Source: Syntrophaceae bacterium UBA4778 (GTDB taxonomy: Bacteria; Desulfobacterota; Syntrophia; Syntrophales; UBA4778). From it: a stretch of 56,712 nt of DNA. The position numbers and the translations under genes are program-made. Location of the stretch: NCBI GenBank assembly GCA_002403175.1, contig DHHG01000167.1, positions 1 through 56,712 on the forward strand, in the 5' to 3' direction. The notes under the pieces were generated by a model. It was not told where the DNA came from. It did no database searches and saw only the letters and a list, made by a program, of their open reading frames with translations. Shown here piece by piece: positions 1 to 56,712 of the stretch; position 1 is the stretch's first letter; each line of letters begins with the position of its first letter.

Positions 1-7
1 CATTTAT

Positions 8-571
8 TTATGAGGCAACAGGCATGACCGGACCGACCCACAATGCAATAAGGACTCCGATATAGACGGGATGCCGACAGTATTTGTAGGGGCCTTTCAA
101 AATCAGCTTAGGAGGCTTTTCCGGTTGGCCTTTGATGCGGCGTAAAATTCTGGCTACTCCCAAAACCTCCATATAATTCAGGATGAGAGAGGCCAAAAAG
201 ACCACGCCGAACCCGCTGAGGTAGATAGCCGTAAGAATCCAGTAGGTCGTCCCTTCGGTTTGCCAAACGATGCCGTTCAGAGGCTGCCAGTAATAAATCA
301 TAAAGCATTGCGATATGCCCATGATGATGACGGAGACAGGCTTTACAAAATCCTCACCGACCAAGTTCTTCATGAATTCTTTTACGACGTGGCGGGAAAG
401 GATGCTATGAATTGCTCCCCAGGAGGTAAAGATAGCGAGATTTAATAAGATCGGATCGAGTCCTCCCGGTCCCTGTCCCGGGAACTGGAGAAAATAGGCC
501 AGCCAGGCTGAAGGGCCGTGAAAGGCAATAAAAACCAATCCAACCATACCATAAAGAAATAGTTTCCGCAT
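8..571 (-). CDS. Isoprenylcysteine carboxyl methyltransferase/NnrU-like membrane protein, short C-terminus
   Basis: A 187-residue polytopic membrane protein with about four or five hydrophobic segments. Its C-terminal region carries the GPYKYCRHPVYIG motif typical of ICMT/PEMT-type integral membrane methyltransferases, which bind S-adenosylmethionine and methylate a lipid or prenylcysteine substrate; the substrate here cannot be told. Start: ATG at 571 behind an AGGAGG 7 nt upstream. Members normally continue about 40 residues past the RHPVY motif with another membrane segment and an E-R-rich tail, whereas this ORF stops at TAA only about 15 residues after it. The C-terminus is therefore missing or has shifted frame at the window edge. 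Fold assignment is fairly sure; function and intactness are not. Confidence 0.6.
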   Translation of the reverse strand: MRKLFLYGMVGLVFIAFHGPSAWLAYFLQFPGQGPGGLDPILLNLAIFTSWGAIHSILSRHVVKEFMKNLVGEDFVKPVSVIIMGISQCFMIYYWQPLNGIVWQTEGTTYWILTAIYLSGFGVVFLASLILNYMEVLGVARILRRIKGQPEKPPKLILKGPYKYCRHPVYIGVLIALWVGPVMPVAS

Positions 572-846
572 AAATGTCCTCCTGTATTTATGTTTAAAAA
601 TGAAGAGAGCAAAAAAAGCAGAACAACAAAATTTAAATAAATATCTAAATACCTTACCCTATGTGTTCCCACCCTATAGACTGAAAATGGGTGTAAAGTC
701 AAGGTGTCTCGCGAGCAGGACCGCTCTGGTAAAGGACCCGCTTTAACTCCAAAGTGTGACCGTGATCAGTCTGTATGAAGTCATTTTTTTGAGGCACAAT
801 GGCTTTCAGCATGATGCAATTAGAAGAATTTGCAAGCTGTCAATAT

Positions 847-895
847 TTACAGTTGTGGAATTATCCCAGTTTGCATCCCCGAAGCCAAACTGTAA
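847..895. other. Nested inverted repeats downstream of the luxR-type gene
   Basis: TTACAGTT (847-854) and AACTGTAA (888-895) are perfect 8-bp inverted repeats. CAGTTTG (867-873) and CAAACTG (886-892) form a second 7-bp pair that shares the right arm, so only one hairpin can form at a time. It lies just past the 3' end of the LuxR-type gene and could be a transcript end or an operator. There is no T-tract, so a classical terminator is unlikely. The rest of the 572-946 gap shows nothing recognisable. Confidence 0.35.
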
Positions 896-946
896 TACTG
901 AATGAATCCAATATGGAGGGATTAAAGAGACGCTAATACAAGATGT

Positions 947-1726
947 TCAATCGATACCAATCAAACCCAAACGGATCGCAACGGCTAAGGCTTGCGTTCT
1001 GTTTACGACATTAAGTTTTCTCATGATATTGTTAATGTGAAAATTGACCGTCCTCTCGCTTATACCGAAAATTACAGATATATCCCAAGAGCTCTTCCCC
1101 TGTTTTAGCCAGTTTAATACCTCCTTTTCCCGAACGGAAATAATGGGTCCACCGATATCGGTAATCAATCGTTTGCTATGGAAAACATGTGAAAGAGCCA
1201 AATGTAAAGAAGGTACTACGAGTTCAATAATCGCGGAGTTACGATTGCTTTGTTTCATCGACAAACCGGATAAACAAAATATACTCTCATTTTTTGTGGA
1301 GGCGATAGCTCTTGAACCATAGATATATCCTGTTGATTTTTTGAAATCATGATACAGAGAAACGATTTCTTTATTTTGATCATACCTTTTCCATCCATCA
1401 GGCCAACTTTGAAGTTGGTAGGTGGTGAGGTATTTTTTTAAAAGAACATCCGTTTGAAAACGGTATCTGGATACGTATTCGTTGTATAACTCCTCCGAAC
1501 AGTTGATATTTGCATAATCAGTCACAGCAAATGGATCATAATTTCCGGATGTCAATAAAGTGGCATAAGCATAGTCAAAGGGGAGCAGCCCTTGTAATTG
1601 CAGAAGCAGAATTTCGAAATCCTGCTTTGATTCACAGCCATTAAGACTACTAGAAATAATTTCGAGGAGTTTGACCGCTTCATTTCTAGACAGGCAGGAC
1701 ATTCCCCTGGATGCTGCATTCAACAT
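947..1726 (-). CDS. LuxR-family transcriptional regulator (autoinducer-domain type, orphan)
   Basis: A 259-residue regulator. Residues roughly 20-180 resemble the autoinducer-binding domain of LuxR/RhlR proteins (WPDGWKRYDQNKEI region followed by a YGSRAIAS strand). The last 65 residues form a GerE-type helix-turn-helix (SVREKEVLNWLKQGKSSWDI, then SERTVNFHINNIMRKL), which binds DNA as a dimer. Start: ATG at 1726, preceded by GTGGAGGAAGTAATA, a good ribosome site; an in-frame GTG at 1741 is less likely because it overlaps that site. No luxI-type synthase is nearby, so this looks like a LuxR solo responding to an exogenous or unrelated ligand. It is transcribed alone; target genes are unknown. 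Confidence 0.75.
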   Translation of the reverse strand: MLNAASRGMSCLSRNEAVKLLEIISSSLNGCESKQDFEILLLQLQGLLPFDYAYATLLTSGNYDPFAVTDYANINCSEELYNEYVSRYRFQTDVLLKKYLTTYQLQSWPDGWKRYDQNKEIVSLYHDFKKSTGYIYGSRAIASTKNESIFCLSGLSMKQSNRNSAIIELVVPSLHLALSHVFHSKRLITDIGGPIISVREKEVLNWLKQGKSSWDISVIFGISERTVNFHINNIMRKLNVVNRTQALAVAIRLGLIGID

Positions 1727-1894
1727 TATTACTTCCTCCACAAAGAATATGCGGAAAATTAAATCTCATTCCAACTTGGTGTTGAAAGGGATCGTTGATT
1801 CATAAAAGGGTGTTACCGAGTACCAAGTCCAGAAAAGAAAATCTTAAATCGAAAAATATACCAGTTCCTAGTAAAGTCAAGTCCCTAAAAAAAA

Positions 1895-2413
1895 TCACCA
1901 ACGCTCCCAGTGGATTTTTTCCTGTTTATATTTATCAATAGGATTGTGCATTCCTGCCGGAACGCCGATTGGGATGGCACACAGGGGAATAGTTTTTTCA
2001 GGAATACCCAGTACCATGCGCACATGCAGCATCCGCCCCGGATCGGGATAGACGGCCGTCCACAGGCCGCCGAGTCCCAATGCTTCAATGGCCAGCAGGA
2101 TATTTTCGCTCGCGAGAGAAGCATCAATAATTGCGAAATCCCTGCTCTGATTGAAGGCAAGATCTATTTCGGTGCAGACGATGATTGCCGCTCCGGCTGT
2201 GGTCAGCATCTGGGCATAAGGAAGACCTCGGGCGAGATCGTTCATCGTTTTGCGGTCGGTTACCGCAACGAATGACCACGGCTGCATATTTACGGCCGTC
2301 GGCGCCGCCATTCCCGCCCGTATGATTTGGTCCAGCTGATCCCGGCTGACTGATTCACCTGTGAAATTCCGGACACTCTTTCTGGAATGAATGATCGAAA
2401 ATAGGTCTTTCAT
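1895..2413 (-). CDS. Nitroreductase-family FMN oxidoreductase
   Basis: A 172-residue member of the NADH:FMN-dependent nitroreductase superfamily. The N-terminal IIHSRKSVRNFTGE motif contacts FMN phosphate, followed by AGMAAPTAVNMQPWSFVAV, and near the C-terminus ALGLGGLWTAVYP and the VLGIPEKTIPLCAIPIG strand, all classic family features. Such proteins reduce nitroaromatics, quinones or flavins with NAD(P)H; the physiological substrate cannot be inferred. Start: ATG at 2413 with GGGAGGTGG eight bases upstream; a longer frame starting at 2449 would add 12 residues without homology and is rejected. Monocistronic. Confidence 0.85.
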   Translation of the reverse strand: MKDLFSIIHSRKSVRNFTGESVSRDQLDQIIRAGMAAPTAVNMQPWSFVAVTDRKTMNDLARGLPYAQMLTTAGAAIIVCTEIDLAFNQSRDFAIIDASLASENILLAIEALGLGGLWTAVYPDPGRMLHVRMVLGIPEKTIPLCAIPIGVPAGMHNPIDKYKQEKIHWERW

Positions 2414-2527
2414 AATCCACCTCCCGTGCCTGCGCGTATAGAAGATCAATCAAGGGAAATTGCTTAATACAAGTTTCCAGCTGCCTGATTCAAAATACCG
2501 TAGCTGAAATGATAAGTAAAATGAAGA

Positions 2528-2653
2528 TTTACCGGAGCAAGGTCCGGCGAATCTCCGACCCTTGAAGAAGATGTTTAAACATGATTCGCTCGCTTACCCC
2601 GCCGCAAGCAGCGGGGCCTGCGCTCTCTGCCGGATTCAATATGTTAAATCCGG
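2528..2653. repeat. Dispersed repeat copy A (inverted orientation) plus adjoining palindromes
   Basis: Bases 2530-2597, read on the minus strand, match the copy at 36277-36350 almost base for base (AGCGAGCGAATCATGTTTAA, then CATCTT, then TCGGAGATTCGC, ending TTGCTCCGGT). Next to it lie two perfect hairpins: CCCCGC/GCGGGG (2597-2616) and CCGGATT/AATCCGG (2630-2653). This accounts for most of the 2414-2750 gap between the nitroreductase and the ABC-F gene. Confidence 0.75.
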
Positions 2654-2750
2654 TAAGCTGAATGCAACCTGGTAAGCGGCTCTAGAAATCATCTTGCAGG
2701 TCCCCTTTGAATGTGTTACCAGTGCGCCACTTTAATTGAGGTTACGATGA

Positions 2751-4385
2751 ATGATTCACTTCACCGGCATTGCCAAACAGCATGGTCCGCAAATCCTCTT
2801 CCGGAATGCAAGCTTTCAGATATTGCCCGGCAGCCGAAATGGACTGGTCGGCCCGAACGGCGCAGGCAAGACTAGCATCTTTCGCCTGATCATGGGAGAG
2901 GAAGCCTTTGATGCCGGAGAAATAACGAAAGCGCGCAATATTGCTTGCGGCTACTTCTCACAGGATGTTGGCGCAATGTCCGGGCACTCGGCTCTTCAGG
3001 AGGTAATGTCCGCATCCGAAGCTGTTACGCAGCTCGGCTTGCAGATCCAGGAAATGGAAGCGGCTATGTGCCTGCCTATGGAAGAGGACGAAATGGCAAG
3101 CCTGTTGGAACGATACGGAAATATTCAGGCCGAGTTCGAACATCGCGGCGGATACGATCTGGAAAGCCGTGCCCAGATTATTTTGACAGGCCTGGGAATC
3201 GGTCCGGATGATTACTATCACCCCGTTGAGACTTTCAGCGGGGGCTGGAAAATGCGCATTGCACTTGCCAAGATTCTCTCCCTCAATCCGGATGTGCTGT
3301 TATTGGATGAGCCCACCAACCACCTGGATGTGGAATCGATTATCTGGTTGGAAGACTGGCTGAAAAACTCCTTCAAGGGTGCACTGTTGATGACCAGTCA
3401 TGACCGCGAATTCATGAACCGGGTAGTCGACCGCATTATTGAAGTAGCCAATTGTACGATCACCACGTATAGCGGCAATTATGATTTTTATTTGCGGGAA
3501 CGGGAAATCCGGCGCGAGCAGCTTTTGGCCAGCTATCGCCGCCAGCAGGAGATGCTGGCCAAAGAGGAGGAATTCATTGCCCGTTTCGCGGCACGTGCCT
3601 CTCATGCTTCCCAGGTGCAGTCGCGGGTCAAGAAGCTGGAAAAAATTGAACGAATCGAAATACCTCCGGAACAGCGTTCCATTCAATTTGAGTTTGCCGA
3701 ACCGCCGCGCAGCGGTGATGATGTCATCAAAATAGAGAAACTCGGGAAGGTTTGGCCCCGTCCCGACGGAGAAATGAAATCCGTATTTGGCGGCGTGAGC
3801 GGCATCATCAGACGACAGGAGAAAATCGCCGTCGTCGGTGTGAACGGAGCGGGTAAATCCACCTTCTTGAAAGTGCTGGCAGGTCAGGCGGAGCCGACAA
3901 CAGGCGGATTGACCCTGGGTGCAAACGTTTATCCCGGCTATTTCAGCCAGCATGCCATGGATATACTCGATCCTCAGAAAACCGTGATCGATACGGTCCA
4001 GGATGCCATGCCGCAGGCCAATCTCGGCACACTACGCAACCTTTGCGCCGCCTTTCTCTTTCATGGAGATGATATTTACAAACGCATTGATAAGTTGTCA
4101 GGTGGTGAAAAAAGCAGAGTGGTCCTCGCCACCATGCTGGTACGGCCGATCAACCTGCTGATCCTTGATGAACCGACCAATCATCTCGATATCCAATCCC
4201 GCGAAACGCTCCTTGCTGCATTACAGAAATTCACCGGAACGGTTGTGCTTGTCAGTCATGACCGCCATTTTCTGAGATGCCTGATCAACCGCGTCTTCGA
4301 AATCGATCATGGCGACATGGGCATCTACGATGGAAAGTACGACTATTATTTGGAAAAGTCCGGCCGTGAACATCGGGCTGCCTGA
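2751..4385 (+). CDS. ABC-F family ATP-binding protein (ribosome-associated)
   Basis: A 544-residue soluble protein with two ABC ATPase domains and no membrane segments, as in the ABC-F family (EttA, Uup, YheS, YbiT), which act on the ribosome and do not transport. Domain 1 has Walker A GPNGAGKTS, signature FSGGWKMR and Walker B LLLDEPTNHLD. A charged linker of about 80 residues (the P-site tRNA interaction motif region) follows, and domain 2 has GVNGAGKST, LSGGEKSR and LILDEPTNHLD. The second-domain signature and short C-terminus resemble YheS/YbiT-type members more than Uup. Start ATG at 2751 follows GAGG. Another ABC-F gene occurs at 31325. Exact subfamily uncertain. Confidence 0.9.
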   Translation: MIHFTGIAKQHGPQILFRNASFQILPGSRNGLVGPNGAGKTSIFRLIMGEEAFDAGEITKARNIACGYFSQDVGAMSGHSALQEVMSASEAVTQLGLQIQEMEAAMCLPMEEDEMASLLERYGNIQAEFEHRGGYDLESRAQIILTGLGIGPDDYYHPVETFSGGWKMRIALAKILSLNPDVLLLDEPTNHLDVESIIWLEDWLKNSFKGALLMTSHDREFMNRVVDRIIEVANCTITTYSGNYDFYLREREIRREQLLASYRRQQEMLAKEEEFIARFAARASHASQVQSRVKKLEKIERIEIPPEQRSIQFEFAEPPRSGDDVIKIEKLGKVWPRPDGEMKSVFGGVSGIIRRQEKIAVVGVNGAGKSTFLKVLAGQAEPTTGGLTLGANVYPGYFSQHAMDILDPQKTVIDTVQDAMPQANLGTLRNLCAAFLFHGDDIYKRIDKLSGGEKSRVVLATMLVRPINLLILDEPTNHLDIQSRETLLAALQKFTGTVVLVSHDRHFLRCLINRVFEIDHGDMGIYDGKYDYYLEKSGREHRAA

Positions 4386-4682
4386 GGCAGCAATATTTTC
4401 AAATTAAAGCAGTTCCCGAACCTCCCGGAAATTCACACCGCTCCTCCATTCTCTTGTAAAAGAGGCCGGAAAATAAAACGGTATTTCATAGATTTTTCGT
4501 GACAGTTTCTGCCTAATAGAAAAGCCAGGATATGTAGAACTTGTATTACTGGAAATGTTCAGCAAAATTCTTCAATATTTCGCAAAAACCTGAAGACATA
4601 GCACTAAAAAACTGATAGTAATTGTTCCTCAATTTTGGGAAATGCGAATTACGTAATCATTGTTCGATGGAGAGGATGAGAA

Positions 4683-5021
4683 ATGCAGGTAATCCCATTT
4701 GCAAAACTCCTATACGAGCCAAGCATTCTCGCCGGGATTTTGTTCATTGCTATCAGCATTCCCTTGCTGCTGTGCAAAGTCCCTATGAACGGAGTCTATG
4801 GTTTCAGGATAGAAAAGGCCTTTGCTTCGAAAGACAACTGGTATGCGATCAACAACTACGGTGCCAAACAACTGCTCATATGGTCTCTCGTGATGATAGC
4901 GTCTGGGATCGGTCTGATTTTCTTACCAATCCCACCGATACTTCGAGTCGTACCCTTACTCCTGTGCATAACAATCGCAATAGTAAGGACGATTCGGTTT
5001 GCCAAGACACTGCCGGGATAA
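4683..5021 (+). CDS. SdpI/YhfL-family membrane protein
   Basis: A 112-residue protein with three hydrophobic segments and the characteristic NGVYGFRIEKAFASKDNW then AINNYGAK motif of the SdpI/YhfL family. In Bacillus, SdpI confers immunity to the SdpC toxin, but most family members in other phyla are of unknown function and no SdpC-like toxin is visible here. Start ATG at 4683 follows GGAGAGGATGAGAA. It is the first of five closely spaced plus-strand genes (4683-7670), although the gap to the next gene is about 100 bp. Family call is good, role unknown. Confidence 0.75.
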   Translation: MQVIPFAKLLYEPSILAGILFIAISIPLLLCKVPMNGVYGFRIEKAFASKDNWYAINNYGAKQLLIWSLVMIASGIGLIFLPIPPILRVVPLLLCITIAIVRTIRFAKTLPG

Positions 5022-5120
5022 GCGTAACAAGCTCACAGACACGAAAAATCGAAACCTCGCATGGAGCGCACCTGCTGCAGCGTGCTGCTCATGTGTCGGT
5101 CGGCAAAATCGAGAGGACAT

Positions 5121-6107
5121 ATGCTACGCATTATTCTTTCATTAGCTCTTTTCCTTGCATTAGTCTTTACCGCACAGGCTACGGAGTCAGTCGTTTTGAA
5201 AACAGATGGCGGAGAACTTTACGGAACACTCGAGATTCCGGAAGACCCACATGCCGTGCCGGTTGCTCTGATCATTTCCGGTTCAGGTCCAACCGACCGG
5301 GACGGGAATGGCCCTTTGGTTGGCAAGAACAACAGTCTTAAGATGCTTGCTGAAGGCCTCGCGGAAAAAGGTATTGCTTCCCTTCGGTACGATAAGCGGG
5401 GTATTGCAGCAAGTGCTGCAGCAGGACCGAAGGAAGCCGATCTGCGATTCGATACTTACATCAAAGATGCAGAACGGTGGGGCAAAATTCTTTTACAGGA
5501 CCGCCGGTTTACTCAACTCGTTATCATCGGACACAGTGAGGGGGCTCTTATTGGATCTGTTGTCTGCAGAAGGCTTGGCGCCCAGGGTTTCATTTCCATT
5601 GCCGGCGCGGGTTACCCTGCTTTTGAAGTCCTTGAATCCCAGTTGAAGAAGAACCTACCACCCGATCTACTATCAGAAAGCGACAGAATACTTGAGCTTC
5701 TCAAAACAGGCACCACGACAGACGAAGTTCCACCACCCCTCATGGTTCTGTTTAGACCCAGCGTTCAGCCCTATTTGGTTTCGTGGTTTCGCTACGACCC
5801 TGTCCACGAGTTATCGGTGCTTACAGTCCCCGCCCTCATCGCGCAGGGTACCACTGACATCCAGGTGAGCACCTCAGATGCCGAGCGGTTGGCAAAAGCC
5901 AACAAGCTTGCCAGACTACTTCTCGTAGAAGGGATGAATCACATCCTGAAGAACGTACCCGGCGGTATGGAACTGCAAAGGAAATCTTATGGTGACCCAG
6001 GGTTGCCGATTTCAAAAAACTTGATCAATGCAATAACAGCCTTTATCAAAGAACTGAGTGATAAGAAGTGCGAATATGAAAGAGAGCAGCCGAACCAGGC
6101 GCGCTGA
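5121..6107 (+). CDS. Exported alpha/beta hydrolase
   Basis: A 328-residue alpha/beta-hydrolase fold protein with a cleavable signal peptide (MLRIILSLALFLALVFTAQA). The nucleophile elbow is GHSEG with Ser139; an oxyanion segment ISGSGPTDRDGN and the RYDKRG strand are typical of the YtmA/prolyl-oligopeptidase-like hydrolase group, and the terminal His is likely in GMNHILK. It probably acts in the periplasm as an esterase or acyl hydrolase; the substrate is unknown. Start chosen at 5121 because GAGAGGAC precedes it and the signal peptide begins exactly there; an upstream frame from 5061 adds 20 residues of no known type. Confidence 0.8.
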   Translation: MLRIILSLALFLALVFTAQATESVVLKTDGGELYGTLEIPEDPHAVPVALIISGSGPTDRDGNGPLVGKNNSLKMLAEGLAEKGIASLRYDKRGIAASAAAGPKEADLRFDTYIKDAERWGKILLQDRRFTQLVIIGHSEGALIGSVVCRRLGAQGFISIAGAGYPAFEVLESQLKKNLPPDLLSESDRILELLKTGTTTDEVPPPLMVLFRPSVQPYLVSWFRYDPVHELSVLTVPALIAQGTTDIQVSTSDAERLAKANKLARLLLVEGMNHILKNVPGGMELQRKSYGDPGLPISKNLINAITAFIKELSDKKCEYEREQPNQAR

Positions 6108-6135
6108 AGCCCGAGGTGGAGTAAAAGAGAGTAAA

Positions 6136-6870
6136 ATGCCGATTCCATTTATTCCAAAAGAATACACTTGCAATGAATGTAATGGTTTCAGACTGTGGCA
6201 TGCAGATAATGAATTGAAATCTCATATTGAGCTGATCATTGATGCTGCATCCTATGCACTTGATTATGCAAGCGATAGTTTGAAATTCAAAAGTTTACGC
6301 AAAATTGAAATTTGCGTTTATCATTCGAATGACCAGGCTGTTTCATCTTTAAGCAGGCGAATTCCTGGAAACATGGCAATGGCTCCTTTCTCAAATGACA
6401 AGGGGAGTCTAATAATTGTTCAGAATCCCCTTGCTGATCCGATGAATGGTGATCTTATAAGAATGCGCCGTATTCTTGCTCACGAAATTTGTCATTTATT
6501 TGTACGTGAAAAATCCGGATCATCATCATGTCTTGGAGATGGTCTAAAGAATATGAAAGTTCGGCCTTGGATCGATGAGGGGCTGGCTGAGTATCTCTCC
6601 TGGAATTGTGTTGAAAAGAGCAACCCAATATTTCAGGAACAATTTGAGTACATAGAGGATTTAAATGAAGTTGATCTGCTACTAAATGATTTTGGCTCTG
6701 ATAGGCGTATGTCAGCATTTTTTACTTCGGCAAGCCTGGTTGGTTTGTTGATCGGTGAGCTTGGGCTACTTAATTTTTTCGATTCGATGATAAAATTGTC
6801 TGAAGCAAAGGAACTGCCAAAAATCAGCATACAGCGGATCGCAAAAGGCACACGCCCGCTGATATTTTAA
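6136..6870 (+). CDS. HExxH zinc peptidase (gluzincin-like), uncharacterised
   Basis: A 244-residue cytosolic protein with a zinc-protease motif HEICH (residues 116-120) followed 27 residues later by WIDEGLAEYLS, where Glu148 would be the third zinc ligand as in clan MA(E) peptidases. A CNEC pair sits at residues 12-15. No signal peptide was seen. ATG 6136 is chosen because AGAGAG precedes it and upstream sequence overlaps the hydrolase end; ATG 6076 is an alternative. The gene follows the exported hydrolase and precedes a cupin with a 20-bp gap, so the three may be co-transcribed. The protease fold is inferred from motif spacing only; no close named family is recognised. Confidence 0.6.
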   Translation: MPIPFIPKEYTCNECNGFRLWHADNELKSHIELIIDAASYALDYASDSLKFKSLRKIEICVYHSNDQAVSSLSRRIPGNMAMAPFSNDKGSLIIVQNPLADPMNGDLIRMRRILAHEICHLFVREKSGSSSCLGDGLKNMKVRPWIDEGLAEYLSWNCVEKSNPIFQEQFEYIEDLNEVDLLLNDFGSDRRMSAFFTSASLVGLLIGELGLLNFFDSMIKLSEAKELPKISIQRIAKGTRPLIF

Positions 6871-6890
6871 ACAAAACAAAGGAGGATCCA

Positions 6891-7220
6891 ATGTCAGACG
6901 AAAATAATCTTATCGGAGTAGTTTTAAATCTGAGAGATATGGTTTCTTATCAGCCCGGATCGGTTGTAAGTCGGACTGTTATAGATAAAAATATTGGAAC
7001 GGTTACCTTGTTTGCTTTCGACTCTGGACAAGGTTTAAGTGAGCATACTGCACCCTTTGATGCGCTTGTTCAGGTTATTGACGGTGTCGCAGATATTACA
7101 ATAGCCGGTTCAGTTCATACCGTTAAAGAAGGTGAGATGATCATAATGCCTGCAAATAAACCGCATTCTTTAAAAGCAAATCCCCGGTTTAAGATGCTTC
7201 TTATTATGATCAGAAAATAA
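6891..7220 (+). CDS. Small single-domain cupin protein
   Basis: A 109-residue beta-barrel cupin. The two conserved cupin motifs are visible: GLSEHTAPFDALVQVIDG (motif 1, with His and Glu/Asp metal-ligand positions partly altered) and IIMPANKPHSLKA (motif 2, with His). Family members include sugar- and mercapto-binding small cupins and regulators; the ligand is not predictable. Start ATG at 6891 behind a near-perfect AAAGGAGG. It lies 20 bp after the HExxH peptidase gene and is probably in the same transcript. Confidence 0.85.
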   Translation: MSDENNLIGVVLNLRDMVSYQPGSVVSRTVIDKNIGTVTLFAFDSGQGLSEHTAPFDALVQVIDGVADITIAGSVHTVKEGEMIIMPANKPHSLKANPRFKMLLIMIRK

Positions 7221-7346
7221 TGGATAAGTATCAAGGCAATTCAGCCATCGCTCGCAGATCTTTGTGACCGATGTAAGGCCGACGCCATTCCCAAATTGCA
7301 ATTTCGATATGGGGATGACTTCTCGTGAGAGGGATAGAAGAATCTG

Positions 7347-7670
7347 ATGAAGCAAGACCGTTTGGAGCGTGAACGGCATACAATCCAAGTGATGATTGCG
7401 CTGTTCTGTCATGGCAACCATCACACCTCCGACGCCTTGTGCGCTGAGTGTCAACAGTTGCAAGTCTACGCGATGCAACGCCTGGACAGGTGTCAGTATC
7501 AAACAGACAAGCCCACGTGTGCCAAGTGTCCCACTCATTGTTTCAAACCGGTCATGCGGGAACGCATCCGGCAGGTGATGCGGTATGCAGGGCCGCGCAT
7601 GCTCCTGCATCATCCTCTACTCGCGGCTAGGCATTATCTGGATGAGCTAACCAAAGCTACCCGTTTTTGA
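7347..7670 (+). CDS. ygbA: YgbA-like nitrous oxide/NO-responsive family protein
   Basis: A 107-residue cysteine-rich protein matching the YgbA (PF11756, nitrous-oxide-stimulated promoter) family. Features: REKxTI-like start (RERHTIQVMIALFCHGNHH), Cys-x2-Cys pair in LCAEC, YAMQRLDRC, KPTCAKCPTHC, and the closing MRYAGPRMLLHHP segment. In Escherichia coli ygbA is induced by nitric oxide through NsrR; the biochemical role is unsettled, and the Cys pattern suggests a metal or Fe-S site. Start ATG 7347; the ribosome site is weak. The symbol is by homology. No NsrR box was identified upstream. Confidence 0.8.
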   Translation: MKQDRLERERHTIQVMIALFCHGNHHTSDALCAECQQLQVYAMQRLDRCQYQTDKPTCAKCPTHCFKPVMRERIRQVMRYAGPRMLLHHPLLAARHYLDELTKATRF

Positions 7671-7740
7671 TTAAAATCGACCCATCCTAAAAAATTTCGG
7701 GATAAACCCCCTTCAACTTAACCTGACATAATTGAGCTAT

Positions 7741-9351
7741 TTAGTTCTTCTTTGCCCCTATCAACTGCGGCGTCTGCTCATTGTTATATTGCTTTCTTGC
7801 AATACGCTCGACCTGGGGTTTCATGTAGCTGAACAGATCGCTGATCGCAATGGAACCGTCCTGCTTGACAACATCTTCGTTTTTAATTCCCTTGAGCATG
7901 AAATAGGTGAAGAGTCCGTGACCCTTCTCGTCATATGTGGAGCTGGTCTGGTCCCCGGATGAAGCCGCTAATACAGTTATATTCCTGGATAGATCCATGT
8001 TGTTCTGGAGATTCATAACCAAAGGACGGGCACCCTTGGCGAGCACCGACCTGCCGCCTGCTCCTGAAAAGCAGGAATCCAGCGCTACGATAACTTCTTT
8101 TGCCTGAAGCTGGTTGAGCGAGTGATAAAGTTTCTTCAGGGGATAGCCTGTCTGTTCTATAAATGTGGGATCTCCATCGTAAGGCACCAGATAGGCATCG
8201 CCTGTTTTGGAATTCGGCGCACCGTGTCCAGAGTAGTAGATGAAGACCGTGCTATTTTTTTCTGCATTATTGGAGAGCCATTTTTCAAAGTATTTCTCAA
8301 AATCGCTTTTGGTTGCATGATCATTCGTCAGGGTCACAATGTTTTCTTCCGGAAACCCCATCACTTTTGTCAGATACTCAGCAACTATCTTTGCATCGGC
8401 TACGGCGTAATCGGCTTTCGGGATTTTTTGGCGATATTGTTCAATGCCGATAACAATGGCATAGGCGTCTTTGTTCGGCTTTGACTTAAGCGAAGGCAGC
8501 TCATCAATGTCCGATTTAACTACGCTAGAAGCTGGTTCTTCCTGATATTTTTTGTTATTTCGAATTGGTCTGACGGGAGCTGAAAGAGCTTGTACTATCT
8601 CGTCATATCTGTAACCCTCGGCATACATTTTCAATATGGGGTTGGCCAGCATGGAGCTTACGGATTCATCGAGGGCTTTCGACAGCATTTTTGAGACGGT
8701 TTCATCGGAATAGTCGCCTATACTCGAGACTGAAAGAGGAATCGTGATTGGAGATGCAACAAATAATGTAAACCCCGTTAAGAAGGCATATGCAGCTGCG
8801 GCGGGAGGAATTATATACTGTTCCTTTTGATTGTTTGAGGCTCGAAAAAGTTCGTCCTGAGCTTTTGTTTCAAGGCCGGTTGCCGAAAAATTCAGTTCGA
8901 ATACATTCCTGTTTGTCCCTATTTTGGTGGATGTATTTATCAATACGTCATAATTGTCTTTAATCAATGCGCTTTCATCAACAAGGTCTACTTTCGAAAA
9001 AACCTGTTTCATTTTTTCCTGAATGATTTCGTAAAGTACAGGATAAGGCTTCATCGAAACGCTGGCGATGTCTACTTGCATGGAAACGGTTTCATTTTTT
9101 TGCTGGTTTGTTACAACGACGGCGGATTTAAGATTATAGCGTGCCTTTCCACCCGAAGTGCTTGTATTGTCCATCTTCCGTATATTGCCGGTGTAAGCGC
9201 AGGCAAATGTGCATAAGAACATAAGCAGAATAATCAAGAGCTTTGCTATCTTCGTCCTCGTTCTTTCCGGTGTAAAGATATGGTTAGATGAATCCGTGCG
9301 GGGAATTGGTAAAAAGGTGTTATCTGCTTTGATATGCATTCCATACTCCAT
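7741..9351 (-). CDS. Membrane-anchored caspase-like (peptidase C14) protein
   Basis: A 536-residue protein. Residues 1-55 contain one hydrophobic segment (KLLIILLMFLCTFACAY) that may be a signal anchor; the following Cys is not a perfect lipobox. Residues about 75-270 form a domain of unknown type with a second hydrophobic stretch near 185-215. Residues 294-530 are a caspase-fold domain: YAIVIGIEQY strand, catalytic His376 in YYSGHG and Cys427 in ALDSCFSG, followed by a C-terminal subunit-like region. Such prokaryotic metacaspase/orthocaspase proteins act as proteases in stress or defence settings. The gene is alone on its strand, and its upstream edge touches dispersed repeat copy B. Substrate unknown. 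Confidence 0.8.
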   Translation of the reverse strand: MEYGMHIKADNTFLPIPRTDSSNHIFTPERTRTKIAKLLIILLMFLCTFACAYTGNIRKMDNTSTSGGKARYNLKSAVVVTNQQKNETVSMQVDIASVSMKPYPVLYEIIQEKMKQVFSKVDLVDESALIKDNYDVLINTSTKIGTNRNVFELNFSATGLETKAQDELFRASNNQKEQYIIPPAAAAYAFLTGFTLFVASPITIPLSVSSIGDYSDETVSKMLSKALDESVSSMLANPILKMYAEGYRYDEIVQALSAPVRPIRNNKKYQEEPASSVVKSDIDELPSLKSKPNKDAYAIVIGIEQYRQKIPKADYAVADAKIVAEYLTKVMGFPEENIVTLTNDHATKSDFEKYFEKWLSNNAEKNSTVFIYYSGHGAPNSKTGDAYLVPYDGDPTFIEQTGYPLKKLYHSLNQLQAKEVIVALDSCFSGAGGRSVLAKGARPLVMNLQNNMDLSRNITVLAASSGDQTSSTYDEKGHGLFTYFMLKGIKNEDVVKQDGSIAISDLFSYMKPQVERIARKQYNNEQTPQLIGAKKN

Positions 9352-9425
9352 TTGAATCCGGTAACGAGCGAGTTCTGTCCAAACAGCTTCTTAAAAAATC
9401 AGAGATTTCCGGAATTACCCGGGAA
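9350..9425 (+). repeat. Dispersed repeat copy B (degenerate)
   Basis: TTTGAATCCGGTAACGAGCG, then AACAGCTTCTTAAAAAATCA and GAGATTTCCGGAAT; it shares the frame of the element seen best at 36271-36350 but has diverged. It overlaps the start of the caspase-like gene. Confidence 0.55.
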
Positions 9426-9685
9426 GAAGAACATCATCTCAATTAGATTAGTCCAAAAACTTGCAGGCAAAAGAAAAGAGGGTTGAATGGAAGCACGCCA
9501 GATGCCCGCTCCATTTTTTATAGCTCCTCTCTTCCGGAATGCCATTTACATTTATTCTGATAAGATAGGGACTAAGCTCTATCCCAAGTATCTTTTTACT
9601 AAATTCGGCATTTATGCCTTTAAAATTAAATTTTGCTAATTCAGGTGAAAATAACGCTTTTATTTGATTATTGGATAAGTCTTAA

Positions 9686-9958
9686 AATACATATGCCTCG
9701 GAACAGTTCGAACCCTGGTGGGGAGTCAACTACACTGCCGAAGATAAAAAAAATCATCTATTTCTTAATGGTATGCGGGGTTACTATCACGAATTTTCGT
9801 TAAAAGCCATATCGTCTATTAATGAAAATAATGCTTATCAGTCCAGCAAGTTATCCAATTCGGAGCTCCAGATATTCCAAGTGGTTCATGTAAACGAAAG
9901 AGGGAACTTAAATGGAAACAGGAGCAAAGGCTATCTGTTTTGTTGTGGGTTTTGAACG
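9686..9958 (+). other. Possible coding remnant without a start codon
   Basis: An open frame of about 90 codons runs from a TAA near 9680 to the TGA at about 9955. Its translation has protein-like composition (EPWWGVNYTAEDKKNHLFLN, then GMRGYYHEFSLK) but the only ATG is at 9773, well inside, and no ribosome site precedes it. It could be the 3' end of a lost gene. No family is recognised. The rest of the 9352-10021 gap holds repeat copy B and otherwise nothing recognisable. Confidence 0.2.
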
Positions 9959-10021
9959 TTTATGTTATTTTCAACATTCTGTTTCCGCTTACAGCATCCA
10001 AAAAGGAGAAAGATCTGCAGC

Positions 10022-10396
10022 ATGAAATTAATTGAAACCATCCCCCTTCCGAATGGACTGGAAATTGAGGTCTGGGATGCATCCCGCTCCGTTGCTGCCG
10101 ATACGGTTCGGGTTGATCTGATTATCAAGATGACTGTCGAAATCAAACGCGAGTATTTTAGAGAGCCCGACCAATACCAAAAAACCAGAGATGCCTTTGG
10201 TCCCGAGATTGTTTTTGAATACAAAAAAGAGAGAAGTTTTGTTCCTAAAGAATCCGGAAGGGCTGTTTTCTATGAGCTTCTGAAGGAGTTCAAGGCGAAC
10301 TCCCTCGATTATATATCTAGACCGGATTTCCCATCCCGGTTTGTGCTTTCCAAGTATGCGGAAATCCAGAAAAACCCATATAAATTTCAGCGGTAG
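10022..10396 (+). CDS. Conserved hypothetical protein upstream of malic enzyme
   Basis: A 124-residue soluble, mixed-charge protein with no signal peptide or membrane segment. It begins MKLIETIPLPNGLEIEVWD and has a basic central part (KREYFREPDQYQKTRDAFG). I do not recognise a characterised family; the composition suggests a small alpha/beta protein. Start ATG 10022 follows AAAAGGAGAAAG. It ends 13 bp before the malic enzyme start, so the two are probably one operon, and it may be an accessory to that enzyme or an unrelated passenger. Confidence 0.65.
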   Translation: MKLIETIPLPNGLEIEVWDASRSVAADTVRVDLIIKMTVEIKREYFREPDQYQKTRDAFGPEIVFEYKKERSFVPKESGRAVFYELLKEFKANSLDYISRPDFPSRFVLSKYAEIQKNPYKFQR

Positions 10397-10409
10397 TGAA
10401 GGAGTTTCA

Positions 10410-11873
10410 ATGAGCAGGATTGATTTTAAACTCAGCAATTTGAGAGAGGCATTTCCCCAGGATTTCACAGAAGAGCAGATCGCCCGCGGGCAGACCCTTT
10501 TCCTGAAAGAGCTGTCTTATGACGCCCATAAATTCTACGGCGGCAAAATGATGTCGATTCCAAAAGCAGGCGTTTATGGATTCAACTGGTTCAATGTCTG
10601 GTACACACCCGGTGTCTCCAAAGTCTCGACCTCGATCCGCGACGACAACAATGCTTCGTTCGATTTGTCCAATCGCGGAAACCTGGTAGCCGTGGTCAGC
10701 GATTCCACACGAGTCCTGGGAGACGGGGATGTTTCGCCTTCCGGCGGCCTGGGAGTTATGGAAGGAAAGGCATTCCTGATGAAGTATCTGGGGGGGGTTG
10801 ATGCTGTGGCCCTCTGTATGAACAGCTACAACAAGGAGGGGGAGCACGATCCCGACAAAATCATCGATTTTGTAAAGATGGCGGAACCGAGTTTCGGTGC
10901 GGTCAATCTGGAAGACATCTCGCAGCCGAATTGCTTCAAGGTGCTCGATGTGCTGCGTAAAGAATGCGACATCCCCGTCTGGCACGACGATGCCCAGGGG
11001 ACAGCTTGCGTGACTCTGGCAGGGCTGATCAATGCTGTTAAAGTCGTCGGGAAAGACTTTTCCAAAGTGAAAGTCGCTTTCTTCGGAGCAGGCGCTTCCA
11101 ATACAACCTGCGTGCGCCTGATCCTGAAAGCCGGAGCCGATCCTGATAATATCATCGTTTGCGATTCGAAGGGCGGCCTGCACAAAGACCGGGAAGATAT
11201 CAAAGCCGATGCACGTTATTACCGCAAATGGGAGATATGCGAACAGACCAATCCACGAAAGGTGAATTCCATTGAGGAAGCCATGAAGGAGGCTGATGTC
11301 CTGATCGCCCTTTCGACACCGGGTCCGGATGTGATAAAGCCGGCCTGGGTAAGCACCATGGCGAAAAAATCAATCGTCTTTGCCTGCGCCAATCCCGTTC
11401 CGGAAATCTATCCGTATGCCGCGAAAGAGGCAGGGGCATACGTTGTCGCCACGGGCCGGGGTGATTTTCCGAATCAGGTCAACAACTCGCTCGGATTTCC
11501 GGGCATCCTGAAAGGTGCTCTGATGGTGCGGGCTGCCAAAATTACTGATGAAATGGCCATTGCTGCCGCTTATTCCATGGCTGCTACTGCGGAAAAGAAG
11601 GGGATCTCGCCTGAGTACATTACGCCCCTCATGAGCGAGTGGGAGGTTTTCCCGGCTGAGGCGCGCGATGTTGCCATGCAGGCCATCAAGGATGGCGTTG
11701 CCAGAATCGAGATGACGCCGGAGGAAGCCTTCCAAAAAGCGGAAATCGACATCAGGGAATCGCGAGCGCTGATCGACCACCTGATGGAAGCCGAATATAT
11801 AAAGAGGCCCCCGATCAGCCTTCTCGAAGATGCCCTGAAACGGGCCATCGATCAGGTAAGATCTGGAAGCTAA
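10410..11873 (+). CDS. Malic enzyme (oxaloacetate-decarboxylating malate dehydrogenase)
   Basis: A 487-residue cytosolic NAD(P)-dependent malic enzyme converting malate to pyruvate and CO2. The N-terminal catalytic domain contains NLVAVVSDSTRVLGDGDVSP, the VWHDDAQGTACVTLAGL metal/substrate segment and the conserved catalytic Lys region near GKAFLMKYLGGVDAV. The NAD-binding Rossmann domain begins VAFFGAGASNTTCVRL. Start ATG 10410 lies 6-10 bases behind GAAGGAG; an upstream in-frame start at 10341 would overlap the previous gene. Fumarase genes follow 27 bp later, so the operon interconverts fumarate, malate and pyruvate, as expected in an anaerobe handling C4 acids. Confidence 0.9.
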   Translation: MSRIDFKLSNLREAFPQDFTEEQIARGQTLFLKELSYDAHKFYGGKMMSIPKAGVYGFNWFNVWYTPGVSKVSTSIRDDNNASFDLSNRGNLVAVVSDSTRVLGDGDVSPSGGLGVMEGKAFLMKYLGGVDAVALCMNSYNKEGEHDPDKIIDFVKMAEPSFGAVNLEDISQPNCFKVLDVLRKECDIPVWHDDAQGTACVTLAGLINAVKVVGKDFSKVKVAFFGAGASNTTCVRLILKAGADPDNIIVCDSKGGLHKDREDIKADARYYRKWEICEQTNPRKVNSIEEAMKEADVLIALSTPGPDVIKPAWVSTMAKKSIVFACANPVPEIYPYAAKEAGAYVVATGRGDFPNQVNNSLGFPGILKGALMVRAAKITDEMAIAAAYSMAATAEKKGISPEYITPLMSEWEVFPAEARDVAMQAIKDGVARIEMTPEEAFQKAEIDIRESRALIDHLMEAEYIKRPPISLLEDALKRAIDQVRSGS

Positions 11874-11900
11874 TGAAATAAAACGGTCTAGGAGAAAAAA

Positions 11901-12740
11901 ATGCGGGAGGTAAACGTTAAAGAGATTACCAGGGTTGTAAGGGATCTCTTTATCGATGCCAATTACAATTTGGGGCAGGATGTGCTGGATGCCTTCGACA
12001 GGGCCATAGAACGTGAGGAATCACCTGTGGCCAGAAAGATTCTCCAGGAACTTAAGGAAAATGCCCGGATTGCCCGGACAGAGGAATCTCCGATATGCCA
12101 GGATACCGGCCTGGCCGTTCTGTTTATCGAACTGGGTCAGGATGTGCATGTCGTGGGAGGTGATTTCACCGAGGCTGTCAATGAAGGGGTGCGGCAGGGA
12201 TACGGAGAAGGCTATCTCCGGAAATCCGTCTGCAATCCCTTTACCAGGGTCAATACGAAGGATAATACGCCCGCAGTAATTCATCTGGAGCTTGTCTCCG
12301 GAGATCGCGTTAAAATCACGGCAGTGCCAAAAGGGGGGGGCGCAGAAAACATGAGCCGTGTGCAGATGCTTGCTCCTTCGGAGGGAATCGAGGGGATCAA
12401 AAATTATATCGTTAACCGGATGAAAGAGGCCGGATCGAATCCCTGCCCCCCAACCGTGGTCGGTGTGGGTATCGGAGGCACGTTTGAGCGGTCGGCCATT
12501 CTGGCCAAAAAGGCCTTATTGCGGGAAATAGGGGAGCGCAATCCCGACCCCGAGATCGCCGCTATCGAGAAGGACGTGCTGGAACGGATCAATAAATTAG
12601 GGATCGGACCGATGGGTTACGGGGGATCAACAACCGCTCTGGATGTTTTTTTCGAGGTTGAACCTTGTCATATTGCCAGTCTGCCGTTGGCTGTTAACGT
12701 ACAGTGTCATGTCGCGAGGCACAAGACGGCTTTCCTTTAG
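11901..12740 (+). CDS. fumA: Fumarate hydratase, class I, alpha subunit
   Basis: A 279-residue alpha subunit (TtdA/FumA N-terminal type) of the oxygen-sensitive 4Fe-4S fumarase. Three cluster cysteines are recognisable in [22 protein letters not shown] and [16 protein letters not shown]. With the beta subunit it hydrates fumarate to malate. Start ATG 11901 behind AGGAG. It sits 27 bp after the malic enzyme and 92 bp before the beta subunit; that spacer consists largely of 7-bp repeats (12740-12813). Symbol given by family; a tartrate dehydratase role cannot be excluded from sequence alone. Confidence 0.88.
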
Positions 12741-12813
12741 TGAATAGTAAATAGTGAATGGTAAATAGTAAATGTAAAGTGACAAGTGACGAGTAAATAG
12801 TAACGAGTAAAAA
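12740..12813 (+). repeat. Array of degenerate 7-bp repeats
   Basis: Ten heptamers run almost without break from the last base of the fumA stop codon: GTGAATA, GTAAATA, GTGAATG, GTAAATA, GTAAATG, (TAAA), GTGACAA, GTGACGA, GTAAATA, GTAACGA, GTAAAAA. The same units appear on the other strand at 53235-53262. The array fills the spacer between the two fumarase subunit genes. Confidence 0.85.
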
Positions 12814-12832
12814 GAATAAACCAAGAAAGCAT

Positions 12833-13387
12833 ATGTCGGAAATCAAACTCACGACCCCGTTGACTGATGCAGATGTGGAGAACCTCCGGATCGGGGACAG
12901 GGTCCTTTTAAACGGGGTTCTGTTAACCGGTCGGGATTCTGCTCACAAGCGATTGATAGAATTATTGAAAGAAGGGAAAGAACTTCCTGTCGATCTGAAG
13001 GGGCAGGTTATTTACTATGTCGGTCCCGCCCCCGCGAAACCGGGCCAGATCATCGGTTCCGCAGGTCCGACCACGAGCTATCGCATGGACGCCTATACGC
13101 CACAACTGCTGGCCCTTGGCCTGAAAGGAATGATCGGTAAAGGAAGCCGGTCACCGGAAGTGATTGCTGCGATGAAGAAGTTCAAAGCCGTTTATTTCGG
13201 GGCGACAGGGGGGGCTGGAGCGCTTCTTTCCAGATGTATCAAAAAGGCCGAAGTGATTCTCTATCCGGATTTGGGGCCGGAGGCGATCATGCGGCTGGAG
13301 GTGGAGGATTTTCCGGTTACTGTTGTCAATGATATCCGGGGAAATGATCTCTATCAGGAAGGTGCCTCCAGATATAGAAGGGAATAA
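12833..13387 (+). CDS. fumB: Fumarate hydratase, class I, beta subunit
   Basis: A 184-residue C-terminal (swivel) subunit of two-component class I fumarase/tartrate dehydratase. Family motifs: GDRVLLNGVLLTGRDSAHKR near the start and the KPGQIIGSAGPTTSYRMD substrate-binding segment, then GMIGKGSRS and YFGATGGAGALLS. It pairs with the alpha subunit encoded just upstream. Start ATG 12833 has only a weak ribosome site (AAGAAAG), suggesting lower or coupled translation across the repeat-filled spacer. It ends 3 bp before the convergent nadB stop. fumB here means subunit B, not the E. coli FumB isozyme. Confidence 0.87.
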   Translation: MSEIKLTTPLTDADVENLRIGDRVLLNGVLLTGRDSAHKRLIELLKEGKELPVDLKGQVIYYVGPAPAKPGQIIGSAGPTTSYRMDAYTPQLLALGLKGMIGKGSRSPEVIAAMKKFKAVYFGATGGAGALLSRCIKKAEVILYPDLGPEAIMRLEVEDFPVTVVNDIRGNDLYQEGASRYRRE

Positions 13388-13390
13388 AAC

Positions 13391-14998
13391 CTACTCCTTC
13401 CGAATCACCGTATCCTTTTTCCAGTTCTCATCATCTCTTTCCGGATAGTCGATATTATAGTGCAATCCCCGGCTTTCCTTTCTCTTGACGGCGCAACGGA
13501 TCACGAGCTTGGCCACTACTGCGATATTACGCAATTCCAGAAGATCCCTTGAGATAAGAAAATTCTTATAATATTCATCTATTTCCCTGCAGATCAGATC
13601 AATGCGGCGGCTAGCGCGTTCGAGGCGTTTATTGGATCTTACAATACCGACATAATTCGACATGCACCGCCTGATCTCATCCCAGTTGTGCGAAACAACA
13701 ATGGCCTCGTCGCTCTGGGTTGCGCCTCTCGGATCCCATGGGGGAATGGATATTGCTTCAGCCTGGGTAGACGGAAGCAGTTCCTTGATTCGGATAAATA
13801 CCCGATGGGCATAGACAACGGATTCCAGGAGGGAATTACTTGCTAGCCGATTGGCGCCATGGAGTCCGGTGCAGGAAACTTCACCGCAGGCCAAAAGTCC
13901 CGGAAGGCTTGTTTCTCCCATAGCATTGACTGCCACCCCGCCGCAGAAATAATGGGCTGCCGGAGCAACGGGAATGGGCTCCCTGGTCATGTCTATGCCG
14001 TACTGGAGGCATTTTTGATAAATGTTCGGGAATCGGTTTATGATAAAATCCCGGTCGCGGTGAGTTATATCCAGCAGAACATATTCATCTCCGGACCGTT
14101 TTAATTCATTATCGATGGCTCGGGCGACAATATCTCTGGGGGCCAGGCTTTTTAGAGGATGATAATTTTCCATGAAGGTGCTGCCGTTTCTGAGCTTCAG
14201 GACAGCGCCCTCGCCCCTGACTGCCTCGCTGATCAGAAAGGCTTTTGCCTCGGGATGAAAAAGGCAGGTGGGGTGAAACTGGATAAACTCCATATTCGCG
14301 ATAGCGGCCCCCGCGCGATAGGCCATTGCCATTCCGTCACCGGTCGCTATATCGGGATTGGTCGTGACAAGATAGACTTTGCCTGCCCCGCCGGTAGCCA
14401 GGATTACGAATCTGGCTTTAAATGTGTGCACTTGGTTGTTTCGGATATCGTAAGCATAAGCACCAATACACCGATCTTCCTCTCCGGAGTCCGCCCCCAA
14501 GATTTTTGCTCGCCTGATCAGGTCGATTGCGATGCAATTTTCATAGATGCGGATATTCTCGGATTCGTGAGCCTTGGTACTTAGAGCCCGCTCGAGCTCC
14601 CTTCCAGTTGCGTCCTCAACATGGAGAATTCTCCTGCGGGAATGCCCTCCTTCCCGACCAAGGTCGAAGGATTTTCCCCCTGACTGTTGATTACGGGTAA
14701 ATTCGACTCCCCAGTCGACGAGTTCTCTGATCCTCTCGGGGCCTTCGCTGATGACAAAACTTACGACATCTTCCTTGCAAAGACCGGCGCCTGCCGAAAG
14801 GGTATCCTGGATATGCGACTGGAAGGAGTCAATCGGATCAGTGACGGCCGCGATGCCCCCTTGGGCATAATTCGTATTGGATTCAATGGTGTCCTTTTTG
14901 GTAACGACTGCAACCGTACCGATCGAAGAGGCTTTGATTGCCAATGAAAGCCCCGCAATGCCGCTCCCCAGGACGAGAAAATCTGTTTTTATTTCCAT
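13391..14998 (-). CDS. nadB: L-aspartate oxidase
   Basis: A 535-residue flavoprotein of the succinate dehydrogenase/fumarate reductase flavoprotein family that oxidises L-aspartate to iminoaspartate, the first step of de novo NAD synthesis; anaerobes use fumarate as acceptor. FAD-binding VLGSGIAGLSLA at the N-terminus, NYAQGGIAA, GGHSRRRILHV, the catalytic segment around MEFIQFHPT and RGEGA, and the SLLESVVYAHR block identify NadB. The ATG at 14998 gives the usual N-terminus; an in-frame ATG at 15061 has a better ribosome site (AAGGA) and would add 21 residues. nadA and nadC are not nearby, but the pncA-pncB salvage genes lie 11 kb away. Confidence 0.92.
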   Translation of the reverse strand: MEIKTDFLVLGSGIAGLSLAIKASSIGTVAVVTKKDTIESNTNYAQGGIAAVTDPIDSFQSHIQDTLSAGAGLCKEDVVSFVISEGPERIRELVDWGVEFTRNQQSGGKSFDLGREGGHSRRRILHVEDATGRELERALSTKAHESENIRIYENCIAIDLIRRAKILGADSGEEDRCIGAYAYDIRNNQVHTFKARFVILATGGAGKVYLVTTNPDIATGDGMAMAYRAGAAIANMEFIQFHPTCLFHPEAKAFLISEAVRGEGAVLKLRNGSTFMENYHPLKSLAPRDIVARAIDNELKRSGDEYVLLDITHRDRDFIINRFPNIYQKCLQYGIDMTREPIPVAPAAHYFCGGVAVNAMGETSLPGLLACGEVSCTGLHGANRLASNSLLESVVYAHRVFIRIKELLPSTQAEAISIPPWDPRGATQSDEAIVVSHNWDEIRRCMSNYVGIVRSNKRLERASRRIDLICREIDEYYKNFLISRDLLELRNIAVVAKLVIRCAVKRKESRGLHYNIDYPERDDENWKKDTVIRKE

Positions 14999-15255
14999 CT
15001 GCTTTAAAAAGAACTCTTTATTTAGATTACTTACGATAAATAATCGTAAGTGCCCCACCATATCAATCCTTGGAAGCTAAATCCATCTATTTCAGATTTT
15101 TGGGATTTGGTGAAAAGAGGAATTCAGATCTCGCCGAGGTTATAGTCTCTAATCGCAATCACGTATTCCTTTCAAGGATTCGATATTTATGATAAACTCC
15201 CACGTTTTTTGTTCTGATCTGAGCACAGGAAATACATATTTCAGGTGGTTTTTGT

Positions 15256-15320
15256 ATTTCCCATCCGGTAGCGAGCGAATCCTGTCAGGATCGGAGATTT
15301 TCCCGGAGGCGGGGAATTGT
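15256..15320 (+). repeat. Dispersed repeat copy C (partial)
   Basis: CATCCGGTAGCGAGCGAATC followed by AGGATCGGAGATTTTCCCGGA. It lacks the central TTTAAACATC part of the full element, as if internally deleted. It lies in the divergent nadB / radical-SAM intergenic region. Confidence 0.65.
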
Positions 15321-15352
15321 CAATTGCTGAAAGTATTATCGAAGGTATTTAA

Positions 15353-17887
15353 ATGCACTGCTTAAAACAGAAAGAGAATATGGATTTCAGGCTGGAGTCC
15401 ATTCTTCCTTTTATTGAAAAACCGGGAAGATATACCGGAGGGGAAATCAATTCGGTCGTAAAGGACATCTCTCAATGCCGATTGCGTTTTGCTCTGGCTT
15501 TTCCCGATACCTATGAAATCGGTATGTCTCATCTCGGATTACAAATTCTTTATTCGATCCTGAACGGGGAAAAAGATATTGCAGCCGAGCGCGTTTTTGC
15601 GCCCTGGCCTGATATGGAATCGAGCTTGAGGAGCGCAGGAGTTTCGCTTGCATCTCATGAAACGCGGACCCCGCTGGCTGCTTTCGATATTATCGGCTTC
15701 TCGCTTCAGTATGAGCTTTCTTATACAAATGTTCTGAATATGTTGGATCTGGGCGGAATTCCTCTTTTTGCAGCCGAGCGTACCGGGAATGCCCCTTTTA
15801 TTATTGCCGGAGGTCCATGCGCTTTTAATCCTGAACCAATGGCCGTTTTCTTTGATGCGATTGCAATCGGAGAGGGTGAAGAACTCATCCTTGAGATTGC
15901 CCGAACGGTTATGGAAGGAAAAGGAAGGGGACTGCAGCGCGACCGGATTCTGGAAAATCTGGCCGCCCTGGAAGGTGTCTATGTCCCGCATATCCATACT
16001 CATGGAGAGGTGATCAAAAAAAGGACGATTCCGGACCTAAACCTTTGGGCTTTTCCGGAAAAGCCCGTACTTCCTCTCATTCAGGCCGTACACGACAGGA
16101 TCAATCTGGAGATTGCCCGCGGTTGTACCCGAGGTTGCCGATTCTGTCAGGCAGGTATGGTCTGGCGACCTGTACGGGAACGGACGCCGGATATTCTCAA
16201 CCAAATGGCCAAAAACATGTTAGCCTCGACGGGTTGCGAGGAAATCTCTCTGCTGTCCTTAAGTTCAGGGGATTATACCTGTATTGAATCGTTTCTGCCG
16301 GATCTGATGGACCGTTATTACAGCGAGCGGGTAGCGATCTCCCTTCCCTCATTAAGGGTCGAGTCGCTGAGTCCCCGATTGATCGAGGCCATCAAGCGGG
16401 TTCGGAAAACCAGTTTTACATTGGCTCCGGAGGCCGGTACGGAGCGGCTTCGCAAGATTATCAATAAAGGTAATTCGGAAGCTGATCTTCTGAATACGGC
16501 AGGACAGGTTTTCTCTGCCGGCTGGAAATTGATCAAGCTCTATTTTATGCTCGGTCTGCCGGGAGAGACCGAGGAAGACCTGGAGGGAATTATCGATCTG
16601 AGTTACAAGGTGTTGCGGGAAGGAAAAAACAAGAAGCAGGTCAATGTCAGTCTGTCGACGTTCGTTCCGAAACCGCACACGCCGTTTCAATGGCATCGGC
16701 AAATCGGTTCCGATGAAGTTCTGGAAAAACAGGAGTTCTTTAGAAAACGGCTGCGCAACAGGAATCTCGTATTCAAATGGCATGACCGGAGGATGAGCCT
16801 CCTCGAAGGACTCCTTTCAAGGGGGGACAGGGCTGTTGCTCCCGTTATCGCGACGGCATTTCGCAAAGGCTGCCGTTTTGACGGCTGGAGCGACCGTCTG
16901 CGGTTTGATTTATGGGAAGAAGCCATTCAGGAACAGGATCTGAATATTAATAATTTCCTGCGGGAGCGATCTATCGATGACAAACTTCCCTGGGATCACG
17001 TGGATTGTGGGCTGGATAAACCCTTTCTCATTCGTGAATACCGCAAGGCGCTGGAAGGCATCGAGACAGCGGATTGCCGCAGGGATCGATGTCACAATTG
17101 CGGTGCATGCGGGCAGAAGATCAAAATGATGGCGGCGGCTGAAAGCGATCGGCAAAAGCCCAGTCTCACGTCCGCAAAAGAAGGCCCGTCTGTTATCCAG
17201 AAATACAGGATTCATTTCGCAAAGGAAGGGCGCATGCGCTTTCTCTCTCATCTGGAGACCGCATCGGCCCTCATTCGAGGCATTCGTCAGGCGGGAATTT
17301 CTTTCGAGCATACAAAAGGATTCCATCCGCACCCGAAGATTTCTTTTGCATTCGCATTGTCCGTGGGTGTCGAAAGCAGATCGGAGTTTGCCGACATTCA
17401 GATCGTAAAAAACGGTATGGGCCCGAACGAAATGCTTTCCGTAATCAACGGCTGTCTGCCTTCAGGACTTGCCATCAGGGGCATGTCAGAGATTTCATCC
17501 CTTGATGAATCGCTTTTCAAATCCATTCACGCGTTCTGTTATGAGATGGATATACCGGAGAATGCAGCGCAATACCCGATGGATAGTTTGGCAGAAAAGC
17601 TCGAAGCCTTCCGGACACGGGATGAATTTGTATTTCAGAAGGAATTAAAAGGTAAAAAGATATCCAGAGATATGAAGCTCCTGATCGAAGATCTCTCCCT
17701 GGATCGGGAATTGCGGAAGATAAATCTGAAACTCAGAAATACGTCCACGGGAGGAGTCAAACCGATAGAAGTTCTGATGAATGTTTTTGGAATAGATGAG
17801 GAAACGGCCAAAATAATCAGGATTGTAAAAATCGACACCATGTTTGTAATTGAACTTTGTCCGTTGCTCAAGGAGAAAAAAGTATGA
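15353..17887 (+). CDS. TIGR03960-type radical SAM protein fused to a TIGR03936/DUF2344 domain
   Basis: An 844-residue fusion. The N-terminal part matches the TIGR03960 radical-SAM family with a B12-binding-like region before it; the cluster motif CTRGCRFC (C-x3-C-x2-C) is near residue 257, preceded by INLEIARG. A zinc-ribbon-like CHNCGACG precedes the C-terminal domain (from about residue 615, YRIHFAKEGRMRFLSHLETA), which is the TIGR03936 radical-SAM-linked domain. The pair precedes RNase G genes in many bacteria, and function remains undefined, with rRNA/tRNA maturation suspected. Start: ATG 15353, or ATG 15380 which gives MDFRLESIL. The stop overlaps the rng start (ATGA), implying translational coupling. 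Confidence 0.85.
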   Translation: MHCLKQKENMDFRLESILPFIEKPGRYTGGEINSVVKDISQCRLRFALAFPDTYEIGMSHLGLQILYSILNGEKDIAAERVFAPWPDMESSLRSAGVSLASHETRTPLAAFDIIGFSLQYELSYTNVLNMLDLGGIPLFAAERTGNAPFIIAGGPCAFNPEPMAVFFDAIAIGEGEELILEIARTVMEGKGRGLQRDRILENLAALEGVYVPHIHTHGEVIKKRTIPDLNLWAFPEKPVLPLIQAVHDRINLEIARGCTRGCRFCQAGMVWRPVRERTPDILNQMAKNMLASTGCEEISLLSLSSGDYTCIESFLPDLMDRYYSERVAISLPSLRVESLSPRLIEAIKRVRKTSFTLAPEAGTERLRKIINKGNSEADLLNTAGQVFSAGWKLIKLYFMLGLPGETEEDLEGIIDLSYKVLREGKNKKQVNVSLSTFVPKPHTPFQWHRQIGSDEVLEKQEFFRKRLRNRNLVFKWHDRRMSLLEGLLSRGDRAVAPVIATAFRKGCRFDGWSDRLRFDLWEEAIQEQDLNINNFLRERSIDDKLPWDHVDCGLDKPFLIREYRKALEGIETADCRRDRCHNCGACGQKIKMMAAAESDRQKPSLTSAKEGPSVIQKYRIHFAKEGRMRFLSHLETASALIRGIRQAGISFEHTKGFHPHPKISFAFALSVGVESRSEFADIQIVKNGMGPNEMLSVINGCLPSGLAIRGMSEISSLDESLFKSIHAFCYEMDIPENAAQYPMDSLAEKLEAFRTRDEFVFQKELKGKKISRDMKLLIEDLSLDRELRKINLKLRNTSTGGVKPIEVLMNVFGIDEETAKIIRIVKIDTMFVIELCPLLKEKKV

Positions 17888-19401
17888 CCAAAGAAATGAT
17901 ATTTAACTGTACCGATCATGAAACCAGGATTGCCATTCTCAATAACGGCATCCTCTCGAATATTTATATAGAGCGGAAGAAAGAGGGAGGAATCATCGGC
18001 AATATTTATAACGGCCGCGTGGTTAGGGTCTTGCCGGGCATCCAGGCTGCCTTTGTGGATATCGGGCTCGAAAGAACAGCCTTCCTCTATGTGGCCGATA
18101 TTGCCAATATTCTTGATGACCTGGAATTCCTGGAAGAAGGAGAGGCCGATACGGACGATATATTTGATTTGCGAAGGGCCTTATATAGGCGGGACAACTC
18201 GCTGCACATCGAGGATGTCATCAAGGAAGGGCAGGAAATTCTCGTCCAGGTCGCAAAAGAACCTCTCGGCAATAAAGGCGCACGGTTGACGACGCACATT
18301 TCACTCCCCGGGCGAAATCTGGTCTATATGCCGACTGTGAACCATATCGGCATTTCCAGGCGCATTCATGAAGAAGAGGAGCGGCAGCGGCTGAGAGAAA
18401 TTATCGAGAGGATGCGTCCGGAAAAGCATGGTTTTATAGCGAGGACGGTAAGTGAAGGGAAAAAAGAGGAAGAGCTGCGGGCGGATCTCGAGTACCTGAC
18501 CCGGCTTTGGGAGACCATTCAGGCCAGAAAAAACAGAACGGGTGTCCCCGGACTCGTTCATGCGGAAATCGGCATCATTCTGAGAGCAATACGGGATTCC
18601 TACAATAAGGATGTAAGCAGGATCGTGGTAGATTCGCAGGAAGCGTATGCAGAAATTACAGATTTTGTAAAAACATTTCTCCCCAACGTGAATTATTATC
18701 TCGAACGGTACGACAAAAAGGAACCGATCTTCAACAGCTTCGGAATAGAGCTCGACATCGTTCGGGCGCTGAATAAAAAAGTCTGGCTTAAGTCGGGAGG
18801 GTACATCGTTATTGAAACAACGGAAGCCCTTTGCGCCATTGATGTCAATACGGGCAAGTATGTGGGCAAGAGGAACCTTGAGGAAACCATTTTGAACACC
18901 AATCTCGAAGCGGTAAAGGAGATTGCCTATCAGCTTCGACTCCGGAATCTCGGCGGTATCATTATCATTGATTTTATTGATATGGAGAATGAAAGCCACC
19001 GCGAAAAGGTTTTCAATGCCCTGAAAGAGGAAATGGAAAAAGACAAGAGCAAGACAAACATCCTGAAGATATCGGAACTTGGCCTTATAGAGATGACCCG
19101 CCAAAGGACCGGAAACAACCTGGACAGGATTCTGGGCGAGACTTGTCCCTATTGCGAGGGAAAGGGATCAGTGAAATCGAAAGTGACCATGTGTTACGAA
19201 ATTTTCAGAGAGCTGGAACGGGAAGGATACAATACGATCGCCGGAACACTCTGTGTTCTGGCGAATCCGGATGTTGCTAATCTTCTGCTCGAAGATGAAA
19301 AAAATACAATCGAAAAGCTGGAAAGAGAACTCAATAAGAAAATTGTTATCAAGGTCGATAAAAGCCTGCACCAGGAAAATTATGAAATTATCCTCATGTG
19401 A
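17884..19401 (+). CDS. rng: Ribonuclease G
   Basis: A 505-residue RNase E/G-family endoribonuclease that processes 16S rRNA 5' ends and mRNAs. The S1 RNA-binding domain spans about residues 37-120 (GNIYNGRVVRVLPGIQAAFV). The catalytic DNase-I-like region holds IDVNTGKYVG and IIIDFIDME, whose aspartates bind Mg2+. The zinc-link CPYCEGKG follows. Length fits RNase G rather than RNase E, which has a long C-terminal scaffold. Start ATG 17884 behind AAGGAG; it overlaps the upstream gene by 4 bases. Confidence 0.94.
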   Translation: MTKEMIFNCTDHETRIAILNNGILSNIYIERKKEGGIIGNIYNGRVVRVLPGIQAAFVDIGLERTAFLYVADIANILDDLEFLEEGEADTDDIFDLRRALYRRDNSLHIEDVIKEGQEILVQVAKEPLGNKGARLTTHISLPGRNLVYMPTVNHIGISRRIHEEEERQRLREIIERMRPEKHGFIARTVSEGKKEEELRADLEYLTRLWETIQARKNRTGVPGLVHAEIGIILRAIRDSYNKDVSRIVVDSQEAYAEITDFVKTFLPNVNYYLERYDKKEPIFNSFGIELDIVRALNKKVWLKSGGYIVIETTEALCAIDVNTGKYVGKRNLEETILNTNLEAVKEIAYQLRLRNLGGIIIIDFIDMENESHREKVFNALKEEMEKDKSKTNILKISELGLIEMTRQRTGNNLDRILGETCPYCEGKGSVKSKVTMCYEIFRELEREGYNTIAGTLCVLANPDVANLLLEDEKNTIEKLERELNKKIVIKVDKSLHQENYEIILM

Positions 19402-19580
19402 ATTATAGAGTATTGGAAAAGTGAACCACTGCTTCACAACTCTGAAAGCTATATTCCCTATTGCCAAACCGATTTCAGAAATGTATATTCCGGGCGCGAT
19501 CAAGGCACTGAATGTTGCTGTTTTTGCAGCATTTACGTCATGAAGTTATACATAGGGATACCTAAAAGGAGGAATAATTC

Positions 19581-19994
19581 ATGCTCAAAAAAAATTATGA
19601 GGATCTTAAAGTCGGAGATAAATCGATATTCCAGAAGACCATCACGGATGTCGATGTATTTGCGTTTGCGGGAATATGCGGAGATTTCAATCCCCTGCAT
19701 GTCAGCGATACTTATGCCCAGGGGACGCGTTTCAAAAAACGCATCGCTCATGGCATGTTGACCGCAAGCTTGATCGATTACACGCTGACCGATCTCCTCG
19801 GACTGGGAGCCGTTCACATTTCTCAAAACCTGCAATTCAAAGCGCCTGTGGGCTTGGGAGATACGATCACAGTTGAATCCGCGATTATCGGCATGGAGCC
19901 GGAACGCCGAAGATGCCGTATCGGATCGACCATGACCAATCAGGATGGGACAGTTGTTATCTCAGGCGAAGCGGAAGTGATGTTGTTGAAATAA
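19581..19994 (+). CDS. MaoC-like (R)-specific enoyl-CoA hydratase
   Basis: A 137-residue single hot-dog domain protein with the hydratase-2 signature GDFNPLHVSDTYAQ; Asp35 and His40 are the expected catalytic dyad, followed by RIAHGML. Such enzymes hydrate trans-2-enoyl-CoA to (R)-3-hydroxyacyl-CoA (PhaJ-like) or act in other acyl-CoA routes. Start ATG 19581 behind AAAAGGAGG. It faces the convergent HMG-CoA lyase gene across a hairpin. The acyl-chain preference is not predictable. Confidence 0.87.
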   Translation: MLKKNYEDLKVGDKSIFQKTITDVDVFAFAGICGDFNPLHVSDTYAQGTRFKKRIAHGMLTASLIDYTLTDLLGLGAVHISQNLQFKAPVGLGDTITVESAIIGMEPERRRCRIGSTMTNQDGTVVISGEAEVMLLK

Positions 19995-20005
19995 TTTGTT
20001 TGCGG

Positions 20006-20024
20006 CTGCCCGGAACCCGGGCAG
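20006..20024. terminator. GC-rich hairpin between convergent genes
   Basis: Perfect 8-bp stem CTGCCCGG / CCGGGCAG with a 3-base loop (AAC), located in the 34-bp gap between the convergent maoC-like and HMG-CoA-lyase genes. No T-tract follows on either strand, so a bidirectional terminator is likely from position but not proven. Confidence 0.5.
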
Positions 20025-20028
20025 TCGC

Positions 20029-20934
20029 TCATTCCTCCCGGCAGAGATGCGTCACCATTGCCGGAAACGGTTGATTGCCGACGGCCTCTTCAAAACCGAG
20101 ACTGGCCTGAATCAGCCGGTTCAGATCGATACCGGTTTCTATCCCCATTGCATTCAGCATCGAGACGGTATCCTCCGTAGCGATATTCCCTTTTGCCCCC
20201 GGAATGAAGGGGCATCCCCCAAGACCTCCCAGAGCCGTATCGAACCTGGTTACGCCTTTCTCCAATCCGGCCAAAAGATTTGCCAGTCCTCTGCCCCGGG
20301 TATTGTGAAGGTGAAGGGAAACAATTTTCTCAAAAGATTCCGATGCCCTCTGTAGAACCTTTTTGATCCGTACGGGATCGGCTAATCCTGAAGAATCGGC
20401 GAAAGCGATTTCATCGGGATCACAGGCCGCGAGCTGCTCCGCTATGCCGATCACCTTCTCGATCGACACTTCGCCTTCGTAGGCGCAGCCGAAGGCATTC
20501 ATGATTCCGGCTCGAACCTGCATTCCTTCCTTCTTTGCCTTCTCAATCAACTGCAAAGCTTCTTTTAATGCCTCGGATACCGGTTGATTGCAATTTTTCA
20601 TGCTGTGGGTTTCGCTTGCGGATACATAAATACCGATATGAGGTACCCTGCATCGGGCGGCCCGCTCCAGCCCCGATCTGTTCAGAATGAGAGCGGAATA
20701 AACGATCCCTTTCCTTCTTTCGATTCGGTCCCAAAGCGCTTCTGCATCGGCCATCTGGGGCACCAGCCTGGGATTGACAAACGAGGAAACCTCTAGGTAC
20801 CTGATTCCGCAATCAATCAGTTGCCGGATCAGTGCCAATTTCCTATCGGTAGGGATTAATTTGGATTCCCGCTGGATACCGTCTCTGAGAACAACTTCCT
20901 GTAGGTCGACTTTTGTCGGCAGTTGTAAATTCAT
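20029..20934 (-). CDS. Hydroxymethylglutaryl-CoA lyase
   Basis: A 301-residue TIM-barrel HMG-CoA lyase that splits 3-hydroxy-3-methylglutaryl-CoA into acetoacetate and acetyl-CoA, the last step of leucine breakdown. Diagnostic: VVLRDGIQRE (catalytic Arg/Asp), the metal histidines in SLHLHNTRG, and the flexible-loop signature GLGGCPFIPGAKGN with catalytic Cys. Start ATG 20934 (MNLQLPTKVDL), preceded by ACGGAG; a longer frame to 21048 lacks homology. It pairs logically with the isovaleryl-CoA-dehydrogenase-like gene at 51803, though that is far away. Related aldolase-type lyases acting on methylmalyl or citramalyl groups are a less likely alternative. Confidence 0.88.
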   Translation of the reverse strand: MNLQLPTKVDLQEVVLRDGIQRESKLIPTDRKLALIRQLIDCGIRYLEVSSFVNPRLVPQMADAEALWDRIERRKGIVYSALILNRSGLERAARCRVPHIGIYVSASETHSMKNCNQPVSEALKEALQLIEKAKKEGMQVRAGIMNAFGCAYEGEVSIEKVIGIAEQLAACDPDEIAFADSSGLADPVRIKKVLQRASESFEKIVSLHLHNTRGRGLANLLAGLEKGVTRFDTALGGLGGCPFIPGAKGNIATEDTVSMLNAMGIETGIDLNRLIQASLGFEEAVGNQPFPAMVTHLCREE

Positions 20935-21166
20935 ATCGACTCCGTTGAGGCTTTCCATTGCCGCATAGTTTTTAGTAATGAGGCCAAAATCGTTGAAAAG
21001 ATTAAACCTCATTTGAGGATCAACTTCCATATTTTTTTCGCCAAGCAAGCTTGAACGCCCCTATGGTCTCAGATAATTCGACGCTCTAAATCCGGTCTTA
21101 GCCAATAGAACGTGCATGCAATACGTGAGAAATAAAGGCGTAATAAAATAAAGGAGGTGATAATAT

Positions 21167-21421
21167 ATGACACACAAAATAACTGTATTGGAATGGGTAG
21201 CTATTGCACTGGTAATTATCGGAAGTCTCAATTGGGGGTTGGTTGGATTTTTCGGGTTCAATCTTGTGTCTGCAATCTTCGGAGACATGTCGGTTTTGTC
21301 CAGGATTGTTTACGCCCTGGTCGGCATAGCGGCGCTTCTGTTCCTGTTCATGACCATTCCCAAATTCACAAAGGGTTGTGAATTTATCGCCGGCAGAAAA
21401 ATGGAAGAGGTTCCGAGATAG
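21167..21421 (+). CDS. DUF378 (YuzA-like) small membrane protein
   Basis: An 84-residue protein with two transmembrane helices and the DUF378 hallmarks: VLEWVAIALVIIGSLNWGLVGFFGFNLV (Asn-Trp-Gly in helix 1) and SRIVYALVGIAAL (helix 2). Function unknown across bacteria. Start ATG 21167 behind a strong AAGGAGGTGAT site, suggesting high expression. Monocistronic. Confidence 0.88.
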   Translation: MTHKITVLEWVAIALVIIGSLNWGLVGFFGFNLVSAIFGDMSVLSRIVYALVGIAALLFLFMTIPKFTKGCEFIAGRKMEEVPR

Positions 21422-21444
21422 GCTTGATCGAAGTTACCTGCACC

Positions 21445-21465
21445 ATCCCCGCCAAGAGCGGGGAT
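21445..21465. terminator. Hairpin between convergent DUF378 and korB genes
   Basis: Perfect 8-bp stem ATCCCCGC / GCGGGGAT with loop CAAGA, 24 bp after the DUF378 stop and 22 bp from the korB stop. There is no T-run. It resembles the CCCCGC/GCGGGG hairpin at 2597-2616, so it may be a small palindromic repeat used as a bidirectional transcript end. Confidence 0.5.
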
Positions 21466-21486
21466 GCGTTTACGGGTAAATACTTC

Positions 21487-22320
21487 CTACCGCATGCTCA
21501 TATGCTTCATCTTCAAAATTTTATCCATTGCTTTTTCCGGATAGGATTTTTGAAATAAGATTTTCCCGGTTTCTCTCGGTTCGGCGCTTTCGTTTTTGTA
21601 AATCGTCCCGATAGGTATCCGGTCCCCCCATATCTCTGCTAATTCAAGGGCTTTGTTCAATTCCTGAACGGGTGCTTCCAACGTGAAAACGCGATCCTTA
21701 TACCATTGATAGGTGTTGATTTTGTTAAATGAGACACAAGGCTGGAGAATATCGATGACTGAGGTTCCTTTAAACAGAATTGCCTCTTTCAGCAATACTT
21801 TCAGATGCGCAATGTCTCCTGCAAATCCTCTGGCAACAAAGGGTGCGCCCATTACAATGGCCAGGGCCAAAGGATTGAGAGGATTATTCCGGCTACCCCT
21901 CGGATCAAGCGAATTGATCACCCCTTTATCGGTAGTAGGGGCGCTCTGTCCCTTTGTTAGTGCGTATACGCGGTTATCGCAGGTAAGGATGGTAATATCC
22001 AGGTTTTTGCGGATCGTATGAATGAAATGGTTCCCGCCTTCTCCGTAATTGCAGCCATCCCCTGAAACGGCGATTACGGTCAGCTCCGGCCTGGCAATCT
22101 TTATTCCCGCAGCAACCGGAAGAGCCCGTCCGTGAAGTCCGTTGAAGTAGTTTACATCCAGATATTGGGGCAGCTTGGCAGCCTGCCCTATTCCAGATGT
22201 AAAAACAATCTGACCGATCGGAATCGGCAGCTCCTTAAGAGCAGCTTCCAAAGCATTGCGGATGCCGAAATCACCGCATCCCGGGCACCATGCGATATCC
22301 CTACCACCCATCATTACCAT
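21487..22320 (-). CDS. korB: 2-oxoacid:ferredoxin oxidoreductase, beta (thiamine pyrophosphate) subunit
   Basis: A 277-residue beta subunit. CPGCGDFG near the N-terminus is the usual beta-subunit motif, and the TPP/Mg motif GDGCNYGEGGNHF follows, then TCDNRVYALTKGQSAPT. With the alpha-gamma subunit it oxidises 2-oxoglutarate (or another 2-oxoacid) with CoA to acyl-CoA, CO2 and reduced ferredoxin, or runs in reverse in reductive carbon metabolism. It lies 45 bp downstream of korA. The 2-oxoglutarate assignment is by subunit architecture (fused gamma-alpha); other branched 2-oxoacids are possible. Confidence 0.88.
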   Translation of the reverse strand: MVMMGGRDIAWCPGCGDFGIRNALEAALKELPIPIGQIVFTSGIGQAAKLPQYLDVNYFNGLHGRALPVAAGIKIARPELTVIAVSGDGCNYGEGGNHFIHTIRKNLDITILTCDNRVYALTKGQSAPTTDKGVINSLDPRGSRNNPLNPLALAIVMGAPFVARGFAGDIAHLKVLLKEAILFKGTSVIDILQPCVSFNKINTYQWYKDRVFTLEAPVQELNKALELAEIWGDRIPIGTIYKNESAEPRETGKILFQKSYPEKAMDKILKMKHMSMR

Positions 22321-22365
22321 AACAGTTCACCTCAGTAAGTGCTTGCTTTGAAATAAATTCTCCTG

Positions 22366-24006
22366 TCAGCCTGTCGCGGAACCCTGGATGATGCTCGTAA
22401 CCTTGCGACAGATCTCGCTTACCGTGAAGCATTCTCCGCTATATTTCAGAATATGGTGATCTACCTTTATATCCAGTTCTCTTTTCAAGAGCTTCGCAAA
22501 CTGTCCGGTCGCGTTGTTCTCGATATCGATCAGCTTTTTGCCGCCGAGATTGTAACTTTCAATCATAGCTGAGGTCAGGGGGTATACTTGTCGAAAATGC
22601 AGGGCGCCGACGCGAAACCCGCTTTGGTTCAGCCTGTCTACAGCCTCTTTGACAATCAGTTTATTTGATCCCCAGCAGATCAGGATTGTTTCCGCATCCT
22701 TTTCCCCCAAGAAGCTGGGGAGCAGCGCGGCTTTCCGAACTGAATCGAACTTGCTCAGCCTTTTGTCCACCATCTTGACTCGCAATGCGAGATCCTCTGT
22801 TATCGCACCCGATTCGTCGTGCTCATCCGAATCGCACTTGACGAAAGCCTCTCCCAGACCGGGATAGGTCAGGGGCGATATGCCGTTGGGTATCAGCCGG
22901 TAACGGAGGTAATCCCGGCCGAAAGAGGGGTAGCTGCGAAAACTGATAGTCGGTTCGATCGGATCTTCCGTTATCTGGATCGAATCGGCGAAATACTGAT
23001 CGGTTAAAATGAATACCGGGATTTGAAATGCATCGGCCAGTTCGAAACTTTTTCTGGCCATGTAAATGGCTTCGTCAATAGATCCGGGGGCAAACAGAAT
23101 GCGGGGGAATTCTCCGTGTCCCGAGTGCAATACAAAATTCAATTCTGCTTGCTCGGTACGGGTCGGCAGGCCCGTTGACGGCCCCGGACGTTGACCGACA
23201 ATGATCACGACGGGGGTTTCGGTCATTCCGATAAGAGAAACAGCTTCCTGCATCAGGGCAAAGCCGCCTCCCGATGTTGCAACCATAGAACGCAATCCGG
23301 CATAGGAGGCTCCGATCGCCATATTGATTACGGATATCTCATCCTCACCCTGTTCAAAATGGATTGGTAAATCAAGGGCCGCTTCTGAAAAATAGGCCAT
23401 GATCGATGTTGCAGGCGTCATTGGATAACCCGCCATGAATTGGCATCCTCCCAGGATTGCCCCAAGCGCTAAAGCCTGGTTCCCATCAAACTGGAAATGC
23501 TCCGGGGGAGCAGCCGGTTTCATTGCATATCGATTCTGTATGCCCCAGCGATCCGCAAAGGAAAATCCGCTGGCCATGGATTCAGTATCTGCAGGATTTT
23601 TGGGCGCTATTTGATTGATAGGAACGCCTATAGCGGAAAAGATGATTCCCGTCAGAACACTGTTTGCGGCGCGGGGATCGTGGTAAACCTCCCTGGCCTG
23701 TTTTTCGATTTCCTTGATCTGCTCGAAGGTAAGGAGAAATCCGTTTTCTTTCAGGTCCTTTGCGTGGATTTTTTCGGTTTCACTGTCGAGAGCGATTATC
23801 ATATCCCATTTTGTGTCATCCAAAGCATTCACAAGGTGGTCGGCAATCCGGAACATGTGAAAATTGTGTCCGCCGCGGATCCGGGACATATAATTTTTGG
23901 TTGCAAAGAAATGAAACTTCAGGGCGGAAAGCGTTTCCGCCAAAAGATTTTCAATAGACATTAAACCCTGACCTGCTTCACCGCCGATCAGCAGATTAAA
24001 TTCCAT
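22366..24006 (-). CDS. korA: 2-oxoacid:ferredoxin oxidoreductase, fused gamma-alpha subunit
   Basis: A 546-residue fusion. The gamma domain (about residues 1-165) starts LLIGGEAGQGLMS, the typical nucleotide-like loop of the POR gamma subunit, and contains RIRGGHN. The alpha domain (about 180-546) has AGYPMTPATSIM and EQGEDEISVINMAIGASYAG, then GGGFALMQE. Together with KorB it forms the TPP-dependent ferredoxin-reducing complex. Start ATG 24006 gives the complete gamma N-terminus. No separate 4Fe-4S delta subunit is encoded next to it, so electrons probably leave through KorB's own cluster, as in two-gene KorAB enzymes. Confidence 0.9.
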   Translation of the reverse strand: MEFNLLIGGEAGQGLMSIENLLAETLSALKFHFFATKNYMSRIRGGHNFHMFRIADHLVNALDDTKWDMIIALDSETEKIHAKDLKENGFLLTFEQIKEIEKQAREVYHDPRAANSVLTGIIFSAIGVPINQIAPKNPADTESMASGFSFADRWGIQNRYAMKPAAPPEHFQFDGNQALALGAILGGCQFMAGYPMTPATSIMAYFSEAALDLPIHFEQGEDEISVINMAIGASYAGLRSMVATSGGGFALMQEAVSLIGMTETPVVIIVGQRPGPSTGLPTRTEQAELNFVLHSGHGEFPRILFAPGSIDEAIYMARKSFELADAFQIPVFILTDQYFADSIQITEDPIEPTISFRSYPSFGRDYLRYRLIPNGISPLTYPGLGEAFVKCDSDEHDESGAITEDLALRVKMVDKRLSKFDSVRKAALLPSFLGEKDAETILICWGSNKLIVKEAVDRLNQSGFRVGALHFRQVYPLTSAMIESYNLGGKKLIDIENNATGQFAKLLKRELDIKVDHHILKYSGECFTVSEICRKVTSIIQGSATG

Positions 24007-24213
24007 GCAAACCCTCCAGGTCCTGATTTGATCCTAAATATTGAGCTGCTTCGTTTCTTATCTATTTTAGCCTTATCCGCAGGTGAACTTTAATTATAAT
24101 TTTTTTGCAAAAACAGACAATGAGTCGATTCCTGATAGTGATTTAAGTTGAAATTTGAAAAGAATCGCATCAGCGCTGAAGAATCGCTCTTCAGCAAGCT
24201 GTTCAACACTCTG

Positions 24214-25092
24214 TTAAGTGCTGCGTTGCGAACGCCGGCTCAGAATGGCTATCCAGATGCCCCCAAAACCGAAAAGAATGGCGAGAGAGTTCAGAAACCA
24301 ACCCAGAATGGGAATAAAACCTATGATGCCCAGAACCGCCATTCCTGAGAGTGTTTCCCAAATTGGAGCAGTTCGAGCCCGTTTCATAGACATTATTATT
24401 TTTTTGCCGATTAATTGAGCAATGGCTACATATCCGAATAAAAGGGCAGTTGAAACGATGATGATCTCGACAGGAATCAGCACCAGTCCGATTATCGAGA
24501 TAGCCAGCAAGATACCCAGGGGGATAATCAGCAGCATACCTGCAAAGCCGGCGAAAACCGATCCAATCGGATGCTCCTCAATGGTTGCAGAAGCGGCCTC
24601 CATTGTACCCGGGAAGAAAGCTGCTATCAAAAGTGCAAGGGTCAGAAAGCCTAAGAAACTGATGAGAGGCCAGACACTGAAAATCAGAAATGGCCCGGAC
24701 CAATCTCCTCCTGAAAATGTATGGATCAGGGTATAAAGCCCCGGAATATTTGCTTCCGTCAGGGTGCCTCCTACATTCGCCCCCGGGCTCCGTTCAATTT
24801 TCCCTGAGATTGCGACCACATTTCGGCCGACGAAGGCATTTTCTGTAAGGATTATGGATCCTCCAATTGCCACAACATCACGATCAACAACTCCATCTAC
24901 GGTTACGTCTCCCGCAATGACCACGGCATCTCTGACAGACATATCTTCTTCGATCAAAAGGTCTGAACCAAATCTGACGAGATCCCGTATTGCAGCATGA
25001 GCATTTGGACAAAATACGGGGAGGAGCAGCACTAAAGAGAGAAGAACAGGAACCAGAGTATATTTTTTTGAATTCTGAATGATGTCAATCAT
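24214..25092 (-). CDS. Polymer-forming-domain membrane protein (bactofilin-like repeats plus transmembrane helices)
   Basis: A 292-residue protein. A signal-like hydrophobic segment (VPVLLSLVLLLPVFCPNAHA) is followed by a short right-handed beta-helix-type region of hexad/heptad repeats (AVVIAGDVTVDGVVDRDVVA, then RNVVAISGKIE) resembling bactofilin/polymer-forming cytoskeletal domains. The C-terminal half has four or five hydrophobic helices (LISFLGFLTLALLIAAFF, LLIIPLGILLAISIIGL, IPILGWFLNSLAILFGFGG). Start ATG 25092 with AGGTGAT eight bases upstream. It may be an envelope or membrane-microdomain protein; function unproven. Confidence 0.6.
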   Translation of the reverse strand: MIDIIQNSKKYTLVPVLLSLVLLLPVFCPNAHAAIRDLVRFGSDLLIEEDMSVRDAVVIAGDVTVDGVVDRDVVAIGGSIILTENAFVGRNVVAISGKIERSPGANVGGTLTEANIPGLYTLIHTFSGGDWSGPFLIFSVWPLISFLGFLTLALLIAAFFPGTMEAASATIEEHPIGSVFAGFAGMLLIIPLGILLAISIIGLVLIPVEIIIVSTALLFGYVAIAQLIGKKIIMSMKRARTAPIWETLSGMAVLGIIGFIPILGWFLNSLAILFGFGGIWIAILSRRSQRST

Positions 25093-25204
25093 GAGATCAC
25101 CTGGAAATAAAGCTGCTAGATTTAAAATGGATTTTAGTATAGAGACGCCCCAAGGATTGTCAAGGGAATACCCCGAATTTTTAAAAGAAATGCTTTTAAA
25201 ACAA

Positions 25205-25290
25205 ATTTTTGAATCCGGCAGCGGGCGCATCCGGTCTAAATATTTTCCTGAAGATCGGAGATACCCAAGGCTAGTTTCCGGAAGATCTTA
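25205..25290 (+). repeat. Dispersed repeat copy E (diverged)
   Basis: TTTTTGAATCCGGCAGCGGG, then TCCTGAAGATCGGAGATACC and TTTCCGGAAGA. It shares the opening GAATCCGGyAGCG, the AGATCGGAGAT core and the TTCCGG end with copies A and D. It lies in the 25093-25518 gap, which otherwise shows nothing recognisable. Confidence 0.55.
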
Positions 25291-25518
25291 ATAAAATAGT
25301 TTCCACAATGGGCTTTGTTCAATGTTTCTTTCAATCGGTTCCACATTTCTTTCAAAGAGTCTCTGGTAAAGCTTGCCCTCAAACGAAAGGGGAGTATAAA
25401 AAAAGTAAATAATTACAAAAGTTTAATCCCCTTCATCTTGTATCGCTATGCCTGGCATGGAAATTTCATATTCTCATTCCAAATTGAAATTAAAATGAAA
25501 TCCTCAGGAGGACTGATC

Positions 25519-25794
25519 ATGAATAAAATATTATCAACATTGCTGGTAGCGGTTTTTGTGGTAGCGTTTACTGCGACATTTGGATTTGCCGAATACGCCG
25601 CGGCGGGTGCAAGCAATTTTCCCTTCTTTCATCTGGGCGCATTGATTGTGGGCGGCTTGATCATTATCTCCCTTAAGCACAAATATACAGGGCTTTACAC
25701 GAGCGAAGCAGTTGGATCTTTTGCACTTTATACCCTTCTGATCGCTTTGTTTACCAATCCTGTCGTTGAATATGTAAAATCTCTTGTCGGGTGA
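25519..25794 (+). CDS. Small exported or membrane protein, unknown
   Basis: A 91-residue protein: an N-terminal signal-peptide-like helix (LSTLLVAVFVVAFTATFGFA, cleavage likely after FA), then two further hydrophobic helices (FHLGALIVGGLIIISL and GSFALYTLLIALFTNPVVEYV). No family recognised. ATG 25519 is chosen over the longer frame from 25315 because CAGGAGGAC precedes it and the hydrophobic start fits. A strong Rho-independent terminator follows 25 bp after the stop, so it is a monocistronic and probably well-expressed gene. Confidence 0.7.
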   Translation: MNKILSTLLVAVFVVAFTATFGFAEYAAAGASNFPFFHLGALIVGGLIIISLKHKYTGLYTSEAVGSFALYTLLIALFTNPVVEYVKSLVG

Positions 25795-25818
25795 TTTTTT
25801 AATTAAAGGTTTTCATTT

Positions 25819-25847
25819 GGGCCCGACCAGTGCGGGCCCTTTTTTTT
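25819..25847 (+). terminator. Rho-independent terminator
   Basis: Perfect 7-bp GC stem GGGCCCG (25819-25825) and CGGGCCC (25833-25839), loop ACCAGTG, followed by eight T residues. It ends the transcript of the small membrane-protein gene at 25519. Confidence 0.93.
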
Positions 25848-26002
25848 GTACTTGCCAGTTATATGCTTTATTTTCTATTCTTTAATTAAAGCATTTCAAA
25901 TTCCTTTTTCTAAGTAAAATCCCATTTGCGTTCCTCCTTTGTGTTTTTTTCATTACATTACAAGGTGAAACTGTGCTGCAAAGCTCCGGTTCGGCAAAAA
26001 AC

Positions 26003-26608
26003 ATGGATGAAAAAGTTCCGCTTCATAAAGGGGATGTCCTTATCATTGTTGATGTACAGAATTGTTTTCTTCCCGGAGGATCTCTGGGGATCTCTGAAGG
26101 CGATCGGGTAATTGTTCCTCTCAATGACATAATTGATAAATTCTCGAAAAAGAATCTTCTGGTATTCCTTTCACGCGACTGGCATCCCGATAAGCACATA
26201 TCATTTAAAGAGCGCGGTGGTCCCTGGCCAGACCATTGTGTGCAGAACACAAAAGGATCCGAGTTTTCCGCCGAATTGAGAATACCTGTCGAGGCAATGG
26301 TTTTCTCCAAAGGCACAGATCCCGAGCACGAGGAGTATTCCGCCTGGAATGCCAGAGATGAAAACAACCGTTCCCTTTGCAGTCTGCTGGCTGAAATGGG
26401 AAGCCGGCGCCTGTTCATAGGCGGACTGGCGACCGAATATTGTGTACTGAATACGGTGAAAGATGCGCGACGCGATGGTTACGAAATCTATGTATTGTCT
26501 GACGCGATTGAGGCTGTGAATGCCAATCCGGGTGACAGTGAACGGGCCATCAGGGAAATGATCGCTGCCGGAGCAAAAATGATCTCGACTCGTAATGTCG
26601 GCTTATAA
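26003..26608 (+). CDS. pncA: Nicotinamidase
   Basis: A 201-residue isochorismatase-fold amidase converting nicotinamide to nicotinate and ammonia. Catalytic triad: Asp17 (IIVDVQNCF), Lys103 (MVFSKGTDPE) and Cys147 (GGLATEYCVLNT); zinc ligands in SRDWHPDKHISF (Asp59, His61, His65). ATG 26003 gives the usual N-terminus, though its ribosome site is weak; a non-ATG start at 25973 is possible. It overlaps pncB by 14 bases (or is separated by 4 bases if pncB starts at 26613), so the two are co-translated in NAD salvage. Confidence 0.93.
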   Translation: MDEKVPLHKGDVLIIVDVQNCFLPGGSLGISEGDRVIVPLNDIIDKFSKKNLLVFLSRDWHPDKHISFKERGGPWPDHCVQNTKGSEFSAELRIPVEAMVFSKGTDPEHEEYSAWNARDENNRSLCSLLAEMGSRRLFIGGLATEYCVLNTVKDARRDGYEIYVLSDAIEAVNANPGDSERAIREMIAAGAKMISTRNVGL

Positions 26609-27959
26609 AACAATGGATTCCTGTGAGCCACTTTCCCATAATTTAATATTGACCCCGCTGCTGACCGATCTCTATCAACTGACGATGCTGCAGGGGTATC
26701 TTGCCGGAAAAATGAACGGGACGGCCGTCTTCGAGTTTTATGCCAGAAGACTTCCTCCACGAAGAAGCTTTCTTCTGGCCTGCGGCTTGGAGACATTGCT
26801 GACCTTCATTGAAGGGATGCAATTTTCATCATCGGAAAAGAAATATCTGGCTACAGCCGGACGTTTTTCATCCGAGCTGGTCGATTATCTGGACCATTTT
26901 AAGTTCAGTGGGGATGTTTATGCTCTGCCGGAAGGGACCGTCTTCTTTGCAAACGAGCCGGTTATTCGCGTAGTTGCGCCTATCCCGGAAGCGCAGCTTC
27001 TGGAAACCCGCCTTATCAATATCCTCCATTATGAAATCTTGATTGCGAGCAAAGCGGCCAGATGCTCTCTGAGCACCGATTTTCGAAAGCTCCTGGTTGA
27101 TTTCGGACTCAGGAGAGCGCATGGCGCCGAGGCGGGACTTTTATCTTCCCGTGCTTCCTTTGTGGGGGGATTCTCGGGTTCATCCAATGTATTGGCTGAA
27201 TATGTTTACGGTATACCTATTTACGGCACCATGGCGCATTCATTTATAGAGGCCCATGAAAACGAGCTGGAAGCTTTTCTGCGTTTTGCGCGGGCAAATA
27301 GAGAAAATACGACGTTGTTGATAGATACATACGATACCAGAAGAGGTGCCGCGAAGGCAGTGGAAGCAGCGAAAATTCTGTCCGGGGAAGGTATCCAGGT
27401 GCGGGGAGTTCGTTTGGACAGCGGCGATCTTTTTGAATTGTCTGTAGATGTTCGGAAGATCCTGGATAATGGGGGATTCCCGAATATTCGGATTTTCGTC
27501 AGCAGCAGTATCGATGAAGATTCCATCGTCGATCTGCTTACGCGCGGGGCCCCGATCGACGGGTTCGGGGTAGGCACAAAACTCGATACCTCTTCAGACG
27601 CTCCTTATCTGGATTCCGCTTATAAAATAATGGAGTATGATGGAAGGCCCTGTTTCAAGACATCGGAAGGAAAGATAACGCTCCCCGGGCGCAAGCAGAT
27701 TTTTCGGGAATTTAAAAATGGTTTTATGGAAAGGGATACGCTGGGGCTGGAAACGGAGCACCTGAATGGCAAATCTCTCCTGGAGAAAGTCATGGAAAAC
27801 GGAATGCGCCTCCAGCCGCCGAAGGAACTCAAGAAGATCGCAGCTTATGCCCGGGAACAATTATCCATGCTGCCTGCCTATTTACGAGATCTTGAAACCA
27901 AATACGCTTATCCCGTTGAGATTTCTCCCGGTCTGGAAGAACTACGCTCATTGCTTTAA
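26595..27959 (+). CDS. pncB: Nicotinate phosphoribosyltransferase
   Basis: A 454-residue type II phosphoribosyltransferase joining nicotinate and PRPP to give nicotinate mononucleotide with ATP hydrolysis. Family blocks: TDLYQLTMLQGY at the N-terminus, FEFYARRLP, GLRRAHGAEAGLLSSRAS, IYGTMAHSFIEAHE with the catalytic His, and VRLDSGDLFELS for PRPP. Two starts are possible: ATG 26595 overlapping the end of pncA, or ATG 26613 just after its stop. The pair converts nicotinamide into NAD precursors; nadB at 13391 supplies the de novo route. A GTCATTGCGA-type palindrome follows the stop by 11 bp. Confidence 0.94.
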   Translation: MSAYKTMDSCEPLSHNLILTPLLTDLYQLTMLQGYLAGKMNGTAVFEFYARRLPPRRSFLLACGLETLLTFIEGMQFSSSEKKYLATAGRFSSELVDYLDHFKFSGDVYALPEGTVFFANEPVIRVVAPIPEAQLLETRLINILHYEILIASKAARCSLSTDFRKLLVDFGLRRAHGAEAGLLSSRASFVGGFSGSSNVLAEYVYGIPIYGTMAHSFIEAHENELEAFLRFARANRENTTLLIDTYDTRRGAAKAVEAAKILSGEGIQVRGVRLDSGDLFELSVDVRKILDNGGFPNIRIFVSSSIDEDSIVDLLTRGAPIDGFGVGTKLDTSSDAPYLDSAYKIMEYDGRPCFKTSEGKITLPGRKQIFREFKNGFMERDTLGLETEHLNGKSLLEKVMENGMRLQPPKELKKIAAYAREQLSMLPAYLRDLETKYAYPVEISPGLEELRSLL

Positions 27960-27970
27960 AGCCTTTAGGG

Positions 27971-28054
27971 GTCATTGCGAACGAAGTGAAGCAATCTCAG
28001 GTCAAGAAACAATGATATTTAAAGATTGCCGTGTCGCTTGCGCTCCTCAATGAC
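27971..28054. repeat. GTCATTGCGAG-type palindromic repeat, copy 1
   Basis: Starts GTCATTGCGAACGAAGTGAA, GCAATCTC and ends with the inverse AGATTGCCGTGTCGCTTGCG, CTCCTCAATGAC; imperfect arms of about 28 bp. A GAAAAGAAGACTTTTTT run follows, so it may also end pncB transcription. A second copy lies at 53134-53210. Confidence 0.85.
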
Positions 28055-28134
28055 GAGAAAAGAAGACTTTTTTAAAAAATAAAGCTGTTTACGGGGGCCT
28101 CCTCAGGATTGTATCGGGTTCAAAAAAACCGCCC

Positions 28135-28555
28135 TCACATGATCTCCCGATCCGTTTGTTCCACGGCTTTATCTATCTGTTCCTTCAATTGAGCCGGCAC
28201 CAGATCCGTCGGCATAGTCGGGAATTGCCTTTAGATTCACTACCGTCCGCGCAGATCTGGACCATCTGTCTTGTCTTCAGTCCGTGAATGGTCGGTGGAC
28301 GCTGATAGGACATTCCGATCCCCAGCTTCGCCCGCTGATCGATCGGCATGGAAGTGATATCTTCACCTTTGAAGAGAATCTTTCCGTTCGTAACCTTATA
28401 TTGCGGGTAGCCCATGATTGTCATCAGGAGACTGGTTTTACCCGAACCATTCGGTCCGAAAAGAATATGGTTTCCCCCGGTTTGATCTCCAGATCGATAT
28501 GTCGCAAAATTTCTTTCTCGCCGAGCTTTACCTGTAAATCCTCGATCTGCAGCAT
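28135..28555 (-). pseudogene. Broken SufC-like Fe-S assembly ABC ATPase
   Basis: Starts at ATG 28555 behind GGAGGGAG and reads [20 protein letters not shown], then the frame is lost at a run of five C on the plus strand (about 28475). One extra base there would give [18 protein letters not shown], a perfect Walker A, continuing into [28 protein letters not shown] and [17 protein letters not shown], all typical of SufC/FeS-assembly ATPases. After about 115 residues the homology ends; the signature, Walker B and His loop are missing. A short frame at 28135-28215 ending KAVEQTDREIM may be a remnant of what followed. It has both a frameshift and an internal deletion, so it is treated as dead. Neighbour feoB is also iron-related, perhaps by chance. 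Confidence 0.7.
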
Positions 28556-28662
28556 AATGAATCTCCCTCCAAAAGGAGGGTAAATTTTTTTTGCAAATGC
28601 AATATGAATTCCTCGTTCATGATTTGAACTGGAGAGGGTTTGTTCAGAAGAATCCGCTCAGT

Positions 28663-30909
28663 CTAAAGATTTAACCATAAAGCGAGGTGATATGCCGCAT
28701 AACCGCCCAGGAAGGAAATAACCAGCATCGTAATCAGCGCCAGCAAAAACCATTTGCTATCTTTCATTTCCTGCCGCATCGAGGCTATCGTCGCTGCGCA
28801 AGGGATAAAGAGCATCATCACAACAAGAAAGGCAAGACCGGAGGCGGGTGGCATAACCGTGGGTAAAACGGATCTGAGACCCTCGCCTCCGACATTGTAG
28901 AGAACGCCGAGGGTGGCAATGACATTCTCTTTGGCTACGAGACCTGTTAGCAGCGCGACAATCATCTTCCAGTCGAGTCCGATCCAGGCGCCAATAGGAG
29001 CAATCAGTTTGCCGAACATGGCGAGATAGCTGCTTTCCGTGGTTCCGCCCGGGAAGTTGGAAAGAAGCCAGATTAGAATGGAAATTGCGAGAATAACGGT
29101 CCCTGCCCGTTTTATAAATGCAACCGTTCTGAATTTGACGACGTTCATAATCGTCTTCGGATGAGGCGAATGATAGAGAGGCAATTCCATAATAAACGGC
29201 ATCACTTCATCTTTCATTATGATCTTATTGATAAAAATTCCGGTAATTCCCAGAAGAATGATATTGACGGAAACGACCAGCCAGGCGATGAAGGCCGCAT
29301 GTTCCGGAAATATTGCTGCAGAGATGAAAGTCAAAACGGCCAGCCGCGCAGTGCATGGGATAAAGGGCATCAGAAATATCGTGAGCAGCCGCGCATTTCT
29401 CGATTCCAGAATACGTGCGCCGAGAACGGCCGGAACATTGCATCCGAAACCGAGACACATCGGGATAAAACTCTTCCCGTGAAGTCCGATCAGGTGCATG
29501 AACCGGTCCATCACAAAGGCCGCCCTGGACATGTAACCGACATCCTCCAGAAAGGACATGGTTGCAAAAAATATGAGCAGGATGGGAAGGAAGGTCAGGA
29601 CGGAACCTGCTCCGCCGATTGCTCCATCAATGATAAGGCCCTTTACCCAGAAAGGAGTGCCTCCAAAGAAAGGCTCCAGCCATTGCGAAAAGGAACTCAG
29701 GAGGCCTTCGAGCCATTTTTGTGCGGGAAACCCGATCGCATAAGTCAGGCCGAAAACGATCCCGAATACAGCCAGAAGTATCGGAATGCCGAAAACGGGA
29801 CGGGTCAGGATGTGATCTATCCGGTCCGTCATCAATACCTGCCCGCGCTTGAATCGCGAAATCGAGGCGCGAGTGACCATTTCAATCCAGTCGTATCGCC
29901 CGCCCACAACGGCATGCAGCGAATCTTCATGTGCTATCAAAACTTTCCGGATTTCCTTCCATACCTGATTTGGAAGCATTCCTTCCAGGCTTTGGGAAAC
30001 TTCAGGGTCGCCCTCCATGAGCTTGATGACAGTCCAATGGGACATATACGATTTCTGAACATAAGGCTCGATCAATTCCAGGAGCTGCATGAATATATGT
30101 TTATGATCCTGCATGACATCCGGCAATCTTGGGTTATAAGCAAGCTTGCCTTCATGGAGAGCAATGATATCCGACACCAGCTCCCTGACGCCAATATTCT
30201 TTTTTGCAATCATCGGAATGACAGGTATGCCGAGGGCATCCTGGATGGCTTTCATATTGACGCGGATTCCCTGATTTTCCGCAACATCGGTCATATTCAC
30301 CGCGACGATGACCGGAGGACCGAGCAGCAGGAGCTCCGACAGGAGATATAGACTCCGTTCCAATGCCGACGCATTGACAATGAGAACAACAATGTCTGGG
30401 AATTCATTGATGATGAAATCCCTGGCGACCTTTTCTTCTTCCGAGAAGGCTGTAAGGCTGTATGTCCCGGGGAGATCGATAATCCGCATACGATGATCTC
30501 CGGCAACGTGCACTCCCTCTTTCTTCTCAACCGTTTTTCCCGGCCAGTTGCCCACATGCTGGGAGAGACCGGTGAGGATATTGAAAACAGTCGATTTACC
30601 GACATTTGGCTGCCCGACCAGGGTAATCAGAATGCTTTTTTCTTTTTTCTCGGGTTGAGATATCTCTGCTTCCGGACCGACCCGGTGTGCGGTAATCTTT
30701 TCAGCTTCTCCCCACCCCAGGGCAATTCTCGTGTCGGATGCAAGCAGAAGGACGAGCCCCCCTCTTTTGCGCAATATTTTGATTCGAGAGCCGAGCGAAA
30801 GCCCCATCCCTGCCAGCCGGCTGGTCAGACTCTGGTCGCCGGAAACAGCATGGATAATGCCTTCCTCGTCCTCTTTCAATTCAGTGATTGGGATCAATTC
30901 GCTCTTCAT
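28663..30909 (-). CDS. feoB: Ferrous iron transporter FeoB with fused FeoA domain
   Basis: A 748-residue fusion. Residues about 1-76 are a FeoA-type SH3 domain (SRLAGMGLSLGSRIKILRKR). The GTPase domain follows: G1 VGQPNVGKST (98-107), G3 IDLPGTYSLTAFS, G4 VAVNMTD. The C-terminal half is the membrane Fe2+ permease with two Gate motifs (RPVFGIPILLAVFG region; CLGFGCNVPAVLGAR; FIPCTARL; LFIPCAATIASM) and about ten helices. It imports Fe2+ under anoxia. Most bacteria encode FeoA separately; fusions are known in some anaerobes. Start ATG 30909 has a poor ribosome site. No Fur box was identified in the AT-rich 30910-31081 upstream region. Confidence 0.93.
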   Translation of the reverse strand: MKSELIPITELKEDEEGIIHAVSGDQSLTSRLAGMGLSLGSRIKILRKRGGLVLLLASDTRIALGWGEAEKITAHRVGPEAEISQPEKKEKSILITLVGQPNVGKSTVFNILTGLSQHVGNWPGKTVEKKEGVHVAGDHRMRIIDLPGTYSLTAFSEEEKVARDFIINEFPDIVVLIVNASALERSLYLLSELLLLGPPVIVAVNMTDVAENQGIRVNMKAIQDALGIPVIPMIAKKNIGVRELVSDIIALHEGKLAYNPRLPDVMQDHKHIFMQLLELIEPYVQKSYMSHWTVIKLMEGDPEVSQSLEGMLPNQVWKEIRKVLIAHEDSLHAVVGGRYDWIEMVTRASISRFKRGQVLMTDRIDHILTRPVFGIPILLAVFGIVFGLTYAIGFPAQKWLEGLLSSFSQWLEPFFGGTPFWVKGLIIDGAIGGAGSVLTFLPILLIFFATMSFLEDVGYMSRAAFVMDRFMHLIGLHGKSFIPMCLGFGCNVPAVLGARILESRNARLLTIFLMPFIPCTARLAVLTFISAAIFPEHAAFIAWLVVSVNIILLGITGIFINKIIMKDEVMPFIMELPLYHSPHPKTIMNVVKFRTVAFIKRAGTVILAISILIWLLSNFPGGTTESSYLAMFGKLIAPIGAWIGLDWKMIVALLTGLVAKENVIATLGVLYNVGGEGLRSVLPTVMPPASGLAFLVVMMLFIPCAATIASMRQEMKDSKWFLLALITMLVISFLGGYAAYHLALWLNL

Positions 30910-31081
30910 TTTAAATTAATATATTCCATATGGGATTGATTCCGGTCTGGAATTGGATTTCAATATATTTTATTTGGTTGTCAAAAGAAACTGACTTTTT
31001 TAAACTAATAGTGCGGCATATTAGGAAAGGGAGGAATCAAAGTCAATCCTTTTCAACGTTTCCTGAAAGGAGAATAGTCCA

Positions 31082-31216
31082 ATGACGATTCATCTTGCTT
31101 CCGAGCCGGTCGTATCTTTGATTGCAGGTATTCTGATTCTGATTATTCCGAGACTGCTGAACTATATTGTTGCCATTTATCTAATCATCATTGGGGTCCT
31201 CGGGCTAATAAAATAA
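31082..31216 (+). CDS. DUF3096-type very small membrane protein
   Basis: A 44-residue protein consisting of one or two hydrophobic segments: PVVSLIAGILILIIPRLLNY, then IVAIYLIIIGVLGLIK. This matches the compact DUF3096 pattern (I-AG-LILI-P-LLN-IVAIYLI-IG). Start ATG 31082 has GAAAGGAGAA seven bases upstream, a good ribosome site. Function unknown. It lies between feoB (divergent) and the second ABC-F gene. Confidence 0.8.
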   Translation: MTIHLASEPVVSLIAGILILIIPRLLNYIVAIYLIIIGVLGLIK

Positions 31217-31324
31217 TCTGAGTACGTAACCACCTCTTTCAAATTGGATCAAATCTGCTATAATCGCCACTTTCCAACCGGCAGGGCGCTTCATGCTGGC
31301 ATCAATGAGCAGGACTGAGAAGGT

Positions 31325-33268
31325 TTGCTTTCACTACATAATATTTCCAAACAGTATGGCGGAGATTATCTCTTTTCCGACATTTATCTCCATATTGGAG
31401 ATCGCGAGCGTATTGCAATTGTCGGCTCGAACGGATCGGGTAAATCCACCCTGCTGAAAATCATTACCGGCCAGGTGGAAGCAGAATCCGGAAAGATCTC
31501 CATTTCCCGTGCTCATTCTGTAGCTTATCTTCCCCAGGACGGGATTCATCATTCGGGAAAAACGCTCTACAGGGAAATTGAATCCGCCCTGGATGATATT
31601 CTTTCCCTTCAGCAGAAAATTCAGGAGATTAGTCTGGAAATTTCCAGGTGTCCCGAAGGTGAGCGCTCGCAGGTACTTACGGAAGAACTGGGCGAGCTCC
31701 AGCACCAGCTCGAATACCGTCAGGGTTATAACGTGGACGCCCGGATCAAGCAGATCGCTTCCGGTCTTGGTTTTTCGATACTCGATCTCGATCGCCAGAG
31801 CCATGAATTCAGCGGCGGCTGGCAGATGCGGATTGAACTGGCCAAACTCCTGCTGCGAAGTCCCAGCTTTCTGCTGCTCGACGAACCGACCAACCATCTC
31901 GATATCGCATCCCTGGAATGGCTTGAAAATTATTTGCAAAACTACGAAGGAACGATCATCGTCGTATCTCACGACAAGCGATTTCTTGACAACCTGGTCA
32001 AGAGAACCTTCGAGATCTCGCTGGGAAAGATCACCGAGTATCGCGGGAACTACTCTTTTTATGTGGAAAAAAAGGCCGAGCGGCAGGCGCTTCTTCAGGC
32101 GCAATACGAGAGTCAGCAGAAAACGATCGAAAGGACATCTCGCTTCGTAGAGCGCTTCCGTTACAAGGCGACCAAGGCGCGGCAGGTCCAAAGCCGGTTG
32201 AAGATGCTCGAAAAGATGGAAGCAGTGGTTCCCGAAGGTTTCGAGGATGAAATCCATTTCGATTTCCCCTCTCCTCCGTCATCGGGACGTGTTCTGCTGG
32301 AGTTGGAGCAGGTAGCCAAATCCTATGGAACAGTCCCCGTTTTTCAGGACGCTACTCTCCGGATCGAGCGAGGGGACCGCATTGCCGTTCTGGGTTCAAA
32401 CGGGGCCGGAAAATCCACCCTGGCGCGTATCATAGCCGGGACGGAGGGCTTTCAGAGCGGGACACGAAAACTGGGTCAGGGAGCTGCGATCGGCTACTAT
32501 GCCCAGGACCAGTCCGAGATCCTCAATGGCGCCAAAACAGTTCTACAGATCGTAGAGGAAGCTGCTCCGGGCATGGCAACAGCGCGGTTAAGGGCGCTCC
32601 TTGGTTGCTTTCTCTTCGAAGGAGACGATGTCTTCAAGCCGGTTTCGGTCCTGTCGGGGGGAGAAAAGAGCCGACTGGCCCTTGCCCGAATGCTCCTCAT
32701 TCCGTCCAATCTTCTTGTTCTCGATGAACCGACCAACCATCTGGACATCCAGTCCAAGGAAATCCTCCAGGATGCCTTGTCCAATTATAACGGCTCTTAC
32801 GTGATCGTTTCCCACGACCGGGATTTCCTCGAACCGCTGATCGAGAAAGTTCTCGATTTCAGGGATGGCATTCTCCAATTGACCCTGGGGAGTGTCGAAA
32901 ACTTCCTGGAAAAATGCCATGCCGAACAGACCGAACTTGCCGCTGGCCAAAACCAACCGGAAGCAGGGAAAAAGAACCAGAATCTGGAAAAAGTCCGCAA
33001 ACGGGAGGAAGCCGAAAAAAGGCAGACCCTCTTCCGCAAGCTGAAACCCCTCCAGGATAAGCTGAAAGGGATTGAATCAGAAATCGGATCGAGTGAGAAA
33101 AGGAAAGCTGAATTGGAAACTGCGCTGGCGGATACGGAAACATACAAAAACGAGAGCAATGCCCGTGCGCTAGGCGCTGAATACAAGGACATTCAGATTC
33201 GCCTGGAGAGCTTGTATGACGAATGGGCAAGTCTCCAGGAAGAAATCGAATCGGCGGCAAAAGAATAA
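31325..33268 (+). CDS. ABC-F family ATP-binding protein with C-terminal coiled coil (Uup-like)
   Basis: A 647-residue soluble protein with two ABC domains and no membrane segments: GSNGSGKST, FSGGWQMR and LLLDEPTNHLD in domain 1; GSNGAGKST, LSGGEKSR and LVLDEPTNHLD in domain 2. About 115 C-terminal residues are charged and heptad-rich (KPLQDKLKGIESEIGSSEKR), like the coiled-coil domain of Uup and related ABC-F proteins that bind DNA or the ribosome. The start is a TTG at 31325, with GAGAAGG directly upstream and the expected LSLHNISKQYGG beginning; no ATG is nearby. It is distinct from the ABC-F gene at 2751, which lacks the coiled coil. Confidence 0.9.
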   Translation: MLSLHNISKQYGGDYLFSDIYLHIGDRERIAIVGSNGSGKSTLLKIITGQVEAESGKISISRAHSVAYLPQDGIHHSGKTLYREIESALDDILSLQQKIQEISLEISRCPEGERSQVLTEELGELQHQLEYRQGYNVDARIKQIASGLGFSILDLDRQSHEFSGGWQMRIELAKLLLRSPSFLLLDEPTNHLDIASLEWLENYLQNYEGTIIVVSHDKRFLDNLVKRTFEISLGKITEYRGNYSFYVEKKAERQALLQAQYESQQKTIERTSRFVERFRYKATKARQVQSRLKMLEKMEAVVPEGFEDEIHFDFPSPPSSGRVLLELEQVAKSYGTVPVFQDATLRIERGDRIAVLGSNGAGKSTLARIIAGTEGFQSGTRKLGQGAAIGYYAQDQSEILNGAKTVLQIVEEAAPGMATARLRALLGCFLFEGDDVFKPVSVLSGGEKSRLALARMLLIPSNLLVLDEPTNHLDIQSKEILQDALSNYNGSYVIVSHDRDFLEPLIEKVLDFRDGILQLTLGSVENFLEKCHAEQTELAAGQNQPEAGKKNQNLEKVRKREEAEKRQTLFRKLKPLQDKLKGIESEIGSSEKRKAELETALADTETYKNESNARALGAEYKDIQIRLESLYDEWASLQEEIESAAKE

Positions 33269-33887
33269 GCGGCTCAGATTTTGAGACAGATCTGGTTAAA
33301 ACAGTCTGCGGATTGATTTCACCTCAAAGTCTTTAAATCTAACATGATCGTGGGCTCGTCGGTTCAAAGGGCTTATTCTTCCGGCTCCCCTATTTGTTAA
33401 AGGCATAGAGGTCCTGATCTGCCTAGAATGGAGCAATCTTTTCAATAAAGCTCGTTACAGTTACCCCCGCGGGAAGGTTGTCCAGGGGGTATAACCGCAC
33501 CGGAAATCCCTTTCTGGCGAGTTCACCTAAGATTTGTCAATATTCCGATTGATAAGCTGATGATCACACTTTCAAATCTGCATCATTCGATTCGGACGGA
33601 TAGACAGATAACCGAATCTTTCTCAGATCGTCCAATCCCCGATAGAAAGAATAGCTATAGGTATTATAATTAACATGAAGACGCCGTGCAGCTGCATCGG
33701 CGGGTCGATATATCTTGCTCCGAAAGAACTATTCTAGGCGAAACTTATAGGACGCGCCCTTAAAATGAACGTCTTTCACCCGGTAAGGTTCTTTACCAAA
33801 GACGAGAGGGTGGCATGCCGCTCGGAAAGCCCTTTGCTCGAATTTTGAGTAAATGATTCCGGCAATCTCAGGAAGGAGGATGCAGCG
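33269..33887 (-). other. Long intergenic gap with a possible decayed coding remnant on the minus strand
   Basis: The minus strand of about 33420-33870 reads protein-like in pieces and in different frames: ILGELARKGFPVRLYPLDNL, then AAARRLHVNYNTYSYSFYRG, LDDLRKIRLSVYPSES and PYRVKDVHFKGASYKFRLE, separated by stops. No family was recognised. This looks like a gene broken by several frameshifts, but chance coding cannot be excluded. Confidence 0.25.
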
Positions 33888-34418
33888 ATGACTGAACAGA
33901 CGGACCTGTCCCAATATTCCAAGTCCGAAACGTTGCGCAATGGAAAGGTGGTCGAAATTCGTGCGATCAAGCCGGACGACCGGGAAGAAATGCTGAAGAT
34001 CGTCGAAAAAGCAAGCAAGGATTCATTTTACCGCCGATTTTTCTCGCAGAAGCGCGACCTCAGCGACAAAGAGGTTGATTACTATCTCAATATCGACTTC
34101 GTTAAACAAGTCGGTCTGGTAGCGGTCCTTGAAGAAGCTGGTCGTCCTGTCATTGTGGGTGGCGGGCGTTATATCATCTCTCAACCGGGACACGCCGAAA
34201 TTGCTTTCGGAGTGGAAGACGAATACCAGGGGCAAGGCATTGCATCGGTGTTGATGCGGCATCTCGTTGCGATAGCCCGTTCAGCAGGTCTCGATGAACT
34301 GCACGCGGAGGTGCTGTCAGAGAATATGTCTATGCTCAAAGTTTTTGAAAAGAGCGGGCTGGCGATCTCGATAAAGCACGAACAAGGGTCTGTACACGTT
34401 ACCCTTCGATTGCATTGA
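33888..34418 (+). CDS. GNAT-family N-acetyltransferase
   Basis: A 176-residue single-domain acetyltransferase. The acetyl-CoA pyrophosphate loop is visible in EDEYQGQGIASVLMRHLVAI (Q/R-x-x-G-x-G/A pattern) and the following ELHAEVLSENMSMLKVFEKS is the canonical motif B. The N-terminus (VVEIRAIKPDDREEML, then FYRRFFSQKRDLSDKEVDYY) resembles the acetyltransferase module of Pat-like protein acetyltransferases, here standing alone. Start ATG 33888 behind GGAAGGAGG. Substrate (protein lysine or small molecule) unknown. Confidence 0.85.
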   Translation: MTEQTDLSQYSKSETLRNGKVVEIRAIKPDDREEMLKIVEKASKDSFYRRFFSQKRDLSDKEVDYYLNIDFVKQVGLVAVLEEAGRPVIVGGGRYIISQPGHAEIAFGVEDEYQGQGIASVLMRHLVAIARSAGLDELHAEVLSENMSMLKVFEKSGLAISIKHEQGSVHVTLRLH

Positions 34419-34780
34419 TGGCTTGCAGAGAGGGGCCAAGGGCCTGGTGCAAACAGAAGCATAACTGACGCAAAAGGTCGCAATCTCTTTCTTCACCAAG
34501 CAAGACAGAGTGAATTTGCTTTTGATAAAGTCAGGTAATGCAAGGGGAAGAGAACGTGAGATGCCATTTCTCAAAAAAAATAAATAACCACGGCGATGGT
34601 TGTCGCGTGAAAAAAATAAGGGATTTGAAGGTCAGGCATCTGCCATCGGGATAGGAGGGAGAATCATATAAATGATCAGCTCCCATTAAATCATAAGATA
34701 GCTTCAAACATGCTGTTCAAAACAGATATGAGCCTAGGAGATTTGAAAAACAGCTTTGAAAATGAAGCGAAAAGAACTTT
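34419..34780. other. Intergenic gap, nothing recognised
   Basis: 362 bp, AT-rich, between the acetyltransferase and the convergent PagL-like gene. It includes a few short A-rich runs but no ORF, convincing hairpin-plus-T-run or repeat shared with the rest of the window. Confidence 0.5.
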
Positions 34781-35371
34781 CTAGAAGAAGAAAGACAGTC
34801 CGATAACTCCGCAATGCATATTAATTCCTATATTCGGCCGCCGCATTCCTGCATTCGAGATATGCCGAAAGCGCCAACCGATATTGATGGCCGTTTTCGA
34901 ATCCAGGTAATAATAGGAACCCGCTCCAGCCGTCAGCAGGATATTGAACCCAGGAGCCTGATCAGTAGAATTGAGGGAAAGATAATGGGGCCCTGCTGAA
35001 GCAAGTATGTAGGGATTAAATTTTTTAGTCAGGGAATAAAGGTACTGGGCACCTAATCCTATCCCCGCTTCATAATCACTTCGCGGTTCGAATATTGGAT
35101 TAGCCTGAGGCTCAATAAAAAGAGAGAAAATCCCGGATCTTTCAAGTCCATAGGGAGCGGTTTTCAAATTGTATCCCAAATGTGCTGCTAAAAGGAGCAC
35201 GTTATAATGACCCTCCGCGATCCGTCCTGTACCTGCTCCGGTAATGAAGCCAAGCTCATACCTGCTTTCTTTTTCTTGGGTTTGTGCAGCCACTTCAGCC
35301 TGTCCGGGAAAATAGATACTGGACAAGAATATCAGGATAATCACGATACATTTTAGATTATCCATTCTCAT
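34781..35371 (-). CDS. PagL-like lipid A 3-O-deacylase (outer-membrane acyloxyacyl hydrolase)
   Basis: A 196-residue protein with an N-terminal signal peptide (CIVIILIFLSSIYFPGQAEV) and alternating hydrophobic strands of an eight-stranded barrel ending in Phe-Phe-Phe, the usual outer-membrane C-terminus. The catalytic pair of PagL is visible in RFRHISNAG (His170, Ser172), followed by RRPNIGIN. PagL removes the 3-O acyl chain of lipid A, altering surface and immune properties. Start ATG 35371 behind AGGAGG; three overlapping ATGs are present. Implies a Gram-negative envelope with lipid A. Confidence 0.8.
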   Translation of the reverse strand: MRMDNLKCIVIILIFLSSIYFPGQAEVAAQTQEKESRYELGFITGAGTGRIAEGHYNVLLLAAHLGYNLKTAPYGLERSGIFSLFIEPQANPIFEPRSDYEAGIGLGAQYLYSLTKKFNPYILASAGPHYLSLNSTDQAPGFNILLTAGAGSYYYLDSKTAINIGWRFRHISNAGMRRPNIGINMHCGVIGLSFFF

Positions 35372-35727
35372 TCATTCCTCCTGGTTAGATTGAATAATCA
35401 TAAGCTAGCATCTAATCGGTTCGCTAGGGTATCCGTATCCATTCTGATTTTTCCTAAGAAGAATTAGGGAGCTGCACACCCGCAATTAAAATTTAAAATT
35501 GGTTCAAGTCCCGACTCGCCCCTCTTGGAACCTGATTTAAAAAAACTCTTTCATATTGGCAGTCATTGAATGCAGTTTTCTGGCTGGGAATTATATAAAG
35601 AATAGACAAATCATTGAGTTTTCTCCATTAATCCGATTCCCGATAGAAACATTAGATAAAGGTGTTAATATAATTTTTCTAAACGTCCGTGAAGCTCGAT
35701 CGGCTGTTGTTGGGCACTCATAAAGGT
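35372..35727. other. Intergenic gap, nothing firm
   Basis: 356 bp. Contains GGTTCAAGTCCCGACTCGCC (about 35500-35519), which resembles a tRNA T-arm and 3' side, but no matching stem pairs or upstream tRNA body are present, so no RNA gene is called. Confidence 0.4.
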
Positions 35728-36243
35728 TTATTCGAATAATTGCGCCTCCCGGGCAACCATTTTCAATTCTTCTACCCGGACGCTGGCTTTACCGTGCAAA
35801 GGAAAATGCATGACATAAACTTTTGAATGGTTCATATCTTTTTGCCATCCGAAAGAGACTTTTTTGTTTCCAGTAAATTTTTGGTAAGTTATTTTTCCGA
35901 TAAAACATACCACTGGGGGCTTATAGGTTTTAATTATTTGCACCAGCCTTGTTCTGCCGGATTCCTCTTCTCCCTTTTCAAGTTCAGTGACTACTCGTGT
36001 CGGTCTGTCTACAATATTCACAAATCCAAGATGATACATTCTGTTAAATCTTTCCATGTACATCTTTTTTAATTTTGAATCTTCTCTCAGATCTGCCTCG
36101 TTTTCCTGGATCAGGCCGGCTCTGGCTAACAGATACCAAAACAATTTATTATTAGAGAAAGGGATACTTCTTTCAAATGAGCCATAGTGTGGATTAATGC
36201 CGACAAATAGTATTGTTGCTTTTTTAAAAAAGTAAGGGATCAT
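35728..36243 (-). CDS. Mug/TDG-family mismatch-specific uracil-DNA glycosylase
   Basis: A 171-residue family 2 uracil-DNA glycosylase, which excises uracil or thymine mispaired with guanine. Motif 1 is GINPHYGSF, where Asn17 positions the water, as in Mug GINPG. Then comes IPFSNNKLFWYLLARAGL and LGFVNIVDRPTR, and the strand VVCFIGKITYQKF. The usual NPSGLS-like DNA-insertion motif is replaced by HFPLHGKAS, an altered version that may change mismatch preference. Start ATG 36243. It is monocistronic. Family call good; precise lesion specificity not. Confidence 0.8.
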   Translation of the reverse strand: MIPYFFKKATILFVGINPHYGSFERSIPFSNNKLFWYLLARAGLIQENEADLREDSKLKKMYMERFNRMYHLGFVNIVDRPTRVVTELEKGEEESGRTRLVQIIKTYKPPVVCFIGKITYQKFTGNKKVSFGWQKDMNHSKVYVMHFPLHGKASVRVEELKMVAREAQLFE

Positions 36244-36270
36244 TAATTAAATCTCAAAACAAATACAAAT

Positions 36271-36350
36271 TTGAATCCGGTAGCGAGCGAATCATGTTTA
36301 AACATCTTTCTTAAGGATCGGAGATTCGCTGGAGCTTGCTCCGGTGAGTC
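36271..36350 (+). repeat. Dispersed repeat copy D (best-preserved)
   Basis: Begins TTGAATCCGGTAGCGAGCGA, then ATCATGTTTAAACATCTTTC, TTAAGGATCGGAGATTCGCT and GGAGCTTGCTCCGGTGAGTC. It contains inner inverted repeats (GAATC...GATTC and GGAGC/GCTCC) and is nearly identical to copy A on the opposite strand. It lies between the Mug-like gene and the delta-60 lipoprotein gene. Confidence 0.8.
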
Positions 36351-36405
36351 TTTAATCCTTTATTGCCTGCCGGCTCTGGCGGTTGCTTTCACAGGGTGCT
36401 TTCTG

Positions 36406-37782
36406 TCAGGGAACAAATCTCCAAACAGCCATATCCTTCCCACTGGTTCCTGTCACCATGATCCTGCCGGATGTGTCCAGGGCAATAGATTGACCGATGT
36501 TGATATTTGTTTGCTGGGCAGTTAGTTCAAAGACAACCAGACCCGTCCCATTGAAGTTTGTATCCGGCGTACCGTCCGAATTGAATCGCCATACAATCAT
36601 GGCAGAGTTACCGGATAAGTCCTGACTGGAACCCGTAACGAGAATCCGGCCACTGACGTCAATCGCTATGGAATTGCCTGAATCGGAACTGTTTCCGCCA
36701 AGCGCGTTTTGTTGGATTGTCAGGCCTGTACCATGAAAGGATGTGTCCAGTGTGCCATCGGAATTGAATCGCCGTATAATCATGGCAGAGTTGCCGGCTA
36801 AGTCCTGACTGGAACCTGTGACGAGAATGCGGCCGCTGCCATCAACCGCTATGGACGCCCCCGTATCGGAGCTGTTATCCCCAATTGCATTTCGGACCGC
36901 CGTCAAACCTGTGCCATGAAAGGACCTGTCCGGCGTGCCGTCCGAATTGAAGCGCCAAATGGCCATTACCGAGTTGCCGGAAAGGTCCCGGCCGGAACCG
37001 GCCACGAGAATCCTGTTGCTGCCGTCAACCGTTATGGATGTGCCCTTATCAGAGCTGTTCGCGCCTGTAGCATTGCGGACGGCTACCAGGCCTGTCCCGT
37101 TGAAGCTCGTATCCGGCGTGCCATTCGTATTAAATCTCCAGATGATCATCTCGGATATGCCGGAGGGGTCTTCACTGGAACCGGTCACAAGAATTCTATC
37201 GTTTAGGTCTCTGGCGATTGCGAGCCCGATATCATTAATGCTGTGGCTTTGCGTTACCGAACCTGTTCCATTGAAACTCGTATCCGGCGTGCCGTTCGGA
37301 TTAAAGCGCCATACAGTAACACTGGAAGAAGTCAATCCGGTTGTGCTGAATCCCGCAACAAGTATTCTGGTTTCCTGATCCGTTGTTAAGGCATTTCCGG
37401 CACTATTGCTGATATTGGCTGTTGGGGCCGGAGCTGTTACGAAACCGCCGTTAAATGAAGCATCCGGTGTGCCTGCCGCGTTAAATCGCCAGACGATCAG
37501 ACCGGAATCTCCCGAGGTGCTCACACTCGCACCTGACACAAGAATTCGCCCGAGATTGTCTACTGCAATAGAGAATCCCTGGTCGGAGAATCCCTTCCCG
37601 GAAATATTCTGGGTGACAAAGCCGGTACCATTTAATGTCGCATCGAGTATACCGGAATTCAATGTGGATGGTGGATCCGACGCCGAACTGTCAGTTTCAC
37701 CGGAATCGCAGGCAATCAGAACCATCAGGAAAGACGCCAATGCTATCGCCCGGAGAAGACGAACACATTCCGACGTCGACAT
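36406..37782 (-). CDS. Delta-60 repeat lipoprotein
   Basis: A 458-residue protein. The N-terminus carries a lipoprotein signal ending LMVLIAC (Cys25), followed by a Ser/Asp-rich linker. The rest is seven tandem units of about 58 residues of the delta-60 (TIGR02608) type, each with a core such as WRFNSDGTPDTSFNGTGL and ILVTGSSQDLSGNSAMI; this fold probably forms a beta-propeller. The DNA repeats are highly similar, particularly units 3-6, suggesting recent duplication or gene conversion. Likely anchored in the outer membrane or facing the periplasm. Ligand unknown. Delta-60 repeats are typical of myxobacterial and other Desulfobacterota genomes. Confidence 0.85.
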   Translation of the reverse strand: MSTSECVRLLRAIALASFLMVLIACDSGETDSSASDPPSTLNSGILDATLNGTGFVTQNISGKGFSDQGFSIAVDNLGRILVSGASVSTSGDSGLIVWRFNAAGTPDASFNGGFVTAPAPTANISNSAGNALTTDQETRILVAGFSTTGLTSSSVTVWRFNPNGTPDTSFNGTGSVTQSHSINDIGLAIARDLNDRILVTGSSEDPSGISEMIIWRFNTNGTPDTSFNGTGLVAVRNATGANSSDKGTSITVDGSNRILVAGSGRDLSGNSVMAIWRFNSDGTPDRSFHGTGLTAVRNAIGDNSSDTGASIAVDGSGRILVTGSSQDLAGNSAMIIRRFNSDGTLDTSFHGTGLTIQQNALGGNSSDSGNSIAIDVSGRILVTGSSQDLSGNSAMIVWRFNSDGTPDTNFNGTGLVVFELTAQQTNINIGQSIALDTSGRIMVTGTSGKDMAVWRFVP

Positions 37783-37976
37783 AGTAGGGGTTTTCCCTTT
37801 CGGTTACACAGATTGACTTGACAGAGAGAAGATCAGTTTATGATGTAAGATATGCTAACACAAATCCAGGCGGGTTGATCATTTTTATGATTCGTATTTT
37901 TATAAGTACAAGGCATGATGCAGCCTGCTATCCGACCGATACGGAAGAATCCTGAATGCATCAGATCTTTGCCCAT

Positions 37977-39266
37977 TTATTTCAGAATAACATTCGACTC
38001 GCCTTGGGCAATGACATGAATCGACAACCGATCGTTTAGCACGGTTGCCTCACCGAGAGACAAAGAATGTATGACGCCCATCAGTTTGATATGGTCAGCG
38101 ACTTGCACGGAGGATAAGGCTGAGGACGCTTTCAGGCGAGCAGCCTTTAATTGCTCTATAATAGTGGTGTCGAGTTTCGTTTTAATTGTATTTCGAAGAG
38201 TGCTGCCAAACAGCCAACTTCCTGCACTTATCAGCCATCCGGCGTGCTTTGTGTCAAATTCGACATTCTCAAAAGTAAGCGAATTATTCTGTGAATGATA
38301 CACTGGTTTCGCATACAGTTTTAGCTCACCGTCAAAGTCCCCGGTAGCGGTCAGGAAAACAGCCAAACGCCCATCTTCTCCCCTCAGGTTGAAATTTTTG
38401 ATGGTGATCTTCTTACTTTCACCAAAAGTCTTCTCTACTAACACAGGAGTTAGCGCGGTTACGAGATCTGCATAGAAGATATCAGTAACAAGTTGAATAT
38501 GAAATCTTTTGTCGAAGGTCGAAAACACCTGCACGGGAGGTAATGCCCTTACCGGAGCCGCAGCCGGCTTTGGTCCGACGGTCATCTCGGCGCCGGTAAT
38601 CAACCCTACAGATAACCGGATCTGATTATTTATCGCAGATAGCGGACTCATGGCTATTCTTTCTGGAGTCAGCTTCAGCCAGGTACTGAAATCTTTATTG
38701 ACTAGTGTCGGTGAAAACGCATTTTTCCAGAGTGGAGCAACTTTTGCCCGGAGCTGAATAGATTCATTAACTTTGGCGTCAACGACTGGTGCAAGAAGTT
38801 TTTGAACCGGCTGAACGATGTACTCGACCATGCTTTTCGGTTTCAAAGACACCGGTCCCAGTTCGAAAGAATCTGCCAGATTATCCGATAAACCGGTATA
38901 GTATAGGTCGGTTTTCAGGCGCCAGTCCGGTGTGACATTTACTTTGGCTTTAAATCTAAGTTCCGTCCGGAGCGGATAACTCTCATAAACGGCATAACGG
39001 GATGTCAATTGGATGGGGAGCGAAAAAAAGATAAAATTGTCTTTCGCTGCAACCGATACCGGGCCGGACCGGAGAACAGTGACCGATGTTCCCAATGCTC
39101 CTCGTCCTTTGTAAAGTTCCTTGGGGATAAACTGATTAATAATGGTTGCGAGATCGGCGGCAGAAGCCTCTATATTGAGGTTAATGGACGATACTGGCAC
39201 GGCTGCGGAAGCACACACAGAATTAAACAGCAGGAACAAGAAGATTATGAAAAGCCGGTAGAAAAT
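37977..39266 (-). CDS. DUF4403-family exported protein, probable ATT start
   Basis: A 429-residue protein with a signal peptide and long beta-rich tandem domains typical of DUF4403 (LNIEASAADLATIINQFIPK near the start; TDLYYTGLSDNLADSFELGP; VADHIKLMGVIHSLSLG at the end). DUF4403 proteins resemble lipid-binding tubular folds; function unknown. The annotated-style TTG start at 39239 truncates the signal peptide and sits 35 bp from a perfect AGGAGG. An in-frame ATT at 39266, 8 bp from AGGAGG, gives MFYRLFIIFLFLLFNSVCASA if initiated, a complete signal peptide. I chose 39266 for that reason; a rare non-canonical start is inferred, not shown. Confidence 0.6.
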   Translation of the reverse strand: MFYRLFIIFLFLLFNSVCASAAVPVSSINLNIEASAADLATIINQFIPKELYKGRGALGTSVTVLRSGPVSVAAKDNFIFFSLPIQLTSRYAVYESYPLRTELRFKAKVNVTPDWRLKTDLYYTGLSDNLADSFELGPVSLKPKSMVEYIVQPVQKLLAPVVDAKVNESIQLRAKVAPLWKNAFSPTLVNKDFSTWLKLTPERIAMSPLSAINNQIRLSVGLITGAEMTVGPKPAAAPVRALPPVQVFSTFDKRFHIQLVTDIFYADLVTALTPVLVEKTFGESKKITIKNFNLRGEDGRLAVFLTATGDFDGELKLYAKPVYHSQNNSLTFENVEFDTKHAGWLISAGSWLFGSTLRNTIKTKLDTTIIEQLKAARLKASSALSSVQVADHIKLMGVIHSLSLGEATVLNDRLSIHVIAQGESNVILK

Positions 39267-39769
39267 AGCGATGCCCTCCTATATTTTGTTTTGACCCGAT
39301 CGATATAGCTGGTTGGTACTTTCCGAATGCTGGCCACACTATAATATTTAATTAGAGTTTAAAAGCGGGATTACTTCCTTACAGGAAATCTTATTTTACT
39401 TGGTGGTAATGTTCATTCTACTTCATGGCAGAATAATATTTTCGAGAGATCGTGACCTACACTGCCGTTTATGTATTACTCTGGGGGGTCTCCAATTATC
39501 CGATACCAATTTGTTGAAACCTATTCTGAAATACTAAATTAAGGGCTTCCCAAATAATACGGTTCCGGATGCTTCGTAACGAACCAAAAGGGCAAAACCT
39601 TATCACCTTCACTCTAAAGGATATTGCATAATTTTGCTTAATTTTTTTGAAAACAAGACGATATAGAGAGAAAGTGAATTGTTAAATTTGTGAAATTTTG
39701 TTGCGGTAAATAAGCTACCAGAGCACATACCGTTTTCTTACGAATACCAAAAAAAGGGGACGTCGGGTA
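39267..39769. other. Intergenic gap, nothing recognised
   Basis: 503 bp between the divergent DUF4403 and truncated chemoreceptor genes, AT-rich, with no ORF, repeat or hairpin-plus-T-run that I can support. Promoters for both genes must lie here, but no convincing -35/-10 pair was singled out. Confidence 0.5.
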
Positions 39770-40255
39770 ATGGAAATATTTATTGAAACACTGATTACAG
39801 GGATTGTTGCTGCTACAGGATGCGTGCTGACAGCTCTCGGTTTGCGCATGTATTATGGAAAGAATATGACCACTCAAATGTGGATTTGGATAACACCTGG
39901 GGCTACCATTTTTTCTATGGACGCCTTTATCTGGGTGCGGCTGGGATATTTTCATAACATACTGGGTACGGCTATCTGCTTACCAATGGCGTCCCTTATA
40001 TTCCTGACCAATTTCATTTTAATGAGCCGTTTTTATATTACCAAGCTGCAAAACATAGCAGACGAGATTACTTCATCGACAACCGAAATGAGCTCAGCTG
40101 CGCTCAATGTTTCCTCTGCCAGCCGGACACAGGCTGAGGGCACTTCCGCTCAGGCTGCGTCTATTGAAGCCAGCATTAGGCATCTTTTCCTGCCTTATTT
40201 TCCGATTTTTTCCGCGAGGAAGGCTCGGAGAGGACAAATGCAGATATACGTGTAG
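39770..40255 (+). pseudogene. Methyl-accepting chemotaxis protein, truncated after membrane region
   Basis: The 161-residue ORF starts MEIFIETLITGIVAATGCVL and has three hydrophobic helices, then the coiled-coil entrance of a chemoreceptor (NIADEITSSTTEMSSAALNV, then SSASRTQAEGTSAQAASIE). A real receptor would continue about 250 residues through the methylation and signalling tip region. Here the homology stops near 40178 (after SIEASI) and unrelated residues follow to a TAG at 40253, overlapping the 3' end of the convergent Cys-rich gene. A deletion or rearrangement joined the two. Without the CheA/CheW-binding tip it cannot signal, so it is called a pseudogene. Confidence 0.7.
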
Positions 40256-40437
40256 CCGAAAGACAGGGCGAATTTGCACTGTGCAGGATTGTCTTCAAGG
40301 CATTCGAGATGCTTGACCAGTTCAAAATATCTTGCTTTACAGAGTTGTTTGAATCCGTTCTTGGCGCATTTGAAATCTTTAGGGCATCGCAATTCCCCCA
40401 TTATTTCTTCAATTTTTTTTCGAGTTTCCTCGTCCAT
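40195..40437 (-). CDS. Conserved small Cys-rich protein, unknown
   Basis: An 80-residue soluble protein: MDEETRKKIEEIMGELRCPK, then CAKNGFKQLCKAR, HLECLEDNPAQCKFALSF and CICPLRAFLAEKI. Seven cysteines arranged in pairs suggest a metal or Fe-S site or disulfides. I recall similar small proteins in Desulfobacterota genomes but no named family. Start ATG 40437. Its 3' end overlaps the truncated chemoreceptor ORF, so the rearrangement junction lies close to its stop; the gene itself appears intact. Confidence 0.6.
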   Translation of the reverse strand: MDEETRKKIEEIMGELRCPKDFKCAKNGFKQLCKARYFELVKHLECLEDNPAQCKFALSFGYTYICICPLRAFLAEKIGK

Positions 40438-40827
40438 TTTATATCCGTTTGTATCCTTTGTTTATCTCAAATTTTATGTTCTTGAGTCTCCCGAAGCGAG
40501 GAGATCCATACTCTGACCTGGTTTGTGAGCTTATATATCATAATATTCAAAGGTTATCAAATCCCTACCGGTTCACTAGGGATTGATTAACTAAAATCCA
40601 ATCTCCCGGTAATATTTATTTTGAGGCAATTTGCCGACTTCTAGGTTTTAGTTAAACTGCTTTTTCCCATTGTCTGCGTTGCAGTGAGTTTGTGCTCCTG
40701 TGGTGTAATCGGATCGTCTGTATTCCAGAAGCTAAGAATTTGGAATAATCATAAATCAGGGATTCCGCGGTGTTGGACAGCTTTAAAAGTGTGTTTCAAT
40801 AGAGTAATAACTTTAAAGGGGGGCATC
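40438..40827. other. Intergenic gap, nothing recognised
   Basis: 390 bp between the divergent Cys-rich gene and the DUF1259 gene. An AT-rich region at 40545-40660 may hold promoters; no repeat or RNA was seen. Confidence 0.45.
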
Positions 40828-41678
40828 ATGAGGAGAAGAAAACATTGCGGATTCATTCCAGTGCTCGTTATAGCTGTGAGCTTTTTTCTCTTAAGCAGTG
40901 TGTTCGCCTATGCCGAAAACAATCTGAAGGAGCTCTCGTTTATCAGTTCCCTCGCAGCGATCTCAAAATGACCATCAACGGCGAGAGGATTCCAACCGCA
41001 CTGGGTTTTGTTTCCTGGACGGCATTCAAAAAGACTGGTTCATCGACTATGGTCATGGGCGATCTTGTGCTTTTGGAGAAGGAGGTGAATCCGGTTATTT
41101 CAGAGCTCTCAAAATATAAAATCGAGGTCACGGCCCTTCACAATCACTTCTTCGGAGACAAGCCCCGGGTCATGTACATGCATATCGGGGGCATGGGGAA
41201 AGATTCGGAGCTGGCTCGAGGAATCAGAGCCGCACTGAAAAAAACCGCAACCCCGATCAAATCCACAGGTAAACCGGCAAGCTTGAAATTGAAAATAGAT
41301 ACGGGCAAGGTTGAGAAGATTGTCGGGCATCAAGGTCAGGAAGGCGGGGGTGTTTTCAAAATCACATTGGGGAGATCGGGCGTCAAGATGGGAGATACCG
41401 AGATCACCTCCAGCATGGGATTGAATTCCTGGGCGGGTTTCATCGGGACGGATGATCGTGCCCACGTGGTGGGAGATGTCGTGATGACTGCGGCAGAAGT
41501 AAACCCGGTCATCCAGGCTCTGCGAAAAGGAAATATCGAAGTCGTTGCAGTTCATAATCATATGCTCGATGAGCAGCCGAAGGTGTATTTCCTCCATTAC
41601 TGGGGAACGGGCCCTTCAGCCAAACTGGCTGAGGCAATCCGAGAAGTTTTTACTATAGTTAAGAATCCGGTTCAATAA
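40828..41678 (+). pseudogene. DUF1259 (LppY/LpqO) tandem-domain secreted protein, frameshifted near its start
   Basis: ATG 40828 behind AAAGGGGGG opens a good signal peptide (GFIPVLVIAVSFFLLSSVFA, cleavage near AYA-EN), but that frame stops at 40971. The mature protein is in another frame beginning GALVYQFPRSDLKMTINGE at about 40930 and runs to 41678 with two DUF1259 copies: VSWTAFKKTGSSTMVMGDLV, VTALHNHFFG and YMHIGGMG, then LNSWAGFIGTDDRAHVVGDV, VAVHNHMLDE and FLHYWG. DUF1259 proteins normally have about 20 more residues between the signal peptide and this point, so a small frame-disrupting deletion near 40920-40930 is likely. The domain is otherwise conserved and the damage recent, or else a sequence error. 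Confidence 0.7.
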
Positions 41679-41880
41679 AACTGTCCTGAACGGCCAGCCG
41701 TGAAAAGAATTATTTTTTTTCTGACCCTGGTGATTATTGATTAGAAAATATCTGGGAATGAAAGACCGGATTTATGAAAGCAGGTATAGTTAGCTTTAAT
41801 ATCAAAGCAGATATCAAGCTTTTGATTACTTTGCGGCTAATGGTTTTCAAAGGAATAAGCTGGTTCAATCAGGTTCCCCT

Positions 41881-43008
41881 ATGAGGGTCACCCTGAAAGA
41901 CATCTTCTGGTATTTCCTGAAGCTGGGTACGATCGGCTTCGGCGGGCCAGTCGCCCTGGTCGGCTACATGGAGCGGGATCTTGTAGAGAAAAATACCTGG
42001 GTGACAAAAGACGAATTCTCTCAGGGCGTTGCCATCGCTGCAACCCTGCCTGGGCCCCTGGCGGCCCAGGTTGCCATGTGGATCGGTTATCTGCGCCGGG
42101 GGATCGCGGGTTGTGCCGTTTCCGCGCTTGCCCTCATCGCACCTCCTTTTCTGATCGTTCTGGTCATCGCTGTGATGTACACTCACTTCGAAAACGAAAA
42201 ATGGGTGAGGGCCTTGTTCTATGGCATCGGCCCGACCGTCGCTGTCCTTATAGCCGAATCATGCTATAGGTTGGCCAGGAAGTATGTCCCTGACTGGAAA
42301 ATGGCGATTCTATCGCTTACCTGCCTTGTCATAACGGTTTCGGCCCGTGCCGAACTGGCCATCCTCTTCATCCTCGGGGGGATCATCGGAATTTTTGTGT
42401 ACGTCCTTGCCGGAAAGGGCCAAGGAAAAAACGTTTTTCTTCCCACCTTTCTTCTCTGTCTCGGTATGTTTAGTTTCAATTTCACCCGGGAAACGCTTTG
42501 GCAGCTGGGTTATTTCTTTTTCAAGGCGGGAGCGTTTACCTTCGGTAGCGGCCTTGCCGTAGCCCCCTTTCTCCACCAGGGTGCCGTCCTCGATCATCAC
42601 TGGCTTACAGAGCGGCAGTTCCTCGACAGTGTTGCCGTCGGAATGATTACGCCGGGACCGGTCGTCATCATGGCGACTTTCGCGGGCTATTTAATCCAGG
42701 GTTTCCTCGGGTCATGTGTCGCATCCCTATGCGTGTTTCTGCCTATCTTTCTGATGGTCCTTCTCCTTGCACCTTACGTCTATAAACACCGGGAAAACCC
42801 GTATCTCACTTCATTCGTGACCGGAGCCACGAGCGCCGCCGTGGGTTCCATAACCGGAGCGGGCATTATCATAGGCAGGGGCGTGATTACCGACCTGCCC
42901 ACGATCCTGATTGCCATCGCGGTCCTTATCCTGATCGTTTTTATAAAAATCCCAGGATATCTGCTCGTGGCGGCAACAGGCATTACCGGGTTGATTCTCT
43001 TTCGTTAA
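41881..43008 (+). CDS. chrA: Chromate transporter ChrA (two-domain CHR protein)
   Basis: A 375-residue membrane protein with about ten to twelve helices in two homologous halves, each starting with the CHR signature: FLKLGTIGFGGPVALVGYME and FFKAGAFTFGSGLAVAPFLH. Conserved CHR features include QGVAIAATLPGPLAAQVAMW in the first half and VAVGMITPGPVVIMATFAGY in the second. ChrA exports chromate by the proton-motive force, though many homologues may move sulfate-like anions or have other roles. No chrB regulator is adjacent. The start at 41881 follows a weak AGGTTCCCCT context. Confidence 0.9.
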   Translation: MRVTLKDIFWYFLKLGTIGFGGPVALVGYMERDLVEKNTWVTKDEFSQGVAIAATLPGPLAAQVAMWIGYLRRGIAGCAVSALALIAPPFLIVLVIAVMYTHFENEKWVRALFYGIGPTVAVLIAESCYRLARKYVPDWKMAILSLTCLVITVSARAELAILFILGGIIGIFVYVLAGKGQGKNVFLPTFLLCLGMFSFNFTRETLWQLGYFFFKAGAFTFGSGLAVAPFLHQGAVLDHHWLTERQFLDSVAVGMITPGPVVIMATFAGYLIQGFLGSCVASLCVFLPIFLMVLLLAPYVYKHRENPYLTSFVTGATSAAVGSITGAGIIIGRGVITDLPTILIAIAVLILIVFIKIPGYLLVAATGITGLILFR

Positions 43009-43254
43009 GAATTTTTCAGTGGCATCTGTTCCGGATTTCCGAGTCCGGCAATAGGCTGACAATAACTTGGGCTTTCGGTTCACACTTCCCACGAGATTGG
43101 AGACACCTGTTAAGGCCAGGCGCGCATTGACAAGAGACAAAATCCCTCTTAAGCTATTTTCATCACTTCAAGTGTTCGTAAGCATTCGCTTGTTTCTGCA
43201 AGATTTCAGAAAGAATCTTTTTCAGCTAAGCTGTTTTCTTGGAAAGGAGGACTT

Positions 43255-45141
43255 ATGCCTGTCCGTCGTTTTCCAATTGGAGCGGAAATCATCAGGGAAG
43301 GGGTCCACTTTCGCGTCTGGGCGCCAAGACGTCAAAAGGTTGAGATCGTAATTGAATCCGGTATGGAAGAGACGAGTACCTTTATCTCCGAACTGTACAG
43401 GGAGGAAAACGGTTATTTCTCGGGAGCGGTCTCGGATATCGGAGAAGGTGCTTTCTATCGATTCCGCCTCGACGATGAAAAACTGCTTTATCCCGATCCC
43501 GCTTCCCGCTTCCAGCCTGAAGGGCCGCACGGTCCCTCTCAGGTGGTCGATCCCGGGCTTTTCACCTGGAATGATGCGGAATGGAACGGGATAGAACTGA
43601 AAGGACAGGTCATTTACGAAATCCATCTGGGAACCTTTACTCGGGAAGGAACCTGGGCGGCAGCGATGGAGCAACTTCCGGAACTGGCAGATTTCGGAAT
43701 CACCCTCCTGGAGATTATGCCGATTGCCGAATTTCCGGGCCGATTTGGATGGGGGTATGACGGAGTCGATCTTTTCGCACCGATGCATCTTTACGGGACA
43801 CCCGATGATTGCCGGAGCTTTGTCGACAGAGCCCATGCGCTCGGAATCGGCGTCATCCTCGACGTTGTCTACAATCACCTCGGGCCGGACGGCAACTACC
43901 TGAAACAATTTTCAAACGATTACTTTACGACCAGGTATCCCTGCGAGTGGGGTGAGGCCATCAATTTCGACGGCGAGAATGCCGGTCCCGTCCGGGAGTT
44001 GTTTTTAGCCAATTCAGGCTACTGGATCGAGGAATTCCATTTCGATGGGTTGAGACTGGATGCCACACAGGCCATTTATGATTCCAGCAGCAAACATATC
44101 CTGTCCGAAATCGGCCAACATGTGCGCGGGCGGGCGAAAGGGAAAAAAACGATTATTGTAGCGGAAGATGAGCAACAGCAAGTAATAAAGCTTACCCCTT
44201 CCGAATCGGGTGGATGCGGTCTGGATGGACTCTGGAACGACGATTTCCATCACAGCGCCCTTGTCGCGATAACGGGGCATAACGATGCCTACTACACCGA
44301 TTATCTGGGAACGCCGCAGGAATTCATCTCTGCCATAAAATGGGGTTATCTCTTTCAGGGACAAAGGTATAAGTGGCAAAAGAAACGGAGAGGCACACCG
44401 GCGTTTGGAATCAATCCATCCTCTTTCATCATCTATCTGGAAAATCATGATCAGGTAGCCAATTCGGGTTTGGGCCTTCGCTGCTGCGCCCTGGCAAGCT
44501 TGGGAAATTACCGCGCCATGACGGCTTTGCTTCTGTTATCTCCGAATACGCCCATGCTCTTTCAGGGACAGGAATTTGCCGCATCCAGCCCTTTTTTATA
44601 CTTTGCGGATCATCATACGGAACTGAAAACTCTGGTTGAAAAAGGGCGTTTTGAATTCCTCGCCCAATTCCTAAATCTCGCAACTCAAGACATGCACGAT
44701 CTTCTGGATAAGCCCGGTGATCCGGCAACATTTGAAAAATCAAAGCTCGATTTTTCGGAACGGGAAAAGCATCGGCATATCTATGCCCTGCACCGGGATC
44801 TTCTGAAGCTCCGTAAAACGGACAGGGCATTCAATCAACAGCTCACCGGGGCTGTGGATGGTGCGGTCCTGACGCACAGTGCTTTTGTGCTCCGTTATTT
44901 TGTCGATCAGGATCAGGATAGGCTTTTACTGGTCAATTTCGGAAGGGATACTCATCTTGATCCGGCTCCAGAACCCCTTCTAGCGCCTCCTGTTCATTCA
45001 GACTGGAAGATACTCTGGTCGAGTGAGGATCCCAAATACGGCGGTTCGGGAACTGCGCCGCCGGAAACGGAAGAAGGTTGGCGTATTCCCGGGCAAACCG
45101 CCGTGGTCCTTTATCCTTCAAAACGAGAGGTGTCCCCATGA
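43255..45141 (+). CDS. treZ: Maltooligosyltrehalose trehalohydrolase
   Basis: A 628-residue GH13 enzyme cutting trehalose from the end of maltooligosyl-trehalose. The N-terminal CBM48-like domain (FRVWAPRRQKVEIVIESG) precedes the (beta/alpha)8 barrel with WGYDGVDLFAPMHLYGTPDD, VILDVVYNHLGPDGNY (motif I), FDGLRLDATQAIYDSS (motif II, catalytic Asp), IVAEDEQQQ (motif III, Glu) and IYLENHDQVANS (motif IV). The residues around the second motif follow TreZ rather than GlgB/GlgX. Start ATG 43255 behind GGAAAGGAGG. The gene overlaps the debranching enzyme by four bases. The partner treY is not in the window. Confidence 0.9.
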   Translation: MPVRRFPIGAEIIREGVHFRVWAPRRQKVEIVIESGMEETSTFISELYREENGYFSGAVSDIGEGAFYRFRLDDEKLLYPDPASRFQPEGPHGPSQVVDPGLFTWNDAEWNGIELKGQVIYEIHLGTFTREGTWAAAMEQLPELADFGITLLEIMPIAEFPGRFGWGYDGVDLFAPMHLYGTPDDCRSFVDRAHALGIGVILDVVYNHLGPDGNYLKQFSNDYFTTRYPCEWGEAINFDGENAGPVRELFLANSGYWIEEFHFDGLRLDATQAIYDSSSKHILSEIGQHVRGRAKGKKTIIVAEDEQQQVIKLTPSESGGCGLDGLWNDDFHHSALVAITGHNDAYYTDYLGTPQEFISAIKWGYLFQGQRYKWQKKRRGTPAFGINPSSFIIYLENHDQVANSGLGLRCCALASLGNYRAMTALLLLSPNTPMLFQGQEFAASSPFLYFADHHTELKTLVEKGRFEFLAQFLNLATQDMHDLLDKPGDPATFEKSKLDFSEREKHRHIYALHRDLLKLRKTDRAFNQQLTGAVDGAVLTHSAFVLRYFVDQDQDRLLLVNFGRDTHLDPAPEPLLAPPVHSDWKILWSSEDPKYGGSGTAPPETEEGWRIPGQTAVVLYPSKREVSP

Positions 45142-47174
45142 GAGATCCTCTGGTGCGCAGCCTTCCGTGTCCTGAATCTTTCGAATTGGATTATCTCGTT
45201 CGGGAATGGCTGGTTACGAATGGCCTGGGCGGTTACGCATCGGGAACGCTTTCCGGAGTCAATACCAGGAGATATCATGGTCTGCTTATTTCCTCATTAC
45301 CTTCACCATCCGGAAGGGTGGTCATGCTCAATAATTTGGGGGAGCAGGTTGTTTTTCCCGATGGAAAAATGATTCAGTTAAGCGGCGAAGAACGTGAAGA
45401 CGCCATGCTTCAACTTGAAGGGAGTAGATGTCTGAAAGAGTTCCGGCTGGAAGCAGGCCTCCCCGTTTGGCTTTACGATCTGGACGGCAGCTTGCTTGAG
45501 AAGCGTGTATTCATGCCATACAAGCAGAATACGGTTCATATCATCTATCATCTGATCTCCGGAGATCACCCCCTTCAGTTGGATCTGCGTCCTGCCGTTC
45601 ATTTCAGGAATCATGAAGCCCCGGTTGATAGTGAGCTTCCCGCCAATTATTCACTGATCCTGGAGGATAAACACATCGAAATATCTGCCGGTCCCGATTT
45701 GCCGAAACTTAAAATGCTGCTGATCGGAAAGGAAGCGGATTTCAAATATGATGTTGCAACGATAAGGAAAGTCATTTACCGCAGGGAAGCGATGAGGGGG
45801 TATAATTCCAGAGGAGATCTCTGGAGTCCGGGATTCTTTCGATTTACGATTCTCAAGGGAGAAAAAGTAACACTCGTTGCCTCCAGCGAAGACTGGATTG
45901 CCGTCAGGGCTCTCAGTCCGCACTTTGCTGCAATAGCGGAAAGAGAAAGGCGGATTCGCCTACTCTCTCTGGCATCGAAAGTGCGCGACCGAGAGGGAAT
46001 GGAGCTAGTCCTCGCAGCCGACCAGTTCATCATTACACCGTCGGAGCGTGTTGAGGATACAATCTGTGCCAAGGCACTGGGAGATGAGGCCTGCACAGTG
46101 ATAGCTGGCTATCACTGGTTTACAGACTGGGGGCGCGACACAATGATCAGTCTGGAAGGATTAACGCTCATCACAGGACGCTGGAGAGAAGCGGGTTGGA
46201 TTTTACGAACATTCGCCCGTTACATCAGAGAGGGACTCATCCCCAATATGTTTCCCGAAGGTCAGCGGGAAGGTGTCTACCATACGGCTGATGCTACATT
46301 GTGGTATTTTCATGCGATCGACCGATATCTGGAATATACGCGGGACAGATCGACCCTGCGATTCCTTCTGCCCGACCTCATAAGGATTATGGATATGCAT
46401 ATGCGTGGGACACGCTTCGGAATCGGCATCGATCCGGAAGACTGTCTCCTCAGGCAGGGAGATGTTCGCCATCCGCTGACCTGGATGGATGCGCATGTTG
46501 GAGATTGGGTCGTAACGCCCCGGCGGGGAAAAGCCGTGGAGATCAATGCCCTCTGGTACAATGCGTTGAAATTGATGGAAACATGGGTATCGGAAGAGCT
46601 CGATCATGAAAAAGCCCAGGAGTACAGGAATTGCGCTGAAAAGGTTCAACAGAGTTTCAATAACCGTTTCTGGTATGAAAAGGGACGATATTTGTTCGAT
46701 GTTGTTGACGGTGAAAACGGGGATGACGTGTCCTGCCGCCCCAATCAGGTATTCTCAATCTCTTTGCGATATCCGGTTCTGGATCGTACTTATTGGAATC
46801 CTGTTCTGGACACCGTTCACAAGCATCTCCTCACTCCGTTCGGACTCCGGTCGCTTGCCCCCGGATTTCCTGATTATAAGAGCCGGTATTACGGAGATCG
46901 GCGTTCCCGTGATGCAGCCTATCACCAGGGGACCGTCTGGGCCTGGCTGATCGGCCCGTTTGTAGACGCATGGTTGAAGGTGCATCCCGGAGACATCGAA
47001 GGCGCACGACAATTTCTGCATGGTTTTTACCCACACCTTGATCATGCCTGTATCGGTACTTACAGTGAGGTATTCGATGGAAAAGAGCCCTTCGAGCCCC
47101 ATGGGTGTGTGGCACAGGCGTGGAGCATTGCGGAGCTTCTGAGGAGCTGGGTCAAGACATCCGTCGGAACATAG
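45138..47174 (+). CDS. Glycogen debranching enzyme (amylo-alpha-1,6-glucosidase, GH133 type)
   Basis: A 678-residue glycoside hydrolase with the N-terminal aggregation domain of bacterial/archaeal debranching enzymes (REWLVTNGLGGYASGTLSGV, then TRRYHGLLISSLP) and the C-terminal (alpha/alpha)6 catalytic domain (AGYHWFTDWGRDTMISLEGL; GDWVVTPRRGKAVEINALWYN; DAAYHQGTVWAWLIGPFV). It hydrolyses alpha-1,6-linked glucose at glycogen branch points. The ATG at 45138 overlaps the treZ stop (ATGA) with GAGAGG just upstream, so translation is coupled; the longer frame from 45078 is inside treZ. Together they move glycogen or maltodextrin carbon into glucose and trehalose. Confidence 0.9.
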   Translation: MRDPLVRSLPCPESFELDYLVREWLVTNGLGGYASGTLSGVNTRRYHGLLISSLPSPSGRVVMLNNLGEQVVFPDGKMIQLSGEEREDAMLQLEGSRCLKEFRLEAGLPVWLYDLDGSLLEKRVFMPYKQNTVHIIYHLISGDHPLQLDLRPAVHFRNHEAPVDSELPANYSLILEDKHIEISAGPDLPKLKMLLIGKEADFKYDVATIRKVIYRREAMRGYNSRGDLWSPGFFRFTILKGEKVTLVASSEDWIAVRALSPHFAAIAERERRIRLLSLASKVRDREGMELVLAADQFIITPSERVEDTICAKALGDEACTVIAGYHWFTDWGRDTMISLEGLTLITGRWREAGWILRTFARYIREGLIPNMFPEGQREGVYHTADATLWYFHAIDRYLEYTRDRSTLRFLLPDLIRIMDMHMRGTRFGIGIDPEDCLLRQGDVRHPLTWMDAHVGDWVVTPRRGKAVEINALWYNALKLMETWVSEELDHEKAQEYRNCAEKVQQSFNNRFWYEKGRYLFDVVDGENGDDVSCRPNQVFSISLRYPVLDRTYWNPVLDTVHKHLLTPFGLRSLAPGFPDYKSRYYGDRRSRDAAYHQGTVWAWLIGPFVDAWLKVHPGDIEGARQFLHGFYPHLDHACIGTYSEVFDGKEPFEPHGCVAQAWSIAELLRSWVKTSVGT

Positions 47175-47320
47175 AAGGTGGAGGCAGGTGGGATCAGTTT
47201 TTCTCCCGCAAGGCTCTCGGGCTTGTCGTTTCGTGGCTTTCGCCACGGGAGATGCTTTGCCCCCTCGGCCAGGGTGTTTATAAATCGCCGGAGCGATTAC
47301 TTTGTCGTGAAAGGAATCAC

Positions 47321-47602
47321 ATGGAATCCAAACATAGAAATGGCCAGCATAAAGGTCAGGTCATGCTTTATGCCCTGAGCACCTGTATCTGGTGCAAAAA
47401 GACAAAAGAGCTTCTGGAAAATCTGGATGTCGATTTTGATTATATCGACGTCGATCAACTGAACAGTCAAGATAAAACCCAGGCGATCGATGAAATCAAG
47501 AAATGGAATCCATCCTGTTCCTTCCCCTCACTGGTCATCGACAATAACCAGTGTATTGTCGGTTTTAAGGAAAAAGAGATTCGGAACAGGCTTGGATTAT
47601 GA
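47321..47602 (+). CDS. Glutaredoxin-like thiol oxidoreductase
   Basis: A 93-residue thioredoxin-fold protein with the active site CIWC (Cys22, Cys25) after the strand VMLYALSTC, a cis-Pro region in CSFPSLVID and the C-terminal [15 protein letters not shown] helix, the usual glutaredoxin/NrdH-like layout. Start ATG 47321 is chosen because GAAAGGAATCAC precedes it; a longer frame from 47105 reads through the debranching gene's end. Its stop overlaps the FTR gene start (ATGA). Likely a redox carrier reduced by the adjacent ferredoxin:thioredoxin reductase and possibly reducing the downstream selenoprotein. Confidence 0.85.
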
Positions 47603-48105
47603 TGGAAAATGAATGGACCGAAGAAGCGGTCGACAGGCTTTATGCGAAACTCAAAAAAGACGCCGAATCGGGAGGATACTATCTGAATCCTGATGAGAAA
47701 TTCACAAAAGATCTCATCAGAGGCCTCATGACCAATCAGGAGCGGTACGGCTACATGTCCTGTCCTTGCAGGCTGGCTTCCGGCGAAAAGACGGAAGATC
47801 TCGATATCATCTGTCCCTGTGACTACCGCGATCCGGATTTGACGGATTATAATGCCTGTTACTGCGCTCTTTATGTATCCCTGGCCGCATTGAAAGGCGA
47901 GCAGGAGATTGGCTCCATTCCGGAAAGGAGGCCGCCTCCGGAAGAAAGGCTTTCAACCGAACCTCATGAATGGGAAAGAATATCCGATCTTCCCTACCCT
48001 GTCTGGCGTTGCAAAGTCTGTGGATACCTATGCGCGCGTGAAGAGCCCCCGGAAATCTGCCCGATCTGCAAAGCGAAAAAGGACCGCTTCGAGCGGTTCA
48101 TGTAG
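47599..48105 (+). CDS. Ferredoxin:thioredoxin reductase catalytic subunit fused to a rubredoxin-like domain
   Basis: A 168-residue protein. The FtrB-type domain has the full Cys set: CPCR (55, 57), CPCD (72, 74) and CYC (87, 89), which hold a 4Fe-4S cluster beside the redox disulfide that passes electrons from ferredoxin to thioredoxin or glutaredoxin. The C-terminal 35 residues form a rubredoxin-type knuckle pair: CKVCGYLC (138-145) and [13 protein letters not shown] (153-165). Such fusions occur in strict anaerobes and probably add an electron entry or sensor. It is coupled by ATGA overlap to the glutaredoxin, and followed 58 bp later by the MerB-like selenoprotein gene. Confidence 0.9.
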
Positions 48106-48163
48106 ATGAAAAAAAGAAACAGATAAGCGATTATCAGAATGCTTGGAAAGGAGGATCCAAGGT

Positions 48164-48865
48164 ATGACTTCTACGGATATGCTCAGCAAAGTTTACGGAA
48201 TCATTTTAAGACGGCTGATTGCAACCGGGCAAGCCCCACATTACACGGAGATCGCTGCCGAATCGGGCGTGCAGGTGGAAGAGGGGCGAAAGGCCCTTCA
48301 CGATCTGATAGCTGCGGGAATTCCGGCAATGTGGCTGTATCCCGAAACGGATCTCATCTGCAGTTTTGCTCCGTTCAGCAACCTTCCGACGCAGTACCGG
48401 ATCAGCGTCGAAGGCGAGCAGAAATGGTTCGGCCAGTGAGGATTCGAATCGCTGGCAGTTAGCTGGCTTTTCCCCGGTAAAGTAGTCCGAATCGACACAC
48501 CATGCCTCGACTGCGGTGAGCCCCTTCGCATAGAGATGAAGGACGGCGTTGTATTAAAAGAGGAGCCGAAAGGAATGATGGGATATGTTGCCGTCCCGTT
48601 TTCGAAATGGATGCAGCGATTTCCCTATGCCTGAAGCACGATGAACCTCTTCCGGTCGGAAGAACATATCAGGAACTGGTCCCGATTCGATTTCGCTACG
48701 GAACAGGGCATTGTCCCTCTCGCGGACCTGGTCAGGCTGTTTTCCCTGGACATGGCTAAAAAACGGCTTGAGCCCGATTACGTTGCACGTTGTCAGGAGT
48801 ATGTGGGAGAATTCTTATCTGCAGTTGCCGAACTGGCCAAAACGCGCCCCTTCTGGCACATATGA
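48164..48865 (+). CDS. MerB (alkylmercury lyase)-like protein with two in-frame TGA codons, probable double selenoprotein
   Basis: A 233-residue frame if TGA at 48437-48439 (codon 92) and 48632-48634 (codon 157) are read as selenocysteine. ATG 48164 lies 9 bp behind AAAGGAGG. Residues 1-91 match the MerB N-terminal helical domain in layout; then Sec92-GFESLAVSWLFPGKVV corresponds to MerB Cys96-ALDTL..., TPCLDCGEP to the Cys117 region, and FPYA-Sec157-STMNLFRSEEHIRNW to SF-Cys159-CHVHFFAS...DW. Glu95 takes the place of MerB Asp99. By eye both catalytic cysteines map to TGA. MerB protonolyses carbon-mercury bonds; the natural substrate here is unknown. The spans around the TGAs are open with normal codon use, which argues against a pseudogene. 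It is in an operon-like array with the glutaredoxin and FTR genes upstream. Confidence 0.8.
48432..48467 (+). promoter_or_regulatory. Possible SECIS element for the first TGA (weak)
   Basis: Downstream of TGA 48437-48439, a 3-bp stem GCT (48451-48453)/AGC (48461-48463) encloses GGCAGTT, whose first two bases are G, 14 nt past the TGA. GCCAG (48432-48436) could also pair with CTGGC at 48452-48456 or 48463-48467 around the codon. The stem is short, so the evidence is modest. Confidence 0.4.
48648..48663 (+). promoter_or_regulatory. Probable bacterial SECIS element for the second TGA
   Basis: Perfect 6-bp hairpin TCTTCC / GGAAGA with loop GGTC, beginning 13 nt after TGA 48632-48634; the loop starts 19 nt past the stop, inside the usual bacterial range (about 16-37). 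A G at the start of a small apical loop with a U is the SelB-binding feature of bacterial SECIS hairpins. It lies wholly inside the coding sequence, as bacterial SECIS elements do. Confidence 0.75.
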
Positions 48866-49062
48866 AATTCTTCCATCCCGGCCGCTGTATGGGTTACATG
48901 GTGATCCCAGCCCGGGGGAAAATGAGACGGCTTGACATCAGATTTCCTGTGTGCGTAAACTGCACTCACTTTCCGTACGGCTACACTTTTATTATCCATG
49001 AAGCGAACAAGAATTATTTCATCCAGAATTGCCCTGCTGAAATCACAGGAGCGTCTCGATAG
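48862..49062 (+). CDS. Small Cys-containing protein coupled to the selenoprotein gene, unknown
   Basis: A 66-residue frame starting at ATG 48862, overlapping the MerB-like stop (ATGA), no ribosome site of its own. It reads MKFFHPGRCMGYMVIPARGK, then MRRLDIRFPVCVNCTHFPYG and IIHEANKNYFIQNCPAEITG, with a CxxC pair at residues 35-38 and two more cysteines. Composition and length look real rather than random. Its 3' 65 bp overlap the pseudouridine synthase gene in another frame, so one of the two starts must be wrong or the overlap is real. No family recognised. Confidence 0.45.
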   Translation: MKFFHPGRCMGYMVIPARGKMRRLDIRFPVCVNCTHFPYGYTFIIHEANKNYFIQNCPAEITGASR

Positions 49063-49975
49063 CTATTGCTCCGGCCGCTTCACTTATCTGACCCCGGATC
49101 AATGGAGAAAAGAGATTCTGGATGGAAGAATATCGCTGGACGGAGAGATTGTCTTAAATCCCGCAACTATGCTGCAGGGCGGCGAAATGCTTGCCTGGGA
49201 TGGAAGCGGGTTCATTGAACCGGTGGTAGATGGATCGATAGCGATACTATACGTGGACGAATGCTTGGTTGCCGTCAATAAGCCGGGAAATTTGCCGATT
49301 CATCCCGCTGGACGGTATTTCAACAATACGCTGGTTGCTATGCTTGCGGAACGATACGGGCGTGCGGTCTATCCGGTGCATCGCATCGACCGAGAAACTT
49401 CGGGGGTTCTGCTGCTGGCCTTCGATGGTAAAACCGCAGGGAAGCTGTCCGCATCCATTGGGCTCAAGGAATATCTTACCCTCGTGCATGGGCATTTCCC
49501 GGATCATGAGTTGATTATCGATTTGCCCCTTGGACCTGATATGGAATCCGTGGTGAAAAAGAAGCGTAAAGCCTGGCCCGGCGGAACGGAACGAGCCAGG
49601 ACGCGATTTCGAAAGGTCCTGACTGCCGGCGATATCTCCCTTGTACGATGTTTACCCGAAACGGGGCGGCTTCATCAGATACGTGCCCATTTGCTTTCCA
49701 CGGGGTATCCGATTGTCGGCGATAAGATATACGGAAGAGACGAGACCGCTTTTCTCACATTTATCAAGCAGGGACTCACCCCCGAACTTGAAAAAATTCT
49801 TATTCTGCCGCGATGCGCCTTGCACGCTTCCAAGCTTGCCTTTTTGCACCCGTTCAGCAAAAAGGAGATCATTATTCGGGCGCCCCTTCCCACAATGTTT
49901 TCAGAATGTATTCTTTCAAAGAGAGCCGGTTATAAACCATATGACTTCGAGAGCCTCCATATACCCATCTCATAG
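48998..49975 (+). CDS. RluA-family RNA pseudouridine synthase
   Basis: A 325-residue enzyme. An N-terminal S4-like RNA-binding segment (SQERLDSYCSGRFTYLTPDQ) leads into the synthase domain with the nearly universal VHRIDRETSGVLLLA motif (catalytic Asp131) and RLHQIRAHLLSTGYPIVGDK, typical of the RluA/RluC/RluD clan that isomerises uridine in tRNA or rRNA. Substrate site not predictable. ATG 48998 has no clear ribosome site, and downstream starts such as a non-ATG codon near residue 15-20 remain possible. Last gene of the array that begins at 47321. Confidence 0.88.
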   Translation: MKRTRIISSRIALLKSQERLDSYCSGRFTYLTPDQWRKEILDGRISLDGEIVLNPATMLQGGEMLAWDGSGFIEPVVDGSIAILYVDECLVAVNKPGNLPIHPAGRYFNNTLVAMLAERYGRAVYPVHRIDRETSGVLLLAFDGKTAGKLSASIGLKEYLTLVHGHFPDHELIIDLPLGPDMESVVKKKRKAWPGGTERARTRFRKVLTAGDISLVRCLPETGRLHQIRAHLLSTGYPIVGDKIYGRDETAFLTFIKQGLTPELEKILILPRCALHASKLAFLHPFSKKEIIIRAPLPTMFSECILSKRAGYKPYDFESLHIPIS

Positions 49976-50277
49976 AGCTTGTGAGAGGGCCTGTCTATCC
50001 AGTGATCACATGTGATGCAATACGGAATCTGGATTTCGTGGTAGAGAAAAACGCAACCTCATTGCAATCAAGGCATTCAGAAGTGTTGCGGGGTCTATTT
50101 TTTTTTCAAACCCATAAGACAAAAGCCGATGCTCAATACTTCTGTATTCCTAAAACTGTTCTAATTATGTCTTAGTCTAAATTCGGACGACCCCCGATTG
50201 ATATAACGGCTCTAAGGGCTTACTAAATCTGATGTGCCTACCTATGGCAATACAGGGGGCAATACAGGAGGGATGAA
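49976..50277. other. Intergenic gap, nothing recognised
   Basis: 302 bp before the CoA-transferase gene. No ORF, repeat or hairpin of note. The last bases (CAGGAGGGATGAA) form the ribosome site of the next gene. Confidence 0.5.
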
Positions 50278-51618
50278 ATGAAGGAAATAATTGAGAGCAG
50301 ATACCGAGAGAAATTAACTACAGCGGATCACGTTGCTCAGATGGTCAAGTCCGGTGATAAACTTTTTATCGGAGAGTTTGCCATCAGACCGGAACGCCTT
50401 GATGAAGCGCTGGCAAGGAGGACGCAACAACTCAAAGATGTTATCGTGGAAGGACTCAGCATTATGCTGGTCCCAAAGTTTATCGAAGCGGATCCTGAGC
50501 GCAAACACTTTATTTACAATGACTGGCACTTTTCAAGCACGGCAAGAAAGCTCTATCAAGCAGGACTCTGTAGCTATATACCTTTTGCCTACCATCAGAC
50601 GCCCCGAATCATAAGAAAATATAACGAATACGACTTTGCTTTCGTTAGCGCCCGGCCCATGGATGACCAGGGTTACTTTAATTTTGGCATTTCCAATTCC
50701 ATTACTTCCGCCGTTATCACCAAGGCCAAGAAAGTCGTCGTAGAGATCAATGCCAATATGCCTCGCTGTATGGGAGGCAACCAGGAGTCCGTACATATTT
50801 CTCGGGTGGACTACATCATAGAGGGTCCAAATCAGCCACTGCTGGAAATTCCACCAGCAAAAGCAACTGAAACCGACACGAAGATCGCATATCATATCAT
50901 GAAAGAAATCGAGGACGGCGCTTGCCTGCAGCTTGGCATTGGCGGTCTTCCCAATGTTATCGGGGCAATGTTGGCCGAAAGCGATATCAAGGATCTTGGC
51001 GTGCATACGGAGATGCTGGTGGATTCTATGGTGGATCTATTTAATGCGGGTAAAATTACCGGCAATCAAAAGACCACCGATCGTTTCAAGATGGCCTATA
51101 CGTTTGCGATGGGAACCAACAAGCTCTATTCTTTCCTGCACAACAATTCGGCCTGCGCATCTTATCCTGTGAACTACACCAACGACCCCCGGATCATCGC
51201 AACAAACAATAAGGTGATAGCCATCAATAACGCGATCGAAGTAGACCTCTTCAGTCAGGTCTGCTCCGAGTCCGTAGGTACTGCCCATATCTCAGGCACA
51301 GGAGGTCAATTTGATTTTATCTTCGGCGCCTTTAATTCCAGAGGCGGCAAGGGTATCATTGCGCTCAGCTCCACCTATACAGACAAAAGCGGAAATGTCC
51401 GCTCGCGTATCGTTCCCACGCTGCAACCCGGATCCATTGTGACACTTCCGCGCTCCATTGTGCAGTACGTTGCCACCGAGTTTGGTATCGTGCAACTGAA
51501 GGGCAAATCTACCTGGGAACGGGCCGAGGCCCTTGTCAGCATCGCTCACCCCATGTTTCGTGACGAACTCATCAAGCAGGCTGAGGAGATGAAGATCTGG
51601 CTGAGAAGGAACAAATGA
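50278..51618 (+). CDS. Acetyl-CoA hydrolase/4-hydroxybutyrate CoA-transferase family protein
   Basis: A 446-residue family I CoA-transferase of the AbfT/butyryl-CoA:acetate CoA-transferase type. Motifs: FISARP-like (DFAFVSARPMDDQGYFNFGI), VVEINANMPRCMGG, ACLQLGIGGLPNVIG, DLGVHTEMLVDSMVDL (the Glu before Met is the expected catalytic residue forming the glutamyl-CoA thioester), and the closing SGTGGQFDFIFGAF. It moves CoA between short acyl groups such as acetate, butyrate, 4-hydroxybutyrate or branched acids. Start ATG 50278 behind GGAGGGATGAA. An acyl-CoA dehydrogenase follows 184 bp later, so it probably activates or releases the same chain. Confidence 0.9.
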   Translation: MKEIIESRYREKLTTADHVAQMVKSGDKLFIGEFAIRPERLDEALARRTQQLKDVIVEGLSIMLVPKFIEADPERKHFIYNDWHFSSTARKLYQAGLCSYIPFAYHQTPRIIRKYNEYDFAFVSARPMDDQGYFNFGISNSITSAVITKAKKVVVEINANMPRCMGGNQESVHISRVDYIIEGPNQPLLEIPPAKATETDTKIAYHIMKEIEDGACLQLGIGGLPNVIGAMLAESDIKDLGVHTEMLVDSMVDLFNAGKITGNQKTTDRFKMAYTFAMGTNKLYSFLHNNSACASYPVNYTNDPRIIATNNKVIAINNAIEVDLFSQVCSESVGTAHISGTGGQFDFIFGAFNSRGGKGIIALSSTYTDKSGNVRSRIVPTLQPGSIVTLPRSIVQYVATEFGIVQLKGKSTWERAEALVSIAHPMFRDELIKQAEEMKIWLRRNK

Positions 51619-51802
51619 TAGCAGCAACAGAGCCGGAATATATTCCTAGCACGCCTACCCGGAATCTCATGCGCAAACTGACTGGGAACGCATTCGGTCG
51701 GCCCCGATGGACGGGTTTGGCTCTTACTGAAGCACCATTACCTTGATTGAGACGTTCTCAATTGAGAATTTTTGAAACAGACGTTTATAAAGGAGTTATC
51801 AG

Positions 51803-52984
51803 ATGAATTTTGAATTCAATGAAGAACAGCGGATGTTGGAGGAAAGTGTATATAGGTGGGCAACCACGTGGCTTGAGCCGCAAATGGAACATGCCTATGA
51901 GGTAGATCAAATGCCTGTCGGTCTCTTCAAAGAACTTGGTAATCTAGGCTTGAACGGAGTTGCTTTCGAAGAGAAATACGGCGGCGCCGGACTTGGTTAT
52001 GTTGAGACCCTTCTCGTTTATGAAAATATCGGTCGTGTCAGTAATGCCCTGGCTATGACGGCAGGGGCCAGCCAGACACTGTGCTTCGACAACTTCCGCA
52101 GAAACGCCTCGGAAGAGCAGAAGATGAAATTCGTTCCCAAGGCATGCAGCGGCGAATCCATCGGATGCCTCGGAATCACTGAGCCCAATTCAGGTTCCGA
52201 TGCTATGAGCATGTCCACCAAGGCCGTCAAAAAAGGCGATAAATATATCATTAACGGAAGCAAGATTTTCATCACCAATGCTCCCGTAGCCGATTTCATG
52301 CTGTTTTATGCCAAAACGGATCCGGAAAAGGGACCTCACGGCATTTCCACTTTTTACTGCGATCCGAAAACCAAAGGCTTCACCTGTGAGAAGATTAAAA
52401 AATGGGGAATGAGGACCTCCCCGACAGGGTTGGTTACCTTTGATGATATGGAAATACCCGAGGAAAATCTGGTCGGTCAGCTCAATAAGGGTGTTGCCGT
52501 CCTGACCAGCGGACTTTGCACCGAACGCATTACCTTGAGCGGATGCTCACTCGGCTCGCAGCGGTCCTGCCTGGAGCTTAGCCTCAAATACGCGAAAGAG
52601 AGAGTCCAGTTCGGAAAACCAATTGCATCCTTCCAGTCCATTCAGGAAAAACTGGCCGATATGTACACCGGCTATCTTTCCTCCAAGTGGATGGCCTATA
52701 GCGCCGCCGCTTTCTGCGATACATTGACGAACAAATCGGGAGGAAAAGGAACCGATCTGGACAGAATGGCAGCCGCATCGCTTCTGTACTGCGGAAAGAT
52801 GGGAACCAAGATCGCTGATGAAGCCATCCAGATCCACGGCGGATACGGATACTGTTCCGAATACGCAGTAACTCGCCACTATCTTGATCAGAAGCTCTGG
52901 GATATCGGTGCCGGTACATCTGAAATCAGGCGTATGATTATCGCCAGAGAACTCCTGAGAGATGATTTTAAGAGCGGAAGATAA
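51803..52984 (+). CDS. Acyl-CoA dehydrogenase, isovaleryl-CoA-dehydrogenase-like active site
   Basis: A 393-residue FAD-dependent acyl-CoA dehydrogenase. Typical blocks: GCLGITEPNSGSDA, YIINGSKIFITNA, AKERVQFGKPIASFQ, IQIHGGYGYCSEYAVTRHY. At the C-terminus, where short/medium-chain enzymes have YEGT with the catalytic Glu, this protein has IGAGTSEIRR, as isovaleryl-CoA dehydrogenase does. The base in that enzyme comes from helix G, and Glu241 in CTERITLSG occupies that place here. It therefore probably acts on a branched or longer substrate such as isovaleryl-CoA. Start ATG 51803 behind AAAGGAG. HMG-CoA lyase (20029) completes a leucine-type pathway elsewhere in the window. Electron-transfer partner genes (etfAB) are not here. 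Confidence 0.87.
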   Translation: MNFEFNEEQRMLEESVYRWATTWLEPQMEHAYEVDQMPVGLFKELGNLGLNGVAFEEKYGGAGLGYVETLLVYENIGRVSNALAMTAGASQTLCFDNFRRNASEEQKMKFVPKACSGESIGCLGITEPNSGSDAMSMSTKAVKKGDKYIINGSKIFITNAPVADFMLFYAKTDPEKGPHGISTFYCDPKTKGFTCEKIKKWGMRTSPTGLVTFDDMEIPEENLVGQLNKGVAVLTSGLCTERITLSGCSLGSQRSCLELSLKYAKERVQFGKPIASFQSIQEKLADMYTGYLSSKWMAYSAAAFCDTLTNKSGGKGTDLDRMAAASLLYCGKMGTKIADEAIQIHGGYGYCSEYAVTRHYLDQKLWDIGAGTSEIRRMIIARELLRDDFKSGR

Positions 52985-53133
52985 CCTTATTTAATTGTGT
53001 CATAGGCAGTTCCTGCATACCACCAAAAAGGCGTGCAGGACTGTCTATAAAATCTGCTTTTGACTAACTTCACAAGTTAGTCTCCGGTTAAATCGCTGCG
53101 ACTGTGATGCTCTCGTAAAAAGTCCCGAAACGG

Positions 53134-53210
53134 GTCATTGCGAGCGAAGCGAAGCAATCTAAGGCATTAAATTCATAAGATTGCTTCGTTACTGCGCTCC
53201 TCGCAATCAC
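53134..53210. repeat. GTCATTGCGAG-type palindromic repeat, copy 2
   Basis: Arms: GTCATTGCGAGCGAAGCGAA, GCAATCTAAG versus AGATTGCTTCGTTACTGCGC, TCCTCGCAATCAC. The core and the trailing AAGAAAACTACTTTTTTT resemble copy 1 (27971-28054), which follows pncB. This copy follows the acyl-CoA dehydrogenase, in the 52985-53317 gap. Confidence 0.85.
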
Positions 53211-53234
53211 AAGAAAACTACTTTTTTTGAAGCC

Positions 53235-53262
53235 GTCACTTGTTACTTGTCACTCGTCACTG
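53235..53262 (-). repeat. Short array of the 7-bp repeat (minus-strand orientation)
   Basis: Read on the minus strand: GTGACGA, GTGACAA, GTAACAA, GTGACGG. The same units as in the 12740-12813 array. It completes the content of the 52985-53317 gap between two convergent genes. Confidence 0.75.
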
Positions 53263-53317
53263 CAGTTTCAGCCGCTATTCACCCCTTCCCCAAAAATTCT
53301 ATTAACTAATTCTTAAA

Positions 53318-54478
53318 TCACGATGCTATTCGGTATCTTTGCGGCTTCACGAAAAGAAGCATCAACATTGCCAGACCCGTCATCACCAGCGAAAAATAGA
53401 ACGGGGCAGTCGGTCCGGCAAGATCCCAAAGGAACCCCGCAACCAGAGAGGCCGGCAAGGCGCACAGTCCGATGATCATCTGGAATCCTCCCAGGCCGCT
53501 GGCGCGTATGTCCTCCGGAACAAGCTCTGATACGAGTGTATTCTGAACCGTGTCGAGAGCCCCCCGATGAAGGCCGAACAGGACAAATCCCGCCAGAATT
53601 CCAAAGTGTGTCGGATAATAGATAAAACTGATGCAGACCATACTCCAGAGGATGAATGCAGCAAAGATGATCCGCTTGCGTCCCAATCGATCCGAAAGCC
53701 GCCCGAATGGAAGAGAAGACAAAAAAGCAAAGACGGTGAATATCAGATAAAGAACAGGAACGAAAACCGTTTTGAATTCATATTTATTGGCAAACACAAG
53801 GAGAAAAGAATAACTGAAAGATCCCAGTGCGAACAGGGAACTACTGAAAAGAAACAGCAGGTAATTTTTGTTCAGGATTGAAATCCTTACTCCTTTGAAA
53901 GCGCTTTCAGCCGTCTTCCTCTCCCGCACCCAGAATATGACCAGAAGAGCGGCGACAATGGACGGCAATGCTGCCAGTAAAAAAAGATTCCTGTATCCCA
54001 ACAGATGAAAGGTGGAAATCGTAATCAAGATTCCGCAGACAGCCCCTAAATTGTCCATGGTTCTTAATATACCGAAATTTCCTCCTCGGTTCATATGGGT
54101 CGAGATGTCGGCAATAATGGCGTCGCGGGGCGGGCCACGCATTTTTCCCGATCTGTCCAGGATTCTTGCCGGGATCAGAAAATGCCAGGTAGGAGAAAAA
54201 GCGTAGCCGATCCGGGACAGTGAGCCGAAGAGGTAACCCAGCCAGACGAAGAATTTTCTTTTTCCCAAGCGGTCCGATAGATACCCGGATAATGCCTGGG
54301 AAATGGAAACAAAAGCGTTTCCCAGGCCATCCAAGAAACCGAGCACGGCCATATTGGCGCCCAGAGAGGTGACAAATAGGGGCCAAATGGGATAGATCAT
54401 GTCCGATCCCAGATCATTCAGAAAGGAAGCAAGGGCAAAAATCCGAACGGTTTTTTTATCGTTCTTTCTCTTCGCCAT
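53318..54478 (-). CDS. MFS transporter
   Basis: A 386-residue major facilitator with about twelve helices. The intracellular loop 2-3 motif GYLSDRLGKRKFF and its repeat in the second half FGRLSDRLGRKRII are MFS signatures. The N-terminus (FALASFLNDLGSDMIYPIWP) and the LDRSGKMRGPPRDAIIAD segment match the group of MFS proteins related to tetracycline/sugar exporters without a known substrate. ATG 54478 is chosen (GGGGAAT upstream); the ORF could extend to 54538. Transcribed towards the repeat-filled gap, converging on the acyl-CoA dehydrogenase. Confidence 0.85.
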   Translation of the reverse strand: MAKRKNDKKTVRIFALASFLNDLGSDMIYPIWPLFVTSLGANMAVLGFLDGLGNAFVSISQALSGYLSDRLGKRKFFVWLGYLFGSLSRIGYAFSPTWHFLIPARILDRSGKMRGPPRDAIIADISTHMNRGGNFGILRTMDNLGAVCGILITISTFHLLGYRNLFLLAALPSIVAALLVIFWVRERKTAESAFKGVRISILNKNYLLFLFSSSLFALGSFSYSFLLVFANKYEFKTVFVPVLYLIFTVFAFLSSLPFGRLSDRLGRKRIIFAAFILWSMVCISFIYYPTHFGILAGFVLFGLHRGALDTVQNTLVSELVPEDIRASGLGGFQMIIGLCALPASLVAGFLWDLAGPTAPFYFSLVMTGLAMLMLLFVKPQRYRIAS

Positions 54479-54571
54479 ATTCCCCGCTTTACGGTTGTTT
54501 GAGGAAGAATTCGCCGGTCCAGATTCTATTATTAGCACGGGGTTGAAAAATGCTCCAGTCCGGCAGATGCT

Positions 54572-55420
54572 TTACTGAGCGGATAAGAAAAGCACTGATA
54601 AGGCGCGGATAACGGCCCAAATCAGGACAAGGGCGGTAAGGATAAGACAGGCCTTGCCGATCACCCGGTCGGCCAAAGATTCGGGTCTTCTGTCCTGGTA
54701 TTCAAGGATGAATGCCAGGAGAATCCCTGCCACGAATCCGCCGCCATGCGCCCAGTTGTTGATCCCAGGGACAAGGAGTCCGAACAGGACAAGGCCGAAA
54801 ACCCAACTCATGGCTTGCCGATAGATCGCCTGCCCGTAGAGTCCGCCCCGAACTTTTCCAAAATACATGATTGCGCCGATGAGTCCCGTCAGACTGGCCG
54901 AGGCGCCTATCGTGAAAGGGATCCCTGCGAGATACGATAAGAAAAATCCTATGATTCCGCTCACTATGTAGATGATTACGAATCTGTTGAACCCGAATTC
55001 ATGGACGACAAATGGTCCGAGCTGCTTCAAAGCCATCATGTTAAAGAGGATATGGAGAATGCTGCCGTGGAGAAATGAAGCCGAAATCAGGCTTGACCAT
55101 TGATGGTACATTTGAATGGGAATTGTTCCGGATGCTCCGAGTAATAAAAGGGTATCATTGGATGGCGAAAAAAACGTAAGCGGATTGAACGATATGCCGA
55201 TGTGAGCCGGTCTGATCAAAATGGACAGAATAAAAAAAGCGATATTGACGTAAATGAGAAAAGTTACACCTTCTTCCGGATTCTTCAGTGCAGGTACGGA
55301 GAGAGTTTTTTTCCACCAGGAACCCGGACGTGACAAACCGCAGTAAGGGCATTCAGCTTCGTCCGAACTGATCAGTCTTCTGCATCGGGGGCACAATAGC
55401 GATTTTTTTTCAGAGTGCAT
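54572..55420 (-). CDS. Rhomboid-family intramembrane serine protease with N-terminal zinc ribbon
   Basis: A 282-residue membrane protease. Residues 10-27 form a zinc ribbon (CPRCRRLISSDEAECPYCG), and seven hydrophobic segments follow. Catalytic Ser174 lies in FTIGASASLTG and His225 in NNWAHGGGFVAG; helix 2 has FLHGSILHILFNMMALKQLG. Such enzymes cleave substrates within membrane helices, often in quality control or signalling. Start ATG 55420. It follows the TraB-domain gene by 19 bp in the same direction and may be co-transcribed with it. Substrate unknown. Confidence 0.88.
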   Translation of the reverse strand: MHSEKKSLLCPRCRRLISSDEAECPYCGLSRPGSWWKKTLSVPALKNPEEGVTFLIYVNIAFFILSILIRPAHIGISFNPLTFFSPSNDTLLLLGASGTIPIQMYHQWSSLISASFLHGSILHILFNMMALKQLGPFVVHEFGFNRFVIIYIVSGIIGFFLSYLAGIPFTIGASASLTGLIGAIMYFGKVRGGLYGQAIYRQAMSWVFGLVLFGLLVPGINNWAHGGGFVAGILLAFILEYQDRRPESLADRVIGKACLILTALVLIWAVIRALSVLFLSAQ

Positions 55421-55439
55421 ATTCAGAAATCCTCGATTT

Positions 55440-56600
55440 TTAATGCAAGAGCCTTACTACAACGGGAACCGCAACGAGGACTCCTATGGATGCGGTCAGG
55501 TTAACAATGGCTATAATTAACAGAATCCTGGTGATCTTATTTTTCCAGAAGCCGCGCACGCTCCCGATATCGGATGGAAGATCCAGGAAATCCTTTACTT
55601 GCGGTTTCCTCAGGGTTGCCTCTACAAGGCCGGCCACCCATCCCGTCGCGATCAGAGGATGAATGGTCGCAATCGGGGCCGCTATGGCAGAAGCGGCTAT
55701 CGTCAAAGGATGCGCAAGAAGGATCAGAGCGCCAACCGAAGCCGATGCAGCTGTAATCAAGCTCCACCACTTCAGCATATCTACCCCTGCCTGATTTCCC
55801 GAATAGAAAAATCCGCCGACAAACATTCCCAGCATGGCAATACACATCCCCCATGAAATTACCGATCCCCATGGTCCTTTTTCCGGCACTTCTTCCAACG
55901 CTGCAAAATTGATTTTTTCTCCGAGGTGATGCTTAATGCCCGGAACATGACCGGCCCCTACGACGGCAACTATCTTTTTGCCTGGCGCCTCGCTGATTTT
56001 GCCTGCCAGGTATTGATCCCGTTCATCGATCAGCGTGGATTTAATGGCGGGGAGCTTTTCTCCGAATGCCTCCAAGGCCAGTGCCAGCGCGTCTTGTTTT
56101 TTTAATTTCTCGATTTCTTCTTCGGATATTTCGCTCGAGAGAACGACAGAGGCAATCGATTCAGGAATGAGCTTGATTTTTTGCCAAAACTTCATCTTCC
56201 GCCAGGCCCTCAACAGGGTGGTCCGGATATCCCGATCCGCCAGTACAATTCCCGCCCCGATTTGCTCTGCTGTTTGCGCAGCCCGCCGCATCTCTTCGCC
56301 AGGATTAATGTTGAATTTCTGTGCCAGCTTTTTCTGGAAAGCCGCCATCAAGAGCTGGGAGAGCAAGAGAGGAGCCCGCTTTTCGCGGATCACCTTGATG
56401 ATATCTGTTTCCCGCCATTTGTCCTTTTGTTTGATGGCGTCAAATCGTGATTGGCAGAGCTCAATGCAGACCGTATCGGGTTTTTCCGATAGGATAACCG
56501 TTTCCACGAGAGCCACGCTCTCAGGCGAGACGTGAGCCGTTCCTATCAGAATGATTTCCTTTCCATCTATATTCAGACGATGGATATCGCTGTTTTCCAA
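55440..56600 (-). CDS. TraB-domain membrane protein
   Basis: A 386-residue TraB/PrgY-type protein. The N-terminal domain begins IILIGTAHVSPESVALVE and includes the conserved DTVCIELCQSRFDA and IGAGIVLADRDI, with KIVAVVGAGHVPGI later; this is the Tiki/TraB metalloprotease-like fold. The C-terminal 130 residues contain four membrane helices. In Enterococcus, TraB lowers pheromone activity; most homologues are uncharacterised. I chose a TTG start at 56600 because GGAGG lies 7 bp upstream, giving LENSDIHRLNIDG; a frame from 56660 adds 20 unlikely residues. Rhomboid downstream. Confidence 0.83.
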   Translation of the reverse strand: MENSDIHRLNIDGKEIILIGTAHVSPESVALVETVILSEKPDTVCIELCQSRFDAIKQKDKWRETDIIKVIREKRAPLLLSQLLMAAFQKKLAQKFNINPGEEMRRAAQTAEQIGAGIVLADRDIRTTLLRAWRKMKFWQKIKLIPESIASVVLSSEISEEEIEKLKKQDALALALEAFGEKLPAIKSTLIDERDQYLAGKISEAPGKKIVAVVGAGHVPGIKHHLGEKINFAALEEVPEKGPWGSVISWGMCIAMLGMFVGGFFYSGNQAGVDMLKWWSLITAASASVGALILLAHPLTIAASAIAAPIATIHPLIATGWVAGLVEATLRKPQVKDFLDLPSDIGSVRGFWKNKITRILLIIAIVNLTASIGVLVAVPVVVRLLH

Positions 56601-56712
56601 ATCATTTCCTCCGAAAATTACAAACCCTGCTGACGGCAGGGAGAAAAAAATTATCAGCAAACCCGCTATTTGTAAAGAAGAAAGCCTGGATCGAATTGCC
56701 TCAAAATAAATG

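What the first reader, a model, noticed from the sequence alone, without database searches (positions are those of the whole stretch)
48164..48865. Single MerB-like gene with two in-frame TGA codons at the positions of both catalytic cysteines
Two ORFs plus an unassigned stretch merge into one 234-codon frame when TGA 48437-48439 and TGA 48632-48634 are read through; I checked the frame codon by codon (offsets 273 and 468 from the ATG, both multiples of 3). The merged protein follows E. coli MerB by eye along its length, and TGA-1 falls on Cys96 (AWCALDTL) and TGA-2 on Cys159 (SFCCHVHFFAS), the two cysteines needed to cut C-Hg. Two independent stops landing on these two positions by decay is improbable. 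A double-Sec carbon-metal lyase would have stronger metal affinity than the Cys enzyme and may act on organomercury, organotin or organoselenium compounds. I recall MerB-like proteins being noted near selenoprotein loci (name SaoL), but I have not checked that.
Basis: partly seen in the sequence, partly recalled or inferred. Interest (0 to 1): 0.95.

Follow-up and report, generated by a model that had tools for sequence, protein, structure and literature searches.

The report
Mercury-lyase-like gene with two selenocysteines
A bacterial gene related to organomercury-cleaving enzymes carries a UGA stop codon at exactly the two positions where those enzymes have their catalytic cysteines; both are likely read as selenocysteine, which would give a predicted carbon-metal lyase with two selenium atoms in its active site that standard gene annotation would break into pieces.

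Summary
Window 48164-48865 (+) is one MerB-family frame (PF03243, E 3.8e-20) interrupted only by TGA at codons 92 and 157, which align with MerB Cys96 and Cys159.

Of 49 related loci, 45 are readable at both sites: 43 have TGA at both, 2 have TGC at the first. In a 297-genome sample, all 20 close matches carry exactly two in-frame TGAs (the sets overlap). Six distant loci have Cys codons at both sites.

It is neither MerB proper nor SaoL by NCBIfam cut-offs. I found no double-Sec MerB in the papers searched, but two key papers are not held. Sec read-through is very likely; lyase activity and substrate are inferred, organomercury being the best guess. Many relatives also carry the mercury methylase HgcA, but the link weakens when genome size is considered. 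The window's own Sec genes could not be checked.

The parts
48164..48865 (+). coding sequence of the MerB-family protein, two in-frame TGA, final TGA stop
   Evidence: dN/dS about 0.05-0.10 in all three segments against L001
48147..48154 (+). AAAGGAGG, ribosome-binding-site-like, 9 bases before the ATG
   Evidence: sequence
48437..48439 (+). TGA, codon 92, likely Sec; aligns with MerB Cys96
48451..48467 (+). likely SECIS 1: 6-bp stem GCUGGC/GCUGGC, 5-base loop (AGUUA here; GGUCU in 31 of 51 rows)
   Evidence: 99.3% of cells paired in 47 distinct rows, no covariation; loop census; broken in the two loci with TGC at codon 92
48632..48634 (+). TGA, codon 157, likely Sec; aligns with MerB Cys159
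48647..48664 (+). likely SECIS 2: up to 7-bp stem with GGUC loop (outermost pair is C/A in the window, so 6 pairs)
   Evidence: 98.8% paired, 3 pairs with changes on both sides, 0/500 shuffles as high; window pairs
47599..48105 (+). ferredoxin-thioredoxin reductase beta-like plus rubredoxin-domain protein, upstream, possible electron donor (not seen beside the gene in other loci)
   Evidence: PF02943, PF21349; NF041072 at 57.2 bits, below its cut-off of 160; no tblastn hit in 49 loci, some with short flanks
47321..47602 (+). glutaredoxin-like protein (CIWC)
   Evidence: PF00462 (read from 47318)

Best explanation
The gene at 48164-48865 encodes a MerB-family protein in which UGA codons stand at both catalytic cysteine positions (MerB Cys96 and Cys159); they are likely translated as selenocysteine, and the product would likely act as a diselenol carbon-metal lyase, most probably on organomercury. 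Shown: the frame, the homology, TGA at both sites across many genomes, Cys codons at both sites in distant relatives, and a conserved potential hairpin after each TGA; the MerB fold is predicted. Inferred: SelB with tRNA-Sec decodes both UGAs by way of the two hairpins; Sec92 and Sec157 grip the metal and Glu95 (MerB Asp99 position) delivers the proton that releases the hydrocarbon; the bound metal is then handed to thiols or sulfide rather than to MerA. The glutaredoxin and the Ftr-rubredoxin protein encoded just upstream might keep the selenols reduced in this organism.
Against: Sec incorporation is not shown by experiment, and the window's own genome is not held. No Rfam match over gathering score. 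Hairpin 1 has no covariation, and in free folding of the stretch after TGA 1 it is the minimum-energy form in 40, 35 and 28 of 44 sequences at 36, 42 and 54 bases (hairpin 2: 43, 40 and 36 of 43). One relative (G002) lacks a selA match, one (G005) has no tRNA-Sec over cut-off, and one of 16 double-TGA genomes (G026) has no selB match; gaps in draft genomes are possible. Activity and substrate are inferred only: MerB equivalog cut-offs are not met, Asp99 is Glu, and no mercury gene stands out among neighbours.
Confidence: 0.75

Rival explanations
1. The protein is a double selenoprotein of the MerB fold, but not an organomercury lyase: it binds or transfers metal, or cleaves another bond (C-As, C-Sn, C-Se, C-halogen), or works as a redox protein.
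For: MerB equivalog and SaoL cut-offs not met; MerA over cut-off in only 1 of 17 relatives; no mercury genes among the commonest neighbour families; Glu at the Asp99 position and Ser at Cys160.
Against: Both metal-ligand positions, a carboxylate at the Asp99 position and the Cys117 position are invariant in 36 aligned relatives, and the predicted fold matches MerB over 191 residues.
Confidence: 0.3
2. UGA is read as tryptophan or by unspecific read-through, not as selenocysteine.
For: 56 of 205 database homologues are written with Trp at both sites, which is what a UGA=Trp code would print (their DNA was not checked); two more have W and one has S at site 1.
Against: TGA ends 11 of 30 chosen long window ORFs and 12 of 46 members of this family; Cys codons, not TGG, replace TGA in the relatives read as DNA; hairpins follow both TGAs; selB is present in the 17 relatives searched.
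Confidence: 0.03
3. Decayed gene or sequencing error: the TGAs are broken Cys codons.
For: One-base changes (TGC or TGT to TGA) would suffice; L045 shows a frame break in one relative.
Against: The same two TGAs recur in dozens of assemblies, with dN below dS downstream of both.
Confidence: 0.01

Closest known systems
MerB organomercurial lyase (PF03243; PDB 3F0O, MerB2 5C17)
   Same: Predicted fold including the N-terminal part, both metal-ligand positions, a carboxylate at the Asp99 position, the Cys117 position
   Different: Both ligands are UGA-encoded; Glu for Asp99; Ser for Cys160; longer C-terminus (model residues after about 208 unaligned in most MerB rows); no mer genes found beside it; 15-20% identity in structure alignments; below NCBIfam MerB cut-offs
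SaoL, MerB-like organometallic lyase of the Sec-assisted organometal system (NF040728)
   Same: MerB-related selenoprotein, one Sec in a CU motif according to the review PMC13188914 (passages seen)
   Different: 36.2 bits against a cut-off of 140; two separate Sec positions; no SaoL over cut-off in 17 relatives (none of its 14 control genomes gave a match, so it has no positive control); the original paper (PMC9879109) is not held
Double-Sec families such as FtrB_double_U (NF041072) and MbdU (NF045648)
   Same: Two Sec in one protein (review table)
   Different: Neither model matched the MerB-like protein at E 0.1. A relative of FtrB_double_U without in-frame TGA happens to lie just upstream.

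Membership tests
Pfam MerB (PF03243) | profile score over gathering cut-off | tested here: met
   72.6 bits, cut-off 27
Pfam MerB (PF03243) | MerB fold | tested here: met
MerB equivalog (NF009710, NF033555) | curated score cut-off | tested here: not met
   35.5 of 193 and 24.6 of 200 bits
MerB equivalog (NF009710, NF033555) | Cys96, Asp99, Cys159 (named as essential in PMC8261052, passages seen) | tested here: not met
   UGA, Glu, UGA at these positions
MerB equivalog (NF009710, NF033555) | cleaves C-Hg bonds | not testable with these tools
   needs an enzyme assay
SaoL (NF040728) | curated score cut-off | tested here: not met
   36.2 of 140 bits; four relatives 29-48 bits
SaoL (NF040728) | Sao operon neighbours | tested here: not met
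   none of the 5 nearest neighbours scanned matched a Sao model at E 0.1; genes further off not scanned
bacterial selenoprotein | in-frame UGA at a Cys position, with Cys homologues | tested here: met
bacterial selenoprotein | SECIS-like hairpin just downstream of each UGA | tested here: met
   bSECISearch not available, no Rfam match; covariation for hairpin 2 only
bacterial selenoprotein | Sec machinery in the same genome | not testable with these tools
   own genome not held; present in nearly all of 17 relatives
bacterial selenoprotein | Sec found in the protein | not testable with these tools
   needs 75Se or mass spectrometry

The most novel reading that the evidence does not exclude
A hidden family of diselenol organomercury lyases lets anaerobic bacteria, many of them mercury methylators with HgcA and no MerA, undo methylmercury, handing the metal to sulfide; it has been missed because both catalytic codons are UGA and annotation splits the gene into pieces.
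Probability: 0.3. Interest if true: 0.93.

Novelty: new variant of a known kind. Interest (0 to 1): 0.8.

Why it matters
Replacing both metal-binding thiols of a carbon-metal lyase by selenols would be a striking natural experiment in mercury-selenium chemistry and makes the role of each ligand testable. It would also offer a candidate demethylase in genomes where a standard gene call would not show an intact MerB. One survey states that none of its genomes with MerB alone carry HgcAB (PMC8261052, passages seen); another reports three MAGs with both hgcAB and merB and one strain proven both to methylate mercury and to degrade methylmercury (PMC9948709, passages seen). Here 11 of 17 relatives have HgcA over cut-off, this double-TGA gene, and no MerA over cut-off, so methylmercury budgets based on gene counts may miss a sink.

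Tried and rejected
SaoL identity: rejected on score. UGA=Trp and pseudogene readings: rejected. Operon logic: the glutaredoxin and Ftr-rubredoxin genes upstream were not found near the gene in any of 49 loci (tblastn E 1e-5; some loci have short flanks), and neighbour families are mixed (131 of 158 listed neighbour ORFs scanned; no Pfam family in more than 4), so context does not fix the substrate. HgcA association: 10 of 16 double-TGA genomes against 73 of 281 others (p 0.003), but 9 of 13 against 28 of 64 (p 0.13) among genomes with selB and at least 3.7 Mb, a limit I chose afterwards; adding contig-edge HgcA fragments picked by eye gives 11 of 13 against 29 of 64 (p 0.014). Kinship was not controlled, so I do not lean on it. 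selB in the same 297 genomes is too common to discriminate (263 of 297 overall, 15 of 16 double-TGA genomes). Other TGA read-through genes in the window: none convincing by eye among those listed. Plasmids: no DNA match; the protein search found 33 records, none covering 80% of the query; the 8 listed are annotated merB at 25.3% identity. PHROGs: none. Alphaproteobacteria: 8 of 337 genomes matched, only G014, where the query came from, closely. Tree of 60 rows (database proteins sampled one in six): TGA/TGA and Cys92 rows interleave, so Sec and Cys may exchange at site 1; but the Cys in database proteins ending at residue 156 (140 of 205) was not checked in DNA.

Full report
Observation. The frame at 48164-48865 (+) starts with ATG nine bases after AAAGGAGG and runs 234 codons with TGA at codons 92, 157 and the end. 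Read through, it matches PF03243 at 72.6 bits.

Conservation of the TGAs. A genome-collection scan gave 49 loci. Of the 45 readable at both sites, 43 have TGA/TGA and two alphaproteobacterial ones (L037, L042) have TGC/TGA. In 297 genomes drawn from one phylum, 28 had any match; of 34 listed places the 20 close ones, in 16 genomes, contain exactly two TGAs; the 14 weaker ones are distant or fragmentary, 11 without TGA, two with one and one fragment with two. These two sets overlap. Eight further loci were read: L067-L069 and L071-L073 have TGC or TGT at both sites (the last two align weakly), L065 has TGA/TGA, L066 is not readable; L074-L077 were not looked at. Among 205 database proteins (the best 120 of 572 and of 347 hits), 56 show W/W, 140 have C at 92 and end at residue 156, 4 are C/C full length, and 5 are single exceptions, among them two W and one S at site 1. 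W/W is presumably TGA read as Trp by the gene caller; their DNA was not checked.

Translation continues past both TGAs. Against L001, dN and dS are 0.078/1.13 in the 80 codons before TGA 1, 0.063/1.35 between the TGAs and 0.108/1.03 in the 70 codons after TGA 2; ten further pairs give dN below dS wherever both could be computed. The 46 genes end in TAA, TAG or TGA (20, 13, 12; one contig runs out), so the final TGA is taken as a plain stop.

Recoding signals. After TGA 1 a 6-bp stem closes a five-base loop (GGUCU in 31 of 51 rows, GGUC in its first four bases in 39; AGUUA in the window); after TGA 2 a stem of up to 7 bp closes GGUC in 52 of 52 rows. Synonymous-codon shuffles of 44 sequences show extra stability only just downstream of each TGA: mean z -1.41 and -1.31 at +3 and +12 for site 1, -2.57 and -1.97 for site 2, between -0.71 and +0.32 elsewhere (one search is an earlier version on half the set). 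Free folding gives hairpin 1 as the minimum-energy form in 40, 35 and 28 of 44 sequences at 36, 42 and 54 bases, and hairpin 2 in 43, 40 and 36 of 43, so hairpin 1 is the weaker case. Hairpin 2 has 98.8% of cells paired, three pairs with changes on both sides and 21 such cells; 0 of 500 shuffles reach these values or the covariation score, 52 of 500 reach its number of pair types, and slid versions pair 45-64%. The shuffles do not control for kinship, and the structure was derived from these sequences. Hairpin 1 is 99.3% paired but shows no covariation beyond shuffles. Rows: A2 leaves out the two TGC loci; A3 leaves out L040, whose contig ends; of the 16 loci L050-L065, seven were added, eight left out as repeats of genomes already present, and L065 left out because my motif search missed it; checked later, it pairs 6 of 6 and 7 of 7. 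In L037 and L042, whose first site is TGC, hairpin 1 is broken (4 of 6 pairs, all G-U, and 1 of 6) while hairpin 2 is intact with a changed but paired base pair. That GGUC resembles the loop of the E. coli fdhF SECIS is recalled, not from a call.

Machinery. The window's genome is not held. One of 16 double-TGA genomes in the larger sample has no selB match.

Mechanism. Established MerB chemistry uses two cysteines and an aspartate to bind the metal, protonate the carbon and hand Hg(II) to thiols or MerA (PMC4525700, abstract passages and others). By analogy Sec92 and Sec157 would bind the metal and Glu95 would supply the proton; this is inference. MerA is over cut-off in only 1 of 17 relatives, so the product would need another acceptor; sulfide in these anaerobes is my proposal. 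The upstream glutaredoxin and Ftr-rubredoxin genes could keep the selenols reduced, but this arrangement was not found elsewhere.

Mercury link. HgcA is over cut-off in 12 of 17 relatives, though not in the two closest ones (G001, G002). In the 297-genome sample it is found in 10 of 16 double-TGA genomes against 73 of 281 others, an excess that shrinks to 9 of 13 against 28 of 64 among large selB-bearing genomes. It is suggestive only. Co-occurrence of hgcAB with ordinary merB has been reported for three MAGs (PMC9948709, passages seen).

Novelty. NCBIfam of June 2026 has no family matching over cut-off for the window protein or for five relatives. Review tables list one single-Sec MerB-like family, SaoL (PMC13188914 and PMC9312934, passages seen). 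Paper searches (in one search only 15 of 388 were listed) and term look-ups in PMC12013277, PMC2398784 and PMC5029168 (passages) showed no double-Sec MerB. The two papers that I think most likely to mention it (PMC9879109, PMC12013261) are not held and supplementary files were not searchable, so prior mention cannot be excluded.

Verdict. A real, conserved, very likely double-selenocysteine branch of the MerB superfamily; its activity awaits the bench.

Noticed in passing
L019 downstream of the gene; related ORFs in L018, L020, L022, L023, L025, L026: In L019 the double-TGA gene is followed by ORFs for Fe-S proteins (GlpC/CCG type), a GlcD-like FAD oxidase and C-GCAxxG-C-C proteins, mostly below NCBIfam cut-offs; relatives of some of these lie near the gene in the other loci.
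   Followed up: partly
G003 contig 1 at 1390994-1391383; G016 contig 7 at 85041-85352: Further MerB-like stretches with one in-frame TGA in the matched part, separate from the double-TGA loci.
   Followed up: no
L037, L042: Alphaproteobacterial forms with Cys (TGC) at site 1 and TGA at site 2, a natural single-Sec variant.
   Followed up: partly
L045:4371-4872: The two halves of the gene lie in different frames, a frame break or assembly error.
   Followed up: no
window 47599-48105: Ftr beta plus rubredoxin-domain fusion without in-frame TGA, related to the double-Sec FtrB family, directly upstream.
   Followed up: partly
window 28663-30909: Large ORF that looks by eye like a FeoA-FeoB fusion for iron uptake; not tested.
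   Followed up: no
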